From contig JAGAXG010000045.1 in NCBI GenBank assembly GCA_017941035.1, positions 1 through 64,000 on the forward strand: a DNA stretch of 64,000 nt, read 5' to 3'. The notes beneath the pieces are model-generated. The model was not told the DNA's origin, did no database searches, and saw nothing but the letters and a program-made list of their open reading frames with translations. The stretch is from a bacterium (GTDB taxonomy: Bacteria > Cyanobacteriota > Vampirovibrionia > Gastranaerophilales > Gastranaerophilaceae). The position numbers and the translations under genes are program-made. This document shows positions 1 to 64,000 of this stretch, in pieces (position 1 is the first letter of the stretch; every line of letters begins with the position of its first letter).

Positions 1-350
1 TCTGTCTCGCGACAGAGTTGACTCATTTTTTCAAACTCTAGCTATTTAGTTAGAATTCTGTCCGTTGTATCATTTTTTCTAGAATTAACAAGTTTGTCAT
101 TTCTTTCTCAAGTTTATTACATTCATAATAAACCCGTCGCTATTCTATTGTCAAAGTTCTATTCTCAAGACCCCAAACAATCGCAATCACTATTTGACTA
201 CACTCTGTAATGGAGCTACTTCTTCGGCGTTCTCAATGCTACCACTCATTCGAGCAATGCATCCTTTTCCACTTACCTTAATCTTTAATAAAACTGTACG
301 TTTTTAGATAAAATTCTAAGTTTCTGGTTTTAATAAATTTGTTAAGATCT
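1..350 (-). ncRNA. Probable leader of an rRNA operon, or other structured RNA, leaving the window
   Basis: No credible protein gene lies here, but the minus strand looks like structured RNA. It has a GATGC/GCATT hairpin around 232-268, an 8-bp GTTTATTA/TAATAAAC hairpin around 113-134, and at 1-16 a TCTGTC/GACAGA stem closed by a GCGA tetraloop. At 161-148 it reads TAGAACTTTGACAA, which resembles the boxA antitermination element of bacterial rRNA leaders and spacers. Together with a possible upstream promoter this suggests a 16S leader or rRNA spacer, with the mature rRNA beyond position 1. No mature rRNA sequence is visible, so the call is an inference. A riboswitch or another structured RNA is possible. 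Confidence 0.4.
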
Positions 351-354
351 AGTT

Positions 355-383
355 ATCTGAACCTTCTTATCGTAACATGTCAA
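355..383 (-). promoter_or_regulatory. Possible sigma-70 promoter for the leader RNA
   Basis: On the minus strand a perfect TTGACA (383-378) is followed after 17 bases by TCAGAT (360-355), a weak -10. It would start a transcript running toward position 1, matching the structured RNA there. The -10 match is poor, so this is tentative. Confidence 0.3.
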
Positions 384-436
384 TTTTTAATTGCAAGTGT
401 TTATTTTTTATTCTGTAATATATTGTAACATTATAT

Positions 437-473
437 AAAGAACCCGGAAACAATATGTATCCGGGTTCTTTTT
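437..473 (-). terminator. Rho-independent terminator after the glucan phosphorylase
   Basis: An 11-bp stem AAAGAACCCGG/CCGGGTTCTTT with a 13-nt loop lies just beyond the stop codon of the minus-strand phosphorylase gene. The tail on the minus strand is TTTATAT. A T-run on the plus side means it could act in both directions. Confidence 0.75.
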
Positions 474-490
474 CAGTAATTTATAATATT

Positions 491-2185
491 TTACTTAATA
501 TTTGCAAAAGTCCAAGCATCAAATGTAGGAGCTTCTTTCACTTGAATTTCGTGGCTTTCTCCACCTGAACATTCTCCGTCATGAGCAATTGGCTTATACA
601 ATCTATTGTAATATTCAATTACCATACGATCAGAATTGAAATAAGCTTCGGATGTCCTAATTGCTTGACGCATTATTCTTGCCCATTCCATTTTGTTGTC
701 GTAATAAGTAGGAATTATTTGATCTTCGATTATACTCATCAAGCACTTATGGTCTTTCCAATGTCTTTCTTCCCAAGACATTTCATCATTTATCTCAGGA
801 TATTCAATAGAATAGCCGTTTATTCCGTTAAACGTGCCTTCTACTGTCCAACCGTCAAATATAGAAAGGTGAACAGCACCGTTAGCATTTGCAGACATAC
901 CGGATGTACCTGAAGCCTCAAAAGGTCTCAGTGGAGTATTTAACCATACATCAGAACCACGTTTCAGCATGCCTGATAACTGCAATTCATATCCAGGAAG
1001 AACGACAACATTCTTTAATGAATGAGATCTGTGAAGTAATTTATTAAACATCTCTCTACCCATAACATCATCTGGATGAAACTTACCGGCAAAAATAATT
1101 TGAACTTTATTTTCTTCGAGCAATTTACCAATTCTGTCTTTATCCATAAGAATTAACCAGGCACGTTTGTAATCCGCAAATCTTCTTGCCCAAGTTATAG
1201 TTAATACATCAGGATCAAATCTTTTACCAGCAACATTAGCGACATATTTAAATAATTCTGATTTCATTTCACGCTTAACATCAAGCAATTTTTGCAAATC
1301 ATTCTCTGCATTTTTAACTCTCGGATCCTGCCAATACTGGAGATTTACAGCATTTGTAATAGCTCTTATAGGGCATCTGCCTTCAACCCATTCCCACATT
1401 TTATTAGCAACAAGACCATGAAGCTGAGACACCGCATTAGCAATCCTTGACATTCTTAATGCTGCGACTGTTAGTGAGAAATTTTCACCGCCCAAGTTTA
1501 TAGCTGTTTCTCTTGATGCACCGGCAAAAAATCCACCTTCTAATAAAGTGTCTACCCAATGAACTTCATTACCAGCTGCAACAGGGGTATGAGTAGTAAA
1601 TACCGTACGACGTTTTACTTCATTTAAATCTCCGTCATATTGTCTCAATAGTTCAAATGCTGCAGGAAGAGCATGACCTTCATTCATATGAATAACATCA
1701 AAATCATACCCAACTTGTTGTAAAATTCTAACACCAGCGATACCAAGAACAATTTCTTGGGCTATTCTGATTTTTTCATTTCCGTCATACAATCTGTGAG
1801 AAATACTCCTTGCCCAATCACTATTACCGTCAATATCGGTAGTCAATAAATAAACAGGGCAAGTTCCAAAAAGTTCAGGGTCTACTTTTAAAGCCTTCAC
1901 TCTGACTCTTTCACCAAAAATATCAACGGTTGTTTCAACTCCTATATCTTTTAAATAATCGTAATATTTTCTGATATAAGCAACTTCAACATCCCCTTGA
2001 TGATTAATTCGCTGATCATAGTAACCATAAGACCACAAAATTGTGACACCTACCATAGGCATTTGTAAATAACCGGCAGATAACATGTGTGAACCTGCCA
2101 AAAATCCCAAGCCTCCTGAGTATGTACTTAGAGACTGATCAATAGCCATTTCCATTGAGAAATAAGCAACATTAGGTAATGACAT
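491..2185 (-). CDS. Alpha-glucan phosphorylase family protein (short form) lacking the PLP lysine
   Basis: 564 aa, matching the short alpha-glucan phosphorylase family (GT35) that releases glucose-1-phosphate from glycogen or maltodextrin. Supporting motifs are N-terminal YFSMEMAIDQSLSTYSGGLG, central FTTHTPVAAGNEV, ITWARRFADYKRA, and the C-terminal block EASGTSGMSANANGAV. In classical phosphorylases that last block carries the lysine that binds pyridoxal phosphate (GTxNMK); here the residue after Met430 is Ser431 (codon tct). Catalysis by the usual mechanism is therefore in doubt. A ribosome site AGTGAGG lies 7 bases before the ATG. It is a single-gene unit with its own terminator. The family assignment is firm; the enzymatic activity is not. 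Confidence 0.85.
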   Translation of the reverse strand: MSLPNVAYFSMEMAIDQSLSTYSGGLGFLAGSHMLSAGYLQMPMVGVTILWSYGYYDQRINHQGDVEVAYIRKYYDYLKDIGVETTVDIFGERVRVKALKVDPELFGTCPVYLLTTDIDGNSDWARSISHRLYDGNEKIRIAQEIVLGIAGVRILQQVGYDFDVIHMNEGHALPAAFELLRQYDGDLNEVKRRTVFTTHTPVAAGNEVHWVDTLLEGGFFAGASRETAINLGGENFSLTVAALRMSRIANAVSQLHGLVANKMWEWVEGRCPIRAITNAVNLQYWQDPRVKNAENDLQKLLDVKREMKSELFKYVANVAGKRFDPDVLTITWARRFADYKRAWLILMDKDRIGKLLEENKVQIIFAGKFHPDDVMGREMFNKLLHRSHSLKNVVVLPGYELQLSGMLKRGSDVWLNTPLRPFEASGTSGMSANANGAVHLSIFDGWTVEGTFNGINGYSIEYPEINDEMSWEERHWKDHKCLMSIIEDQIIPTYYDNKMEWARIMRQAIRTSEAYFNSDRMVIEYYNRLYKPIAHDGECSGGESHEIQVKEAPTFDAWTFANIK

Positions 2186-2292
2186 TTTAACCTCACTTCT
2201 TTTATTTTTTTTACACTTAATTTTTCATACGCACAGGATGTGCTTTGACATTGTAACACACAATTAAAAAAAAGTGTAGTGTTAAAACAAAT

Positions 2293-2324
2293 AAAAAAAG
2301 AGACAATACACGCCTCTTTTTTTT
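2293..2324 (-). terminator. Rho-independent terminator
   Basis: A stem AAAAAAAGAG/CTCTTTTTTT with an 11-nt loop and T-runs on both strands. It follows the interrupted minus-strand gene at 2357-2935. Confidence 0.7.
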
Positions 2325-2356
2325 AGTATTATTTATTCATATTTTTTATTTATTAC

Positions 2357-2935
2357 TTAACCATCTTTTGTTTTTAAATATTTTTGTTTATCTAAAGATT
2401 TATGTATTTTTACCGGATTTTTAAAAGCCTTTAAATTAAAAGTTACTGGTCCATCCTTATTATGATTAACTTCAAACAGTTCTGGTAATGTCATATTTTT
2501 ATTATTATCAAAAGGTTTGATATCTTGTAATTTTTCAATCGAGTCAGCATCAAATTTTACAAGACCATTACCCAATTCTCCAGAAGATTTTGCATCCATT
2601 AAACCAAATCTTTCAGAATTCAAATCTTTATATTAAGATATAGATTGTCTATCAGCAATCAAAGTATCACAAGTCAACAATGGAGCACTCCTGCTGTTTA
2701 AAGATTTGTTATCTAAAGTCATATACGAAGATTTCGCTATTAAACTATCATTTTTATTTACTTTATTTTTTTGCACAATATCACCAACATCTAAATAATA
2801 ATTGTCGCTATCTTTAGTTCCCATGTGCTTTTCATCATCTATATTTTGAAAAGACAAAGAAACTGCAGTTCGCGTTTCTGCAACAGGAACATTTGCATTT
2901 GAAATGTTCCCGGCATTGAAGCCATCACAAACCAT
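2357..2935 (-). pseudogene. Hypothetical protein gene interrupted by an in-frame TAA
   Basis: A 100-codon ORF starts at 2935 (ATG, with AGGAG 6 bases upstream) and ends at a TAA at 2635-2633. The same frame then stays open to 2357, giving 88 more codons if counted from a TTG at 2623. The two halves are exactly in frame and no good start with a ribosome site lies between them, so the simplest reading is one gene of about 192 codons broken by a nonsense change. The product is polar, without signal peptide or membrane segments, and I do not recognise the family. A sequencing error, or a genuine short 100-aa protein, are alternatives. Confidence 0.55.
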
Positions 2936-3070
2936 AGTAATCTCCTTATATAAATGTTGATACTACATTATTTAATTTTACAACAAATTAAGCTCTATTA
3001 AAGAATTTTGCTAATTATAAATTAGTCTTTACAAAAGTTAATAATTTAAAAATTTATTTAATTTTTTTGT

Positions 3071-4303
3071 TTAAAAAACTTTATCTAAGAACTTTTTCAA
3101 TGCAATTTTGACATGCGCATAAGTAATACCCCCTTGCATATAAGCTACATAAGGAGCACGCATTGGTCCATCTGCAGATAATTCAATAGTAGAACCTTCT
3201 ATAAATGTACCGCCTGCCATTATAACCTTATCCTCGTAGCCTGGTATATATTCAGGAATAGGAGTTACATATGCATTTACAGGAGAAAGAGATTGTATAG
3301 TTCTACAAAACTGTTCCAGTAATTCCGGTTTTCCAAATGTTATATTTTGTATAATATCAGTTCTTTTTTCATTAAATTTAGGATACGAATCATAACCGAT
3401 TTTGTCAAAAATTTTACTCGCTAATACAGCACCTTTAACAGCATCGGCAACAACAGAAGGAGCCATAAACAGTCCTTGAAAAATTAATCTATGCTGATTA
3501 AACATAGCCCCACCTTCGGATCCGATTCCCGGAGCTGTAAGTCTTGAAGCTGAACGTTCTACGTAAACAGCTTTACCTGCTATGTAACCTCCGGCTTCAA
3601 CAATACCTCCTCCCGGATTTTTTATCAAAGACCCGCCTATTATATCCGCTCCTACCTCTAAAGGCTCTTTTTTATCTACAAATTCACCATAGCAATTGTC
3701 TACAAAACAAATTGTATTTTGATTTTTAGATTTAACTATTTTACAAATTTTTTCAATATCATCAATTGTTAAAGATTTTCTTGTTGAATAACCTTTTGAA
3801 CGCTGTATTAAAACCATTGTTGTTGAATTGTCTACAGCTTTTTCTATACCATCAAAATCGACTTCTGAATTATTTATTAATGGGACTTCTTCGTACAAAA
3901 CACCATTTCCTATTAAAGAAGCTCGTTTTGTTTCTTCATCTCCCATTGTACCTATAACTTCCTGCATTGTATCATATGGAGCACCGGCAACTGACAAAAG
4001 TTTGTCCCCATACTTCAAATTGCCAAAAAGCACACAAGCTAAAGTGTGCGTTCCGGATGCAAAATGTATTCTTACAAGAGCTTTTTCTGCCTTAAAAACT
4101 TGTGCATAAACCCTATCTAAAACTTCTCTGCCCAAATCATCATGACCATAACCTGAAACAGTATAAAAATGTTCGGGAGCAACTTTATTTTCATAAAAAG
4201 CATCTAAAACTTTTTCTTGATTATAATCTCTTATTTCATCAATAAGATCAAATTGTTCATGTAATTCATTCTGTGCAATTTTTATAATTTCTTTACTATT
4301 CAT
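3071..4303 (-). CDS. Methionine gamma-lyase family PLP protein (aluminium-resistance/YnbB type)
   Basis: About 410 aa of the fold-type I PLP family often annotated 'methionine gamma-lyase family' or 'aluminium resistance protein'. Seen motifs are YTVSGYGHDDLGR, IHFASGTHT, the cofactor aspartate region CFVDNCYGEF, the probable Schiff-base lysine in GGSLIKNPGGG, and a C-terminal GGITYAHVKIAL. The true substrate of the family is not settled. The frame can be opened at a TTG at 4321, but the ATG at 4303 giving MNSKEIIKIAQ is a more usual start. Neither has a clear ribosome site. It is divergent from the vWA gene at 4366. Confidence 0.85.
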   Translation of the reverse strand: MNSKEIIKIAQNELHEQFDLIDEIRDYNQEKVLDAFYENKVAPEHFYTVSGYGHDDLGREVLDRVYAQVFKAEKALVRIHFASGTHTLACVLFGNLKYGDKLLSVAGAPYDTMQEVIGTMGDEETKRASLIGNGVLYEEVPLINNSEVDFDGIEKAVDNSTTMVLIQRSKGYSTRKSLTIDDIEKICKIVKSKNQNTICFVDNCYGEFVDKKEPLEVGADIIGGSLIKNPGGGIVEAGGYIAGKAVYVERSASRLTAPGIGSEGGAMFNQHRLIFQGLFMAPSVVADAVKGAVLASKIFDKIGYDSYPKFNEKRTDIIQNITFGKPELLEQFCRTIQSLSPVNAYVTPIPEYIPGYEDKVIMAGGTFIEGSTIELSADGPMRAPYVAYMQGGITYAHVKIALKKFLDKVF

Positions 4304-4365
4304 ATTAATATAATATATCAAGCAAAGAATAATAAAAGCAGGTAATCTATATTTTCAAAAAAATA

Positions 4366-5106
4366 ATGAATAATAAACATATGAAAAAAAATATACTAAT
4401 AATTATAACCCTGCTTATTTTCTGTAATTCATCTTTTGGTTATAAATACGGAGTTTATAACCCAAGAAATTACAATTATTCAACGGAAGAAGGAGAACAA
4501 ATCTTATTTATCCTTGACTTATCTAACAGTATGAATGAATCTTTAGAAAATTCTACCAAATATAAACTTATGTTAAGAACGATGAGCGAAATTTTACCAA
4601 AAATTTCACCAGATACAAAAATCGGTTTAAGAGTATACGGCCAAAGAATGGGATTTACACCTATTGAAGCTTGCAGAGCATCAACACTGGCTTCTCCTAT
4701 TTCAGCCAACAATGCAGGTGGTGTAAACTCTGCACTACAAAGATTCAAACCCAGAGGAATGACTCCGATTACTTTTTCACTCAAACAAGCTATTAAATAC
4801 GATTTTATGGGTTTTAGCGGGAAAAAACATATTATTCTCATGACAGATGGAGGAGAAAATTGCGATGAGAGTCCGTGTAAATTCGTCATGGAACTTATAA
4901 AAATCAGACGAGATGTACAAATAGATGTTATCGCATTTAATTTAAAAGATTCAGATGATATAGAACAACTACAATGCACAGCTCTTGTTACAAGCGGAAA
5001 ATTTTATAATGCAAATACTTCCGCAGAATTATTAAAAGGTTTTGATAAAAGCATTCAAGGGGTGAAAAATGTCGAAGCGAAAATAATATTACCTAATACT
5101 AAATAA
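4366..5106 (+). CDS. Secreted von Willebrand factor A domain protein
   Basis: 246 aa with an N-terminal signal peptide (the ATG at 4381 gives MKKNILIIITLLIFC and may be the real start) followed by a vWA domain. The metal-ion-dependent adhesion site is intact: D51-L-S-N-S, GMTPIT, and ILMTDGGEN. A cysteine pair in TDGGENCDESPC and another in EACRAS are shared with the secreted vWA protein at 51396-52316, so the two are paralogs. They probably act in the envelope or outside the cell as metal-dependent binding proteins; the ligand is unknown. It converges on the helicase gene with a 4-base gap. Confidence 0.8.
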   Translation: MNNKHMKKNILIIITLLIFCNSSFGYKYGVYNPRNYNYSTEEGEQILFILDLSNSMNESLENSTKYKLMLRTMSEILPKISPDTKIGLRVYGQRMGFTPIEACRASTLASPISANNAGGVNSALQRFKPRGMTPITFSLKQAIKYDFMGFSGKKHIILMTDGGENCDESPCKFVMELIKIRRDVQIDVIAFNLKDSDDIEQLQCTALVTSGKFYNANTSAELLKGFDKSIQGVKNVEAKIILPNTK

Positions 5107-5110
5107 AAAA

Positions 5111-8100
5111 CTAATCCACTGAGAATATTTCTCTAATATCATCCATAGTAAGAGATTTCGTAATATTTCTGTCAACAGAAATTACACTATCGACAAGATC
5201 ACGCTTAACTCCTTTAAGTTTTTGAATTTTTTCCTCTACTGTATTTTTTGTAATAAGTCTGTATACAAAAACTTTTTTAGTCTGTCCAATACGATAAGCT
5301 CTGTCAGTTGCCTGATCTTCAACAGCCGGATTCCACCAAGGGTCATAATGAATTACATAATCAGCACCGGTTAAGTTCAATCCTGTACCTCCGGCTTTCA
5401 AACTAATTAAGAATATAGGAATCGTCGAATCGTTATTAAATCTGTCAACTGCTTCTTTACGGTCTTTTGTTTTACCTGTAAGGTATTCATATTTAATACC
5501 TGCTCTGTCAAGCCAATCTTTAATAATATCAAGCATATTAACAAACTGACTGAATAACAAGACCCTATGTCCCTCAGATACAATCTCTTCAAGCATAACT
5601 TTAAGTTTTTCAAATTTACCTGACGAAATAATATTTTTGACATTATCTTTATCATAAAGTCTTGGATGGCAGCAAATTTGGCGCATACGCAGCAGAGCAG
5701 AGAAAATAGACATTCTACTTTTCTCAAGTCCGTTTTGTTCAATAGATTTAAACAATTCTTCTTTAGTAGAATCAAGAACTTGAAGATAGAAATCTCTTTG
5801 TTCATCTGTCAATTCACAATATGCAACATTTTCTACCTTATCAGGAAGATCTTTCGCAACATCACGTTTCATTCTGCGCAAAATAAACGGATAAATTTGC
5901 AATTTTAAACGCTTTTCAACAATTTTATCATGACGTTCCATAATCGGATTTACGTAATGAGAATTAAAATCAGCCATTGAAAACAAAAATCCCGGCATTA
6001 AAAAGTCAAATACAGACCACAATTCTTCCAATTTGTTTTCAATCGGTGTACCCGAAAGAGCAAGTTTATGCGTCGCATTCAACTGTTTTACCGCCTGAGC
6101 AGTTTGAGAAATTGCGTTTTTGATATTTTGAGATTCATCAAGTATCACATATCTGAAATTTATATCTTTCAATTTTTCAATATCGCGTCTTACAAGAGCA
6201 TAACTGGTAATAACAACATCATATTCAGGGATTTTCTTAAAGAATTGTTTTCTTTCTCCCCCTTGAAGTTTCAAACAAGTTAACTCAGGAGCAAATTTTT
6301 GAATTTCACTTTCCCAATTAAATACAACCGTAGTCGGAGCAATAACAAGAGTAGGACAAGATCCATCCTCTTCTTTTGCCTTTTGAATAGCCGTCAAAGC
6401 TTGCAAAGTTTTACCAAGCCCCATATCATCAGCCAAAATCCCGTTAAGACCGTATTTATACATAAACCATAACCAGCCGAAACCTTTTAACTGATATTCA
6501 CGGAAATCTGCTCTTATACCTTTAGGGAGTTCAAGATTTTCAGAAGTTGAAAAAGTTGACATCTGTTCCCAAAATTCTTTGAATCTGTCACTTAAAATAA
6601 GTTCTAAACCAAGATTTTTAAGCTCATTAATCAATCCTGCACGGAAAGTTTTAACAGTAAAAGTATTATCCTCAGTTCTATAAACATCAAAAGAATTAAA
6701 TGTTCTCATCATTGCGTAAATACTTTGAACAGGGTATTCAACAAAACCGTTGCTTCTTATGCGAGAATATTTTTCATCTTTCAGAGCTGTATCATAAATC
6801 TCATTAAAATCAATAATTTCATCTCCTACTTGACCAAATATATTTACATCAAAACTATCAGGTTGTTCATCAGAGAAATCGATTTTTGCACAAAGTTTAA
6901 ATGGATTTTCAATAATTTTAAAAAATGACATATCATCTTTTTCTTCAAATTTCCATCCTTCACCGGCCTGCTTCATATAATAATTGTAAAAATCTATCGC
7001 AGTTTCTTTTTCCAAGGCCAAATTATTAGTCTGCATAGGAACAAATTTACAAGCTAAAAGCATAGCATATGCTTCATTTTCATGCTTAATATTACGTTTT
7101 ACCCAGTAAATAACATCCTCATCTGGCTTTTTAACCGTTATATAAGGAAGTTTTTCGCTTGCAGTTTTTGAATAAGGAACCCGTACTCCATCATATTCAA
7201 AATTCAATTCTGCTTTTAAACTCTGGTCATAATCTATTCCAAGAGTTACGACATTGATTGGCGGGCGCTGCTCAAGCATTAATTTAGAAATTTTATCATC
7301 AATGTTTACGTCCATAAGCTCACGAAGTTTTGGTAAATCTTCATAAATAAATTTACCGCACTCTGCGTCCTTTAAATCAGTAAACGATGCTTTCGTAATA
7401 TTTTGCGGAACAGATTGAACTGCCACATTTGTCGGAAATATTACGTTTTTATACCTTCCCCATTTTAAATGACGGGAAAAATATCTTACTTCCTCAAACG
7501 GATAAACATCATCTTTATCAGGACGCTTCCACTCTAAAGATAGTAACAACGTACCAGGAGTTTGAGAAGTATTGACATTTAAAACAAGTTTCCATTCTTC
7601 ATCAGAAAATTTTAAACGTTCCTTTGTACGTTCGTCAAGAACTTCATCTGCCTTTGCAAGTAAGGAGAATATATCTCCAAATTTTGCTATCGGAACATCA
7701 TACCATCCGGCTTTTTTATCTTGACGTGCTACTTTTAAAAGTTCGCGGAATATCAACAATTCAACTTTTTGAGAATTATTAAGTTCAAAATTTTTATCAT
7801 TCTTTTGCATTTCAAGAACACTTAGCATTATAGGCTCAATTTGGCGAATTACTTTCCCTTTATCCCTTGAACGTACCAATACCGAAAAGAAATTAGCCTT
7901 TCTTTTTGCATTGAAATGAAAAATGTAACTTCCCTGAGGTTCTTGAGTTAGCTCAGTATTTTCATCCGGAAATTCGAACTCAAATCCAAATTTTGTAGAA
8001 AGCCAATCTTCATAAGCATGAGAATCAATAGCTTTCAAAGCAACAGCAACAGCATGTTTGCACCACTCTTCTTTTAAAGGACAGTTGCAACGAGCCTCTA

Positions 8101-8290
8101 CCTTATTTTTTTTAAAAATAAGATCTGTATTATAATGATCCTGAAAGTTACCTTTTACTTTTCCCATATAAAAATTTTTTTCAGGATAATCATCAAATAC
8201 CATATCTTTTAAATGGTACTCGTAACCTCTGCGCCAGCTACCTGCACTTGCATGCTCTTTTACGTATTTGTAATTAAATTCTTCACTCAT
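5111..8290 (-). CDS. SWIM zinc finger SNF2-family DNA helicase/translocase
   Basis: 1059 aa. The N-terminus has a SWIM zinc finger CNCPLKEEWCKH (Cys68, Cys70, Cys77, His79). The C-terminal half is a full SNF2 ATPase: Walker A in DDMGLGKTLQAL (about residue 625), motif II DESQ (about 717, instead of DEAH), SGTPIENKLEELWS, then the helicase-C part with SLKAGGTGLNLTGAD, DPWWNPAVEDQATDRAYRIGQ. The middle is the variable region typical of bacterial SNF2 proteins. Such proteins translocate on duplex DNA and remodel protein-DNA complexes; the bacterial role is poorly known. It lies downstream of the thioesterase gene but has a 136-base leader with its own probable promoter. Confidence 0.93.
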   Translation of the reverse strand: MSEEFNYKYVKEHASAGSWRRGYEYHLKDMVFDDYPEKNFYMGKVKGNFQDHYNTDLIFKKNKVEARCNCPLKEEWCKHAVAVALKAIDSHAYEDWLSTKFGFEFEFPDENTELTQEPQGSYIFHFNAKRKANFFSVLVRSRDKGKVIRQIEPIMLSVLEMQKNDKNFELNNSQKVELLIFRELLKVARQDKKAGWYDVPIAKFGDIFSLLAKADEVLDERTKERLKFSDEEWKLVLNVNTSQTPGTLLLSLEWKRPDKDDVYPFEEVRYFSRHLKWGRYKNVIFPTNVAVQSVPQNITKASFTDLKDAECGKFIYEDLPKLRELMDVNIDDKISKLMLEQRPPINVVTLGIDYDQSLKAELNFEYDGVRVPYSKTASEKLPYITVKKPDEDVIYWVKRNIKHENEAYAMLLACKFVPMQTNNLALEKETAIDFYNYYMKQAGEGWKFEEKDDMSFFKIIENPFKLCAKIDFSDEQPDSFDVNIFGQVGDEIIDFNEIYDTALKDEKYSRIRSNGFVEYPVQSIYAMMRTFNSFDVYRTEDNTFTVKTFRAGLINELKNLGLELILSDRFKEFWEQMSTFSTSENLELPKGIRADFREYQLKGFGWLWFMYKYGLNGILADDMGLGKTLQALTAIQKAKEEDGSCPTLVIAPTTVVFNWESEIQKFAPELTCLKLQGGERKQFFKKIPEYDVVITSYALVRRDIEKLKDINFRYVILDESQNIKNAISQTAQAVKQLNATHKLALSGTPIENKLEELWSVFDFLMPGFLFSMADFNSHYVNPIMERHDKIVEKRLKLQIYPFILRRMKRDVAKDLPDKVENVAYCELTDEQRDFYLQVLDSTKEELFKSIEQNGLEKSRMSIFSALLRMRQICCHPRLYDKDNVKNIISSGKFEKLKVMLEEIVSEGHRVLLFSQFVNMLDIIKDWLDRAGIKYEYLTGKTKDRKEAVDRFNNDSTIPIFLISLKAGGTGLNLTGADYVIHYDPWWNPAVEDQATDRAYRIGQTKKVFVYRLITKNTVEEKIQKLKGVKRDLVDSVISVDRNITKSLTMDDIREIFSVD

Positions 8291-8374
8291 TATGTGGAGT
8301 TCGTTTTCTCTTTCTTTTGAGAGACTTAACCTTCCAAACAGATTTCTAGGATCTGTATACTCTCAACAAGAATT

Positions 8375-8402
8375 ATTATATAAAAAAATAAAAAAAAAAC
8401 AA
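8375..8402 (-). promoter_or_regulatory. Probable promoter of the SNF2 helicase gene
   Basis: On the minus strand TTGTTT (8402-8397) and a perfect TATAAT (8380-8375) are 16 bases apart, upstream of the helicase ATG at 8290. The region is very AT-rich, so chance matches are possible. Confidence 0.4.
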
Positions 8403-8426
8403 GTAGGTATATATAATTTTTTTTAT

Positions 8427-9167
8427 TTAATTCCATTCAATTTTTATAAGGCAAAGCTCTTCAGAAGTACTAACATTCCTTATAGTATGCTCAGTGATAT
8501 TACCATCTGTTTTTACATAAGAGACAACATCCTCTCCATACTTGACATCATGCTTAAAATATATATCCATATTTTTCGGAGTTTTATTTTTTAAAAAATC
8601 AAAATCTAAAGCCTCAACTGCCCACGAAATATAAACTATATTATTCACATGACCGTTCATATCCAAATCATTATAACGAACATGGAATGTTTTTTCTTTA
8701 TCCCACTCTTTTAAAGGCTTTAAACGGCGCAGTGTTAAATCGTTATCACGTTTTTCATATTTTTTAATATCAGGAAATTTTTCCTCTATGTTTATTAATG
8801 ATTTATCATTCAAATCAACCATCAGCCAATAAGAAGAAGCTCTTAACAATCTTGTTCCATCAACTGTATAAGCTTCAAAATCACGATATGCGCTTTGCTT
8901 TTGAGTACCTCTGTTTTCGGTGTATAGTTTAATTTCCGTCAAATTTTGAGGATATTTATCAAATTCTATTCTATATCTGACAAGAAACCATCCTAAATTT
9001 TGAGCATTCAATTCTCTATTTCCAAACGGAGTATCTAAAATATTTCTGGCTCCCATATCCTGCAACAAATTAAGCAAAGATGCAGGTTTGAGACGATATT
9101 CCAAATCATGATCTGCCATTGTAATAGGGTATGTTTTTTCTAATGTATAAAAATTCTTATCTGCCAT
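8427..9167 (-). CDS. Acyl-ACP thioesterase
   Basis: 246 aa of the acyl-ACP thioesterase family (double hotdog fold), which releases free fatty acids from acyl carrier protein. The first hotdog opens with MADHDLEYRLKPASLLNLLQD and LGWFLVRYRIEFDKYP. The second contains VRYNDLDMNGHVNNIVYISW, the typical N-x-H region of the family. It starts 6 bases after the stop of the Na/Pi cotransporter gene, with the AGTAGG ribosome site overlapping that stop, so the two are co-transcribed. Length is normal for the bacterial enzyme. Confidence 0.88.
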   Translation of the reverse strand: MADKNFYTLEKTYPITMADHDLEYRLKPASLLNLLQDMGARNILDTPFGNRELNAQNLGWFLVRYRIEFDKYPQNLTEIKLYTENRGTQKQSAYRDFEAYTVDGTRLLRASSYWLMVDLNDKSLINIEEKFPDIKKYEKRDNDLTLRRLKPLKEWDKEKTFHVRYNDLDMNGHVNNIVYISWAVEALDFDFLKNKTPKNMDIYFKHDVKYGEDVVSYVKTDGNITEHTIRNVSTSEELCLIKIEWN

Positions 9168-9173
9168 TTTAAC

Positions 9174-10934
9174 CTACTTTGAAATCAATTCTAAAGAATA
9201 ATGTTTTTTAAAGTTCTCAAGTTGAGCTGAAAATTCAGTTACATCTTCTTCCTTAAGTTTATTTTTTAATTCATGTCTCGGAATAGAAATATTCAAAGAT
9301 TGAATCATATTCGTAGAAATATTTGAACAATGATCTGAAATTCTTTCCAAATCATTTAGAACTTCTGCATACGCAAAATTTCTTCTTATATGAACTTTTT
9401 CCTGTTTAACACGTTTTATATGATTTTTCTTTGCTACATAAGCAATATCATCTACAACTTGCTCAAAAGGTTCAATTTCATAAGCCATACTTATATCATT
9501 ATAAACAAATGCTTGGACTGTAATATCAAAGACTTCTTTTACAGCATTTACGACCTTTTTAAGTTCTTCGACAGTATCTTGAGCCAACACCCATTCCTTC
9601 CTGTGCATTTGATCTGCTATTTTAAGTATATGCATTGAATGATCCGCAATTTTTTCAAAATCAGATATTGATAAAATCAGCTGAGAAATCTTATTGCTAT
9701 CTTCATCAGTTAATTGTTTACCAGAAAGTTTTTGTAAAAAAGATTCCAATACATCTTGATATTTATCAATTTTAACTTCATGTTTTGTAATAATTTCGGA
9801 TACTTTTGGGTTGTATTGTTTAAGCATTCTAACAGACATAACCAGAATTTCTCTTGTCAATTTTGCCATATCTGCAGTTGTTCTATAACACTGAGCAATC
9901 GCTATTGATGGGGTAAGAAGCAATCTTTCATCCAAAATAACCTCTTTATCATCCTCACTATCTTTAACAACTACGTAAGAAATTTTTTCAAGCAAGCCTC
10001 TTAATGGGAATAAACAAACCGCAGCTAATATACTAAATACAGTATGAACAACAGCAATACCAAACGGATTTGCACTTTCATTAAGAGGATATCCTATAAA
10101 ATGAAGCCATAGTTCAAATACCGCAAGAAAAATAATCGCACCAATAACATTAAATGCGACATGTACAACTGCCACTCTTTTAGCATTTGTATTAACACCA
10201 ATACTGGATAATACCGCGGTAATACAAGTTCCTATATGCTGTCCCGCAATAATTGGTCCGGCAATCATATAAGAAATACTTCCTGTCAATGATAAAGCCT
10301 GAAGCATACCAACTGACGCGGCAGAACTTTGTATAATCATAGTAATAACCAGACCAACAATCAAACCTAAAAATGGATTTTGGAATAACGTCAATATATG
10401 AGTAAATTTAGGGTCATTAGCCAACGGAGCCATTGATGACGACATCAAACCCATTCCAAACATCAAAATTGAAAATCCTATTAAAAAAGTTCCAACAGGC
10501 TTTCTTCTTGAAAAATTACTGTTTGAACTCAAAAGCATTATAACTCCGATTAACGCTAAAATAGGAGAGAATGATTCAGGTTTCAACATTTTTAAAAAGA
10601 AATTTGTACTCTGAATACCTGATAAGCTTAAAAACCAAGATGTTACGGTTGTCCCAACATTAGAACCAATAATTATTGCAATAGTTTGAGAAAGCTTCAT
10701 AATGCCTGAGTTTACAAACCCGACAAGCATGACAGTAACAGCAGAAGAACTTTGAACTGCAACTGTCATTCCAATGCCTAGCAATAGACCTTTAAAAGGA
10801 TTAGAAGTAAGCTTTTCAAACAGCTTTTCCATCTTCCCGCCGGCAATACGTTCTAACCCGGATGACATTACCAACATTCCGTATAAGAAAAATGCCAATC
10901 CCCCACATAAAGTAAATATCGAAAATATATCCAT
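9174..10934 (-). CDS. Na/Pi cotransporter family protein with C-terminal PhoU-like domain
   Basis: 586 aa inner-membrane protein. Two inverted transport repeats carry the family signatures QSSSAVTVML (Gln61-Ala65) and IIQSSAASVGML (near residue 200), each in a membrane helix. About eight hydrophobic segments fill residues 1-320. The remaining 260 residues are cytosolic helices of the PhoU type (AHRKEWVL-like region, ISDFEKIADHS, LNDLERISDHC). The family takes up phosphate with sodium; the PhoU-like tail probably regulates it. It is the first gene of a minus-strand unit with the thioesterase. Confidence 0.92.
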   Translation of the reverse strand: MDIFSIFTLCGGLAFFLYGMLVMSSGLERIAGGKMEKLFEKLTSNPFKGLLLGIGMTVAVQSSSAVTVMLVGFVNSGIMKLSQTIAIIIGSNVGTTVTSWFLSLSGIQSTNFFLKMLKPESFSPILALIGVIMLLSSNSNFSRRKPVGTFLIGFSILMFGMGLMSSSMAPLANDPKFTHILTLFQNPFLGLIVGLVITMIIQSSAASVGMLQALSLTGSISYMIAGPIIAGQHIGTCITAVLSSIGVNTNAKRVAVVHVAFNVIGAIIFLAVFELWLHFIGYPLNESANPFGIAVVHTVFSILAAVCLFPLRGLLEKISYVVVKDSEDDKEVILDERLLLTPSIAIAQCYRTTADMAKLTREILVMSVRMLKQYNPKVSEIITKHEVKIDKYQDVLESFLQKLSGKQLTDEDSNKISQLILSISDFEKIADHSMHILKIADQMHRKEWVLAQDTVEELKKVVNAVKEVFDITVQAFVYNDISMAYEIEPFEQVVDDIAYVAKKNHIKRVKQEKVHIRRNFAYAEVLNDLERISDHCSNISTNMIQSLNISIPRHELKNKLKEEDVTEFSAQLENFKKHYSLELISK

Positions 10935-11033
10935 AAATCCTTGCCTTTAATTTCGCATGATATTGTCACACACAAAAATTATAAAGGAAAAAACAAATTC
11001 TATCAATAACTTAAATTAAATTTTTCATGACTA

Positions 11034-11062
11034 TTTACATTTAAAAACTATTGTATTATAAT
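11034..11062 (+). promoter_or_regulatory. Strong sigma-70 promoter of the SLH protein gene
   Basis: TTTACA (11034-11039), a 17-base spacer and a perfect TATAAT (11057-11062) lie 54 bases before the ATG at 11117, with AAGAGGA as ribosome site. This is the best promoter match in the window and fits the highly expressed look of the gene behind it. Confidence 0.75.
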
Positions 11063-11116
11063 ATGTACGAAGTTGGTTTACCTAACTAGTAGTAGAAAAG
11101 AAAGAGGAATTTAAAG

Positions 11117-12391
11117 ATGAAAAAATTATTAGCTGGTTTATTAGTCGCAGGAATTCTTTCAATCACTACATCTCCTGTATTAGCTTATGCAGGTATCAAT
11201 GATGTTGATGCGAATTACTGGGCACAAACAGAAATCGCTAGTGTTGTTGGCGATTCAGTTATGTTTTTGAACAACGGTAACTTCAACCCTGAAAACAAAA
11301 TTTCAAGAGTTGATTTTGTTGCTGCTTTATTAAAAGTTTTAGGAAATGATAATGCAAAAATCACATCTGATGTTAAATTCTCAGATGTTGCAAAATCAGG
11401 AGCTGATCACGATGCAATCGTTAGATCTCAACAAATTGGTTTAGTATATGGTTATCCTGATGGAACTTTCAGACCAAACGGTTCTATTTTGAGAGATGAA
11501 GCTCAATCTGTTATCAGCCACATCACTATTGATGGTACTGTAAACAATAATATAATTTCTAAATTCTCAGATGCTAAAAAAGTTCCTAATTGGGCTAAAA
11601 ATGTTTACGCTAAAACATTATCATATGGTATTTATGTAAATCATCCAAATGAAAATGAATTAAGACCAACTGAAGACTTAACAAGAGCTGAAGCTGCTGT
11701 ATTATTATACAGATTAAGCAAAAAATTAGATTTAGTTAAATCTCAATACAAAAATGTTAATGAAACAGTTTTAGGTACTGAACACTTAAATGTTACTAAA
11801 AAAGCTCCTTGCAACGAAGTTACAATTACAAACTTGAGAAACATCGTTAAAGAAGGTAACGTTTTAGAAATTGAATACACTGATTTATTCAAATCTAAAT
11901 TAGCTTCTGCAGGTGATTGTGTTACATTCACAAACCCAAAAGATATCGTAACTGAAGAAGGAACTGTTATATTCCCTGCTGGTTCTACTTTCTACGGAAC
12001 AGTATTGAATGTACAAGATCCTCAATGGTTCAATAAAAACGCTAGAGTTTACACTCAAATCAACAAAGTAGTTACTCCTAACGGAAAAACTGTTGATATG
12101 AATGCTAAACCTTTCTACAAAGATTATGCATTAAAAGAAGGTCCTTGGATGACTGCAGGTAAAGTTGCATTGTACACTGTTGGTGGTGCAGCTGTTGGTA
12201 CAGGTGCAGGTGTTGGATTCTCATTCATTCCAAATCCTGATAAAGTAGGTACTGGTGTTGCTATCGGTACTCCTGTTGGTGCAGGTGTTGGTTTAATCAC
12301 AGGTTTAGTTACTCCTGGTTTGAACTATGTTGCTCACGAAGGTGAAGAAATCCAAGTTATCTTACTTGATGACGCTAGCGTTGCTAAGTAG
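11117..12391 (+). CDS. SLH-domain envelope protein with C-terminal glycine-zipper module
   Basis: 424 aa. A signal peptide (residues 1-23, ending VLAYA) is followed by three S-layer homology repeats at about 27-80, 90-145 and 148-200 (FSDV, GYPDGTFRPNGSILRDEA, LTRAEAAVLLYRL). These repeats bind peptidoglycan-linked polymers and anchor outer-membrane or S-layer proteins. After a linker comes VIFPAGSTFYGTV ... VVTPNGKT, a module also present in the protein at 56562-57590, then a Gly/Ala zipper at about 345-400. Codon use is strongly biased to GCT, GGT, ACT and TTC, unlike neighbouring genes, so the protein is probably abundant. It is monocistronic with a strong promoter and terminator. Confidence 0.85.
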   Translation: MKKLLAGLLVAGILSITTSPVLAYAGINDVDANYWAQTEIASVVGDSVMFLNNGNFNPENKISRVDFVAALLKVLGNDNAKITSDVKFSDVAKSGADHDAIVRSQQIGLVYGYPDGTFRPNGSILRDEAQSVISHITIDGTVNNNIISKFSDAKKVPNWAKNVYAKTLSYGIYVNHPNENELRPTEDLTRAEAAVLLYRLSKKLDLVKSQYKNVNETVLGTEHLNVTKKAPCNEVTITNLRNIVKEGNVLEIEYTDLFKSKLASAGDCVTFTNPKDIVTEEGTVIFPAGSTFYGTVLNVQDPQWFNKNARVYTQINKVVTPNGKTVDMNAKPFYKDYALKEGPWMTAGKVALYTVGGAAVGTGAGVGFSFIPNPDKVGTGVAIGTPVGAGVGLITGLVTPGLNYVAHEGEEIQVILLDDASVAK

Positions 12392-12410
12392 TTTTTAACT
12401 TAGATTAAAT

Positions 12411-12450
12411 AAAAAAAAGAGATTCTTTTGTAGAATCTCTTTTTTTTTTT
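12411..12450. terminator. Bidirectional terminator between convergent genes
   Basis: A stem AAAAAAGAGATTC/GAATCTCTTTTTT with a 7-nt loop and long A and T runs on the two sides. It serves the SLH gene and the convergent 713-aa gene, whose stop codon it touches. Confidence 0.85.
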
Positions 12451-14590
12451 ATCCTTTCAAAATTCTTAAAATTTCTTTTTCTGCCTCTGAAGCATGTTCC
12501 ATAGCTTTATCAGCTTGAGATGAATCTTCATTACTTTGAGGGACCATACCAACAGATGAAGGGACATAAGTTCTTACAGGTTCATATGTTTTATTATTAT
12601 CCTGATTTTGAGTTACTGTTTGTGTATTTGTTACTGTTGAATTTTCACTATTTTTATTATCAATTGAATTACTTAACTTAGCATCATTTACAACAGATTT
12701 ATTATTATCGGAATCTGTTTTTTGGGAATTTTTGAACTGTTTTATTAGATTAGTTTCTCCATTATTTTGATTTTGCAATGACTGCTGTTGTTTTATTAAT
12801 TCTTGAGCCTGCTTATCCAATTCTTCTTGTTGTTTATATTTATCTTCATCTTCAAGAGAATATTTAGGTTTACCTAAAACTGCATGGCATAATTTTGTTA
12901 AATATTTATTTGGAATACTAAGCATCATCATAGGAATCATAAACCTAATCGGCCAACCTGCCATACGCTTGAACCAGTATTTAGGATTACAAATAGCATC
13001 CCAAATTCTTCTAGGGATATTTTTAAAAATTTGTTTTATTCCGCCTTCAAACATATTAAATTCGCCATGTTTGAATCTGGAATACGGTCTTATTGTATCT
13101 TTTAAACCTGTAGTTACAAAGTCTCCAACTTTTCTGCCAAGCCAAACAAAAGGATTACGAGTTTTCGGTCTTCCTAACACTTTTAATCGTTTTAGACCAA
13201 AATTATAAGCTTTTTTATTACCTATATAATCGCCTCTAGCAACTTTTTCATTAAATTCTTTTACTGCTTGTTCATAAATTTTTACTTTATCCGGAGTCAT
13301 ACCCCAATTTTTTAAACCACCGATTCTATGCATCAATTTAATACATGGGCCAATAAATAGCATAAACCCGACAAAATCTACCATTCTTTCTGCAAATGAA
13401 CGAACTTTATCACCTACAGAATCTTGTTTGCTTGCGGCCAATAAAGCTTCTGCAACAAAATATCCCTGCATTAAGGTTGAAAGCTTACCTTGATACATAC
13501 GACCAGTGAGAGCTTCCATTGTTAGATTTACAGCTTTATTTAACCCACGTCCTAAAGAAGTCCTGTGCATTGTATTTTGACTACCCAAAGACGACAATAA
13601 AATATTTCTGACTTGTTGGAAAGATATTTTTCTTCCTGCGAAGAAACCACTTATTTTTGTCAATACATTGGCATCAGACAACCAAATCTTTGAAACTAAT
13701 TTTGGGTTTGTTTTTTCCAACTTTTGCATTATTTCATTAAAATATTTATTCGAATTTTTACTATATAATTCAAATTCAGCATTATTTGCAAAATTAAGAG
13801 ATTTTAACTTTATTTCTTTCATTGCTTCATCGATTTTTGGAGAAGCCAAAAAGTTATTTATTTCTTGTGCTGTAGCATTTGGTCTCAATAATTTATATTG
13901 CTCTCTATAAAAAATATTTTTCTTTTCGACTTCTGATGAGGCATTTTTTATTAAATCTTCTATTCTTTCTATATCTGCCTTTGAAGCACCTAAAGAATCA
14001 AAATCTTTAACACTTTTTAAGGGTTTTATAAAGTTTTCACAAGCATTAATATATGATGATAAAGCAAAATCTTTCCCCATATTCATCTGAGATTTTGCCA
14101 TTTTAAACTCAGGACTTGTAGGAGTCTCCACAAATGCACGAAGCATTGCAGATTTATCATAAATATGCTTTTTCGCAAATGGTTTTACATTATTTTTAAC
14201 TTTTGAAAAGAACCTTCCAATAGGATTTTCAGTAATTAAATCACTTACCTTGTCACCGAAATTGCCGATTTTACCCGCCAAAGATTTTGAATATTCACCA
14301 TCATAAAGTTTTAAATACTTATCCATCGCAGTATTTATTGCAACTGCAACGGGTACAGTTAGCATTAATTTTTCATTTTGATCAACTTCATCATATGCTT
14401 TAATATGTCTGCCAACGAAGTTATCTGTAGCAGCATCTGCAGCTGCATTCGTTAAAGCTTGACCATCAACCATTTGAGCAGCCATAGAAGGATTAACACC
14501 TTCACCGGATGTTACATTCATTCCGAAACCATTTTGCATTTTAACATTTGGATTCTGTATCAATGGATTAATTGGTTGTTGTGAACTCAT
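12449..14590 (-). CDS. Large lineage-type hypothetical protein
   Basis: 713 aa, family not recognised. Residues 1-90 contain FGMNVTSGEG and an Ala-rich stretch. About 90-330 is basic and helical. There are hydrophobic segments near 385-435 (VDFVGFMLFIGPCIKLM) and 555-580 (IRFMIPMMMLSI). The last 130 residues are Gln/Asn/Ser-rich low complexity. No signal peptide is visible. The architecture of a helical or membrane-associated core with a long polar Q/N-rich tail recalls the glycine-zipper proteins at 46717-48924, though I see no clear sequence identity. The ribosome site AGGGA precedes the ATG by about 7 bases. Confidence 0.7.
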   Translation of the reverse strand: MSSQQPINPLIQNPNVKMQNGFGMNVTSGEGVNPSMAAQMVDGQALTNAAADAATDNFVGRHIKAYDEVDQNEKLMLTVPVAVAINTAMDKYLKLYDGEYSKSLAGKIGNFGDKVSDLITENPIGRFFSKVKNNVKPFAKKHIYDKSAMLRAFVETPTSPEFKMAKSQMNMGKDFALSSYINACENFIKPLKSVKDFDSLGASKADIERIEDLIKNASSEVEKKNIFYREQYKLLRPNATAQEINNFLASPKIDEAMKEIKLKSLNFANNAEFELYSKNSNKYFNEIMQKLEKTNPKLVSKIWLSDANVLTKISGFFAGRKISFQQVRNILLSSLGSQNTMHRTSLGRGLNKAVNLTMEALTGRMYQGKLSTLMQGYFVAEALLAASKQDSVGDKVRSFAERMVDFVGFMLFIGPCIKLMHRIGGLKNWGMTPDKVKIYEQAVKEFNEKVARGDYIGNKKAYNFGLKRLKVLGRPKTRNPFVWLGRKVGDFVTTGLKDTIRPYSRFKHGEFNMFEGGIKQIFKNIPRRIWDAICNPKYWFKRMAGWPIRFMIPMMMLSIPNKYLTKLCHAVLGKPKYSLEDEDKYKQQEELDKQAQELIKQQQSLQNQNNGETNLIKQFKNSQKTDSDNNKSVVNDAKLSNSIDNKNSENSTVTNTQTVTQNQDNNKTYEPVRTYVPSSVGMVPQSNEDSSQADKAMEHASEAEKEILRILKG

Positions 14591-14759
14591 GATTTTCCCT
14601 ATTTTCCCTACTTATATATAAAAACATTTTTTATAGCTTATTTGCTTTTTTATAGGCTATATTAAGTTTTGTAACATTTTATTTTTTATTTGAAATTTTC
14701 GCAATGTTATATACTTTATATATACACAAGAGAGATTTATAAGAAGAGAGGCAAAAATT

Positions 14760-14930
14760 ATGGCACTTAAAAATTTGAAAAAAATTGATCAAAATTTGCA
14801 AAACATATATCAAAACCAAGTGACTACAACAGTTGCGTCTCAAGAACCTTTTGTAGATCGTTCAGATTTACTTTTGAATCAAATGAATTTTATAGCTACA
14901 TATAACAAACAACTTTTACACATTGCATAA
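14760..14930 (+). CDS. Small hypothetical protein (56 aa)
   Basis: A 56-codon ORF with an excellent ribosome site (AGAGAGG, 9 bases before the ATG) and a rho-independent terminator right after it. The product MALKNLKKIDQNLQNIYQ... is polar and helical, rich in Asn and Gln, with no signal peptide. Its family is unknown. It sits alone between two minus-strand genes, so expression signals argue for a real monocistronic small gene. A second gene of the same kind, 57 aa with the same signals, lies at 46476-46649, but the sequences are not evidently related. Confidence 0.65.
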   Translation: MALKNLKKIDQNLQNIYQNQVTTTVASQEPFVDRSDLLLNQMNFIATYNKQLLHIA

Positions 14931-14978
14931 AACTTATTTATTATAATTCCAATTTAATTTTTCCCCTACAAATTTATC

Positions 14979-15008
14979 CCTGATTTCATTGAAATCAGGT
15001 TTTTTTTA
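14979..15008 (+). terminator. Terminator of the 56-aa gene
   Basis: A 9-bp stem CCTGATTTC/GAAATCAGG with a 3-nt loop followed by eight T on the plus strand, 49 bases after the small ORF. There is no T-run on the other strand. Confidence 0.8.
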
Positions 15009-15458
15009 AAATTTATTTTTTGAAGCCCTGTCTATTTCTCGTCTTAGATCTTTTTTAATAATATCATCTCGCTTATCATACAGCTTTTTGCCTTTTGCAA
15101 GTCCTATTTCAATTTTCGCAAATCCCTTTGAAATAAAGACCTCTAAAGGAATTAGAGTATAACCATCTTTTTTTATTCTATTTGAAATTTTTAATATTTC
15201 TTTTTTAGTTAAAAGCAACTTTCTTACGCGTTTTTCTTCATGGTTATTACGATTTCCTTTATCGTATGGAGAAATATGGCAGTTATACATATAAACTTCA
15301 TTTTCATCGATACGACAAAAACTATCTTTTAGATTGATTGCATTTTGACGAATTGATTTAATCTCAGTACCTGTCAAAACTACACCGGCTACATATTTTT
15401 CAAAAATATTATAGTCGTGAAAAGCTTTTTTATTGGTAGTTACAATCTGTTTTTCCAT
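15006..15458 (-). CDS. smpB: SsrA-binding protein SmpB
   Basis: 150 aa, the usual SmpB length. SmpB binds tmRNA and brings it to stalled ribosomes for trans-translation. Signatures are NKKAFHDYNIFEKYVAGVVL, the GTEIKSIRQ strand, HISPYDKGNRNNHEEKRVRKLLL, and the basic C-terminal tail KGKKLYDKRDDIIKKD that enters the decoding centre. It is last in a minus-strand run ybaB-recR-ABC ATPase-smpB, 12 bases after the ATPase gene. No ssrA gene is visible nearby. Confidence 0.96.
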   Translation of the reverse strand: MEKQIVTTNKKAFHDYNIFEKYVAGVVLTGTEIKSIRQNAINLKDSFCRIDENEVYMYNCHISPYDKGNRNNHEEKRVRKLLLTKKEILKISNRIKKDGYTLIPLEVFISKGFAKIEIGLAKGKKLYDKRDDIIKKDLRREIDRASKNKF

Positions 15459-15470
15459 ACAACAATTATA

Positions 15471-16415
15471 TCATGGATATAAAAAACACCTACATTTGTG
15501 CGTTTCAGAAAATTCTGAAGTCCCCGGATTTTCTTTATCACATTTGTGCATCATATAAGGACAACGAGTATGAAATTTGCATCCCTCCGGCAAATTTTCG
15601 GCAGAAGGCAATTCTCCTTCCAATTTAACAATTTCTCTTTTCTCTATCGAATTTAATTCTGGAACAGCACTCAGAAGAGCCTTTGTATAAGGGTGTTTTG
15701 GATTATTAAATATTTCTTCTGTTTTTCCTATTTCAATAATTTCTCCAAGATACATAACAGCAATTCTATCTGATATATATTTTATTACACTTAAATCATG
15801 TGATATAAATAAAAAAGTAAGATTGAAATTATCTTTCAAAGATTTTATAAGATTAATAATTTGAGCCTGAATACTGACATCCAAAGCACTAACAGGTTCA
15901 TCTGCGACAATAATTTGAGGATTTAGAACAAGTGAACGTGCAATTGCGATTCTTTGTCTCTGACCTCCGGAAAATTCATGAGGATACAAATTCAATATAC
16001 TGCTATCAAGTCCTACACTTTCTATTTTTTCAACAATTATCTTATATATTTCTTGTTTTGAATAATTAGTATTTATTTCAAGAGGTTCAGACAAAATCTG
16101 TTTTATTCTCATTTTTGGATTTAAGCTGGAATAAGGATTTTGAAAAATCATTTGAATTTTTTTATAATACTGCGCAGGATTTTTTAAATCTGCCCCATTT
16201 AAAATAATTGAACCCGATTTTACAGGGATAAGACCCATTATGGCCTTTGCTAATGTAGATTTTCCACATCCCGATTCTCCTGCAATAGATAAGATTTCCC
16301 CATTATTAACAGATAAAGACAATCCATTGACAGCATGCACCGTCTGTTCTCGACCTGTAAAACTTTTTTTTGTAGTATAATCTACAAATAAATCTTTTAT
16401 TTCTAATAAATTCAT
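15471..16415 (-). CDS. Oligopeptide/dipeptide ABC transporter ATP-binding protein (OppF/DppF type)
   Basis: 314 aa ABC ATPase. Walker A is GESGCGKST, the signature is FSGGQRQR, Walker B is IIVADEP, and the H-loop lies in FLFISHDLSV. The C-terminal oligopeptide-transporter extension (KHPYTKALLSAVPE, then CKFHTRCPYMMHKC with four Cys) is typical of OppD/OppF/DppF and can bind an iron-sulfur cluster. It would power peptide or nickel import. No permease, binding protein or partner ATPase is next to it, so the rest of the transporter must be encoded elsewhere. Confidence 0.9.
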   Translation of the reverse strand: MNLLEIKDLFVDYTTKKSFTGREQTVHAVNGLSLSVNNGEILSIAGESGCGKSTLAKAIMGLIPVKSGSIILNGADLKNPAQYYKKIQMIFQNPYSSLNPKMRIKQILSEPLEINTNYSKQEIYKIIVEKIESVGLDSSILNLYPHEFSGGQRQRIAIARSLVLNPQIIVADEPVSALDVSIQAQIINLIKSLKDNFNLTFLFISHDLSVIKYISDRIAVMYLGEIIEIGKTEEIFNNPKHPYTKALLSAVPELNSIEKREIVKLEGELPSAENLPEGCKFHTRCPYMMHKCDKENPGTSEFSETHKCRCFLYP

Positions 16416-16468
16416 AAAACAATTTTACATTTTTTCTTATATAAAATCAATTAAACAAAAAGATTAAT

Positions 16469-17065
16469 TTATATTTCATGCCTGCCTTCTATTGCTTTGG
16501 CTATGGTAATTTCGTCAGCGTACTCCAAATCCGCGCCAACAGGCAGTCCGAATGCAATTCTTGAAACTTTTATCCCAAATGGCTTAATTAACTTAGTCAA
16601 ATACAAACTTGTCGCTTCTCCTTCGACAGAAGGACTTAATGCTAAAATAACTTCTTTAACCTCTTCATTTGTTAATCTGCCTAATAATTCCTTAATCCTT
16701 ATATCATCAGCTCCTATTCCATCCATAGGAGAAATAAGCCCTTGCAAAACATGATAAAGACCTCTATATTCATTTGTTTTTTCAATTGCGATTAAATCTT
16801 TAGATTCAGACACAACACAAATTGTAGAATGGTCACGATTAGTAGATGAACATATTTCACACGGGCTAGAAGAGGACAAATTAAAACAAATTTCACAAGT
16901 TTTTGTATTTTCTTTTGCTTCAATTATTGTCACAGCAAATTTTTCAACTTCATCCTTTGGCATCCTTAAAAGATGAAATGCCATACGTTGAGCAGATTTA
17001 GGACCAACAGAAGGGAACTTCTGAAACTGCTCAATTAAAACTGCTATTGATTTTGGATAAATCAT
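16469..17065 (-). CDS. recR: Recombination protein RecR
   Basis: 198 aa, normal RecR length. It works with RecO (and RecF) to load RecA at single-strand gaps. Visible are the N-terminal helix-hairpin-helix FPSVGPKSAQRMAFHLL, the Cys4 zinc finger CEICFNLSSSSPCEIC, and the Toprim domain starting ICVVSESKDLIAIE and containing ALSPSVEGEATSLYL. The ATG overlaps the ybaB stop by one base (TAATG), giving translational coupling with its usual partner gene. Confidence 0.97.
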   Translation of the reverse strand: MIYPKSIAVLIEQFQKFPSVGPKSAQRMAFHLLRMPKDEVEKFAVTIIEAKENTKTCEICFNLSSSSPCEICSSTNRDHSTICVVSESKDLIAIEKTNEYRGLYHVLQGLISPMDGIGADDIRIKELLGRLTNEEVKEVILALSPSVEGEATSLYLTKLIKPFGIKVSRIAFGLPVGADLEYADEITIAKAIEGRHEI

Positions 17066-17412
17066 TATTTCCCAAAGCTCAATCCGGGAATTTTAATTCC
17101 GCCTGTTAGTTTTGTCATTCTTGTTTCCATTTCTTTAGATGCTTTTTCTTCTGCATTTTTAATTGCAGATGTAATAACATCTTCAAGCATCTCTATTGTT
17201 TCAGAATCAACAGATGCAGGATTTTCAGGATTTATCGCATCCGGAGAAATTTTAATTGATTGAAATTTACCTTGACCGTTGCAAACAACTTTAACTGCGC
17301 CTCCGGCACTTTCTCCTTGGATTTCAAGATTTGCAAGTTCTGCTTGCATTTCTCCAGCACGTTTTTGAATATTTTGAATATTCTTCATCATGTTCATTAA
17401 ATTCATACCCAT
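17065..17412 (-). CDS. YbaB/EbfC family nucleoid-associated protein
   Basis: 115 aa DNA-binding protein of the YbaB/EbfC family. Residues 1-35 form the N-terminal helix with MMKNIQNIQKRAGEMQ. The core is GGAVKVVCNGQGKFQSIKI, then a C-terminal helix with MLEDVITSAIKNAEEKA. The family binds DNA as a dimer and is nearly always found just upstream of recR, as here. The ATG at 17412 is preceded by AGGAG. Confidence 0.95.
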   Translation of the reverse strand: MGMNLMNMMKNIQNIQKRAGEMQAELANLEIQGESAGGAVKVVCNGQGKFQSIKISPDAINPENPASVDSETIEMLEDVITSAIKNAEEKASKEMETRMTKLTGGIKIPGLSFGK

Positions 17413-17465
17413 AATTTTATCTCCTTAGACTGGTACTTTTCCACGTTTTATTATACAATAAATAT

Positions 17466-18269
17466 ATGCAGAAGAAAACATATTTACAAGAGTCTGTTAA
17501 GGGCGGACGTCTAATGCGTTGGAATATGATGCCTCTAAAGGTATATATTGCTCCTATGAAATTTTACTCAAAACAAGGACAGGACTTGAAATTTAGGGGG
17601 TATGTAAAAAAAGCTCTTGATGAATGGCACAAGGTTTCGAACGGAAAAGTTTCTTTTGTAATTGTTGACAATTTGTTAAGTTCTCAAGTTAATATTGATT
17701 GGAAAAGAGTTCAAAGGCAGGCCCTCGGGCACTGTATATTCCAATATGACAGGAATAACCGTCTTTATAGCGCAGAAGTTGTTATAGGATTAACAGAGGG
17801 ACTCGTTCATGCAGATTATAATGACGATAATGAAATTTATCATACGATTTTGCATGAAATTGGACACGCAATAGGACTGGGGCACAGTCCATTTAAAAAT
17901 GATATTATGTACACTCCTCATCAAAAAGGTATTGTCCATGTAGGTACTGGAGACAGGCTTTCTGTTAATTGGTTATATACTTTTCCACAAGGGAAAACCG
18001 TTAATGAGATAGCTTCAACATACCACACGGCAGGCTCCGATTTGGATGAAGTTATTGCTAAAATTATTGATAAACAAGCTAAATCCGAATTTGAAGTCGT
18101 AAAAGACAGAATACAAATACAGCCGCAAAGAGATTTATTAAAAGAAGCTTCAAATATTGGAGACTTAAAAAAATATAATATTTCTCTTCAAAATATAAAA
18201 ATTTCTAATGATTTGCAAGAACAAATCAGAAAACATTATAGAGATTCCTCAATGAAAAAGGATAAATAA
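17466..18269 (+). CDS. Matrixin-like zinc metalloprotease
   Basis: 267 aa. The catalytic zinc site is clear: HEIGHAIGLGH (HExGHxxGxxH) with a following Met-turn in NDIMYTPH, the metzincin/M10 pattern. The N-terminal part LKVYIAPM ... VKKALDEWHKVSNGKVSF matches the start of matrixin-type catalytic domains. After about residue 170 comes a charged helical tail of roughly 95 residues. No signal peptide or propeptide is seen, unusual for a protease of this class. ATG at 17466 has no clear ribosome site; the ATG at residue 17 follows GGGCGG and could be the start. It is divergent from ybaB. Confidence 0.82.
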   Translation: MQKKTYLQESVKGGRLMRWNMMPLKVYIAPMKFYSKQGQDLKFRGYVKKALDEWHKVSNGKVSFVIVDNLLSSQVNIDWKRVQRQALGHCIFQYDRNNRLYSAEVVIGLTEGLVHADYNDDNEIYHTILHEIGHAIGLGHSPFKNDIMYTPHQKGIVHVGTGDRLSVNWLYTFPQGKTVNEIASTYHTAGSDLDEVIAKIIDKQAKSEFEVVKDRIQIQPQRDLLKEASNIGDLKKYNISLQNIKISNDLQEQIRKHYRDSSMKKDK

Positions 18270-18291
18270 ATCCGGTATAAATACCGGATTT
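18268..18291. terminator. Terminator-like hairpin between convergent genes
   Basis: An inverted repeat AAATCCGGTAT/ATACCGGATTT with a 2-4 base loop lies between the protease and the MFS transporter stop codons. The T-tail is short, so the strength is uncertain. Confidence 0.6.
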
Positions 18292-18296
18292 TAAAA

Positions 18297-19664
18297 TTAT
18301 ACTTTTTCTTTTACAAGGTTTGTTATTCCGGCTGAAATCAATAAACACAACGCACCGATAAAGAAAGTATATTCATAATGGTAATTCAAAAATTCGCCGT
18401 TTTGAATGACAGATTTATCAATTATCCATGCGACAAGAGTACAAACCAAAACTTGCGGTCCCGCAATAAATATATTAAATAAACCCATAACCGAACCTTC
18501 TGTACCAGACTTTATATACTGAGAAAGCATTGCAAAAGGTAATGCACAAACACTTGCCCAGCCAATACCTGACAATGCCATACCTGCTCCTACTATAACA
18601 GAGTTTGTTTTGAAAATACCCATTATTAAATAAGCACAAACCATTGACAATAAAGATAAAATATGAACTTTTTTATTACCAAATTTCCCTGCCAAAATTC
18701 CTATAGGGACAGCAACTAAAAAACAAATTAAGTTAAATATAGCAAAACAAATTGAAGAATAATTTGTTGCAGCAGTTTGAGTAGATAAAAACCTTTGTTG
18801 TAATTCTACACTCAATTTTGTTAAATCAGGGACCCCAAAGACTGTATGAATGGCAAAATTTGTAAAGAAAATCATCATACACATCATACCTATCCAAGTA
18901 AAAAATTGCATAACACAAATCTTTGAAACCTCTGGAGAAAGAGCAAAAAACTCCTTCATCGATTGCCAAAAAGAACTTTTTGCCGTAGTATTATCGGAAA
19001 TTGTTTCTACACTATCTGTAGATTTTTCTTTTATTGTCAAACAAGTCCACGTCATTGCAAGAGTAAACGCAATACCAGCCATAATAAATTGAGCAGGTAT
19101 AGACATTTGATAGTTAAATGCCCATTTTAAAAATGGTGCAGTTGCAGCTGCAACAACTGAACCCAGTCCAATAGAAAGACTGATCCATGAATTAGCAAGA
19201 GAATGTTGTTCTTTTGGTACAACATCAGGTATTATAGCCCTATAAGGACCTTGAGCAATATTTATACACGCATCAATTATCCATATGAAAACTGCTGCAA
19301 TTAAAAGTCCAGTCCATGCCGGAACATTTGTTCCAAATAAATTCGCAATATTGCCGGAGTTAGGAAATAACCACAATGCTATTGACGCAATTATAGCTCC
19401 TGCAAAAAGGTATGGTCTGCGTCGTCCAAATTTAGATTTAGTTTTATCAGAAAGCGCACCAATTAAAGGTTGTACAACCATACCTGTAAACGGTCCAGCA
19501 AGCCAAATTAAACCATACAACCATGGTGTAGCGCCAAGACCTTCTGTTACAGGAGCAGAAAGAATAATTCTCATTTGCCACGCAAACTGTAACCCTAAAA
19601 AACCTAACGCCAAATTCAAAAAATTAATCGTAGTAAATCGTTTTAGTTCATTGTTTTCGCTCAT
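18297..19664 (-). CDS. MFS sugar transporter (SLC45/GPH-like)
   Basis: 455 aa with about 12 hydrophobic segments. The signature GPFTGMVVQPLIGALSDKTK followed by SKFGRRRPYL is characteristic of the sucrose/maltose (SLC45-like) branch of the major facilitator superfamily, which imports sugars with protons. The loop between helices 6 and 7 is polar, as usual. It is a single gene on the minus strand. The substrate cannot be read from the sequence; a di- or oligosaccharide would suit a fermenter with a glucan phosphorylase, but that is inference. Confidence 0.85.
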   Translation of the reverse strand: MSENNELKRFTTINFLNLALGFLGLQFAWQMRIILSAPVTEGLGATPWLYGLIWLAGPFTGMVVQPLIGALSDKTKSKFGRRRPYLFAGAIIASIALWLFPNSGNIANLFGTNVPAWTGLLIAAVFIWIIDACINIAQGPYRAIIPDVVPKEQHSLANSWISLSIGLGSVVAAATAPFLKWAFNYQMSIPAQFIMAGIAFTLAMTWTCLTIKEKSTDSVETISDNTTAKSSFWQSMKEFFALSPEVSKICVMQFFTWIGMMCMMIFFTNFAIHTVFGVPDLTKLSVELQQRFLSTQTAATNYSSICFAIFNLICFLVAVPIGILAGKFGNKKVHILSLLSMVCAYLIMGIFKTNSVIVGAGMALSGIGWASVCALPFAMLSQYIKSGTEGSVMGLFNIFIAGPQVLVCTLVAWIIDKSVIQNGEFLNYHYEYTFFIGALCLLISAGITNLVKEKV

Positions 19665-19680
19665 TATTCATTCCTTATTC

Positions 19681-19745
19681 TTTTTCCCTGTCTTCTGCCC
19701 TTTTTATGGGAAGGTGGCACGCTGTGCCGTAGGGAGTGTACTTTC
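19681..19745. repeat. GC-rich hairpin element, possible dispersed repeat
   Basis: Between the MFS transporter and pyrG lies a patch that is GC-rich for this genome. It contains CCC/GGG around TTTTTAT and a perfect GGCAC-GCT-GTGCC hairpin (19716-19728). Its style resembles short dispersed palindromic elements. I see no second copy in this window. Confidence 0.35.
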
Positions 19746-19813
19746 TGTAAACCGTCTTACTTTTTTATTATAAATTTCAAAGGTTACTGCAAATTAGCAA
19801 CAGATATAATAAA

Positions 19814-21424
19814 TTACTTTTTACCCATTTGTTTTATTGCAGCATCAACTAATCCCTTAAATAACGGATGTGGTTTATCAGGTCTTGATTTAAATTCAGG
19901 ATGGAACTGGCATGCAACAAACCAATCCAGTTTTGGTAACTCAACAATTTCAGCAAGCATACCATCAGGTGACATTCCTGAGAATACAAGTCCTGCTTTA
20001 CTTAAATCTTCGTGATATTCTGTATTGACTTCATATCTATGTCTGTGACGCTCTGAAATTACATCTTTGCCGTAAGCTTTGTAAGCTTTTGTCCCTTTTT
20101 TTAAATGGCAATCATAAGCCCCCAATCGCATGGTTCCGCCATAACCTTTTACATTCTTTTGTTCAAGCATTAAATCAATAACAGGGTCTTGAGGATTTTC
20201 GTCAAATTCTTTTGAATTTGCGCCCTTTAATCCTAAAACATTTCTCGCATATTCGATTACCGTGCACTGTAAACCTAAGCACAAACCTAAAAACGGAAGA
20301 TTATTTTCTCTCGCATATTTAATTACATTAAGTTTACCTTCAATTCCTCTGACTCCAAACCCTCCAGGGACTACAACAGCATCGACATCTTTTAACTGCT
20401 CTTTACATTTTGAATAATCAACGCATTCTTCAGAATTTATCCATTTTATTTCAACAGAAGCTCCATCAGCATAACCTGCATGTTTTAAAGATTCCACTAC
20501 GGAAATATAAGCATCTGAAAGTTTTGTATACTTTCCTGCAATCCCTACTCTTATTGATTTGTCAGGATGTTTAATTTTATCAACAAGTTTTTCCCAAGAT
20601 GAAAGATTTGGTTTTTTATCTTTAATTCCAAGCATTTTTAATACAACAGAGCACATTCCTTGTTCTTCCAAAGCCAAAGGAACTTCGTAAATTGTTTTCA
20701 TATCACGACATTCAATAACCGCATCCTTTGAAAGAGAACAAAATAGCGCTAATTTCTCTCTTTCTGTTTTTGGAATAGGTTTTTGAGTTCTGCAAACCAA
20801 AATTTCCGGTTGAATACCGTAACTTCTTAATACATTAACGCTGTGTTGAGAAGGTTTAGTTTTCAATTCTCCTGAAGTCGGCAAATAAGGAAGCAAAGTA
20901 CAGTGAATAGAAATAGAGTTACCATATCCTATTTCAGCTTTATATTGTCTTATTGCCTCAATAAATGGTAAAGATTCAATATCACCAATAGTACCACCGA
21001 TTTCTATAATATGGAAATCAGGATTAAATTGCTTTGTCGCTCCGACAATTCTTGATTTAATTTCATTTGTAATATGAGGAATGACCTGAACAGTTGCACC
21101 TAAATAATCACCTCTGCGTTCTTTTTCTATAACTTTTTGATAAACACTACCTGAAGTTACATTATTATATTTGCCTAAATTTGTATCAGTAAATCTTTCA
21201 TAATGCCCTAAGTCTAAATCTGTTTCTGCACCATCATCTGTAACAAATACTTCCCCATGCTGAAAAGGACTCATTGTCCCAGGGTCAACATTTATATATG
21301 GATCAAATTTTTGATTTATTACAGAAAAACCTCTTGATCTTAATAATCTTCCCAAAGATGCAGCTACAATACCTTTACCTAAAGAACTTACAACTCCACC
21401 TGTTACAAATATGTATTTTGTCAT
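19814..21424 (-). CDS. pyrG: CTP synthase
   Basis: 536 aa. Makes CTP from UTP with ATP and glutamine. The N-terminal synthetase domain begins [18 protein letters not shown] (P-loop region) with the typical [13 protein letters not shown]-like segment. The C-terminal class I glutamine amidotransferase has the nucleophile in [10 protein letters not shown] and the His/Glu pair in [11 protein letters not shown]. The frame is open from an ATG at 21448, but AGGAGT lies about 8 bases before the ATG at 21424, which gives the conserved MTKYIF start. It is a single-gene unit downstream of gatC. Confidence 0.97.
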
Positions 21425-21502
21425 TATTAAACTCCTATTCCAAGACATTAAGTTTACATAATTTATTTTACTTTAACTTAATAAGTTAATTTTTATAAAC
21501 CA

Positions 21503-21530
21503 CTAAAAAACATAAAGACTTTAAGTCTTA
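21503..21530 (-). terminator. Terminator after gatC
   Basis: On the minus strand AAGACT-TAA-AGTCTT is followed by TATG and six T, just past the gatC stop codon at 21536. Confidence 0.6.
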
Positions 21531-21535
21531 TCGAC

Positions 21536-21817
21536 TTAATTAATCTTCGGCACCTTAAAAAATCCGTCCTCTTCATCAGGGGCATTGGACATCAATGCTT
21601 CTTTTGAAATTTCTTGAACCGGAATATCTTCTCTCATTACATTTGAAAAATCAATAACCTGAGTCATGGGCTTTACATCTGAAGTATCAACTTCATTCAT
21701 TTGATCAACATATTTCAAAACATCCCCAAGTTGTTTTGTATATAAAACTTTTTCTTCATCAGTTAATTCTAAACGAGCTAATTTAGCGACATGCTCCACA
21801 TCTTTAACAGTAATCAT
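21536..21817 (-). CDS. gatC: Aspartyl/glutamyl-tRNA amidotransferase subunit C
   Basis: 93 aa from the ATG at 21817. GatC stabilises the GatAB amidotransferase that converts Glu-tRNA(Gln) and/or Asp-tRNA(Asn). Motifs are VEHVAKLARLELTDEE, the QLGDVLKYVDQMNEVDTS core, and the tail LMSNAPDEEDGFFKVP. A longer frame opens at 21871, but AGGAG lies 7 bases before the ATG at 21817 and the extra residues do not fit the family. gatA and gatB are not in the window. Confidence 0.95.
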   Translation of the reverse strand: MITVKDVEHVAKLARLELTDEEKVLYTKQLGDVLKYVDQMNEVDTSDVKPMTQVIDFSNVMREDIPVQEISKEALMSNAPDEEDGFFKVPKIN

Positions 21818-21952
21818 TACTATACTCCTTAAAATATTATTGTAAGAAAATAATAACATGAAAATAATCAATATAAATGTATATTAAAGAAATTTAAAGT
21901 ATATGAAAAGAAAATTATTTATGATAATATTATAATAAGAAAGAGTTTTAGG

Positions 21953-22741
21953 GTGAAAACGGATTTAGAAAAACTTGAAGAATTAGTTTTGAGCTATCGT
22001 AATGAAAAGGATTTAAAAAAAAAGCATGTCCTTTATCTTAATTTGGTAGAAAATGCCCTAAAACTTGTAAAAAAAATCGTTTCTGGTATTTACCCTTTGC
22101 CAAAAACAGTTTCACGTGATGATTTAATTCAAGTCGGAGCTGTTGGGATGCTGAAAGCAATAGATACTTACGTTATAACAGAACGCGGGAGTTTTAAAAC
22201 CTATGCAAGTAAATATATTAAAGGGAAAATTCTTCATTATTTAAGAGATAAAGCTAATATTGTAAAACCGCCAAGGGAAACCTCTGCGAATATTGCAAAA
22301 GTAAAAGAAGCCTCGGACATTTTGAGCAATAATGGAACTCATAATCCTTCCGTTGAAGAAATTTCTTCATATGTCGGATTAGCTCAAGCTAAAGTTCAGG
22401 AAATTATAGATGCTGAGGCATTAAAAAATATTGTTTCGTTAGATCAGAATGTTTTTGCTACAGATGGATTTGAAACTCTGATAGATAGAATCAAAACAGA
22501 TGATGAAAATTCTTATGAAAAAACATATGAAAATAAAAAAGTTATTGAATTCGCCCTAAACAAACTTGAGGAGAATGAAAAAAAAGTTATTTTTAAATAT
22601 TATATAGAAGGATTAACTAAAAAAGATATCGCTAAAGATATAAATGTATCTGCAATGCAGGTTACGAGGATTATTAAAAGAGCTTTAAATAAAATGTATA
22701 CAATAATAGAGAATGATCTTAATACATTGGAGGGGAAATGA
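21953..22741 (+). CDS. Alternative sigma-70 family RNA polymerase sigma factor
   Basis: 262 aa starting with GTG, with AAAGAG about 8 bases upstream. Region 2 is seen as SRDDLIQVGAVGMLKAIDTY and FKTYASKYIKGKILHYLRD, region 3 as VKPPRETSANIAKV, and region 4 as a helix-turn-helix LEENEKKVIFKYYIEGLTKKDIA. The lack of region 1 and the compact length place it in group 3 (SigB/SigF/FliA-like), so it is not the primary sigma. The stop overlaps the prepilin peptidase start (ATGA), so the two are translationally coupled; it may direct surface-structure genes, but that is inference. Confidence 0.92.
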   Translation: MKTDLEKLEELVLSYRNEKDLKKKHVLYLNLVENALKLVKKIVSGIYPLPKTVSRDDLIQVGAVGMLKAIDTYVITERGSFKTYASKYIKGKILHYLRDKANIVKPPRETSANIAKVKEASDILSNNGTHNPSVEEISSYVGLAQAKVQEIIDAEALKNIVSLDQNVFATDGFETLIDRIKTDDENSYEKTYENKKVIEFALNKLEENEKKVIFKYYIEGLTKKDIAKDINVSAMQVTRIIKRALNKMYTIIENDLNTLEGK

Positions 22742-23781
22742 GTACAATAATGATTATAATCGGATTTATATTTATTATAGGGTTGGTTATAGGAAGTTTT
22801 TTAAATGTTGTTATTTTAAGAACTGTGAGTGGCGAATCCATTGTATTTCCCGGATCAAAGTGCCCTAGATGTCAAAATTCTTTAAAGTGGTACCATAACA
22901 TACCTCTTTTATCGTATATATTTTTAAAAGGGAAATGCGCTTATTGCAAAGAACATATAAGCATTCAATATCCTATTGTTGAATTTATGACAGGATGTAT
23001 TTTTTCAGGATTGTTTATAAAATTTTGCATCCCATTTGATCCTTTGTTTGGGATTTATGAGTTTACGGCAATTTCAATTTCACAATTTATTTGTTATGTG
23101 TTTTCTTTAATCGCTTCTTGCCTATTTATAATAATTGCAGGGACAGATTTTATAGAGATGAAAGTAGCTGACAAACACACATACAGTCTGATTTGCACAG
23201 GAATTTTATTTGGAACTGTCTGCGCATGCATTAGCAGAGACTGGCATGTAATTCTATATTCATTAGAAGCTTTAATTCTCGGATTTGCCATAATGGAAGG
23301 AATCAGAAGATTAACAAGTTTTGCTTTAAAAGTTGAAACCTTCGGAGAAGGAGATGCTTATATTGCTGGAGGAATAGGTGCTTATTTAGGCGCTTTATTA
23401 TCAAATAGTACAAGTTTTGGGAATTATTTATCAATTTTTTATATAATGCTTGGGATGTTTGTTTTAAGTACAATTATACCGGCATTTTACATATTGCCGA
23501 TCTACATAAAAAGATTATTTAACCAAAAAAATTGGTATACATTAGGCGGAATTTTTGCGTTTGTGATTTATACTACAGGATATTGGTTTGCACAAAATTT
23601 GGGATGGCTTGAAAATACTTCTGCTCTTATTATTTGTACTACAGTATTGATATTACTGGGATTACTATTGTGTAGTGAATTATTTCGAGGGATAAAAGAA
23701 GGCGAAGGGAATCCAATGCCTTTCGGTCCAGCACTTTTAATTTCCGCTTTTATTTTAATGGTTTTGGTTCCTATGAGTTAA
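22738..23781 (+). CDS. Prepilin peptidase (A24 aspartic protease, PilD/GspO type)
   Basis: 347 aa polytopic membrane enzyme that cleaves and N-methylates type IV prepilins and pseudopilins. The N-terminal domain has GSFLNVVILR and the zinc-type motifs CPRC (42-45) and CAYC (67-70). The two catalytic aspartates lie in AGTDFIEMKVADKHT and FGEGDAYIAGG. It is longer than usual because of extra C-terminal helices. It is coupled to the sigma factor upstream. A substrate candidate, the prepilin-like protein, is encoded at 35032-36378. Its 3' end overlaps ruvA by 4 bases, convergently. Confidence 0.93.
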   Translation: MSTIMIIIGFIFIIGLVIGSFLNVVILRTVSGESIVFPGSKCPRCQNSLKWYHNIPLLSYIFLKGKCAYCKEHISIQYPIVEFMTGCIFSGLFIKFCIPFDPLFGIYEFTAISISQFICYVFSLIASCLFIIIAGTDFIEMKVADKHTYSLICTGILFGTVCACISRDWHVILYSLEALILGFAIMEGIRRLTSFALKVETFGEGDAYIAGGIGAYLGALLSNSTSFGNYLSIFYIMLGMFVLSTIIPAFYILPIYIKRLFNQKNWYTLGGIFAFVIYTTGYWFAQNLGWLENTSALIICTTVLILLGLLLCSELFRGIKEGEGNPMPFGPALLISAFILMVLVPMS

Positions 23782-24392
23782 ATACTTAATAATTGTAATG
23801 ATTTCTTTAAAATTTCTTCCGCAGAAGACTTTGAAGGCAGAGCATCCATAGTTCTTATCAATGCAGAATTAACTTCTTCATTTGCATAACCAAGAGAAAT
23901 AAGAACTCCGCGGGCATCTTCATACTCTTGAGTGAATGCTGAAACCGAAGATTTGTTAGCACTTGATTGTCCTTTGTATGAATTTAATTTGTCTTTTAAC
24001 TCCAAAATTATTTTTTGTGCGAGCTTTGGACCTACACCTTTAGCTTTTGTAAGCTCTTTATAATTACCGTCAATAACAAAACCAATAAGATCTGCCAAAT
24101 TAAAAGAATTTAATAAGGTTAATGCCATTTTTGAGCCTACTCCTGACACAGATGTCAAAACATTGAATACATCACGTTCTTCACGCTTTAAAAAACCACA
24201 TAGTGACATTTTATCTTCTCTGTGAAGCAATACAGAATAAATTGTTAAATCTTTACTTTCTTCAGGTAAAGCTTCAAAATCTCTTTCTGTTATTTCAAAC
24301 AAATATCCTACTCCACAAGTTTCCACTGTTACATAGAAGCCTTTTGAATCTGATGTTTTATATGTAAATTTTCCTCTAATATAATCATACAT
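23778..24392 (-). CDS. ruvA: Holliday junction branch migration protein RuvA
   Basis: 204 aa. RuvA tetramers bind four-way junctions and load the RuvB motor. Visible are the OB-fold start MYDYIRGKFTYK, the helix-hairpin-helix pair VSGVGSKMALTLL and AKGVGPKLAQKIILELKDK, and the C-terminal domain III with ARGVLISLGYANEEV that contacts RuvB. It begins 4 bases after the dnaA stop, so it is probably co-transcribed with dnaA. ruvB is not in the window. Confidence 0.96.
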   Translation of the reverse strand: MYDYIRGKFTYKTSDSKGFYVTVETCGVGYLFEITERDFEALPEESKDLTIYSVLLHREDKMSLCGFLKREERDVFNVLTSVSGVGSKMALTLLNSFNLADLIGFVIDGNYKELTKAKGVGPKLAQKIILELKDKLNSYKGQSSANKSSVSAFTQEYEDARGVLISLGYANEEVNSALIRTMDALPSKSSAEEILKKSLQLLSI

Positions 24393-24396
24393 AATG

Positions 24397-25812
24397 TTAT
24401 TTTATCATTTCCTTAATATCTTTAATTGTTAATTTTAATGCATCATCTGTTCTAAGTTTTTCAGAAATCATATCATAAGAATACATTACAGTTGTATGTT
24501 TTTTCGAATAAAACTCACCAATTGATTCATAACTAATTTCAAGCATTTCACGTGTTAAATATATTGCAATATGTCTGGCTTGCGCAATTCTTTGCTGGCG
24601 TGCAGTTCCCTTTAAATCCTTGACTGTAATGTCATAATATTTTGCGACATTTTGAGCAATTAGAGCCGGAGTAATCTCTTTTTTTCGAATATCACCCTTC
24701 AAAGCTTTTTGTGCAGTTTCTAAATTTATTTCCATATTCAAAAATTCAGCATAAGCACTGACTTTGTTAAATGCACCTTTTAATTCACGAACATTGTTCG
24801 GAAAATTCTCTGCTATATAAGCAAAAACATCGTCTTCTGCTTTTACTTCAAGTTCTTTTGAATAAGCTTTTACTATTTCAAACCTTGTTTCATAATCAGG
24901 AGGAACAATATCGACTACAAGTCCCATTTCAAAACGTGTCCTTAATCTTTCATCAAGCTTAGGAATATCACGAGGTTGTCTGTCAGATGCTATTACAATT
25001 TGTTTATTATTAGTATATAAAGCTTCAAAAGTAGAGAAGAAGTCTACCGCAATTTTTTCTCTTGATTCTAAAAATTGAATGTCATCAATTAAAAGGACAT
25101 CTACATTTTGAAATTTTTGGTGAAATTTTCTAAACATAGAATTGTTTCGATTAATTTTTGATTTGCCGTTTTGTTCATTTAATTGAAAACATTTTATCCA
25201 TTCATTGTGATAATCTTCAGTTCTTACATATCTAACTTTTAATTTTGTATTAAACAAAATATAATGACCTATTGCCTGTAAAAGATGAGTTTTCCCTAAT
25301 CCTGAAGCCCCATATATAAATAACGGATTGAATTTTTTAGAAGGATTATTTGCAACCGAAAAAGCTGCATTGTAAGCAAATTTAGAATTATCACCCACTA
25401 CGAAATTATCAAACTTTAAATTCAAATTCAAATTTGCATCAGACTGCATTTGAGCCAAAGATTGTTTTTTATCTTCATTTTTACGATCATTTTCAGTCTG
25501 ACCTGCAACAACTTTTGCAAGCTCTTTTTTACGGTTTTTAATATATTTATCAGATAAATCAGCATCGTAATTCAAAGAAAAAGAGCAATTCTCTCCAAGA
25601 ACAGATTTTACCGCAGATTTTATATTTTTATTCCAATCTTTTTTTAAGATATCAACCGAAAGCTGTTGCGGAGAAAGTATAACCAAAGTATTATTTTCAA
25701 AATCCACAGCTTCTAATGGTCTTATCCAAAGATTAAAAATATGAGAAGGAACACTTACTTCAAGCTCATCCTTAACTTTTTGCCAAATGTTTTTTACTTC
25801 CTGAACATCCAT
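24397..25812 (-). CDS. dnaA: Chromosomal replication initiator protein DnaA
   Basis: 471 aa from the ATG at 25812 (MDVQEVKNIWQKVKDEL). A TTG 63 bases upstream would add a hydrophobic stretch that is not part of the family. Domain I is about 1-90 and a polar linker follows. The AAA+ domain has Walker A GASGLGKTHLLQAI, Walker B LLIDDIQFL and sensor IVIASDRQP. Domain IV has the DnaA-box binding signature with QARHIAIYLTREM and KHTTVMYSYD. The neighbour downstream is ruvA rather than dnaN, and I find no DnaA-box cluster in the flanking gap. Confidence 0.97.
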   Translation of the reverse strand: MDVQEVKNIWQKVKDELEVSVPSHIFNLWIRPLEAVDFENNTLVILSPQQLSVDILKKDWNKNIKSAVKSVLGENCSFSLNYDADLSDKYIKNRKKELAKVVAGQTENDRKNEDKKQSLAQMQSDANLNLNLKFDNFVVGDNSKFAYNAAFSVANNPSKKFNPLFIYGASGLGKTHLLQAIGHYILFNTKLKVRYVRTEDYHNEWIKCFQLNEQNGKSKINRNNSMFRKFHQKFQNVDVLLIDDIQFLESREKIAVDFFSTFEALYTNNKQIVIASDRQPRDIPKLDERLRTRFEMGLVVDIVPPDYETRFEIVKAYSKELEVKAEDDVFAYIAENFPNNVRELKGAFNKVSAYAEFLNMEINLETAQKALKGDIRKKEITPALIAQNVAKYYDITVKDLKGTARQQRIAQARHIAIYLTREMLEISYESIGEFYSKKHTTVMYSYDMISEKLRTDDALKLTIKDIKEMIK

Positions 25813-25958
25813 ACTAAAATAATACAATAAAAAAAATTTTATAAAAGAAATACAAAAATATAGACAGTTGAGCAATTGTATATTGTACGCTTATTATTTT
25901 AAATATTACTGTAAATAAAAAATCTTTTTCATACTTCCAGCTATTCTTAATTCCAATT

Positions 25959-25985
25959 GGGGCACTTAATGCCCCATTTTTTTTA
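25959..25985 (+). terminator. Plus-strand terminator upstream of a glycosyltransferase gene
   Basis: GGGGCA-CTTAA-TGCCCC followed by ATTTTTTTT, a strong intrinsic terminator reading to the right. No plus-strand gene lies upstream; dnaA is on the other strand. It may end a short leader RNA (attenuator) of the gene at 26046 or a small RNA from the dnaA upstream gap. Confidence 0.7.
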
Positions 25986-26045
25986 TTAAAGATTATAGTT
26001 TTAAAAAATTATTTTTTTTGATATTATATTTATGGGACTAAAATT

Positions 26046-27413
26046 ATGAAAGAACGTTTTTTATTATTAATAATAATAAGCGGATTGACCGTTTTTATAT
26101 ATATTTTCCAAAATTACACAAGCTGGGGTTTAGGAATACTTGTTATACTAATGGGCTTATATTCTTTATTTGCCAATATTGCAACAAAATTCAAAGCAAG
26201 AAAAGCTCTCGGAAAACCTGTTCAGCATAACGAAAATTATAAACCTTTTGTAAGTATTATGGTTCCTGCTCACAATGAAGAGTCAGTAATTACAAACACA
26301 ATAGAAACTATTTTGAATCTTGATTATCCTAATTTTGAAGTTATTGTGATTGATGATAGAAGTACGGATAATACAGCATACGTCATTAAAAATTTAGAAA
26401 AACAGTATCCTAATAAAGTTAAATCGCTAATACGTAAACACGGAGCTTTTCCCGGTAAATCCGCAGTTTTAAATGATGCACTCATAATTGCTAAAGGAGA
26501 AGCTATTTTAGTTTTTGATGCAGATGCAACAATGGAATCCGATTTTTTAACAAAGCTTGTTTACGAACTTGAGCCAAAGGATGTTGGAGCTGTTCAGGCA
26601 CGCAAGATAGTCCGCAATAAAGATGTTAATATTTTAACAAAATGCCAAAACAATGAAATGACAATGGATACATATTTCCAAGTCACACGTGATGCTGTTA
26701 AAGGAGCTGTTGAACTTCGCGGGAATGGAGAATTGATAAAAAGGACAGCTTTGGATGATATTGGAGGATGGAATAATTTTACAATAACTGATGACCTTGA
26801 TATGTCAACAAGGCTTCATATTAAAGGATGGGATGTCCGTTTTTGTAAAGATACAGTTGTTTATGAAGAAGGTATTATGTATCTTTTCCCTCTATACAGG
26901 CAAAGAAGAAGATGGCTTGAGGGGACTATTCGCAGATATTTAGAATATTTTTGGGATATCTTAACTTCTAAAAAAATGTCTATGAGAGTAAGACTTGATA
27001 TGATTGCATATATTTCAGAATTTATAATGCCTGCATGGTTTTTTATTGAAATCGCAATTCTACTGGCAAAAATTATTATTAAAGATGCTCCTGCGTATAT
27101 TCTATTATCATCTGTAATCATGGGGGCTATTATAGGACTTGGATTCATGATTGCATGCAGGTATGCATTAAGAAAATATGACAATTTCACAAGAACAGAT
27201 GCATTAATACAATCTATTCTTACTGCAACATATCTTTTGATAATTTGGTTCCCGCTAGTTTTGTTTATAGCGTTCAAAATTTTATTTATGAAAAAAGATA
27301 TGAATTGGGGGAAAACAGCACATGGGCTTATTATGCATGAACATGCAATTCAACGCGCAAAAGAAAAAATTAAACAAGCTAAAGATGAATTAAAAAAATT
27401 ACTAAAGAAATAG
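26046..27413 (+). CDS. Membrane family 2 glycosyltransferase (PgaC/IcaA-like)
   Basis: 455 aa. Two N-terminal membrane helices (7-50) precede a GT2 catalytic domain: VPAHNEESVI, DDRSTDNT, VFDADATMES, GNGELIKRTALDDIGGW, ITDDLDMSTRL and the processive-synthase motif QRRRW. Then come three or four C-terminal helices and a basic tail. The layout matches poly-N-acetylglucosamine or hyaluronan/cellulose-type synthases that polymerise and export a beta-linked polysaccharide; the sugar cannot be determined. It lies upstream of apt in a plus-strand run, with a terminator-bearing leader in front. Confidence 0.88.
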   Translation: MKERFLLLIIISGLTVFIYIFQNYTSWGLGILVILMGLYSLFANIATKFKARKALGKPVQHNENYKPFVSIMVPAHNEESVITNTIETILNLDYPNFEVIVIDDRSTDNTAYVIKNLEKQYPNKVKSLIRKHGAFPGKSAVLNDALIIAKGEAILVFDADATMESDFLTKLVYELEPKDVGAVQARKIVRNKDVNILTKCQNNEMTMDTYFQVTRDAVKGAVELRGNGELIKRTALDDIGGWNNFTITDDLDMSTRLHIKGWDVRFCKDTVVYEEGIMYLFPLYRQRRRWLEGTIRRYLEYFWDILTSKKMSMRVRLDMIAYISEFIMPAWFFIEIAILLAKIIIKDAPAYILLSSVIMGAIIGLGFMIACRYALRKYDNFTRTDALIQSILTATYLLIIWFPLVLFIAFKILFMKKDMNWGKTAHGLIMHEHAIQRAKEKIKQAKDELKKLLKK

Positions 27414-27424
27414 GAGAATTTATA

Positions 27425-27961
27425 ATGACGAAAACATTATCAATAGAAGACGTTAAAACTCAAATTAGGAACGTTCCTAATTTCCCAAAAGAAGGAATAA
27501 TATTTCGCGATATTACAACAGGAATCAAAAACGGTGACACCATAAGATTTATGATTGACTGGTTATGTGATCAATTTAGCGATTCAAAAATTGATTATAT
27601 AGCAGGAATCGAGAGCAGAGGTTTCATTTTTGGAATGCCTATGGCTTATAAGCTTGGATGCGGATTCATCCCGATAAGAAAACCTAATAAACTTCCTGCA
27701 AAAACTGTTTCAGAAAGCTACGGACTAGAATATGGAACTGATACAATTGAAATACATGCTGATGCAATAGAAAAAGGAGCAAATGTACTTGTTGTAGATG
27801 ATTTACTTGCTACTGGCGGAACAGCATTTGCTGCATGTAATTTAGTAAAAAAAATAGGAGGAAATCTTGTTGGAACTGCTTTCTTAATTGAGCTCAAAGA
27901 TTTACACGGACGAGAAAAATTAAAAGATTGCGGAAAAACAGTTTCTATGTTAGAATATTAG
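27425..27961 (+). CDS. apt: Adenine phosphoribosyltransferase
   Basis: 178 aa, normal length. Salvages adenine to AMP using PRPP. Seen are FPKEGIIFRDIT, the hood region AGIESRGFIFG, and the PRPP-binding loop NVLVVDDLLATGGTA. AGGAG stands 8 bases before the ATG, 11 bases after the glycosyltransferase, so the two are likely co-transcribed although functionally unrelated. Confidence 0.96.
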   Translation: MTKTLSIEDVKTQIRNVPNFPKEGIIFRDITTGIKNGDTIRFMIDWLCDQFSDSKIDYIAGIESRGFIFGMPMAYKLGCGFIPIRKPNKLPAKTVSESYGLEYGTDTIEIHADAIEKGANVLVVDDLLATGGTAFAACNLVKKIGGNLVGTAFLIELKDLHGREKLKDCGKTVSMLEY

Positions 27962-27985
27962 TATTAAAAGCTTAGGAGAAATAAA

Positions 27986-28258
27986 ATGAAAAAGTTAGCA
28001 ATTATTTTAGCATTATTTATGGTCGCACCACTTGTTGCAAGTGCTGACAACGCAAAGTCTGATAAGGTAAATTTTAACAAACCTTATTATAATCAACCTG
28101 ACACTCCTCAAGGACGCAGAGTACAATATGCAGAAAAAAATTCTGCTGTTTACAAAAAAAATTCAGGGAACGAATATATTTTAAAATACAATGTTGATGA
28201 TTTAGAAGCAGCACCTTGGTTAAATGGTGGAAAAAGAAAGAACGGATATTCAAAATAA
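27986..28258 (+). CDS. Small secreted hypothetical protein (90 aa)
   Basis: 90 aa with a clear signal peptide (MKKLAIILALFMVAPLVASA), leaving a mature chain of about 70 polar residues rich in Lys, Asn and Tyr (for example NKPYYNQPDTPQGRR). No known domain. The ribosome site AGGAG precedes the ATG, and a strong terminator follows the stop. It is 24 bases after apt and probably the last gene of that run. Function unknown. Confidence 0.75.
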   Translation: MKKLAIILALFMVAPLVASADNAKSDKVNFNKPYYNQPDTPQGRRVQYAEKNSAVYKKNSGNEYILKYNVDDLEAAPWLNGGKRKNGYSK

Positions 28259-28292
28259 AAAAAAGAGGCTCTTATAAGAGCCTCTTTTTTTT
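28255..28292. terminator. Strong bidirectional terminator
   Basis: A near-perfect palindrome AAAAAAGAGGCTCTTA/TAAGAGCCTCTTTTTT with A and T runs lies between the convergent small secreted gene and the SIMPL gene. Confidence 0.9.
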
Positions 28293-28306
28293 ATACATAA
28301 TACTCT

Positions 28307-29062
28307 TTATTTTACATAATAAGTTGCATCAACATTTGCATAAATAGTAATATTACCGGCTTCAATATTTGCAGGAGCTGCTTCTTCCATTGTAGAATCA
28401 GCAGAAGCACCAACCGCACGCATTAATTTCATATTTGTATAACCATATCTTGTAGCTCGTTGGTTTAAAGAACAGGATGTTCTCAATTCTTTTACTCCTG
28501 TAACTACTGTTCCTGCTGATTCTGCAACTGTATTTGCTCTTGATCTGACTTGTTTTGCTGACTGAGACAGCAAATCCAAGCATTTTGCATCTTTGTTTGA
28601 TAGAGTAAAATTCAAGCTATTAACATCAGTCGCACCTAATTGAATAGATTTATCTATCAATGACGAAACATTATCAAGAGATTTTGTATGAACAATTATA
28701 TTATTTGATACTTCGTATTTATCGAAATTTCTTTTCCCGTTATTATAAATATAAACAGGAGCTGCAGAATAATTAGAAGTTTTTATATAATCTCCATTTG
28801 CGTTGTTAATATTTGATTTAAGATAATTATACACTTTAGTTGAAATTTCTTTATTTTTATCGGAAGCATCCTGCATAGATTTTTTATCAGAAGTTTTTAT
28901 AGCAATTGAAAACTCTGCTGTATCAGGAGAAACTTCTTTTTCAGTTGAATAAGAAACTGAAAGTGTACCTCTTTGTGACTGGCAATTGCAACCATCTCCT
29001 GCTCCTGCAGGTAAAACAATTATTGATGAAAGCAACAATGTTGTAATTAAAATCTTTTTCAT
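28307..29062 (-). CDS. SIMPL domain-containing (DUF541) periplasmic protein
   Basis: 251 aa from the ATG at 29062, which has AAGGGGTG just upstream and gives the signal peptide MKKILITTLLLSSIIVLPAGA. The upstream extension (to 29146) is unlikely. The mature chain begins with a Cys pair (CNCQSQ) and then the SIMPL/DUF541 pattern: GTLSVSYSTEKEVSPDTAEFS, VYNYLKS, VSNNIIVHTKSLDNVSSLIDKSI and LGATDVNSLNF. Family members are periplasmic, linked to oxidative stress (YggE) but of unproven mechanism. It is the last gene of the ligA operon. Confidence 0.87.
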   Translation of the reverse strand: MKKILITTLLLSSIIVLPAGAGDGCNCQSQRGTLSVSYSTEKEVSPDTAEFSIAIKTSDKKSMQDASDKNKEISTKVYNYLKSNINNANGDYIKTSNYSAAPVYIYNNGKRNFDKYEVSNNIIVHTKSLDNVSSLIDKSIQLGATDVNSLNFTLSNKDAKCLDLLSQSAKQVRSRANTVAESAGTVVTGVKELRTSCSLNQRATRYGYTNMKLMRAVGASADSTMEEAAPANIEAGNITIYANVDATYYVK

Positions 29063-29072
29063 AGAACACCCC

Positions 29073-29489
29073 TTACTTAATATCGATTTTTTCTTTATCT
29101 TCATTATTTTCAGGTTGAGAAAGAATAGATGGTGCTGATTTTTCAAATTTATCAGTACGCATCAATGACTCTTTTTTTATCTGAGAATAATATTTCGCAT
29201 GCTTTAGAATATTGCTTAATTCTTTATCTGAAAGCCCCATTGAACTACTTTTAAAAGAAACTGCAAAACCGCCCTTAGTTAATATTGAATAAGATACAAA
29301 TACAATTCCCCAAAGCAATATTCCCTGAAACAAATTCAATACAGGGAAACCTGCAAGTTCGTGCAAATAATTATTCCAAAGGGTCATCAAAACATTTCCC
29401 GGGAAAATAACAAATCCTGCAAACAAACATACACCTATAAAAAGCGCTGTTAAAATACCTCTTATTCCATTAATTTGAATAACTTTCAT
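29073..29489 (-). CDS. Small membrane protein, two helices
   Basis: 138 aa, family not recognised. Two hydrophobic segments (about 9-32 and 53-72) are followed by a cytosolic-looking polar tail with LSDKELSNILKHAKYYSQIKK. It sits 15 bases downstream of ligA and 10 bases upstream of the SIMPL gene in the same operon. No enzymatic motif is visible. Confidence 0.7.
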   Translation of the reverse strand: MKVIQINGIRGILTALFIGVCLFAGFVIFPGNVLMTLWNNYLHELAGFPVLNLFQGILLWGIVFVSYSILTKGGFAVSFKSSSMGLSDKELSNILKHAKYYSQIKKESLMRTDKFEKSAPSILSQPENNEDKEKIDIK

Positions 29490-29504
29490 ACTACATACAT
29501 CCTT

Positions 29505-31484
<1,980 letters not shown>

Positions 31485-32321
31485 TTACATCACCATTAAA
31501 AGTTCTCTTATAACTTTTGTTGCTACAGCAGTTGAAACTCCGCTTGTATCATAATCAGGAGCTAATTCTACAACATCTGCACCAATGATATTAAAATCTT
31601 TCAAATACCTAAACCAGCTTATAAGCTCATTAAAACTCATTCCGCCAGCCTCAGGTGTCCCTGTTCCGGGCATAATTGAAGTATCCAAACAATCTAAATC
31701 AACTGTTATAAACACATTTTTACCTTTTAAAACATTAAGATCCGAATAATTATGACAAAGAGTATTGTGTTTATCCATGAAATTCCATTCTTCTTTCATT
31801 CCTGAACGAATACCTATTTGCTTAATATTTTCAGGTCCGATAATTTTTGATATGTGACGAATCACGGCACTATGTGACATTTCTTCACCCAAATATTCTT
31901 CTCTTAAATCTGTGTGAGCATCAAAATGAATAACCGCAAGATTACTTACATATTTTGAAACAGCTTGAATTTCAGGCAAAGTAACAAGATGTTCTCCTCC
32001 TATACCTAAAACCCTTTTACCGTCTTTGTATATATCTTCAACATTTTCTCTTATTTGTTCTAAAGATTTATACGTATTGCCAAGCGGGAATTCCAAATCA
32101 CCTGCATCATGAAAATTAACTTGCGCAAGCTCTTTTTTAAATACAGGGGAATATTCTTCTAAACCCCAGCTCGCAAGTCTTATCTGCTCAGGTGCGAATC
32201 TTGATCCAGAACGATAAGAAACAGTTCCATCAAACGGCAAACCTAACATTACTATGTTTGATGAATTATAATCAGGATTTTGTCCCATCCAGCTTCTGTC
32301 TAAAAAAGGTCCTCTCAGCAT
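31485..32321 (-). CDS. speB: Agmatinase / ureohydrolase family protein
   Basis: 278 aa arginase-fold hydrolase. The manganese ligands are in GIGGEHLVTLPE, VIHFDAHTDLREEY and VFITVDLDCLDTSIMPGTGTPEAGG. The overall pattern is that of bacterial agmatinases, which cleave agmatine to putrescine and urea; formiminoglutamase or another ureohydrolase is a less likely alternative. AGGAG precedes the ATG by 8 bases. It lies between yraN and ligA in a tight operon, and no arginine decarboxylase gene is nearby. Confidence 0.88.
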   Translation of the reverse strand: MLRGPFLDRSWMGQNPDYNSSNIVMLGLPFDGTVSYRSGSRFAPEQIRLASWGLEEYSPVFKKELAQVNFHDAGDLEFPLGNTYKSLEQIRENVEDIYKDGKRVLGIGGEHLVTLPEIQAVSKYVSNLAVIHFDAHTDLREEYLGEEMSHSAVIRHISKIIGPENIKQIGIRSGMKEEWNFMDKHNTLCHNYSDLNVLKGKNVFITVDLDCLDTSIMPGTGTPEAGGMSFNELISWFRYLKDFNIIGADVVELAPDYDTSGVSTAVATKVIRELLMVM

Positions 32322-32361
32322 TATAAATACTCCTTAATAAGAGTATTGTAGCATAAAAATA

Positions 32362-32703
32362 CTAAATATTTTTTAAATGTTCTATTTTTAATTCGGGAGA
32401 AAAAGTAATTCCTATAGCATCTATTCGATATTTTTTTATCTTGTTTTCTTCAATATAAGATAATACGCCTGTTTTTATATTGTTATATTTACTTTTGGTA
32501 ATTGCTTCTAAAGGAGAACCAAAATCACTATTTTTTCTTGTTTTTACCTCTACAAAAACAACAGTATTTTTATCACTCGCAATAATATCTACTTCACAAA
32601 ACTTGGAAAAATGTTTGTTACGTTCTAATATTTTATAACCGTTTTTAATTAAATATTCACAGGCCAAATCTTCGCCTTTATTACCAAATTCTCTGTTATT
32701 CAC
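32362..32703 (-). CDS. YraN family (UPF0102) endonuclease-like protein
   Basis: 113 aa. The small restriction-endonuclease-like fold of the family is marked by GNKGEDLACEYLIKNGYKIL, the catalytic-type CEVDIIASDKNTVVFVEVKTRK (D-x(n)-ExK) and RIDAIGI. Its cellular role is not established, though a link to Holliday junctions or DNA repair has been suggested for the family. It starts with GTG, overlapping the queF stop (GTGA). Confidence 0.92.
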   Translation of the reverse strand: MNNREFGNKGEDLACEYLIKNGYKILERNKHFSKFCEVDIIASDKNTVVFVEVKTRKNSDFGSPLEAITKSKYNNIKTGVLSYIEENKIKKYRIDAIGITFSPELKIEHLKNI

Positions 32704-33596
32704 TGTTTTATACCGTTTCTTGCAAAAACCTTTAAATCATATAAACTATCAATTTCAGAGAGAGTTAAATCTTTTGAATATCTAACTGGAGTAATATCAA
32801 TTCCGCCTCTACGTGTGTACATTGCACATACAAACAATTTATCGTTTACATCCAATATATCAGATAATCTTTTATAAATCATCTCTACACATTCTTCATG
32901 AAAATGATTTTCACTCCTGAACGACACTAAATATTTTATCAAAGATTGTAAATTTATAACCTTTTGCGATTTGTAATAAATAAAAACATCTCCAAAATCA
33001 GGCTGGTGAGTAATTCTGCAATTAGAACGCAAAGATTCAAATTTTAAATAATGTTGTGTAATTTTACTTTCATTAGAAGCTAATAAAACTTCAGGTGCTT
33101 CGTTGAATTTTTCTATTTTCAAAGTATTTTCATCAATTAATTCAATTATATTTTTGAAGTTATTAAAAATTTCAACTTTATCATTTTTAGGGAAATCAAC
33201 TTCGACAACAGTTTGAAGCTTTTCACTCAAATCTTTTTGAATAGTTTGTCTGCAAATTTCAAGACACTCTTTTGTATTTTTCCCAAAACGAGAAAGATTG
33301 AATGAATTTAAGTAAAGTTTTAAAGACTTTGATTCAATAATAAATTTACTTGTACAAGGATATTTCAACTTCAGGACTTTTGTTACAGGTAAACCATTCT
33401 CACTCATAGAAGAAAACTCATAACAATGCCAAACATCATAACCATCAAAAGGTAAATCTGAATTTATAGAATATTTTATTCTATTTTCTTCACGAGGAAC
33501 AGCAACAAGAATAGACGGATTATAAGATGTAAATCCCTCTATTCTTTTACCTAATAAAGTTGATGCTATCAAATCCGAGTTACGCAATTTCTTCAT
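32700..33596 (-). CDS. queF: NADPH-dependent 7-cyano-7-deazaguanine reductase QueF (long form)
   Basis: 298 aa, the two-domain (E. coli-like) QueF that reduces preQ0 to preQ1 for queuosine in tRNA. Seen: VWHCYEFSSMSENGLPV, ESKSLKLYLNSFNLSRF, the Cys region LRSNCRITHQPDFGDVFI, and FHEECVEMI. The ATG lies 17 bases inside the symporter gene and the end overlaps yraN, so it is in the middle of an operon. No other queuosine gene is in the window. Confidence 0.93.
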   Translation of the reverse strand: MKKLRNSDLIASTLLGKRIEGFTSYNPSILVAVPREENRIKYSINSDLPFDGYDVWHCYEFSSMSENGLPVTKVLKLKYPCTSKFIIESKSLKLYLNSFNLSRFGKNTKECLEICRQTIQKDLSEKLQTVVEVDFPKNDKVEIFNNFKNIIELIDENTLKIEKFNEAPEVLLASNESKITQHYLKFESLRSNCRITHQPDFGDVFIYYKSQKVINLQSLIKYLVSFRSENHFHEECVEMIYKRLSDILDVNDKLFVCAMYTRRGGIDITPVRYSKDLTLSEIDSLYDLKVFARNGIKQ

Positions 33597-34902
33597 AGGC
33601 CTGCGGATTATTTAACAAGTCATAATTTATTTCATTTTCATTATCAGCAATAGTTGCAGCAACAACAGCATCAGAAGTCACATTTAGTGTTGTTCGCAAC
33701 ATATCTGTAATTCTTTCGATAGTAAACAAGAATGCAAAACCTGCAACAAGCTGTTCAGGACTTAATCCCATTCCGTTAAGTATTAACGCAATAGTAATTA
33801 AACCTCCTCCAGGAATTCCTGCACAAGTACTTGAAGCAACAATAGCTAATATAGCTATTTGTATAACCAAGAACGGATCTAAAACAACTCCATAAGCCTG
33901 TGCTAAAAATATTACAGCAACTGTTTGTAAAAGAGCTGTTCCATCAAAATTTAATGTAGCACCCAAAGGTAATACAAAACTTGAAATTTTGTGAGAAATA
34001 CCTCTTTTTTCACAGCAAGCAATAGTTAAAGGCAAAGTAGCCGCGGAACTCGCAGTCCCGAATGCAACCATTGTAGCCTCGGCAATCGCAGAAAATAACA
34101 TTGGTGCAGAAACTTTTGAAAAACATCTCAAAAATACAGGATACACCATAAACATCTGTATCGCAAAACCTGCGAGCAAAACTAATAAATATTTTGTAAT
34201 CGGCTCAAATATATCTATACCAAAGCTTGCAATAGCACTTGCGGTTAAAGCAAAAACACCCGGAGCTGCAAAAAGCATTATCCAATCAGTAATCTTCATA
34301 GTTGCAGCAAAAACTGATTCAAAAAATGAAACAATAGGTCTGTTTACATCACCGACTTTTGCTAAAGCAAGAGCAAATAAAACAACAAAAATTATTATAG
34401 GAACCATATTCCCGGAAGCAAAAGCTTCAACAGGATTATTCGGAATGAAACCTAAAAACAGATTTAAAATATTACCCTGCTGTTGAGACATAGCAGTTTG
34501 AACAGAAGCTTGAACTCCGGAAGCAACATTTTCACTTATATAGTGAGCTGCACCTGTACCTGGTTTTATTAAAAGTGCAAGAGTTGTACCAATTGTTACT
34601 GCAATAGTTGTAAGAATTCCGTAGTACAATATCATTTTAGTACCGAATTTACCAAGCTGTTTATTATCCCCAACACTAGTAATTCCAATTATTATTGCTG
34701 AAACGACAAGAGGAATAACAACCATTTGAATTAATCTTATAAACATTTGACCTACAAATGTTAAAATATTACTTACAAGTATATTTGGATGAGCATATAA
34801 AAATATTCCCAAAAACACACCTGCTATAATTCCGAAAAAGATATGCCAGTTGCGTTTAATACCGAGACCTAGAGCAATTAAAATCTGCATGTGAAGCTTC
34901 AT
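33580..34902 (-). CDS. Dicarboxylate/amino acid:cation symporter (DAACS family)
   Basis: 440 aa, about eight membrane helices plus two re-entrant loops. The signature segments are the serine-rich hairpin GTASSAATLPLTIACC and TLNFDGTALLQ (NMDGT-type) with the second hairpin SSTCAGIPGGGLITIAL. Such proteins import glutamate, aspartate, C4-dicarboxylates or Ser/Thr with Na+ or H+; specificity cannot be told. It is first in the seven-gene minus-strand run that ends with the SIMPL gene; AAGGA lies about 10 bases before the ATG. Confidence 0.92.
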   Translation of the reverse strand: MKLHMQILIALGLGIKRNWHIFFGIIAGVFLGIFLYAHPNILVSNILTFVGQMFIRLIQMVVIPLVVSAIIIGITSVGDNKQLGKFGTKMILYYGILTTIAVTIGTTLALLIKPGTGAAHYISENVASGVQASVQTAMSQQQGNILNLFLGFIPNNPVEAFASGNMVPIIIFVVLFALALAKVGDVNRPIVSFFESVFAATMKITDWIMLFAAPGVFALTASAIASFGIDIFEPITKYLLVLLAGFAIQMFMVYPVFLRCFSKVSAPMLFSAIAEATMVAFGTASSAATLPLTIACCEKRGISHKISSFVLPLGATLNFDGTALLQTVAVIFLAQAYGVVLDPFLVIQIAILAIVASSTCAGIPGGGLITIALILNGMGLSPEQLVAGFAFLFTIERITDMLRTTLNVTSDAVVAATIADNENEINYDLLNNPQAYEEIA

Positions 34903-34991
34903 ATTCTTAAAATCCTTATTTATTAATTATATAACTATGCCATTATACAACCATTTAAAGAAAATTTCAATCATACAAATAATATATATTT

Positions 34992-35020
34992 AAAAAGCTC
35001 CTTCAAATAAGGAGCTTTTT
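34992..35020 (-). terminator. Terminator of the prepilin-like gene
   Basis: AAAAAGCTCCTT/AAGGAGCTTTTT, a 12-bp stem with a 5-nt loop, 12 bases after the stop at 35032. Confidence 0.88.
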
Positions 35021-35031
35021 ATATTTTTATT

Positions 35032-36378
35032 TTATTCTATGCATATTGGAGCAGCATAATTATTATAAGGCATATAATTGACATTAGAAAATCCAGTAAC
35101 ATTTTCACTGTTGAGATAATAAGCCCAACTTGATGTTTCCGGAGATGAACAATACAATGCGAAAGTGCGTTCTGGCAATCCGAGGAGTCTAGCGAAATTT
35201 TTCACACGTTCTACTCTAGCACTAGGCCATGGCCATGGTGTTTGTACACCTCGATCAGCGTTAATTTGAGCCGCGTATTCAGGATATAACATTAAAGCAA
35301 TTTCTTTTAAATCTTCTTTACTAGGCAAATTAGTCCTGCCTCCACATGCCAGTGCTGCACCAACATAATAAGAGCCACTAGGATGACAGCCTGATATACC
35401 TATACTGCCTTTTATTTTCATGCACTCATTATAAGAAACCATTCGATATTCATTCTGTGGTTTCATTAAGCATTTTCCTTTATGACTCCCTGAAGATATC
35501 CTGTACAAACAAGTATCTCCGAGTTTTGAAGCTTTCCCAAACGCTACAACATCACCCAATTTTACACCGTTCTCATTATCAAACGTGCTTACTCTGTTAG
35601 GACCTTTATTCCCATTCAAATCAACAAATCCGCTTATGCAAGAATAAGTTTTGTTGCCATCCTGACTTAAATTGCCGTCTGTAGCAACTACATCAGGGTC
35701 ACTAACCGGACAATTTACATTCCAAGATAATATCATTGGTGTTCCGTCACCCAATACAATTCCTGCAACATCAGGATAATCATCTTTATTTAAGCCAAAA
35801 TTCTCTCCGTATTTTATTTTTTGCACATCGGCATAACTGTCACCTGAATATATTTTGTCATATGTAAAACAGTTTTTCATATCTTCGCCCGCATCACAAA
35901 TAGTTATTATTTTTAAATGCTTAGACAAACCGCGTTCAATAAAATCACGAGTGCTGGTATAATAAGGACCTATACCATTTTCGATATTTAATAAATCTGT
36001 ACCTTTGGCTATTTTTCTTGTAAATACAGATAATTGATGCCCTCTTATTTTATCTGTTAAAGAACTAAATAATGAAGGTAATGTCATTGCAGCTATTATT
36101 CCAATTATGACAAGAGCAATTAACGTCTCTACTAAAGTAAAAGCTGCACGTTTTTCGCTCTGACATAGATTTTTTAATTGCACAACTGTAAGATTACCAC
36201 GTGCTTCGCACTCGTAATGACAAGTCATATCGCCAGGAGAACGAACAAAATTAGGACGTTGCGATCTCACTTCTTTTACATAATTTTCTTCTTTAGTAAT
36301 TATACTTTTTGATTGAAGGAGATTAGCTAAAAAACGTCTCCCTCCTGTAAAACATGCGCTATAATTGACTTTCCGCAT
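35032..36378 (-). CDS. Type IV prepilin-like protein with an unusual 77-residue leader
   Basis: 448 aa. At residues 76-100 lies a textbook class III signal: EKRAA^FTLVETLIALVIIG followed by the hydrophobic pilin helix. After it comes a 350-residue globular part rich in Cys, with paired-cysteine regions and a C-terminal YNNYAAPICIE. Ordinary prepilins have 5-30 residues before the cleavage site; here there are about 78. Part of that leader (36192-36221 in DNA) is a palindromic repeat of the dispersed 'GTCATT..GAG' type. The ATG at 36378 has a good ribosome site (AAAGGGA), so the leader may really be translated. Likely substrate of the prepilin peptidase at 22738-23781. Confidence 0.8.
   Translation of the reverse strand: MRKVNYSACFTGGRRFLANLLQSKSIITKEENYVKEVRSQRPNFVRSPGDMTCHYECEARGNLTVVQLKNLCQSEKRAAFTLVETLIALVIIGIIAAMTLPSLFSSLTDKIRGHQLSVFTRKIAKGTDLLNIENGIGPYYTSTRDFIERGLSKHLKIITICDAGEDMKNCFTYDKIYSGDSYADVQKIKYGENFGLNKDDYPDVAGIVLGDGTPMILSWNVNCPVSDPDVVATDGNLSQDGNKTYSCISGFVDLNGNKGPNRVSTFDNENGVKLGDVVAFGKASKLGDTCLYRISSGSHKGKCLMKPQNEYRMVSYNECMKIKGSIGISGCHPSGSYYVGAALACGGRTNLPSKEDLKEIALMLYPEYAAQINADRGVQTPWPWPSARVERVKNFARLLGLPERTFALYCSSPETSSWAYYLNSENVTGFSNVNYMPYNNYAAPICIE
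36192..36221. repeat. Dispersed palindromic repeat inside the prepilin leader
   Basis: The minus strand reads GTCATTACGAG-TGCGAAGCAC then GTGGTAATC, an imperfect inverted repeat (ATTAC/GTAAT and GTGC/GCAC) resembling the short intergenic repeat family GTCATTGCGAG...GCAATC common in many bacterial genomes. It lies within the coding frame of the prepilin-like gene. Confidence 0.5.
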
Positions 36379-36464
36379 CTTTAATCCCTTTCAGCTTTAC
36401 AATAATTCCTCGTATTAATATTTCCATTATAAACTATTATTCAACTTTTTTCAAGAGCAAATAA

Positions 36465-37220
36465 TTAAACAATGGATAAATTTGCACATGACGAAGAAAT
36501 TTTTCGAAGACATCCAACTCTTTTCATTACATAGTTAGCATTCTCATTTTGAGGGCAACGTTCCAAATATTTATGATAAAAACGCTTTGCTTCCCGCTGT
36601 TTCCCTAATTTGTCTAGGCAAAAACCGATATTAAAATATGCATCTCCGAAATTAGGATTAATTTTTATTATTTCCTTATTTAAAGCAACTGCCTGCCTGT
36701 ATAATTCCATCTTTATTAATAGAGATGATTTCCCAACATATGCATCTATATAGTTTGGAGTATTTTCAATAAGTTTTTGATAAATCATCAACGCCATATC
36801 TTGTTCTTGAGCTTGCTCATGTGCTTGACCTAGTTGATAAATTGCTTCAGGATTTTCAGGATCTATTTGAATTGCCTGAATAAAACACTTTATCGCACAA
36901 CAAGGTGATTCATTTTTTAAATGACACATTCCAAGTTCAAAAAAAGTTTCAAAATTATTTTTGTCTAATAGCGCAGATTTTTCAAAATACTCTATTGCTT
37001 TTTTAATTTTCCCCAAATTCTTATAACAAATACCAAGCCCAAAATATGTTTCAGGATTGCTTCTATCTATTAAAACAGAATTGAGATATATGGTTATAGC
37101 CTGTTTAAAAGATTTTTCAGACCTCAATATATCAGCTTTAGCCTTCAAATCTTGTTGCTTTTTATTAACAGACAAAGGTACAGACATATATTGCGATTTG
37201 TTAAAATAATTTTTACTCAA
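36465..37220 (-). CDS. Tetratricopeptide repeat protein
   Basis: 251 aa made of five or six TPR units (for example PETYFGLGICYKNLGKIKKAIEYFEK, split as 34-residue repeats across residues 25-230). No signal peptide or enzyme domain. TPR arrays bind partner proteins. The start is a TTG at 37220 with GAAGGG about 8 bases upstream; the ATG at 37187 is an alternative without a ribosome site. It stands between the prepilin-like gene and the divergent secreted pair, and a role in surface-structure assembly is only a guess from position. Confidence 0.85.
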   Translation of the reverse strand: MSKNYFNKSQYMSVPLSVNKKQQDLKAKADILRSEKSFKQAITIYLNSVLIDRSNPETYFGLGICYKNLGKIKKAIEYFEKSALLDKNNFETFFELGMCHLKNESPCCAIKCFIQAIQIDPENPEAIYQLGQAHEQAQEQDMALMIYQKLIENTPNYIDAYVGKSSLLIKMELYRQAVALNKEIIKINPNFGDAYFNIGFCLDKLGKQREAKRFYHKYLERCPQNENANYVMKRVGCLRKISSSCANLSIV

Positions 37221-37341
37221 CTCTTTTACCCTTCTTTTATACTGTTATAATAGATTTTTTTCAAAATGGGATGAACAACCATATGATTTAAACATTAATC
37301 AATCATTGGATTTATTATTTTAATTGTGCTATATTTTTAAT

Positions 37342-38169
37342 ATGAAAAAGTCTTTAATTTTGTTAGGGATAGCAGTAATTTTAAATATATCAATGCCTGT
37401 TTTTGCAGAAGAAGAAATTCATTTGCGCGGAGTTGAAAAACAAGAAATTCAGTTGCCTAAAGTTGATTATAAAAACACTGAATCACTTGTAATAAGCGAT
37501 GAAGAAATCCTCGATCAGATAATAAAACTTCAGCGTGAAAAAGACATGGAAGATATTGATAATCTTTGGAAGGGTACTGTTGCGAACAATCAGGTTATTG
37601 GATTTGCGCTAAAAAAACTTGCAACTCCAGAAAGCCAGAGAAGAATTCACTCTTCTTTAATGGCAAAAACTTTATCTGCAATTATTTCCGGTGCATCACT
37701 TGCTCCTACTTTAATAGGAGCTGATTATATGATTCAATCAGGGACTTATGCCGCAGGACGAATTGCACAAAATCTTTTGAACAGGAAAAATATTCCGCAA
37801 GAGATCCCGTTAACGGATACGGAATTGATTGAACTCGCAGGGCTTATTGAAAGTTTACAGGATAAAATTATCAACGCTTATTATAATTATAAAGGAAGCC
37901 TTTCTCAGCTAAAAGATATTCGTTCAAGGGAACTTCTTTATAATAAAAATTATGCAAAAGCAATGGATGAAGAAGATTTTTTGGAAATTACTGTTTCATC
38001 TTCTTTGTACCAGGATATGCAAATTGAAGAAGAAAAATATCTTCAGCTTTCAAAGAAATATCACTTAGAACTTCAACGATTAGCAGGGAAAAAAGTTGTT
38101 GATAAATTAAATTTATATCAATATGATTATGATACCGCACTTGTGGGGGGAAATTATGTTAAAAAATAA
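37342..38169 (+). CDS. Secreted helical protein, first of a tandem paralog pair
   Basis: 275 aa from the ATG at 37342, which gives signal peptide MKKSLILLGIAVILNISMPVFA; a GTG 18 bases upstream is less likely. The mature chain is helical: NLWKGTVANNQVIGFALKK, a small hydrophobic Gly/Ala region near 125-150, then long amphipathic helices with LAGLIESLQDKIINAYYNY. The next gene shows the same order of elements, so they are diverged duplicates. The long paired helices recall half of an outer-membrane efflux (TolC-type) hairpin, but no beta-barrel part is visible. Function unknown. Confidence 0.7.
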   Translation: MKKSLILLGIAVILNISMPVFAEEEIHLRGVEKQEIQLPKVDYKNTESLVISDEEILDQIIKLQREKDMEDIDNLWKGTVANNQVIGFALKKLATPESQRRIHSSLMAKTLSAIISGASLAPTLIGADYMIQSGTYAAGRIAQNLLNRKNIPQEIPLTDTELIELAGLIESLQDKIINAYYNYKGSLSQLKDIRSRELLYNKNYAKAMDEEDFLEITVSSSLYQDMQIEEEKYLQLSKKYHLELQRLAGKKVVDKLNLYQYDYDTALVGGNYVKK

Positions 38170-39583
38170 ATTATTACTATTGTCTGTAGTTTTATTTGCG
38201 GCAGGATGTATTCAAGCTGACGCACAAAATATTGAATTGTCGGATTTGACAGCTCCTAAAGCCCCTGCTTATCGTGTAGGAATATCAGAGATACCTGAAA
38301 ATCAATATATTCAAGCAATAGAAGATAAAACCGCAGAAAATGATGATAGAATAAGAATTAATGATATGGCTGACGGAGATAGTACAGATGTTTCTTATTC
38401 GGATTTGAGTATAAAAAATCTTTCAAGAGAAATCGCTCAAGAATTAGATTTTGAAGAAAACGATATGGTATCTGATTTATCTTTATTGTGGCAGGGAGCA
38501 GCAATGCAAAGTGATACAATAAATTTTGCATTATATAAACTTGCAAATCCTGATGCTGACAAACCGGATAAAAGTGCAGTAAAGAAAATGTTACAGACAG
38601 TAGCAAGCATGTCAACTCTTGTCGGCGCAGGAGTAGGGAATCCATTACTTGCAGGAACATCATTAATTGGAGGCAACCTTTTGAGCATAATGTCTCAAGA
38701 TACAAAGGCTCTTAATTACAAATATACAAAAGTAACTGATGCGGATATGATTATTTTAATCCGCAAAGTTGAAGATTTACAACAAAATGCAGTAAATCTT
38801 TATTATGATTATATGACAGCAAAAAAACAATTAGAATTAACAACACAACTTGTAAAAGACAGACAAAAACGCTTTCAAACGGCTCAAAAAAATAATGCCT
38901 CAAGAGAACTTATTGTTGTTAGCGATGCATATTTTAGAACAGCCCTAGACAAGCAAAGGACTGCAAAATCAGAATTTTTCTCTAAACGCGCAGCTCTTGA
39001 ACAATTTGTTGGGAATGAAACTTTTACACAATTTGAAAACGAACTTGCTCAGCGTGAATATGATCGAAACAAATCAGATGAAGAAGTTCAAGCTTATAAC
39101 GATACTATTCAAAGTGTAGAAAATTATACAAACAGTTTAAGTGAAAATTTACCATATATGCGTTCTGCAAATGATTACTATGATTCGAATTTAAATAAGC
39201 TTCCTGATATTATGCCATTAGAAGATGAAAAAAGCACATATAAAGAAGAAGCTGTTGAAAAAGAAGTTGAAGTTGTGAATAATAATTCAGTTACTAAAAA
39301 AGAAAAGACAAAAAAAGACAAATACTCAACAAAAGGTTTAATTTTTATTCACAACGAACAGCAAACAACAAAAGAAGAACAAACTTCTAAAAAATCAGAT
39401 AAGAAAACCAAGAAATCAAAAACAAAAAATAATGAGCAAAAAGTTGATATAAACTATTCTACTCCAAACCCTCATGAAGCTTTGCCTAAAACAAAACATC
39501 CAGGAGGAGAGGTTGATTTATTACCGTTAGATGAAATTAAGGCTCCTTATTATCACAATAACAAATCAATTTTTGAAAATTAG
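38156..39583 (+). CDS. Secreted helical protein with charged tail, second of the pair
   Basis: 475 aa from the ATG at 38156, preceded by GGGGGG; it overlaps the upstream gene by 14 bases. The signal peptide ends LFAAGCIQADA: a weak lipobox (AAGC) or a type I site after ADA. Elements shared with its neighbour: LLWQGAAMQSDTINFALYKL, a Gly/Ala segment near 160-185, VEDLQQNAVNLYYDYMTAKK, then a coiled-coil region and QFVGNETFTQFE. The last 130 residues are Lys/Glu-rich and probably disordered. Possibly a periplasmic lipoprotein; the link to TolC-like helices is structural guesswork. Confidence 0.7.
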   Translation: MLKNKLLLLSVVLFAAGCIQADAQNIELSDLTAPKAPAYRVGISEIPENQYIQAIEDKTAENDDRIRINDMADGDSTDVSYSDLSIKNLSREIAQELDFEENDMVSDLSLLWQGAAMQSDTINFALYKLANPDADKPDKSAVKKMLQTVASMSTLVGAGVGNPLLAGTSLIGGNLLSIMSQDTKALNYKYTKVTDADMIILIRKVEDLQQNAVNLYYDYMTAKKQLELTTQLVKDRQKRFQTAQKNNASRELIVVSDAYFRTALDKQRTAKSEFFSKRAALEQFVGNETFTQFENELAQREYDRNKSDEEVQAYNDTIQSVENYTNSLSENLPYMRSANDYYDSNLNKLPDIMPLEDEKSTYKEEAVEKEVEVVNNNSVTKKEKTKKDKYSTKGLIFIHNEQQTTKEEQTSKKSDKKTKKSKTKNNEQKVDINYSTPNPHEALPKTKHPGGEVDLLPLDEIKAPYYHNNKSIFEN

Positions 39584-39585
39584 CA

Positions 39586-40239
39586 ATGAAAGAATTTATA
39601 CCTTTTAAAGTAAATACAGGGTTTGTGAATATGAAAACAGATTCTGATTTACTGGAAAATTCAATAAATAAGCAACTTAATTATCCTGTATTCAGATTAT
39701 ACGGCTGGGAACCTGCATGCATATCTTTAGGGCGAAATCAGAATGATGAATTCCTTGATAAAGATTTTTTACAACAGCAACATATTGATATCGTGAAACG
39801 TCTTACCGGCGGCAGGGCACTTTTGCATGCAGACGAAATCACTTACAGTTATATTTGCCCTATAAATTATTTAAAAAACGGTGAGCATATAATTTCATCA
39901 TACAAAGAAATTTGCCAAATATTAATAGATAAATTCAAAATTCTAGGTATAGAACTTGATTTTGGAACTAAAAAACAAATAAAAACAGGATTTGAATACT
40001 GCATGCTTGTATCAACAGGAGCAGATTTGTGCTATAAGGGCAAAAAACTTATAGGTTCAGCACAATACAGAAAACATGGATATATTTTACAGCATGGTTC
40101 AATTTTGTACAATTATGATGCTAAATTATTAGAGAAAATATTTAAAGAGCCTATAAATACTTCAGAAATAACAACCATAAAAGAAATAAATCCACATATT
40201 ACAAAAGAAGATATTATAAAAATATTTAGTGAGCCTTGA
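39586..40239 (+). CDS. Lipoate/octanoate protein transferase (LipM-like)
   Basis: 217 aa of the biotin/lipoate A/B transferase fold. RLTGGRALLHADEITYS is the family substrate-binding motif, and GKKLIGSAQYRKHGYILQHGS is close to LipM octanoyltransferases. The Cys in FEYCMLVST aligns by spacing with the LipM nucleophile, which supports octanoyl transfer from ACP rather than ATP-dependent ligation. It begins 2 bases after the secreted pair and is probably co-transcribed with it. The tandem repeats follow 38 bases later. Confidence 0.85.
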   Translation: MKEFIPFKVNTGFVNMKTDSDLLENSINKQLNYPVFRLYGWEPACISLGRNQNDEFLDKDFLQQQHIDIVKRLTGGRALLHADEITYSYICPINYLKNGEHIISSYKEICQILIDKFKILGIELDFGTKKQIKTGFEYCMLVSTGADLCYKGKKLIGSAQYRKHGYILQHGSILYNYDAKLLEKIFKEPINTSEITTIKEINPHITKEDIIKIFSEP

Positions 40240-40277
40240 TTTTTAATAATATTAATGATACATTAATGAATGTCAAA

Positions 40278-40630
40278 GTCGTCACGGTGAGTGTGGGACT
40301 CTGCCGACGAGGAAAATTGAGTATCTTCCGAGGAGAGGTATGTAGCGCAAGCTAACGCAAGCCGGATGATTAAAAACTAAATAATTAAAAGTCGTCACGG
40401 TGAGTGTGGCACTCTGCCGACGAGGAAGATTGAGTATCTTCCGAGGAGAGGTAGGTAGCGCAAGCTAATGCTAGCCGGATGATTAAAAACTAAATAAACT
40501 TAAAAGTCGTCACGGTGAGTGTGGCACTCTGCCGACGAGGAAGATTAAGTATCTTCCGAGGAGAGGTAGGTAGCGCAAGCTAACGCTAGCCGGATGATTA
40601 AAAACTAAATAAACTTAAAAGTCGTCACGG
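40278..40630 (+). repeat. Three tandem 113-115 bp GC-rich structured repeats plus a 10-base partial copy at a tRNA
   Basis: Copies start at 40278, 40391 and 40506, and a fourth stub (GTCGTCACGG, 40621-40630) runs into the CAU tRNA, sharing its first two bases. Each copy has a 94-base core (to 40371, 40484, 40599) and an A-rich linker. Each core can fold as RNA: outer stem GTCGTC/GATGAT (with G-U pairs), hairpin 1 GAGTG/CACTC, hairpin 2 GGAAGAT/ATCTTCC, and hairpin 3 TAGC-GCAA-GCTA with a GNRA loop. Copies 2 and 3 differ at only two core positions; copy 1 has changes that weaken all three hairpins. GC content is far above the surroundings. I do not know the family; no ORF explains it. Confidence 0.9.
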
Positions 40631-40700
40631 GCCTGTGGCGCAGCGGTAGCGCAGAGGACTCATAATCCTTTGGTCGTGGGTTCGAATCCCTCCGGGCCCA
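40629..40700 (+). tRNA. tRNA with CAU anticodon (elongator Met or Ile2)
   Basis: Acceptor GGGCCTG pairs with CGGGCCC, the D stem is GCGC/GCGC, the anticodon stem GAGGA/TCCTT encloses loop CTCATAA (anticodon CAT), and the T loop is TTCGAAT. The T stem has one U-U mismatch. CCA is not encoded. Sequence alone does not separate elongator tRNA-Met from the lysidine-modified tRNA-Ile2. The 5' end coincides with the truncated fourth repeat copy. Confidence 0.92.
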
Positions 40701-40747
40701 AACTTTTTTATAAATTTTACTTAAAAATTTTATAAAATATTTTATTT

Positions 40748-40829
40748 GTCGGGGTGGCGAAATTGGTAGACGCGCATGATTCAGGTTCATGTGGGTAATT
40801 CCTTGAGGGTTCGAGTCCCTTCCTCGACA
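40748..40829 (+). tRNA. tRNA-Leu(CAG)
   Basis: Class II tRNA of 82 bases: acceptor GTCGGGG/CCTCGAC, anticodon stem CATGA/TCATG with loop TTCAGGT (anticodon CAG), a long variable arm (TGGGTAATTCCTTGA) and T loop TTCGAGT. CCA is not encoded. It is 47 bases after the CAU tRNA and likely in the same transcript. Confidence 0.95.
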
Positions 40830-41162
40830 TTGCTTTTGTTTTCATAGCTTTTGCTCGGGTATAGGAATCCCTATTTGCATATTTTTTTAAGAAGAAAAGA
40901 TGAAATTAATCACGCCTTGTTATTGTTGTAATTTACATTCGAGAATAATTCTTTCCAAGTTAAATGACATTGAGTAAGTCTGCGTAGGAGATATTTTTGA
41001 ATTCTAATAATTTTACATATAGATTCAACTGTTTATACAACAAAAACAACAAACCTACTGTGAAGAGTAATTATTTTTTTCAACACCTTAAGAAAGTATT
41101 GAAAAAATTATTATTTTGTTATAAATTTTCATCAATACAAACATTTATTTTAAGGTCTTAGA
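40830..41162. other. Intergenic region after the tRNA pair
   Basis: 333 bases with no gene that I can support. Near 41074-41109 there is an inverted repeat (TTTTTTCAA/TTGAAAAAA) that could act as a weak terminator or form part of a promoter region for the gene at 41163. No third tRNA is present. Confidence 0.5.
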
Positions 41163-41585
41163 ATGCAAGTACAATCAGTTAATTATAGAAATAATCAGCC
41201 CAAATTTGGTGCAATATTTAAGTTCGATGCAAAATATAGCAAAATGCAGTATAAAATCATGAATTCAATTACTGATGATTTAAGAAAAAATGTTACTGAT
41301 TTAAATTTTGAAAGTATTGAAAAACAATATGAAAAACAAGGTTATGACTTTATATTTTATCCTGAAAAAGACAATCAACTTACATTAAGAAGTTATTTTA
41401 ACCTAAAAAAAGTCGGTATTGGACAATATAAAACAGGATACTATCTAAAAAACAATTCCTTTTTTATAGGAACATATAACTACAAGAATAATTTTAAACT
41501 TTCTGATCTTAAAAATATAATTAAAGAACCTGAATTAAATAATGAAAAAATTCAAGAAACAATCAGCATTATTAAAACTATATAA
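41163..41585 (+). CDS. Hypothetical protein with 'NNQPKFGA' N-terminus
   Basis: 140 aa, no recognised domain, no signal peptide. It begins MQVQSVNYRNNQPKFGAIF; short N-termini of the 'N-x-P-x-FGA' kind recur in proteins of gut Melainabacteria, in my recollection, and may be an unrecognised sorting or binding signal. The rest is a mixed alpha/beta, Lys/Asn-rich chain. AAGG precedes the ATG by about 8 bases. It stands alone between the tRNA pair and ldh. Confidence 0.65.
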   Translation: MQVQSVNYRNNQPKFGAIFKFDAKYSKMQYKIMNSITDDLRKNVTDLNFESIEKQYEKQGYDFIFYPEKDNQLTLRSYFNLKKVGIGQYKTGYYLKNNSFFIGTYNYKNNFKLSDLKNIIKEPELNNEKIQETISIIKTI

Positions 41586-41660
41586 ATTAACTTTCTTTAA
41601 TAATATAAGTGTATTTATAATTAAATAAAAAAAGTATAAAATAAAAAAGAAGGATATTTA

Positions 41661-42635
41661 ATGAACGAAAATTGTATAAATTGCCCTGACACTCGCAAAG
41701 TTGTTATTATAGGATGCGGTTTTGTAGGCTCTGCATCCGCATTTAGTCTTATGCAAAGTGGATTATTTTCTGAAATTGTTTTAATAGATTCGGATAATTC
41801 AAAAGCAGCAGGTGAAGCTCTTGATATAAATCACGGAGTTCCATTTGCAAAACCAATGAAAATTTATGCAGGGACTTATGACGATATAAAAGATGCATCA
41901 TTAGTTATTATAACAGCCGGAGCAAACCAAAAAGAGGGGGAAACCAGACTTGATTTAGTTAAGAAAAATATTTCAATTTTTCAATCTATAATACCGGAAA
42001 TAAAAAAACGAGATTTTAACGGTATATTACTTATTGTTTCAAATCCTGTTGATATTCTTACAACCGTTGCCATAAAATTATCCGGGTTACCTGAAAATAA
42101 AGTTTTGGGATCAGGCACTGTTCTTGACACGGCAAGATTAAAATATGAACTTGGAAATCATCTTAATGTCGATTCTCGCAGTGTACATGCTTTCATTATA
42201 GGGGAACATGGAGATTCTGAAATAGCAGGATGGTCAAGTGCAAATGTTTCAGGAATTCCACTTCATAAATTCTGCGAAATGCGCGGTTTTTGTAATGATC
42301 ACGACGAAGCAATGAAAAAAATTGCTGAAGATGTAAAAAATAGTGCTTATGAAATTATTTCTAAAAAACGTGCGACATACTACGGAATTGCTATGTCGGT
42401 AAAAAGAATTTGCGAAGCAATAGTCCGAGACGAAAAATCAATATTACCCATATCTTCTATGATGCACGGTCAATACGGCATTGAAGGAATTTCTCTTTCT
42501 ATGCCTGCAATTGTTGGTAAAAACGGAGTCGAAACACATGTACCCATTCAATTAAATAATGACGAAATTTTTAAACTCCAAAAATCCGCAAAGACTTTAC
42601 AAGAAGTTCTGAATCAAAACAACCTAGACTCTTAA
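41661..42635 (+). CDS. ldh: L-lactate dehydrogenase
   Basis: 324 aa. Reduces pyruvate to L-lactate with NADH. The Rossmann motif is GCGFVGSASAF, the mobile loop has Gln in GANQKEGETRLDLV (Gln marks lactate rather than malate specificity), and the catalytic His lies in IIGEHGDSE; the pyruvate-binding Arg is in the TARLKYELG region. A ribosome site AGAAGGA precedes the ATG. It points to mixed or lactic fermentation. The 3' end overlaps the convergent aminotransferase by 12 bases. Confidence 0.94.
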   Translation: MNENCINCPDTRKVVIIGCGFVGSASAFSLMQSGLFSEIVLIDSDNSKAAGEALDINHGVPFAKPMKIYAGTYDDIKDASLVIITAGANQKEGETRLDLVKKNISIFQSIIPEIKKRDFNGILLIVSNPVDILTTVAIKLSGLPENKVLGSGTVLDTARLKYELGNHLNVDSRSVHAFIIGEHGDSEIAGWSSANVSGIPLHKFCEMRGFCNDHDEAMKKIAEDVKNSAYEIISKKRATYYGIAMSVKRICEAIVRDEKSILPISSMMHGQYGIEGISLSMPAIVGKNGVETHVPIQLNNDEIFKLQKSAKTLQEVLNQNNLDS

Positions 42636-43787
42636 TTTTGAAATAAAATTATTTAATTTTTCAATTGCAACTTTTAATTTTTCAAGAGAATATGCATACG
42701 ATATTCTCAAATATCCTTCGCCACTATCACCAAAAGCAGTCCCCGGAACAACAGCAACCTTTTCTTCTTCAAGAAATTTTAAAGCGAATTCTTCTGAAGT
42801 CATTCCAAACTCTTTAATACAAGGGAAAACATAAAATGCTCCAAATGGTTCAAAACATTCAAGATTCATTTCTTTGAAAGCATTTATTAGAAATCTCCTG
42901 CGCTGATTATAAGACTCACGCATTTTTTTTACATCTTCATCTCCGTTTTTAAGAGCCTCAACCGCTGAATATTGACTAATTGTTGGCGCGCACATTATCG
43001 CATACTGATGAATTTTTGTCATTTGCTTGATTAGTTCTTTTGGTGCACAGGCATAACCTAAACGCCAACCTGTCATGGCATAAGATTTTGAGAATCCATT
43101 TATTAAAAGAGTACGCTCTTTCATACCCTCAATACTAGATATAGAAATGTGCTTATCTTTATAGGTTAATTCAGAATAAATTTCATCAGAAATTACAAAA
43201 ATGTCATTTTTAATAATGATTTTAGATATTTTTACTAAATCCTCTTTTTCCATAATCGCACCTGTTGGGTTATTCGGATAAGGGAGGATTAAAACTTTTG
43301 TTTTAGGTGTAATAGCGTTTTCAAGCTCTTGAGGAGTAAGTTTAAAATTATTTTCAACTTTTAAATTAATAATAACATTTTTACCTCCGGCAAGATATGA
43401 ACATGGAGCATAAGAGACATAAGAAGGCTGCGGAATAATAACTTCATCTCCATTATTTAATATAGCCCTTAAACCTATATCAATAGCTTCCGAACCTCCA
43501 ACAGTAATCAATATTTCATTATTTGGATTATATATTACGCCTTGAGTACGCTGAATATACTTTGATATCTCTTCTCTTAATGTTTTCAAACCGGAATTTG
43601 AAGTATAAAAAGTCCTTCCTTTTTCAAATGCATAAATTCCTTCTTCACGAATATGCCATGGGGTTTCAAAATCAGGTTCTCCAACTCCCAAAGATATAGC
43701 ATCCTTCATTTCGGTCACTATATCAAAAAATTTTCTTATTCCGGAAGGCTGAATTGCCTTAACTTTGTCTGACAAAAAATCTCTCAT
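42624..43787 (-). CDS. Class I/II PLP aminotransferase
   Basis: 387 aa of the aspartate-aminotransferase fold. It shows SLGVGEPDFETPW, YTSNSGLKTLREEI, PYPNNPTGA, the aspartate in FVISDEIYSELTY, and the Schiff-base lysine in NGFSKSYAMTGWRLGY. C-terminal GEGYLRISYAYS holds the carboxylate-binding Arg. Substrate could be aspartate, an aromatic or a branched amino acid. Its ATG overlaps the stop of the Lrp-type regulator gene (ATGA), which suggests amino-acid-responsive control. Confidence 0.92.
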   Translation of the reverse strand: MRDFLSDKVKAIQPSGIRKFFDIVTEMKDAISLGVGEPDFETPWHIREEGIYAFEKGRTFYTSNSGLKTLREEISKYIQRTQGVIYNPNNEILITVGGSEAIDIGLRAILNNGDEVIIPQPSYVSYAPCSYLAGGKNVIINLKVENNFKLTPQELENAITPKTKVLILPYPNNPTGAIMEKEDLVKISKIIIKNDIFVISDEIYSELTYKDKHISISSIEGMKERTLLINGFSKSYAMTGWRLGYACAPKELIKQMTKIHQYAIMCAPTISQYSAVEALKNGDEDVKKMRESYNQRRRFLINAFKEMNLECFEPFGAFYVFPCIKEFGMTSEEFALKFLEEEKVAVVPGTAFGDSGEGYLRISYAYSLEKLKVAIEKLNNFISKLRV

Positions 43788-44266
43788 GGAGTAATAACCT
43801 CTCTTATATCTTCCTCTTCTTTGTCAAGAATTGCACCATGATCTTTGTATTTTTTCAAAATAAAATGTGTGGAAGTGCTGAGAACACCTTCTAATGTGGC
43901 AAGTTTCTGAGTAACAAAAATTGCAATATCTTTAAAGGTTTTTTCTTCTAAAGTTACCATTAAATCAAAACCGCCTGAAATCAAATATACAGATTTTACT
44001 TCAGAATAATTGTATATACGTTTAGCAATTTTATCAAACCCTTGTTCCCTTTGCGGAGCAACTTTTACCTCTATTAAGCCTGTAACTTTTTCTATTGAAG
44101 TTTTTTCCCAATCTATTAATGTTTGATAAGCACAAATAACTCCTTCATTTTCAAGTTTTGCTATTTCATTTGCAACATCCAATTCTTCTCTGCCAAGTAA
44201 TACAGAAAGCTCTTTTATACTTATTTTACTATTCTTTTCTATTATTGAAAGTAATTCCTCTCTCAC
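43784..44266 (-). CDS. Lrp/AsnC family transcriptional regulator
   Basis: 160 aa. N-terminal winged helix (SIIEKNSKISIKELSVLLG) followed by a RAM ligand-binding domain (VTGLIEVKVAPQ, VKSVYLISGGFDLMVTLE). It begins with GTG preceded by GGAGG. Family members sense amino acids and control linked metabolic genes; here the coupled aminotransferase is the obvious target. An autoregulatory site should lie in the 44267-44367 gap, but I cannot identify the operator. Confidence 0.92.
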   Translation of the reverse strand: MREELLSIIEKNSKISIKELSVLLGREELDVANEIAKLENEGVICAYQTLIDWEKTSIEKVTGLIEVKVAPQREQGFDKIAKRIYNYSEVKSVYLISGGFDLMVTLEEKTFKDIAIFVTQKLATLEGVLSTSTHFILKKYKDHGAILDKEEEDIREVITP

Positions 44267-44367
44267 AAATACCTCCTTTATAAGTATATTATAAATTGTA
44301 ATTTTTTTTTATAAAGGGGTTGAAAAAAGATATAATTAAGGCTAGCATATTGCCTGAGGGCTGGATA

Positions 44368-45015
44368 ATGGACAATAAAACAGTAAAAAATAGAACTGAA
44401 ATAGTTATTCTAATTACATTGTTAATGATGGTTGCAGAGATTTTTTATGGAATTACATCTCATTCTATGGGATTATTAGCAGATGGTATTCACATGGGTA
44501 CACATGCTTTGGCTTTTATAGTTACTCTTGTAATTTGCATAATTATTCAGAAACATCAAGACAAATCTACAAAATTGAATGCTTTAGGAGGATATACAAG
44601 TTCAATATTACTTGGTCTAACTTCTTTAGGATTGATTTGGGAATCTATTTCAAGATTTTTTAATCCTTTATCTATTTCATTTAATGAAGCAATATTTGTT
44701 GCCGCAATAGGTTTAATTGTAAATATTTTATGCATTTTTATAATGGGAGGAGAAGAAATACATTTTAATAAATGTTGTTTGGAATGCGAAGAACATAAAC
44801 ATAAAGATAAAAATTTAAATTTTATGGCGGCATATATGCATATAGTTGCAGATGCATTTACTTCTGTGCTTGCAATTATTGCATTATTTTGCGGAAAATT
44901 TTTGGGACTCGTATTTTTAGACCCATTTATTGGAATATTAGGAGGTATTATTATTGGGAAGTGGGCATTTAATTTAATGAGTTCTTCTTCCAAAATTTTA
45001 ATAGATTTAGAATAA
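44368..45015 (+). CDS. Cation diffusion facilitator, DmeF-like, without C-terminal domain
   Basis: 215 aa from the ATG at 44368 (GAGG about 8 bases upstream); a TTG at 44320 opens a longer frame. Six membrane helices carry the metal-binding motifs SMGLLADGIHMGTHA (helix 2) and HIVADAFTSVLA (helix 5), and a Cys/His-rich loop FNKCCLECEEHKHKDK lies between helices 4 and 5. This pattern resembles DmeF-type cobalt/nickel/zinc exporters. The chain ends right after helix 6 (KILIDLE), so the cytosolic dimerisation domain found in most CDF proteins is missing. Confidence 0.86.
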   Translation: MDNKTVKNRTEIVILITLLMMVAEIFYGITSHSMGLLADGIHMGTHALAFIVTLVICIIIQKHQDKSTKLNALGGYTSSILLGLTSLGLIWESISRFFNPLSISFNEAIFVAAIGLIVNILCIFIMGGEEIHFNKCCLECEEHKHKDKNLNFMAAYMHIVADAFTSVLAIIALFCGKFLGLVFLDPFIGILGGIIIGKWAFNLMSSSSKILIDLE

Positions 45016-45130
45016 TAGCGCTATTATACTAGCCTTATTAAGCTAGCAAAACCAACTATTTGTCTAATGAAAAAAGTTTGTATAACTTTTAAAATTTATA
45101 ATGTCCGATAAGGAAAGAATAGGAGGTACT

Positions 45131-45439
45131 ATGAAAAAGCTATTATCATTTTTAACCTTATTCACATTTTTAGCAATTCCTCAGGGTGCATTTGCCTGGA
45201 CTTACGATGGACTAGGGAGTTTAAATCCTTTCACAAACTTTGGCAGAGGTTTTGGAGGGAACTCAGAATGCGGATGTAAAGTTGAAAGATGCGTAAAACC
45301 TAAATTGACAAAATGTGAAAAACTGCATGGTTACAAAATTAGAACTGGTCAGCCATGCGGATGTGCAGCACCGGTGATAATACCGGCTGAACCTATTATG
45401 GAAACGCCTCACTGCACAAATTGCACAAGAGCATTTTAA
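45131..45439 (+). CDS. Small secreted cysteine-rich protein
   Basis: 102 aa from the ATG at 45131, which follows AGGAGGT and gives signal peptide MKKLLSFLTLFTFLAIPQGAFA; a 10-residue longer form from 45101 is unlikely. The mature part of about 80 residues has ten cysteines, including CGCKVERC, PCGCAAP and CTNC, suggesting disulfides or metal binding. It has a Gly-rich segment with NFGRGFGG. Family not recognised. It is monocistronic with its own terminator. Confidence 0.72.
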   Translation: MKKLLSFLTLFTFLAIPQGAFAWTYDGLGSLNPFTNFGRGFGGNSECGCKVERCVKPKLTKCEKLHGYKIRTGQPCGCAAPVIIPAEPIMETPHCTNCTRAF

Positions 45440-45449
45440 CCTCTTACTA

Positions 45450-45488
45450 AAAAAAGTCCCGATTTGAAATTTCAAACCGGGGCTTTTT
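45450..45488. terminator. Bidirectional terminator
   Basis: A long stem AAAAAGTCCCGATTTGAAA/TTTCAAACCGGGGCTTTTT (a few mismatches) lies between the convergent Cys-rich gene and the uridine-kinase-like gene. Confidence 0.85.
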
Positions 45489-46325
45489 CTAATATTCAAT
45501 ATTTTTTAATGCTTTAAATATTTTATCTGTAATTTCCTGTATATACTCTTGGCTGACTAAGCCATTTATAATAGCATCCGATATTTGATAAGTAGGTCTT
45601 ATATACTTCTGAGCAGTTTTATTAACATCAGCAAATTGCAAATCAGCAGCAGCACCTTCTTTCCCGCGCTCTTTCGCACGCTTATACCAACGTTCTTTTA
45701 TAACCTCCAATGGAGTGAATACATAAACTTTTACATCAATAATATCCCGAACTTCTTCATTCAACACATACAGACCTTCGGTTAAAATTACTTTTGCAGG
45801 TTTTTTCTCTTCCCCATCAAGATTTGACTCGCAAGTTACAAAATTATAACTTGGCGATTTAATAGTCTTTCCTTGTTTTAAGGCAACAAGATGCTCACGC
45901 ATTAAATCAAGATTTATAACATCCGGAGTATCAAAACTAAAACCTGTTTTAAATAATGCTTCATAACTGCCCGCTTCTTGAAGCTCTTTTGATGTATCTT
46001 TGTAATAATCATCACAACGAATAACAGTGTAAATACCTTCTGTTTTATCTTTTACACAAGCCTTAATTGTATTATCAACAAAAACAGTTTTACCTGAAGC
46101 ACTTTCTCCTGTTATACCTATGAGAAAGTTTTTTTTCTTTTCCTGAACAACTTTTCGTGCGATGTCCATAATCAATGTATCGGATATTTTTAAAAACAAA
46201 GGTTGCTGTGCTTTTTTATCTTCCTCGAGTATTTTATTTAAAGCTTCAACTATTTGGGAAACTATTTCCATATCGCGTCTGCTTGAATAATAATCGTAAT
46301 TTGTCAATCCTAAATCCCTTATCAT
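45489..46325 (-). CDS. Uridine kinase/phosphoribulokinase-family protein with N-terminal extension
   Basis: 278 aa from the ATG at 46325 (CAGGGG just upstream; an ATG 15 bases earlier has none). The P-loop is GITGESASGKT, then CDDYYKDTSKEL, FDTPDVINLDLMREHL and VILTEGLYVLNE, the layout of uridine kinases. About 65 residues precede the P-loop, where typical Udk has around 10. Product probably phosphorylates a nucleoside or a related sugar. It stands alone, ending in a shared terminator. Confidence 0.82.
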   Translation of the reverse strand: MIRDLGLTNYDYYSSRRDMEIVSQIVEALNKILEEDKKAQQPLFLKISDTLIMDIARKVVQEKKKNFLIGITGESASGKTVFVDNTIKACVKDKTEGIYTVIRCDDYYKDTSKELQEAGSYEALFKTGFSFDTPDVINLDLMREHLVALKQGKTIKSPSYNFVTCESNLDGEEKKPAKVILTEGLYVLNEEVRDIIDVKVYVFTPLEVIKERWYKRAKERGKEGAAADLQFADVNKTAQKYIRPTYQISDAIINGLVSQEYIQEITDKIFKALKNIEY

Positions 46326-46475
46326 ATTTTTCCCCTGCATAAAGTTATTTTACTTTAGAAGAACACAAGTTTCTACTAAAGATGAAATTTTGTAACAAAA
46401 ATTTTAAAATATTAAAGTTTTGAAAAAATATTCCGTATACATAATTGTTGAAAGTTAATGAGGAGTTAATAATTT

Positions 46476-46649
46476 ATGTACAATGATGAGATTTTTGAAA
46501 ATGCACTTAAAGAATCAAAGACAGAAGACTTTTTTAAATTAAAAAAAGAAGTCAAAGGTATTGAGAGTGTAATTGAAAAATTTTTAACACAAATGTTGGA
46601 AAATACAGCAACAGTATCTGAACGCGACTACAATGTTTGTTCAGTATAA
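46476..46649 (+). CDS. Small hypothetical protein (57 aa)
   Basis: A 57-codon ORF with GAGGAG 10 bases before the ATG and a near-perfect terminator 11 bases after the stop. The product (MYNDEIFENALKESKTEDFF...) is charged and helical with no signal peptide; family unknown. The expression signals on both sides make a real gene likely. It stands upstream of, and convergent with, the glycine-zipper gene at 46717. Confidence 0.65.
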   Translation: MYNDEIFENALKESKTEDFFKLKKEVKGIESVIEKFLTQMLENTATVSERDYNVCSV

Positions 46650-46660
46650 ATAAAGTATGA

Positions 46661-46700
46661 AACAACAAGAGCCGATATATTATCGGCTCTTGTTGTTTTA
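46661..46700. terminator. Perfect 17-bp terminator hairpin
   Basis: AACAACAAGAGCCGATA/TATCGGCTCTTGTTGTT with a 3-base loop. It ends the 57-aa gene and the convergent 381-aa gene. Confidence 0.88.
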
Positions 46701-46716
46701 AATAATAAGTATTATT

Positions 46717-47862
46717 TTAACACCCTATATATTGAAATCTCGGATTTTGAAAACCTTGTCCAAAGATATTGCCATTCAGACCGAAGCTGGAACCAATTCC
46801 AAACATACCCATATTCATATATGGATTTGTTAAACAAAAGTTCATTCCTGACATAAATGGATTACTTAACATTGACGGATTGTTAAACATGTTATTTGTC
46901 ATCATAAAAGGATTAAATGTTGGGATGTTCTCTGTTCCATATGAAAATGGATTGGATGCAGAATTATTAGATACTAAATCTGAACTTGTAGATTGCGAAG
47001 ATAAATTTTTTCCTATATTAACAGATTCCCCACTGTTTTGGACCTCATCAAGCTCAATTGCCTCTAGAGTAGGAGATTGAACAGTTTGGACTTGAGACAA
47101 AGCTTCCTTTTGAGTTTCATCTGTTTGTTGTTGCGATTGAGCTTGTCCTTGCAGGACTTCACCACCTTGAGATTGAACTACTTCTGACTCTGATTGCATT
47201 GTTGATTGTTTTTGCTGTTCAGATTCCTCAGAAGCAAATACACCTTCTAAAATTCTTTCTGAAGCACCCTTGTACTTTGATTCTCCAACAATAGCAGATG
47301 CAATCATATCACCAATAATCCATCCTGCGAAACCTCCAACAGGTCCTCCAATAGCTGTTCCAATAGCTGCTAAACCTGCACCTGCGACTAATTGTGCAGA
47401 AGAACGTGCAATTTGACCAACTCCGGCAAAAAATCCGTCTTCTTTAAATGCTTGATAAACCTTAGGAGCTTCTTCTCCTAACATTATTACGGAACCAATA
47501 ATAGGTAATTTCTTCATACATTTAAATGTACCTTTTAAAATACCTTTTGTCCCGCCCAAAAACTTAGCAATTTTACCGCTATTTTTAGAAACAGATTTTA
47601 ATCCGGCGCTAACTTCATCCTTAAAAGTCTTTGTAATACTTTTTACTGAATTTTTTATGCCATCTATTATTCCAACGCTAGAACTTGATTTATAATCTTG
47701 TTTCAAAGCCTGCCAACCTGCTTTAGCTCGTGCTTTCGCAACTGAAGGCTTAAAAATACTTCCTTTAACAGCACTTCTTGCGGCTGAAACATTTTCACTT
47801 GTTCTAAAAATATTCTTCGCTGCAAATTTTACAACATTTAAACCAACTTTAAAAATTCCCAT
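46717..47862 (-). CDS. Glycine-zipper membrane-associated protein with Q/N-rich tail (paralog A)
   Basis: 381 aa. The N-terminal 110 residues are basic helices without a signal peptide. At about 115-205 lies a hydrophobic block: KKLPIIGSVIMLGEEAPKV, GFFAGVGQIARSSAQLVAG, and a Gly/Ala zipper AAIGTAIGGPVGGFAGWIIG. The rest is Gln/Ser-rich, then Asn/Met/Phe-rich (NPFMMTNNMFNNPSML). The block recurs in the next upstream gene at the same place, so the two are paralogs. Glycine zippers pack in membranes and occur in pore-forming or surface proteins; the function here is unknown. GAGGA precedes the ATG. Confidence 0.72.
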   Translation of the reverse strand: MGIFKVGLNVVKFAAKNIFRTSENVSAARSAVKGSIFKPSVAKARAKAGWQALKQDYKSSSSVGIIDGIKNSVKSITKTFKDEVSAGLKSVSKNSGKIAKFLGGTKGILKGTFKCMKKLPIIGSVIMLGEEAPKVYQAFKEDGFFAGVGQIARSSAQLVAGAGLAAIGTAIGGPVGGFAGWIIGDMIASAIVGESKYKGASERILEGVFASEESEQQKQSTMQSESEVVQSQGGEVLQGQAQSQQQTDETQKEALSQVQTVQSPTLEAIELDEVQNSGESVNIGKNLSSQSTSSDLVSNNSASNPFSYGTENIPTFNPFMMTNNMFNNPSMLSNPFMSGMNFCLTNPYMNMGMFGIGSSFGLNGNIFGQGFQNPRFQYIGC

Positions 47863-47941
47863 AATTTTCCTCTTGTTTATCCCCTATATATTTATTAAGT
47901 ATATATATATTCATATATTGCCTTTTTGTAAACAATTGTAA

Positions 47942-47973
47942 AGGCGGAATTTCTTTTATAAGAAATTCCGCCT
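47942..47973 (-). terminator. Terminator of the 308-aa gene
   Basis: A perfect 14-bp stem AGGCGGAATTTCTT/AAGAAATTCCGCCT with a 4-base loop, just past the stop at 47998. Confidence 0.8.
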
Positions 47974-47997
47974 GTTTGTATATAGGAAATATTGTTA

Positions 47998-48924
47998 TTA
48001 TACGACTCTGTTAAACGGCATTTTTTGCATAAACATATCATTCTGGTAAGGAGTGGAACTTGTCTGCATTTGATATGCTATATAAGGATTACTTGTCATA
48101 TTGTTCAATTGAGGATATAAAGCGGGTTGTAATGGATAAGGAGTTTGTACTTGTCCACTATTTTGAGCTGATTGGACATATTTTTGAGCATCCGCAAGTG
48201 ATTGTTCTTGAATATCTCTAATCTGATCTGATTGTTTTGCTAATTCTTGTTGTTCATATTTCTTTTCAGAATATGATTTCCCCACAATTTTACTAGTCAA
48301 CCATTCACCTGCACACCATCCAATGATACCTCCCAAGAATGGAACAGGTATTAACGCTTGACCAATTGCTGACCCTACCATCGCTCCAGACAATCTTGAA
48401 ACAGATTTTACAGCTTCTTTTGCGCCTGCAAATAATCCTTTATCTTTAGTCGCAGACCAAATATTAGGAAGTTCAGTCAATAACAATAGAGCAGAACCGA
48501 TTAGAGGAATTCTTTTTCCTAGACTTTTTAAAACATTTCCTCTGTAAACTTTTGAAGCTAAACCTTCTAAAGTCGTTCCTTTCATCTTTAATAAGCGTTC
48601 TAATGCCTTTGCATGTTCAGGAGAAGAAGCCTTTTTTAAAAATGCTTCTTTTGCCACTCCGGCATCCTTAAAAATATTCTTCAATGATGATATATTGTTC
48701 CAAGTCCTCTGCAAAAAACCACCTTTTTGCTGCAGAACATGTTTTTCTAATTCCGAAAATCCGGAATTTAGTCTTATCAAAGGTGATCCTTTTGCATTTT
48801 TAATACCCTGTGATAAAACTTCAGAACCAGTTCCACATAACAATTCAGGTACAAGATTTACACCTCTTTTAGTATAAGCATAAGAGCGACCTAAAAAACC
48901 AATTAATGGACTAATACTAACCAT
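47998..48924 (-). CDS. Glycine-zipper membrane-associated protein (paralog B)
   Basis: 308 aa with the same plan as the gene at 46717: a basic helical N-terminal part without signal peptide, then KRIPLIGSALLLLTELPNI, KGLFAGAKEAVKSVSRLSG, a zipper GSAIGQALIPVPFLGGIIG and WLTSKIVGKSYSEKKYE, and a Gln/Pro/Tyr-rich tail. The order and spacing of these elements match paralog A. Each gene has its own terminator, so they are expressed separately. Function unknown; membrane insertion or self-assembly is an inference from the zipper. Confidence 0.72.
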   Translation of the reverse strand: MVSISPLIGFLGRSYAYTKRGVNLVPELLCGTGSEVLSQGIKNAKGSPLIRLNSGFSELEKHVLQQKGGFLQRTWNNISSLKNIFKDAGVAKEAFLKKASSPEHAKALERLLKMKGTTLEGLASKVYRGNVLKSLGKRIPLIGSALLLLTELPNIWSATKDKGLFAGAKEAVKSVSRLSGAMVGSAIGQALIPVPFLGGIIGWCAGEWLTSKIVGKSYSEKKYEQQELAKQSDQIRDIQEQSLADAQKYVQSAQNSGQVQTPYPLQPALYPQLNNMTSNPYIAYQMQTSSTPYQNDMFMQKMPFNRVV

Positions 48925-49011
48925 AACTAACCCTAACCTTTACTTATAAATATAACCTACATCAATATAAAAAATTTTTAACAAAAAAAATTGCTCTTTT
49001 GTAAAGTTTTA

Positions 49012-49042
49012 TTAATAAAAAAATACCACTTTTTTAAAGTGG
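49012..49042 (-). terminator. Terminator of the 387-aa gene
   Basis: On the minus strand CCACTTT-AAA-AAAGTGG is followed by TATTTTTTTATT, downstream of the stop at 49091. Confidence 0.75.
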
Positions 49043-49090
49043 CAAGGGAAAATTACGAAAATATATAATATAGGGGAAATCAAAATTTTA

Positions 49091-50254
49091 TTATGCATTA
49101 AATATATTAAATGATTTTTCAACGTTTTTAGAAATCACTTTTGATACTGATTCATATTCAGTTTGAAGAGCTGTATGTTCAGATTCTAACTTATTTAAGG
49201 TCATATCAAATCTTTTGTCTTGCTTTTCAATTCTATCCATTTCATTTTTATATTCTTGTTCAGCCAAAGCAATCGCTGAAGTATCTTCTTTTTCAACAAT
49301 GGACTCATCATCCTCAAGAGTTGTTTTAATAAAATCTTTTTCAACTGCAGAAAAATAAGAAATCGTAACAACTCCTCGCTTCAACTGAGTTAAAAGCCAA
49401 TTGTCATCTTGAAATACTTTATTTTCATTTTGTTCTCGAGTTGATATTAGCTTTTCGTCTTTCATTTTAGAATAAGTTGTATACCCAAATTGTGTCATTT
49501 GAGCGTAAATATTCCGGTAATAACTTACATAACCTGCATCGTAAGAAAGAGTGTCTTCCGTATCAGCTTTTTTAACTAACAGGGCCATAGCATTATCATA
49601 TAAATCGCGATGCTCTTGGGTTGTTCCGTCATAGGAGATTATTCCGGTATATTTAACAGGATTATCATAATTACCATCTGTACTCAAAACCGCACTATAT
49701 ACCGCATAATCAACAATTTCTTGTGATCCGTCATTATTTACTGTTTCTTTCTTATAAGCAAAATTCAATTCATGAATGCTTTCATCCTCGTCATTTATAC
49801 TCTGACCAACAGCCTGCAAATATTTATCCCAAGCATCATGAATATCATCAGAAGTAATTTCTGAAGATTTTTTATTAATCTGAGTATATCCTCCGACATT
49901 TTCTAAAAATTTATTATAGTCACCTTTAGCACTTTCGAATGCATTGGCAATTTTTTGCGAAACCAAAATTTTATTATTTTTATCTTTTACAATATATTGT
50001 TTACCCGTTGCAACAGTATTTAAACCTGTTAACTGGTTATAAGTAACATCTTCATACGTTGCATTCGCACCATTGTAACCTGTCAAAATTTGGTAATGGG
50101 TTGACTTCATAGCCTCTAAATATCTATCGTTTGCATCCATTGAGTCATCCGCAAGCTTTTGTTTAGAGTAGGCAACAGATTGCTGTTCAAACTCATTGTT
50201 GGACAACCTAGCGGTCATACATAAAAGTCTGCCTTGTGATGCTGCCATTCCCAT
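49091..50254 (-). CDS. 'MGMAASQ' family hypothetical protein with C-terminal coiled coil
   Basis: 387 aa. The N-terminus MGMAASQGRLLCMTARLSNNE and the C-terminal helix HTALQTEYESVSKVISKNVEKSFNIF are a pairing I associate with a protein family of gut Melainabacteria, from memory and unverified. The N- and C-terminal segments look like long helices flanking a 200-residue Tyr/Asp-rich variable middle. That plan is reminiscent of flagellin-, hook- or needle-type filament proteins whose ends form coiled coils, but no family match can be shown here. There is no signal peptide. It is monocistronic, next to the two glycine-zipper genes. Confidence 0.65.
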   Translation of the reverse strand: MGMAASQGRLLCMTARLSNNEFEQQSVAYSKQKLADDSMDANDRYLEAMKSTHYQILTGYNGANATYEDVTYNQLTGLNTVATGKQYIVKDKNNKILVSQKIANAFESAKGDYNKFLENVGGYTQINKKSSEITSDDIHDAWDKYLQAVGQSINDEDESIHELNFAYKKETVNNDGSQEIVDYAVYSAVLSTDGNYDNPVKYTGIISYDGTTQEHRDLYDNAMALLVKKADTEDTLSYDAGYVSYYRNIYAQMTQFGYTTYSKMKDEKLISTREQNENKVFQDDNWLLTQLKRGVVTISYFSAVEKDFIKTTLEDDESIVEKEDTSAIALAEQEYKNEMDRIEKQDKRFDMTLNKLESEHTALQTEYESVSKVISKNVEKSFNIFNA

Positions 50255-50426
50255 TTTGGTTTACAATCCTTTCTTTATAATTTTCGTAACCATACTCTTA
50301 GTCGGACTATCTTAATGTAATCTTTAATAATTTATATATTTTATTTACAATTCTTAATATTAAAAAACTTTACAATTTTGCTTGAATTTGAACAATATGT
50401 TAATTTGTATAGGAGAGAGGATGTAT

Positions 50427-51299
50427 ATGAAAAATATAGTTATATATTCAAACAAAAATAATTCTGAATTTACAGAAATACTTTCTTCTATTGAAGATGC
50501 TGATATCAGAATTGAAAAGGGGGACAAGCTCGCAGATTATGAGGCTTTAAATCCAAGTGTAATTATTATAGAAGATGTTCCTAATATCAAAGATATTTTA
50601 GCGGTTACGAAGTTTAAATACCCTATTTTATTCATTGGAGAAACTTTTAAAGGTTCAACTGTCAGATCGGTTGCATTTGATTATATAAAAACACCTGTTG
50701 ACAAACAAGAGTTAATTGTTCGTGCAAAAAATATGCTCAAAATTAAAGAATTGCGTGATAAATTAAAAACTTTATCAACTACCGATGAATTAACAGGTTT
50801 GCATAACAGAAAGTATCTGCTTGAACGTATGGAACAGGAAATTTCAAGAGCAAAGCGTTATGCAACTCCACTTTCGTTATTGTTATTTGATTTAGACTTT
50901 TTCAAAGCTGTAAACGATATTTACGGTTATGAATGGGGAGATGTTTTATTGAAATCTATTGCTGATAAATTAAGACAAGTTATTAGAAAAGAAGATATCT
51001 TAACTCGCTACGGAGATGAAGAATACGTAGTAGTGCTTCCTAATACATCTGAAGAAAATGCATTTTTATTTGCTGAAAGATTTAGAAAAGAAGTTGAAAG
51101 AATGGAGTTCATACCTGCAGGAGAAGAAGAACGCCATCCTATTACAATCTCCGGAGGTATTTCAACATTCCCTTGTATCCCTGATGCTGAAGAAGATGCA
51201 AATACAATAATAAGATACGCAGAACACGCACTATACAATGCAAAAAAACGCGGTAAAAATAAAATTGTTCAATTCTCACACTTAAATCTAGGAGAATAA
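50427..51299 (+). CDS. GGDEF-domain protein with altered signature (GDEEY)
   Basis: 290 aa from the ATG at 50427 (AGGAGAGAGG upstream; the frame opens earlier at a TTG). Residues 1-115 are a receiver-like alpha/beta domain without a clear phospho-acceptor Asp set. Then comes a GGDEF domain: STTDELTGLHNRKYLLERM, LLFDLDFFKAVNDIYGYEWGD, and the site TRYGDEEYVVVLP. Active diguanylate cyclases read GGDEF or GGEEF there; here the second Gly is Asp. The protein may be inactive, act as a c-di-GMP or GTP sensor, or use another substrate. Confidence 0.87.
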   Translation: MKNIVIYSNKNNSEFTEILSSIEDADIRIEKGDKLADYEALNPSVIIIEDVPNIKDILAVTKFKYPILFIGETFKGSTVRSVAFDYIKTPVDKQELIVRAKNMLKIKELRDKLKTLSTTDELTGLHNRKYLLERMEQEISRAKRYATPLSLLLFDLDFFKAVNDIYGYEWGDVLLKSIADKLRQVIRKEDILTRYGDEEYVVVLPNTSEENAFLFAERFRKEVERMEFIPAGEEERHPITISGGISTFPCIPDAEEDANTIIRYAEHALYNAKKRGKNKIVQFSHLNLGE

Positions 51300-51352
51300 A
51301 AACATATAAAAACTTCCTTTCTGAACACTTACATAGTGTAAATCTGGTTAAT

Positions 51353-51379
51353 AGGCGATTATAAATAATCGCCTTTTTT
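51353..51379 (+). terminator. Terminator of the GGDEF gene
   Basis: GGCGATTA-TAAA-TAATCGCC followed by six T, about 55 bases after the stop. Confidence 0.85.
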
Positions 51380-51395
51380 ATGTTATAATTCTACT

Positions 51396-52316
51396 ATGAA
51401 AAAATATTTATTTACATTAACAATTATTTCTATTTTTACTACTTGTTGTGCTTTTGGTGCAAAATATCAAGTAACAAGATCCGGAGTCATTAAAACTTCA
51501 GGACAAGTTGTATCATCTCCTGCCAATGCCGTTAACCAAAATTATTACAATAATTTTAATGCCCAAAACTACGTTGATAATAATATTGTCAATGCTGAAA
51601 CTGTTGGAACTATTGAAATAGTTATGGATTTTTCAGGTAGCATGTCTAATTGGATAGGAGTCGCAAAAAGAAGTATGACTGCTATTGTTTCTCAAATTCC
51701 ATCATCTACAAAATTAGGATTTAGAGTTTTTGGGCACGATAACTATGGACATAACCCTCAAAGTCCCGTAGGCGCAACAGTAGGCGATGTTAAGCAAATT
51801 ATAAAAAAAGGAAATAAAATAAAAGTTATAACAAAAGAGAATCCACTTGGATCAACAACAGGAGTTTGTTCTGCTACAATGCAGGTGTCTCCTATTGCAT
51901 CTGCAAATGCATATAATCTTATTAACGGCATGAATTCTGTTAGTATCGGCGGAGCAACTCCGCTTGTATACGCACTTGATAGAACTGTTTATCAGGATTT
52001 TGCCCCATTTGATCAAACAGCCCCTAAAAAAATTGTTTTAATTACTGACGGAGGAGAAAACTGTGGAGGAGACCCTTGTGAATTCGCGAGACGCTTAATG
52101 CAAAAGCGTTCTGACGTACATATAGATGTAGTTCTCGTTTCTTCACATTCAAGGGCTTTAACCTGTTTAGCTTCAACTACCGGAGGACATTTTTACAACA
52201 TTGATAATTTATACGATTTCTCCACAACAATAAATCAATCTATTCAATCTCTTCCAACTGAAGTTAATTCAACCCCGCAAAATCAAGAACAACACTACGA
52301 ATTCGTTGATGATTAA
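51396..52316 (+). CDS. Secreted von Willebrand factor A domain protein (paralog of 4366-5106)
   Basis: 306 aa: signal peptide (1-21), a 50-residue Asn/Tyr-rich linker, then a vWA domain with MIDAS residues D78-F-S-G-S, GGATPLVYAL and LITDGGEN. TDGGENCGGDPCEF and GVCSATMQVSPIA match TDGGENCDESPCKF and EACRASTLASPIS in the 4366 gene, so the two are paralogs with conserved cysteines. It converges on the TonB-like operon with a 4-base overlap and may belong to the same envelope system. Confidence 0.82.
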   Translation: MKKYLFTLTIISIFTTCCAFGAKYQVTRSGVIKTSGQVVSSPANAVNQNYYNNFNAQNYVDNNIVNAETVGTIEIVMDFSGSMSNWIGVAKRSMTAIVSQIPSSTKLGFRVFGHDNYGHNPQSPVGATVGDVKQIIKKGNKIKVITKENPLGSTTGVCSATMQVSPIASANAYNLINGMNSVSIGGATPLVYALDRTVYQDFAPFDQTAPKKIVLITDGGENCGGDPCEFARRLMQKRSDVHIDVVLVSSHSRALTCLASTTGGHFYNIDNLYDFSTTINQSIQSLPTEVNSTPQNQEQHYEFVDD

Positions 52317-53371
52317 TGCAGTGTAATATCAAAATTCCCGTTATAAAATTTCACCGTTAAACGGTAAGTTTGATCACTGTACCCTGATGGAGGCGAATTA
52401 AAATTAGGAGTTGCAAGCATCGCTGAATATACAACATCATTTAATGTAATGTTTGAAGATTGTTGTGTAAAAGTACGATTTGTAAGCTTGCCGTTTGAAT
52501 TTACCTTAAAAGACAACGAACACGAACCATCTCCTACAACTTTCGTAAAATCTATTTTTCGTCCTATCGTGTTACGCAACGATATTTTATAATTCGCAAA
52601 TTCCTGTACTGTTGCTTTTTGAACTTGAGGCTTAGCAACCTGTTGAAATGTTGTTTGAGGAGTTTGAACTTGAGCGGGTTGTTTTTGAGCTGTTACAACA
52701 TTTTGAGCAGGTTGAGTTTGCTGCTGAACAAGTTTTAACTGAGATGTTGACGCTTGAGTCTGCTTATTTAAACTGTTTTGAGCATTTTTTTGAACTCTTT
52801 TAGTCAAATTTGAAATATTATTATCGACAGTTTTTTGACCAATAGGTTGAGTTTTTCGTGTAACAGTAGTTTTAGCAGAAGTTTTTGTTTGAACCTGCAC
52901 AGTTTTTGAAGGCCGAGATTTTGTCTGTACCTTTACCGCAATAGGTTTTAATGCAGTCGTTTTCTGAACAGGCTGAGGAATAATTTTTTCTGTAATTTCT
53001 TGCAAAATTTTCATAGGCTCAGTTTTTGGTTCTTCTTTAACGGTAATTTTTTGTAATTTTTTAGGTGTATTATCCCAAAAAGTATCAATGTCTGGGATAT
53101 CTGTTATTTCTTCAACAGTTACATCTTGAGGTATCTTATCCGCTTTTTTAGGATTCCCGACAAAAAATAAAACAACGACAGATAAAATAATGCAAACAGC
53201 AAATATTATTGGAGATATAAAATCTATTTTCGGAATTTCTAAAATTTCATTTTCTTCTATTTCTTTAATATCTTCTATTTCGTCGTCAATTAATTCAAAA
53301 ATATCATTACCACATTCGCAATAATCAGGTTTTATATTATATTCTGCTCCGCATTCTTTGCATTTAAACAT
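52313..53371 (-). CDS. Zinc-ribbon membrane protein with TonB-like C-terminal domain
   Basis: 352 aa. An N-terminal zinc ribbon (CKECGAEYNIKPDYCECG) is followed by an acidic patch, one membrane helix (IIFAVCIILSVVVLFFVG), a 150-residue Gln/Lys/Thr/Pro-rich stretch that would span the periplasm, and a C-terminal domain of about 90 residues (LSFKVNSNGKLTNRTF ... RLTVKFYNG) of TonB/TolA-C type. Cytosolic zinc ribbon plus TonB-like end is an unusual combination. It is last of the five-gene operon, 2 bases after the previous gene. Confidence 0.75.
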   Translation of the reverse strand: MFKCKECGAEYNIKPDYCECGNDIFELIDDEIEDIKEIEENEILEIPKIDFISPIIFAVCIILSVVVLFFVGNPKKADKIPQDVTVEEITDIPDIDTFWDNTPKKLQKITVKEEPKTEPMKILQEITEKIIPQPVQKTTALKPIAVKVQTKSRPSKTVQVQTKTSAKTTVTRKTQPIGQKTVDNNISNLTKRVQKNAQNSLNKQTQASTSQLKLVQQQTQPAQNVVTAQKQPAQVQTPQTTFQQVAKPQVQKATVQEFANYKISLRNTIGRKIDFTKVVGDGSCSLSFKVNSNGKLTNRTFTQQSSNITLNDVVYSAMLATPNFNSPPSGYSDQTYRLTVKFYNGNFDITLH

Positions 53372-53373
53372 AT

Positions 53374-54357
53374 TTACCTCTTAATCTTCTCCACATCATC
53401 AAAATCATTAGGAGTACTATAACGTGTAGTATTAGATATTCTCCACGCACTTTGCGCGACATTTGTAACCCTTGCCGATCCAACAGGAAAATTTAAAATC
53501 GAACGTCCTTGATAACTTCTAATAACAGGAGCAATATATTGAATTGCATATGGTGTATACTTTGAATTATCAGACCAAGTTTGAAGATTTGTTATCTTTC
53601 CATATTTATCAACAGTAAATTTAAACCTAAACACCGTTCCATTTGGAACTTTTGGCAAATTAACATCACGCATAACCTGATTTGTTAAATTTGAATGCCA
53701 GATATTCCAAGCAATTTCTTCTTCTTTTGCTGTTAAATGTTTTGGCTGAACATTTGTTGTCTGAGTTTTAACAGCATGTGTTGTTTGAGGTTGTGTTTTA
53801 ACAGGAGTAACAATAGCAGGCTGTGTTTTTACCTGTTGAGGTATTGTTTGAATTTTTGTATTATTAAATTTAATTTTTTCAGGCTCAGGCGCATTGGAAG
53901 GAGTTGTTATATTATTAGATTGATTTGACAACTTCTGATTATTCGACAATATTTGTTGAATATTAATTTTCGGATTTTGAGCAGAAGATATTTTTTGCTC
54001 CACTGTTTTAATTTTCTGAATTTTCATTGGTACGGATTGGGTTTTTACAGATTTTGATTGAGATTTTACAGAAACGGAAGCAATATTTACAGGTTGTGTT
54101 TTTACTTGTTGTTGTACTGTTTGAATATTTTGAATTTGAATATTATCATTATCTTTGATTTTAACATTTGAATTTGTTACATTCATAGTAGCCTGAATAT
54201 CTTGTTTTTTAGCTGTTTGTTGATTATTTAATGCGACTTTATATTCAGAATTGTAAACAAAAGCATTTTCATGCATTTGCGGTTTTTTAATGCATATATA
54301 AATTGTTCCTATGATTACTAATATCAGTAATATTTGAAAAATTGATTTATAACTCAT
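53374..54357 (-). CDS. Membrane-anchored protein with TonB-like C-terminal domain
   Basis: 327 aa. One N-terminal membrane helix (IFQILLILVIIGTIYICI), a 190-residue Gln/Thr/Val/Lys-rich linker (repeats such as KTQPV and VKTQS), and a C-terminal domain with IWHSNLTNQVMRDVNLPKVP, FRFKFTVDKYGKITN and APVIRSYQGRSILNFP, the TonB-C/TolA-C pattern. It would span the periplasm from the inner membrane. A receptor or ExbB/ExbD pair is not found next to it. Co-transcribed with the polytopic protein upstream (4-base gap) and a second TonB-like gene downstream. Confidence 0.75.
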   Translation of the reverse strand: MSYKSIFQILLILVIIGTIYICIKKPQMHENAFVYNSEYKVALNNQQTAKKQDIQATMNVTNSNVKIKDNDNIQIQNIQTVQQQVKTQPVNIASVSVKSQSKSVKTQSVPMKIQKIKTVEQKISSAQNPKINIQQILSNNQKLSNQSNNITTPSNAPEPEKIKFNNTKIQTIPQQVKTQPAIVTPVKTQPQTTHAVKTQTTNVQPKHLTAKEEEIAWNIWHSNLTNQVMRDVNLPKVPNGTVFRFKFTVDKYGKITNLQTWSDNSKYTPYAIQYIAPVIRSYQGRSILNFPVGSARVTNVAQSAWRISNTTRYSTPNDFDDVEKIKR

Positions 54358-54361
54358 TGTT

Positions 54362-55885
54362 CTAATCTAATTTTGACAATAAATCCTCACAAGCATAAGT
54401 TTCAAATCTTGTTTGACTTAACATAAATGTTTCTGCAATCAATAGAGCTGTCGGGACAAGAGCTGCAACAGCACTTAAAAGCATTCCATTTAAATCCTCT
54501 CCTATTTCCTGAATAAAATATGATACATTCATTGAAAATTCAATAAAAATTATACAAATAGCAATTATAAAAGATCTTCTCATTTCCGAATCAATTTTTT
54601 TTACTCCTTCAAGTCCAAAAATTTCTGTTCCATGATGAAGATAATTACTAAATCCATCTTGTTTTAAAACATTGGATGCATGAATTTTTTTATTTGCATT
54701 AAAACCATTTACAAAAGAGAAAAATGCGAAAATAATTAAAAAAGTAGCTAAAACCAAAAATATCGGACTAAATCTTAAACCGGAAATTCTTATCCATCCT
54801 GCTGCCTCAGGGAAACAAGAAGCCAAAGTGTTAGATACACCATATGCCAAAAAAGGAGCTGTAATAATTCCAATAATAATTTCTCCGGCAGATTTTATCT
54901 GCAAATTAAATAATTTGTCTTTTACTTTATTAATTTTACTTTCACTTAAACTATTTAAATATTTATCAATCCAAGTCCTGTAATCTTTTATCACCAGTTC
55001 AAAATCAGGTCTATATTCATATTTATCAAGCTCTTTTCTGGCTTCTTTATTTGAACTTTTCAACTGCCCGCATCCAAGAGCCAATACAATTGCAGTTCCA
55101 ACAAAGAAAATCGGCATTAACACTGCAAAAACAGACATTGTAATATAATAAAGAACATTTATAAAATACACTGCAACATAGAAAAAGGAAGAAAGTATAA
55201 TCGCGAATTTTTCTTCGACCCCGGAAGTTGGAGTTCTCTCTCCGATTTTGTTCTGCAAATACAAATACGCACCCTGTTTCATCATTAAGCCGATTGCATA
55301 TATTATAACAGAATAAACCATTATTAATTTTATATTTACAGGCATTTGAAGCACGCCTGAACTTTGAGAAATTTTTAATCCAGTTAAATAATTTGAAACC
55401 CCAAATGCACAAATAATTGAAGCTAATATTAACCCGATATGAAGTAGAATACCTCCTTTTGAATTCATAGAAATTTTATGTTTTAATTCGTTTATTGTTG
55501 ATGAAACTTCTTGTATAATTGCTACTCGTCTTTTTTCGATATCATTTTTTTTCCTATCTATTGAATTATCTGTGTTAGTTGCTGTATTTTGCTCTTTATC
55601 TGAAATTTTAATCGTAATAAATTCATCAGAACCGTCAATCATTATTTTACAAACTTTATCAACTGAAATTCTCGGTCCTATAGGAACTCCTTTAAATAAA
55701 AAAGATTTATTATTATAAGGATTTAATAAAACGCATGTATTTGAACTCGCATCATACTGAAGTGTTAAGATAAATTCAAAACCTGCATTGAAATAAAAAT
55801 CACTTTCTTGTTTTGAACTAATACTGATGATCTGTTTATTTTGAAATATTTTTTCACTGTTTTTTGAACTGATTGTAATTGTCAT
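54362..55885 (-). CDS. Polytopic membrane protein with N-terminal FHA-like region
   Basis: 507 aa, family not recognised. Residues 1-100 are predicted beta-rich with a plan like an FHA or YscD-type beta sandwich (SDFYFNAGFEFILTLQYD, FLFKGVPIGPRISV). A polar linker follows, then about nine hydrophobic segments in groups (about 145-165, 185-205, 230-285, 335-355, 370-395, 440-500). The arrangement suggests a membrane hub, possibly energising or anchoring the two TonB-like proteins that follow in the operon. No transport signature is visible. Confidence 0.7.
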   Translation of the reverse strand: MTITISSKNSEKIFQNKQIISISSKQESDFYFNAGFEFILTLQYDASSNTCVLLNPYNNKSFLFKGVPIGPRISVDKVCKIMIDGSDEFITIKISDKEQNTATNTDNSIDRKKNDIEKRRVAIIQEVSSTINELKHKISMNSKGGILLHIGLILASIICAFGVSNYLTGLKISQSSGVLQMPVNIKLIMVYSVIIYAIGLMMKQGAYLYLQNKIGERTPTSGVEEKFAIILSSFFYVAVYFINVLYYITMSVFAVLMPIFFVGTAIVLALGCGQLKSSNKEARKELDKYEYRPDFELVIKDYRTWIDKYLNSLSESKINKVKDKLFNLQIKSAGEIIIGIITAPFLAYGVSNTLASCFPEAAGWIRISGLRFSPIFLVLATFLIIFAFFSFVNGFNANKKIHASNVLKQDGFSNYLHHGTEIFGLEGVKKIDSEMRRSFIIAICIIFIEFSMNVSYFIQEIGEDLNGMLLSAVAALVPTALLIAETFMLSQTRFETYACEDLLSKLD

Positions 55886-55887
55886 CT

Positions 55888-56547
55888 TTATCTGCCTATC
55901 GCTTGTAATAATCTTCTACTTGCTTTTTCAGCGCCTATACTATTTGCTATAATAAGTTTTTTTTCACCTAATACAGGATTTAATTTTGTCTTTACTATAT
56001 CAAGTTTTTCAGGTTCTGCATATGCAAACATCATTGATATTTCAGGAACATAATTTTGAACATTTTTTATGTTTTTGGGAAGAGTATCCCAATTAATTTG
56101 TTTACTTACATCTCCTGTTTCTTCCATTGTACCAAGAACAACGATTGATGGAATAAAACCTTCCTTCTTCATTGTAAGAGCGTAATCAAAAGCTTTTTTT
56201 ATACCTTCACCATAAGCATTCTCATTACTTCGTTCTTTTGTATATTCACTTATGGCTTTTCTGATACCGGAAGCATCTGCCGGAGAACCTTCAAAAATTA
56301 TATATGATTTTTCCTCAACTTTTATAATTTTAATCGCATCTTCCGGATCCAAAATAGCACACAAAGAACGCAAATAATCAGTTTCTTCCTCAAGCTTTAC
56401 ATTTTTATCGGAAGTATCAAGAACAAAAACTATTGCCGATTTACGAAAATCATCAACTTTTATTCGACTTGCAAGAGAAAAAATAGATTTCCCAATAACA
56501 GTAATTGACAAAATTATAAATCCTATAGTTATAAGTTGTTTATTCAT
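55888..56547 (-). CDS. Membrane-anchored vWA-like protein with degenerate MIDAS
   Basis: 219 aa. An N-terminal membrane anchor (8-27) precedes an alpha/beta domain of vWA type: AIVFVLDTSDKNV (D44-T-S-D-K, so the last MIDAS Ser is Lys), AYGEGIKKAFDYALTMKK and SIVVLGTMEETGD. The fold assignment rests on this strand-helix pattern and is moderately sure. Its gene starts 14 bases after the glycine-zipper gene and ends 2 bases before the polytopic gene, in the same operon. Confidence 0.65.
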   Translation of the reverse strand: MNKQLITIGFIILSITVIGKSIFSLASRIKVDDFRKSAIVFVLDTSDKNVKLEEETDYLRSLCAILDPEDAIKIIKVEEKSYIIFEGSPADASGIRKAISEYTKERSNENAYGEGIKKAFDYALTMKKEGFIPSIVVLGTMEETGDVSKQINWDTLPKNIKNVQNYVPEISMMFAYAEPEKLDIVKTKLNPVLGEKKLIIANSIGAEKASRRLLQAIGR

Positions 56548-56561
56548 TATTTTCCCGTTTT

Positions 56562-57590
56562 TTAATAGCTTACATTGACACTTACAGGTTTTGTTAAAGT
56601 TAATTCCATTTCGGTAAACGATGGAATTTCTGCATCAATACCTTTTTCTGCAGCACCTGTTGCAAGTCCTGCACCTGCACCCACTCCTGCACCTATTGCG
56701 ACAGCAGATCCTATATCCTTTGAAAATGCACCATATAAAAGGCCTGCCAAAGCTCCGACAACAGCACCTGTTGCAGCTTTTTTTACAACAGATGAAACTT
56801 TACCGTCATTTGTAACAGTAAAATCAATTTCTTCTGTTGATATATTATATGTTTTATTTTCCGGAGTAACAATTTGATTAAAATCAATAACAACTCTACC
56901 GTTTCTGGAACCGTAACTCGCATGACGAGCCGTTTTTAATGTCCCATACACTATACTTCCTTGAGGGAATACTACATGGCCATTATATTGAATATCTGAA
57001 GTAATTACTCCGATAACTCTATCTCCAACTACTGTTGTCGCGGTATTTATAGAGTTTTGTAAATATATAGGCAACACAGTACCTTTTGCAATCTGGGCAA
57101 CATATCCTTTAAAGGATACTGAATTATCAACTTGAGATTTATTCGTTTGAGATGTTTGGTAATTTTGAGAATTATACTCATCAAAAACATAATTTGTCTG
57201 TTGTTGAGAAAAAGCTTTTTGAGCTAAATTATCATAAATGCTTATAATATTAGTATTATAAGATCTTTCATAAGTTATCCCTTTATTATTTACTGCTTTT
57301 AATATTGCTTTATTCAATTTTTTATTATTATTGGATTGATAATAATAAAACATATTTTGACCACTTTGCTGAAGAATTATTACTGCATAATCAGAATTAT
57401 TTTTTTGCGAGATCCCATAAATAGGACTTTGATTTTTTATAGTGTAACCATAACTTGACATATTTGAATTAACAAGTGGTTGAATTATACCAGTTTGGGT
57501 ATTTTTTAAATAATACAATTCGCTGAATGCAAAACAAGAATTTACACTCACAAACAAAAAAGAAAATAAAATAGCAAATAGTTTTTTCAT
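56562..57590 (-). CDS. Secreted glycine-zipper protein sharing a module with the SLH protein
   Basis: 342 aa from the ATG at 57590 (AAGGT about 8 bases upstream), giving signal peptide MKKLFAILFSFLFVSVNSCFA. Residues 20-170 are Tyr/Asn/Gln-rich with no known domain. Then comes a beta module VVFPQGSIVYGTLKTARH ... IVTPENKTYNI, followed by a long Gly/Ala zipper (GAVVGALAGLLYGA, GAGVGAGAGLATGAA). The same module-zipper order is found in the SLH protein at 11117-12391. First gene of the five-gene envelope operon, probably periplasmic or outer-membrane associated. Confidence 0.75.
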   Translation of the reverse strand: MKKLFAILFSFLFVSVNSCFAFSELYYLKNTQTGIIQPLVNSNMSSYGYTIKNQSPIYGISQKNNSDYAVIILQQSGQNMFYYYQSNNNKKLNKAILKAVNNKGITYERSYNTNIISIYDNLAQKAFSQQQTNYVFDEYNSQNYQTSQTNKSQVDNSVSFKGYVAQIAKGTVLPIYLQNSINTATTVVGDRVIGVITSDIQYNGHVVFPQGSIVYGTLKTARHASYGSRNGRVVIDFNQIVTPENKTYNISTEEIDFTVTNDGKVSSVVKKAATGAVVGALAGLLYGAFSKDIGSAVAIGAGVGAGAGLATGAAEKGIDAEIPSFTEMELTLTKPVSVNVSY

Positions 57591-57724
57591 ACGCATTACC
57601 TTTTTTTTAATATTATACATTTAAAAATCAATTTAGAAAGATAAATTTAACATTATTTAATGTAACTATTTTTTGCATTATTATTAACTTTGATGTAGCA
57701 TAAACATATATAAGAGGTTTAATA

Positions 57725-58810
57725 ATGAAAAAAATAATATTAACGGGAGATAGACCAACAGGGTGTTTACATGTAGGGCACTATGTCGGATCTTTAAAGC
57801 GCAGAGTAGAACTTCAAAATTCTGGAGAATATGATGAAATTTATATTATGATTGCTGATGCTCAAGCACTTACAGATAATATGGATAATCCTGAAAAAAT
57901 TCGTCAAAATATCGTAGAAGTAGCTCTTGATTATCTGGCTTGCGGACTTGACCCTGAAAAATCAGTATTATTTATTCAATCACAAATCCCTGAGCTTTGT
58001 GAAATGAGTTTCTATTATATGAATTTAGTTACAGTAGCAAGATTAAAACGCAATCCGACAGTAAAAACCGAAATTCAAATGAGAAATTTCGAAGAACGAA
58101 TTCCTGTTGGATTTTTTACTTATCCCATTAGCCAAGCAGCAGATATAACGGCTTTTCAAGCGACAACAGTACCTGTAGGTGAAGATCAAGCACCTATGAT
58201 TGAACAAACAAGAGAAATTGTTCACAGATTTAACCACGTATACGGAGAAACCCTTGTAGAACCAAACATTCTACTTCCGGATAATCAAGCCTGCTTGAGA
58301 TTACCAGGGACTGACGGAAAAGCAAAAATGAGTAAATCTTTAGGTAATTGCATTTATTTATCTGATACGGAAGAAAATATTAAGAAAAAAGTTATGACAA
58401 TGTTTACAGATCCTACTCACTTAAGAGTAGAAGATCCGGGACATGTGGAAGGAAATCCGGTATTTACATACTTAGATGCTTTTTCAACTGCCCAACATTT
58501 TGAAAAATATCTGCCGGAATATAAAAATCTTGAAGAATTAAAAGCTCATTATATGCGCGGAGGCTTGGGAGATGTCAAAGTTAAAAAATTCTTAAATAAC
58601 GTTTTACAAGATGTTTTAAGACCTATAAGGGAACGCCGAAAAGAATTTGAAAAAGATATTCCTGCGGTATATAAAATATTAGAAAAGGGTTCCATTGTTG
58701 CCAGAGAAAAAGCTTCTAAAACCCTTATCCAAATGAAACAAGCAATGAAAATAAACTATTTTGAAGATAAAGAATTAATAGAAAACCAAATTAAAAAATT
58801 TAATATTTAG
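57725..58810 (+). CDS. trpS: Tryptophanyl-tRNA synthetase
   Basis: 361 aa class I synthetase. The HIGH motif is seen as HVGH in [14 protein letters not shown] and KMSKS as [30 protein letters not shown] is typical of TrpS. Charges tRNA-Trp. GAGG precedes the ATG. It is a lone plus-strand gene, divergent from the envelope operon. Confidence 0.96.
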
Positions 58811-58902
58811 GAACCAAATTATATTCAGTAATTAAAATACTGTAAACATGTTTTTTAAATGGGAAACAGAGTATCTTTATAAAAAGACCGAGATAAAAAA
58901 TT

Positions 58903-59436
58903 TTATCTTGATGGTTTATAAACTTTATTACCATTTTCAACATATAAAGCGAGTTGTTTTTCACCCTCTATAGGTTCTATGTTTCCGTATACTGTAATTC
59001 CTCGTTTTTTAAATTCTTCCAGCCAATTAGGTTTAAATCCTTCATCAAATCCTGTTATTTTTTCGACAGTGGAACTTGGTACGCCATAATAAACAGAACG
59101 AATACCTGACCACATTATTGCACCCAGGCACATTATACATGGTTCTGCAGTTACATATATACTCAAATTATAAGGTGCAAGATCATTAGTCCCTAATTTT
59201 TCTTCAGCCAATTTTATCGTATTCATTTCCGCATGATTATTAGAACAATTTTCGCGCAATACAGAATTAGGAGCTTTTGCAATCAAATTAAAATGCTCAT
59301 CGTAAATTGCAGCTAAAAAAGGGCCATGCCCCTTTGATATATAATATTGCATTTGGCTCTGCAAATCAAGAATAATTTTACGAGCATTCTCTAGTTTTAT
59401 ACTATTAATTTTTTCATTAGATATTACTTGATACAT
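58903..59436 (-). CDS. Nucleoside/guanine deaminase family protein
   Basis: 177 aa zinc deaminase (CDA fold). The zinc site is NHAEMN (His68, Glu70) and EPCIMC (Cys100, Cys103). The C-terminal ITGFDEGFKPNWLEE resembles the segment found in GuaD-type guanine deaminases, which convert guanine to xanthine; a tRNA-adenosine or cytosine deaminase is less likely. It would fit purine salvage. Single minus-strand gene. An AT-rich hairpin overlapping its stop codon may end transcription. Confidence 0.85.
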   Translation of the reverse strand: MYQVISNEKINSIKLENARKIILDLQSQMQYYISKGHGPFLAAIYDEHFNLIAKAPNSVLRENCSNNHAEMNTIKLAEEKLGTNDLAPYNLSIYVTAEPCIMCLGAIMWSGIRSVYYGVPSSTVEKITGFDEGFKPNWLEEFKKRGITVYGNIEPIEGEKQLALYVENGNKVYKPSR

Positions 59437-59524
59437 AACATTTACACTATATCACATAATAATAAAACATCTAAAATATTAATTTGCTATAAATAAAAAA
59501 TATACTTTTTTGCAATCGAGTTTT

Positions 59525-60715
59525 TTATATCACTCTAAACTTAATTTTTAATCCTAACAAACGAACAACTTTGTGTTTAAAATTCCAGCCATACTCATTT
59601 TCTACCGAAAATATTTTCTTTATAAAAGATATTTTTTTATTTTTTGCATAATCATTATTTAAAATTATATGCTCAGGCTTAGCAGAATAATTAAGTACAG
59701 AAAGAACTAAGAAATAGTACTGATCTATAATTATTGAATGTTTTTTTAAATCAATTTCAGTATTTGGGACAGACATAATATAATCAATTATCGGATCAAT
59801 TTGAGAAGATATACAATATTCATTTTTTGCAATTATTTTTATTTTTTCGGAATTTTTGATTGAACTGCTATAGTCTGCAATTATTTCAGATACAATTTCT
59901 TCAGGAGTTTTTTTATTTCGAAAGCTACGGCCTGAAAAATTATAATATTCTTCAACTTTCAAATTATTTTCGGTAATATAACCTGACCCGCCGAAATAAT
60001 CATAATTATAGCAAGGGATACCTAAAGCTAAAGAATATTGAACTGTTTTACCTATTGTAATAATAACATCATATTGTAATAAAATTCGTGGACAAATCGG
60101 AATATAATTATATCCTTTCCCAATTACATCGCATTCTATGCCTTTTTCTCTAAATATATTAATACTATCTAATAATTCTTTAGGAACATGATTTGAAACA
60201 ATTACAACTTTTTTAATATTTTTTCTACAAGTTTTTTTTACGTTGAAATAACTCAAAGGTACGATATTTTTTAAAATTTTGAACTTTTTATCAGGAATGT
60301 TATAATAATTTACCATTTTATCTTTAGTTTCTTCAGAAACCGCCAATAAAATAGGATAAGATTCATAAAAAAACGGAGGGGATTCTATTTCTAAAAAAGG
60401 GCTTAGTGAATTAAAAATTACTTTTTTATATTTTATATTATTTTTTAGAAGAAATGGGAATAAAGGGAAATGAATATTCCAAATCACATCATATTCCAAA
60501 TTGTAATCACAGCAATCTGCAGTAGATATTTTTATACCATTTGAATAAAAATAATTTTTTATATCCTCAGATATAATTACACAAACACAATAAACATCCC
60601 AGCCTTTCGTAATAAGGTATTGGGCAATTTCTTTTATATGAATTACTGCACCATGTAATCCATCCGCATACCAAACAGTAAATAATATTTTTTTATTTGA
60701 TTCAATATTCTTCAT
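59525..60715 (-). CDS. Putative glycosyltransferase (GT-B type)
   Basis: 396 aa, very AT-rich. The N-terminus KKILFTVWYADGLHGAVIHI and the two Rossmann-like halves (second from VVIVSNHVPKELL, with GIPCYNYDYFGGSGY) suggest a GT-B glycosyltransferase of surface polysaccharide assembly. The C-terminus NFKHKVVRLLGLKIKFR is a basic amphipathic tail often seen at the end of such enzymes, likely for membrane contact. Donor and acceptor are unknown. AAGG precedes the ATG. No polysaccharide cluster adjoins it. Confidence 0.7.
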   Translation of the reverse strand: MKNIESNKKILFTVWYADGLHGAVIHIKEIAQYLITKGWDVYCVCVIISEDIKNYFYSNGIKISTADCCDYNLEYDVIWNIHFPLFPFLLKNNIKYKKVIFNSLSPFLEIESPPFFYESYPILLAVSEETKDKMVNYYNIPDKKFKILKNIVPLSYFNVKKTCRKNIKKVVIVSNHVPKELLDSINIFREKGIECDVIGKGYNYIPICPRILLQYDVIITIGKTVQYSLALGIPCYNYDYFGGSGYITENNLKVEEYYNFSGRSFRNKKTPEEIVSEIIADYSSSIKNSEKIKIIAKNEYCISSQIDPIIDYIMSVPNTEIDLKKHSIIIDQYYFLVLSVLNYSAKPEHIILNNDYAKNKKISFIKKIFSVENEYGWNFKHKVVRLLGLKIKFRVI

Positions 60716-60866
60716 AATGAACCTTAAAACAATACCGCCAAATTTTTATTTAATACATTGAATATATTCAATTCCATTAATATCTATTAAATAACCGTAC
60801 ACGATACATTACTTTAAACAATTAGCCAATAGGACACAATTTTGACTTCAATATAAAAATCAAATA

Positions 60867-60941
60867 AAACAGGGTATGATTTAACCTACCCTGCTTTATT
60901 TATGTAATAAATAAAGAGGATTGAAAAATTCAATCCTCTTT
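60867..60941 (-). terminator. Two consecutive hairpins downstream of tRNA-Arg
   Basis: AAAGAGGATTGAA/TTCAATCCTCTTT (60913-60941, 3-base loop) lies right after the tRNA-Arg gene. A second stem CAGGGTA/TACCCTG follows at 60870-60893. Both could terminate the minus-strand tRNA transcript. Confidence 0.6.
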
Positions 60942-60945
60942 AATC

Positions 60946-61019
60946 TACGCCTGGAGCGATTCGAACGCTCGACCCTCTGCTTAGAAGGCAGATGCTCTAT
61001 CCAGCTGAGCTACAGACGC
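60946..61019 (-). tRNA. tRNA-Arg(UCU)
   Basis: Minus-strand tRNA of 74 bases: acceptor GCGTCTG/CAGGCGT with a terminal G-U pair, D arm GCTC/GAGC, anticodon stem TCTGC/GCAGA with loop CTTCTAA (anticodon TCT), T arm GAGCG-TTCGAAT-CGCTC. CCA is not encoded. It decodes AGA, a common Arg codon in this AT-rich genome. Confidence 0.95.
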
Positions 61020-61150
61020 CTACGAATATTATATTAACACGAAAAATTTTTCACGCAACCCCATATTTTATAAAATCACATTGTTGTTAGTTTATTGTTT
61101 TTATTTATTGTATAATTTATTTAGTACAGAACATTAAGGATAATAAAATT

Positions 61151-63760
61151 ATGCTAACCGGAAACGAAATCAGAAAATTGTATTTAAATTATTTTAAAGA
61201 TAAACATCAACACACAGTGGTAGAAAGCTCAAGTCTTGTACCTGATAATCCTACTGTTTTATTAACAACAGCAGGAATGCTACAATTTTTACCTATATTT
61301 TTAGGGATACAAGATTGCCCATACAATCCGGCAAGAGCAACTTCATGCCAAAAATGCGCTCGCGCAGGCGGTAAAGATTCAGATATCGAAAACGTAGGAA
61401 GAACTCCACGCCACCATACTTTTTTTGAAATGTTAGGAAACTTCTCTTTTGGAGATTATTATAAAAAAGAAATTATTCCTTGGGCATGGTATTTTGTGAC
61501 AGAAGTTTTAAAATTGGATAAAAACAGGCTTTGGATTACTATTTTTGAAACAGATGACGAAGCTTACGAAATTTGGCGCGAAGCTGGAGTTCCTGCTGAA
61601 CGCATTAAACGGAAAGGAAAAAAGGATAATTTTTGGGGACCTCCCGGAGCTTCAGGTTCATGCGGACCTTGTTCTGAAATTCACTATGACTTAGGAGAAG
61701 AATACTCTTGCGGACACCCAAATTGCGGTATTGATACCTGTGAATGCGACAGATGGGTTGAAATTTGGAATTTGGTTTTCACAGAATTATACCAAGATGA
61801 AGAAGGGAAGCAATCACCTTTAGGTAAGAAAAACGTTGATACAGGAATGGGTTTAGAACGTATTACTATGGTTTGTCAAGGTGTTGCTTCAACTTTCGAA
61901 ACAGATCTTTTAAAACCGATTATGGATAAAGTCTCTGAAATGAGCGGTATACCTTATAAAAAAAGTGAAAAAACAGATGTCTCACTTCGTATAATCACTG
62001 ACCACGCAAGATGTGTAACTTTCTTGATTTCTGATGGCGTAATCCCTGGAAATGAAGGAAGAAACTACGTTTTGAGAATGATTTTACGTCGTGCATTACG
62101 CCACGGAAAAATCTTGGGAATGGAATTGCCATTCTTATATAAATTAGTTGACGTTATTGTTGCTAATTACGGAGAAGCTTATCCTGAACTTGTTAAAAAT
62201 AAACAAAAAATTATTGATACAATTAAAGCCGAAGAAGAAAGATTTAACAAAACTCTTGATAGAGGGTACAAACTTCTTGAAGAATTTATTGAATCAAAAA
62301 AAGATATCGATGGAGAAAGCGCGTTCAAACTTTATGATACATTTGGTTTCCCTCTTGAATTGACAAAAGAAATTGCTGAAGAAAACGGTTTAAAAGTCGA
62401 CGAAGAAGGATACAAAATTGCAATGCAAGAACAAAAAGATCGTGCAAAAGCTGCAACAGCCAAAATTTCAGTTACAGGAGATATGAAGTATGCAAAAGTT
62501 GAAAAAGAAGTCGGTTCAACAGAATTCATAGGCTATAGTGAAAATGAGTGCTACGATTCTAAAATTTTGGCTCAAATTGAAGGCGATGGGTATATTGATA
62601 TTGTCCTTAACAAAACACCTTTTTATGCTGAATGCGGCGGTCAAATTGGCGACTCAGGAATTTTGGAAAATAATAATTTTAAAGCCGAAGTTTTAACAAC
62701 TTTCAAAGTTAATGAACTTTATGTTCATCGCTGTCAAATTTTGAACGGAGAAGTTGAAATTGGAGCTGTAGTAAAAGCAAAAATTGATATTGATAAACGC
62801 GAAGAAATAAGAGTTCACCATACTTCAGCTCACTTACTTCAAGCTGCACTGATTAAAATTATTGGTGATGAAGTTAAACAAGCTGGTTCTTATGTCGATA
62901 ATGAAAGAATGAGATTTGACTTCACTTTCTCACGTTCGATGACTGCTGAAGAAATTAAAAAGACCGAAGATTTGATGAACAATTGGATTGGAGAAGGTTA
63001 TTCAATTAAAACTCAAGTTATGGGAATAAAAGAAGCTGAATTGACAGGTGCTACTGCTCTGTTTGGAGAAAAATACGGAGACACTGTTCGTGTTGTTTCA
63101 ATCGAAAAAGACGGACAGTCTATTTCAAAAGAATTCTGCGCAGGAACACACGCAAGAGAATTGAAAGATTTGAGACTTGTTAAAATAGTTTCTGAAGGTG
63201 CGATTGCAGCAGGTACAAGAAGAATTGAAGTTGTTGTTTCAAAATCTGCAATTAAATATATAAACGCAAAAGTTGAAGTAACTGACAAGCTTTCTAATAA
63301 ATTTAAAGCCCATTATGATGAAATAGAAGACAGAATTGAAAAAATTCAAGAAGATAATAAATCTTTGCAAAAAGAAGTTGAAAAATTACAAGAAGAAAAT
63401 GCCAGAGCAAAATTCTCAGCCTTTGTTGATAGAGCACAGGATATAAACGGAGGTAAATTATTTATTTCAAAAGTTACCAACCTCACTCCTGTGGCTATGA
63501 AGATAGGTATAGAACTTCTTTCTCACAAGCTTGGCAAAGAAAACATTGTCGTTTTGGCAGGAGAAAGAACTGTTGCGGCAAAAGTTTCAGAGTCTTTTGT
63601 TCAAAAAGGAATAAATGCAGGTAAAATTGTTGGAGAAATTGCACGCGCGACAGGTGCTAACGGAGGAGGAAAACCTAATTTCGCTCAAGGCGGAGTGAAA
63701 GATACCACAAAACTCGATGAAATTTTAACCAAAATTGAAACTGACATTAAAGCAATTTAA
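61151..63760 (+). CDS. alaS: Alanyl-tRNA synthetase
   Basis: 869 aa, full length. The class II core starts LTGNEIRKLYLNYFKDKHQH with TSCQKCARAGGK and RHHTFFEMLGNFSFGDYY. The editing domain has the zinc ligands VHHTSAHLLQA and FCAGTHARE. A coiled coil (about 720-760) leads to the C-terminal DHHA1 domain (RATGANGGGKPNFAQGG). AAGGA precedes the ATG by about 10 bases, and a perfect TATAAT (61111-61116) upstream is a likely -10 element. The 3' end overlaps the next, convergent, ORF by 14 bases. Confidence 0.97.
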   Translation: MLTGNEIRKLYLNYFKDKHQHTVVESSSLVPDNPTVLLTTAGMLQFLPIFLGIQDCPYNPARATSCQKCARAGGKDSDIENVGRTPRHHTFFEMLGNFSFGDYYKKEIIPWAWYFVTEVLKLDKNRLWITIFETDDEAYEIWREAGVPAERIKRKGKKDNFWGPPGASGSCGPCSEIHYDLGEEYSCGHPNCGIDTCECDRWVEIWNLVFTELYQDEEGKQSPLGKKNVDTGMGLERITMVCQGVASTFETDLLKPIMDKVSEMSGIPYKKSEKTDVSLRIITDHARCVTFLISDGVIPGNEGRNYVLRMILRRALRHGKILGMELPFLYKLVDVIVANYGEAYPELVKNKQKIIDTIKAEEERFNKTLDRGYKLLEEFIESKKDIDGESAFKLYDTFGFPLELTKEIAEENGLKVDEEGYKIAMQEQKDRAKAATAKISVTGDMKYAKVEKEVGSTEFIGYSENECYDSKILAQIEGDGYIDIVLNKTPFYAECGGQIGDSGILENNNFKAEVLTTFKVNELYVHRCQILNGEVEIGAVVKAKIDIDKREEIRVHHTSAHLLQAALIKIIGDEVKQAGSYVDNERMRFDFTFSRSMTAEEIKKTEDLMNNWIGEGYSIKTQVMGIKEAELTGATALFGEKYGDTVRVVSIEKDGQSISKEFCAGTHARELKDLRLVKIVSEGAIAAGTRRIEVVVSKSAIKYINAKVEVTDKLSNKFKAHYDEIEDRIEKIQEDNKSLQKEVEKLQEENARAKFSAFVDRAQDINGGKLFISKVTNLTPVAMKIGIELLSHKLGKENIVVLAGERTVAAKVSESFVQKGINAGKIVGEIARATGANGGGKPNFAQGGVKDTTKLDEILTKIETDIKAI

Positions 63761-63980
63761 CATAAGCTTTTTTATAAATTTTATCATCAAAAATATCATA
63801 ATCTCTCAAAAGTTCACTACTCTTCTGAGAGATTATTTTTGCAAGGGGTAAAAGTAAATAATAATCAGAATCCTCAGAAATGACATTATTTTCAAACAGT
63901 TTATAAAAACAATTCGTAAGACATCTTATTTCATCAATATTTTCTTGAATTTTTCCTGAAAACTCTTTTATCTCTTTCAT
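63747..63980 (-). CDS. Small helical hypothetical protein (77 aa)
   Basis: 77 aa, charged and helical, with one Cys pair (CLTNC). No signal peptide or known domain. AAAGGA stands 6 bases before the ATG, supporting expression. It overlaps the end of alaS convergently. Confidence 0.6.
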   Translation of the reverse strand: MKEIKEFSGKIQENIDEIRCLTNCFYKLFENNVISEDSDYYLLLPLAKIISQKSSELLRDYDIFDDKIYKKAYVKLL

Positions 63981-64000
63981 ATTATTCCTTTCTATATCTA

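Follow-up and report, generated by a model that had tools for sequence, protein, structure and literature searches.

Integrases classically target tRNA genes. The 178-bp repeats beside E. coli tyrT (rtT RNA) are tandem units next to a tRNA gene, each with a terminal piece of the tRNA, and the palindromic elements of Rickettsia are repeats found in RNA genes as well as in reading frames. The TnpA-REP proteins use single-stranded palindromes carrying a 5' tag as substrates, with cleavage at CT or CA dinucleotides (PMC8266576). Here we describe an array of short structured repeats joined to a tRNA-Met gene in a 64,000-nt stretch of a Gastranaerophilaceae genome, which we call the window.

Tandem units upstream of tRNA-Met

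The array lies on the forward strand. It consists of three units of 113, 115 and 115 bp (40278..40390, 40391..40505 and 40506..40620, defined by repeat comparison), followed by a 10-base partial copy, GTCGTCACGG (40621..40630). The partial copy comprises the leader plus the first 2 nt of the tRNA, its last two G being the start of an intact tRNA-Met(CAU) (40629..40700, found by ARAGORN), and it recurs at the start of every unit. The tandem triplication and the overlap with the tRNA start had both been read correctly in a first-pass annotation made from the sequence alone. The same is true of the GC-rich units in AT-rich DNA, as the 94-nt parts of the units are 53 to 54% GC, the spacers 5 to 10%, and the window 32%. 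Unit 1 is the most diverged copy (92% identity to unit 2, versus 98% for unit 3), and the three copies differ pairwise by 5, 5 and 2 bases. The MFE folds of the three 94-mers agree on a closed, multibranched structure, as that annotation had proposed, and the energies of -30.0 (z -1.5), -35.5 (z -2.8) and -38.0 (z -3.9) kcal/mol for copies 1 to 3 bear out its remark that copy 1 is weakened. Among the Rfam covariance models, tRNA models alone reached the gathering score, and the array had no match to any family at E values up to 10, in line with the statement that no known family fits.

A conserved box, TTGATTTTT...TTAATGATA (40236..40268, forward strand), lies 5' of the whole array and is likely the promoter of the tRNA-Met operon. 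It scored below the threshold of a promoter scan. The same box precedes other Met arrays and the array-free Met loci L204 and L208. The three units of the window, placed between this likely promoter and tRNA-Met, are probably transcribed with the tRNA. Within the genus, the number of units at the Met locus varies among species, and array-free Met loci occur, at least one of which (L208) has a leader with a similar AT-rich box.

Each unit combines a tRNA end with a 42-nt insert

The first-pass annotation missed that GTGGC and GGTAGCGC of the unit correspond to the D-arm of the neighboring tRNA and flank a 42-nt insert. In related genomes, the unit at the Met locus reads leader, GGGCCTGTGGC, ACTCTGCC...GAGAGG and GGTAGCGC, and the tRNA itself reads GGGCCTGTGGC-GCAGC-GGTAGCGC. 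Comparison of these junctions therefore shows that the unit duplicates the leader and the 5' end of the tRNA and that its D-arm is interrupted by 42 nt. In the window, the 5' part of the units has drifted (GGTGAGTGTGGC), and GTGGC and GGTAGCGC are retained. The junction table places the intact tRNA in the site class GTGGC/GCAGC/GGTAGCGC, in which GCAGC is replaced in the units by the 42-nt core and an added TA. Core hairpin 1 (40297..40338; 61.4 bits with the covariance model) has an A-C mispair in its stem. Core hairpin 2 (40410..40451; 70.7 bits) has the form CACTCTGCCGA-hairpin-GAGAGG and, after the added TA, is followed by the D-loop/D-stem segment GGTAGCGC of the tRNA-Met copy (40454..40461). 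Core hairpin 3 (40525..40566; 71.9 bits) is followed by the same segment at 40569..40576. All of these features are on the forward strand.

At other loci (Pro, Leu, Val, Lys, Ile, Ala and Thr), the tRNA part of the unit is likewise that of the adjacent tRNA. Tandem units are mostly about 84 to 250 bp long, a box like TTGAAAACTGAATA lies 5' of each tRNA copy, and arm remnants are followed by near-perfect inverted copies, e.g., GGTAGC-GCA-GCTACC. Across other genomes and loci, only the 42-nt insert is conserved, a second point that had been missed; repeat boundaries were fixed for this core alone. Of the 94-nt RNA unit proposed earlier, the structured nature stands (10 of 10 variable-hairpin pairs covary), but the conserved part is the 42-nt core only. 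In some Met units, the fold is closed by lineage-specific sequences complementary to the tRNA 5' end, and closure is common among Met units from the window's genus. As a general rule, a conserved RNA fold of the whole unit was ruled out, since closure beats 95% of shuffles in 17% of 218 units, where 5% is expected; the closed fold is therefore not a conserved trait.

The core is a covarying hairpin

The core consensus is A-CUCU-GCCGA-(variable hairpin)-G-AGAG-G, with a loop that is mostly URANW or CNGUG. A C-G pair with a GA/GA step stands at the base of the variable stem in about half of the distinct cores (84/167). The core ends, ACTCT and AGAGG, pair over 4 bp only. In a set of 27 diverse, equally long cores, each of the ten variable-stem pairs has two-sided changes (72 cells, versus 23 in shuffled and at most 19 in slid controls), the outer CUCU/AGAG and GCCGA being invariant in this set by construction, because the cores were chosen with that pattern. 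The compensatory changes that the first-pass annotation had suggested looking for are thus present. Nearly all stem changes are two-sided Watson-Crick swaps and one-sided changes are almost absent, a scarcity that fits DNA palindrome correction or stem replacement as well as selection. On the core strand, G-T mispairs outnumber A-C mispairs by 20:8 with end pairs excluded (one-sided p 0.018, related copies uncorrected); an earlier count, 34:33, was distorted by the loop-closing C-A. This mild G-T excess is also what RNA function predicts. Stems are near-identical inside an array and differ among the loci of one genome. Therefore, the arrays grew locally.

Distribution across genomes

A covariance model search found the core in 138 of the 146 genomes sampled from the family (38 of 41 genera) and in a single genome sampled from a second family of the order. 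It was absent from all other sampled families of the class or phylum, i.e., outside the order. A stricter pattern run over the GTDB genomes matched records labelled Gastranaerophilales, Melainabacteria, Cyanobacteria or unnamed bacteria, and two differently labelled records, probably misassignments. Contigs with canonical cores under other taxon labels are L090 (labelled Muribaculaceae) and L131 (labelled Acinetobacter RUG672), both probably mis-binned Gastranaerophilales DNA.

The window's own genome has 12 exact core matches at several separate contig places, versus 0 for the reversed pattern. Eight copy-rich genomes have 18 to 86 pattern hits each (control, 0); exact patterns give up to 61 copies in G090, and 86 in G140 when overlapping matches are counted twice. 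Copy numbers from the covariance model searches are lower bounds. Most of the genomes are metagenome assemblies, in which arrays break contigs, and 33 of 241 distinct cores lie at contig ends. A phage or plasmid origin of the core was rejected, because the pattern had no match in IMG/VR and blastn gave none in phage or plasmid collections. In the literature searched, with most subscription journals outside it, we found no description of such a repeat for Melainabacteria or Gastranaerophilales.

Genomic contexts of the core

A tRNA lies within 1 kb on the 3' side of 196 of the 241 distinct cores (179 on the same strand and 17 antisense), a share that is not an unbiased genome-wide figure, as sampling relied mainly on the canonical pattern. 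The tRNA genes are of many types. Most of the cores beside them are in the D-arm on the sense strand, others are antisense in the T-arm, and the intact gene is nearly always on the core's 3' side. In the antisense cases, the last 10 to 14 nt of the tRNA (Arg, Gln, Glu, Met, Phe or Thr) are followed by the core. Several antisense arrays repeat the tRNA terminator in each unit, and antisense cores were found beyond the terminators of tRNA-Glu, -Met, -Phe, -Thr and -Lys. The 3' end of tmRNA at L292 and 5S rRNA at L171 have the same antisense arrangement, both genes being identified by eye. Many copies in G090 and G140 are in dispersed repeats, and in G090 the core is in leaders of reading frames that are prepilin-like by eye. 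Copies do lie beside many tRNA types, as had been asked, but not always, since tmRNA, 5S, dispersed repeats and coding leaders are occupied too.

The dispersed repeats start with TTGTC(T/C)GAG and have one or two nested cores (L274 to L290 in G140, L254 to L272 in G090); their starts look related in the two genomes and their ends differ. At L269, L271 and L273 of G090, the core and a second hairpin are in a prepilin-like leader (...ENQRCAFTMAEILLSLTIIG), with several near-identical copies per genome, and the core is in frame where checked (L269 and L271). A solitary core in the window's own genome (L046, G000:C45:38147-38188) is part of a structured repeat, with TTCAGCGCAAGCGAGCAGAGTGCA before the core and no tRNA in the 3-kb locus around it. 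A similar repeat follows tRNA-Val at L045. Other hairpin inserts occupy the same tRNA position, namely AAGGACTCC...GGAGGG with a similar AATTAAGTATT-type loop (L054 and L079) and AGGAACC...GGAACC (L280); these are possibly sister core classes.

The core lies 5' of a GNA motif

We found the core directly 5' of a GNA motif, usually in place of 5 to 6 nt, in 27 of 27 tRNA/strand/position classes (154 cores with both junctions mapped on an intact tRNA), the classes being our own grouping of the junction table, in which the Thr antisense row has two parses, one of them fitting. The 5 to 6 nt that are replaced or adjacent to the core are GCAGC, GCAGT(T), GTAGC, GGAGC, GGAATC, GGATTC, GGAAT, GAAA or GCACC, always G-N-A. 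The GNA background in the same tRNAs is 13.7% at sense positions 5 to 28 and 11.3% at antisense positions 8 to 18. The naive probability of 10^-24 is a guide only, because tRNAs share D-arm sequence and the classes are not independent. tRNA-Pro has three GNA motifs (GTAGC, GCAGC and GTAGC), each of which is occupied by cores.

One dispersed family in G140 provides two empty/filled pairs, TACAC-GGAGT-GCGAG and TTACG-GAAGT-GACCCC. At the filled sites, GGAGT and GAAGT are replaced by ACTCT...GAGAGGTA, so that in both pairs 5 nt are replaced with no target duplication. From these pairs within one genome, movement of the core to new sites may be deduced. Among the genomes sampled, one per species, we found no clean target duplication and no close-strain pair with and without a tRNA insertion.

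RAYT genes and the core

RAYT/Y1 genes are present in 50 of the 146 genomes. Many of them are flanked not by the core but by the repeat GTAGGTTGGGC...GCCCAAC, which is of the type published for RAYTs (PMC2817692), and among the 44 entries examined just 5 distinct RAYT loci have a complete core no more than 500 bp away. No transposase or integrase was tied to the core in the genomes examined. RAYT was ruled out as the cognate enzyme by the RAYT elements' own GTAG repeats and their patchy occurrence. The window's own genome has two RAYT-like Y1 transposase genes (G000:C39:87028-87372 and G000:C7:27604-27975), one of them on the same contig and both outside the window.

At L310, a RAYT element with GTAGGTTGGGC-type repeats is inside a split core hairpin (...CAAG / element / CTTG...), and at L306 and L316 such an element abuts a broken core. 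As a lead only, these three loci suggest that cores attract RAYT elements or are handled by related enzymes. By analogy, TnpA-REP action would be a plausible model for the GCCGA-tagged hairpin.

Origin of the arrays

We consider it probable that the core is a selfish DNA palindrome, similar to REPs and MITEs without being a GTAG-REP, that is amplified locally by tandem duplication. The mobile part would be the 42-nt core, ACUCU-GCCGA-(stem-loop)-G-AGAG-G(TA). It is observed directly 5' of GTAGC, GCAGC, GGAGC, GGAATC and GGATTC, in arms of tRNA, tmRNA and 5S rRNA copies and in hairpins of larger dispersed repeats. We suggest that the core enters folded or single-stranded DNA via a strand-specific enzyme, possibly of the HUH/Y1 type. 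Insertions would survive only if they fall into a duplicated gene end or themselves duplicate it; either order is compatible with single genomes per species. The unit of core, arm remnant, leader and gene end would then grow into an array by unequal exchange or slippage. The order of gene end, core, arm remnant, leader and intact gene is constant in both orientations relative to transcription, which suggests a DNA process with a strand sense. Local amplification predicts the pattern of stems found within arrays and between loci.

A palindromic mobile element was the last alternative of the first-pass annotation, and the evidence is compatible with it. The tie to tRNA starts is borne out in many genomes, and the element did come with duplication at the tRNA start. 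Genome-wide scatter without conserved stems had been named as the mark of a plain REP or MITE; we found scatter in some genomes, but the stems are conserved. If the core is such a selfish element, the window units would not be a regulator of tRNA-Met. The core may have a secondary use in some tRNA leaders. A more specific scheme, which would make the core a new kind of minimal mobile DNA, is that a gene-less 42-nt hairpin enters the arms of stable-RNA genes at GNA motifs by a process in which the broken gene end is copied again, regenerating the host gene and leaving a chimeric unit that can be arrayed. It is tentative, and we regard it as possible rather than probable.

The core could instead belong to a structured leader RNA of tRNA operons, whose mimic of the tRNA 5' end on the nascent transcript tunes processing, antitermination or decay. 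In the mainly canonical-pattern sample, 178 of the 241 distinct cores are upstream of a tRNA on the same strand and within 400 nt, and this placement, the covarying hairpin, the TTGAAAACTGAATA-like box before each tRNA copy, the mild G-T excess, the closed Met units and the position of the window array behind a likely promoter all favor such an RNA. However, the same core is found in antisense arrays beyond terminators, in tmRNA and 5S copies, in dispersed repeats and in coding frames and leaders, the unit fold is not general, and array-free Met loci exist in the same genus. A leader RNA is therefore unlikely, and the same contexts speak against the small-RNA array, or processing or decoy RNA cotranscribed with the tRNAs, that had been offered earlier.

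Micro-islands formed by a tyrosine integrase in trans would explain the displaced tRNA end and the regenerated tRNA as attachment products, and the arrays as tandem integrations. This geometry, seen here on the 5' and 3' gene sides, is that of tDNA islands (PMC4383910), but the unit of about 110 bp is without an integrase, a separate matching attP would be needed for every tRNA and for each of the three tRNA-Pro positions, and replacement at the dispersed sites is simple and nonduplicating. We regard this origin as quite improbable. A purely mutational origin is equally improbable; here, template switching during replication at tRNA hairpins would repeatedly copy a resident hairpin together with the gene end, and no dedicated enzyme would be needed. 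It would account for the near-perfect inverted copies after arm remnants, for palindromic stems without intermediates and for replacement instead of clean insertion; yet the strict GNA rule and one conserved 42-nt core across an order exceed the expectation from microhomology.

For a noncoding repeat beside essential genes, a 42-nt palindrome that occupies a readable motif in many tRNA types, tmRNA and 5S copies and gives rise to chimeric arrays has an unusual lifestyle. Its presence in nearly every sampled genome of one gut bacterial family means that it influences tRNA loci, contig breaks and gene calls there. If an enzyme is found, the site rule would provide a ready substrate for testing single-strand transposition of REP-like repeats.

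Comparison with known systems

Like the REP/BIME sequences moved by RAYTs, the core is a short palindrome whose variable stem is preceded on the 5' side by a conserved unpaired tag, occurs in many copies and in clusters at intergenic and intragenic sites, and shares some genomes with RAYT genes. Unlike them, it has GCCGA inside a CUCU/AGAG clamp as its tag, not GTAG or CGTC, the RAYT genes here carry the GTAGGTTGGGC... repeat, and the core is in RNA-gene arms with partial gene copies. GTAG- or CGTC-tagged REPs are short multicopy palindromes, as is the core, with an unpaired end tag (PMC3733652) and a cognate RAYT flanked by the repeat; GTAG follows the core only where TAG comes after GAGAGG, and no such RAYT was found for the core. 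MITEs have terminal inverted repeats and target-site duplications, and the core has 4-bp end pairing and a 5-nt replacement. A regulatory RNA of tRNA leaders would be sense-upstream in all instances, and the core has antisense, tmRNA, 5S and dispersed ones.

The unit resembles tRNA/tmRNA genomic islands of the Islander type in its displaced gene fragment on one side, regenerated intact gene on the other, and tandem arrays. It differs in its small size, in its D-arm and antisense T-arm sites set by a GNA motif, and in having no internal integrase gene, for which its 84 to 250 bp leave no room. The tyrT repeats differ in carrying the 3' tRNA end and are not known to share a hairpin core, whereas here one core is common to many genes and an order. 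The Rickettsia palindromic elements are, as far as we know, unrelated in sequence, and a further difference is that here the RNA-gene copies are disrupted and an intact gene is kept.
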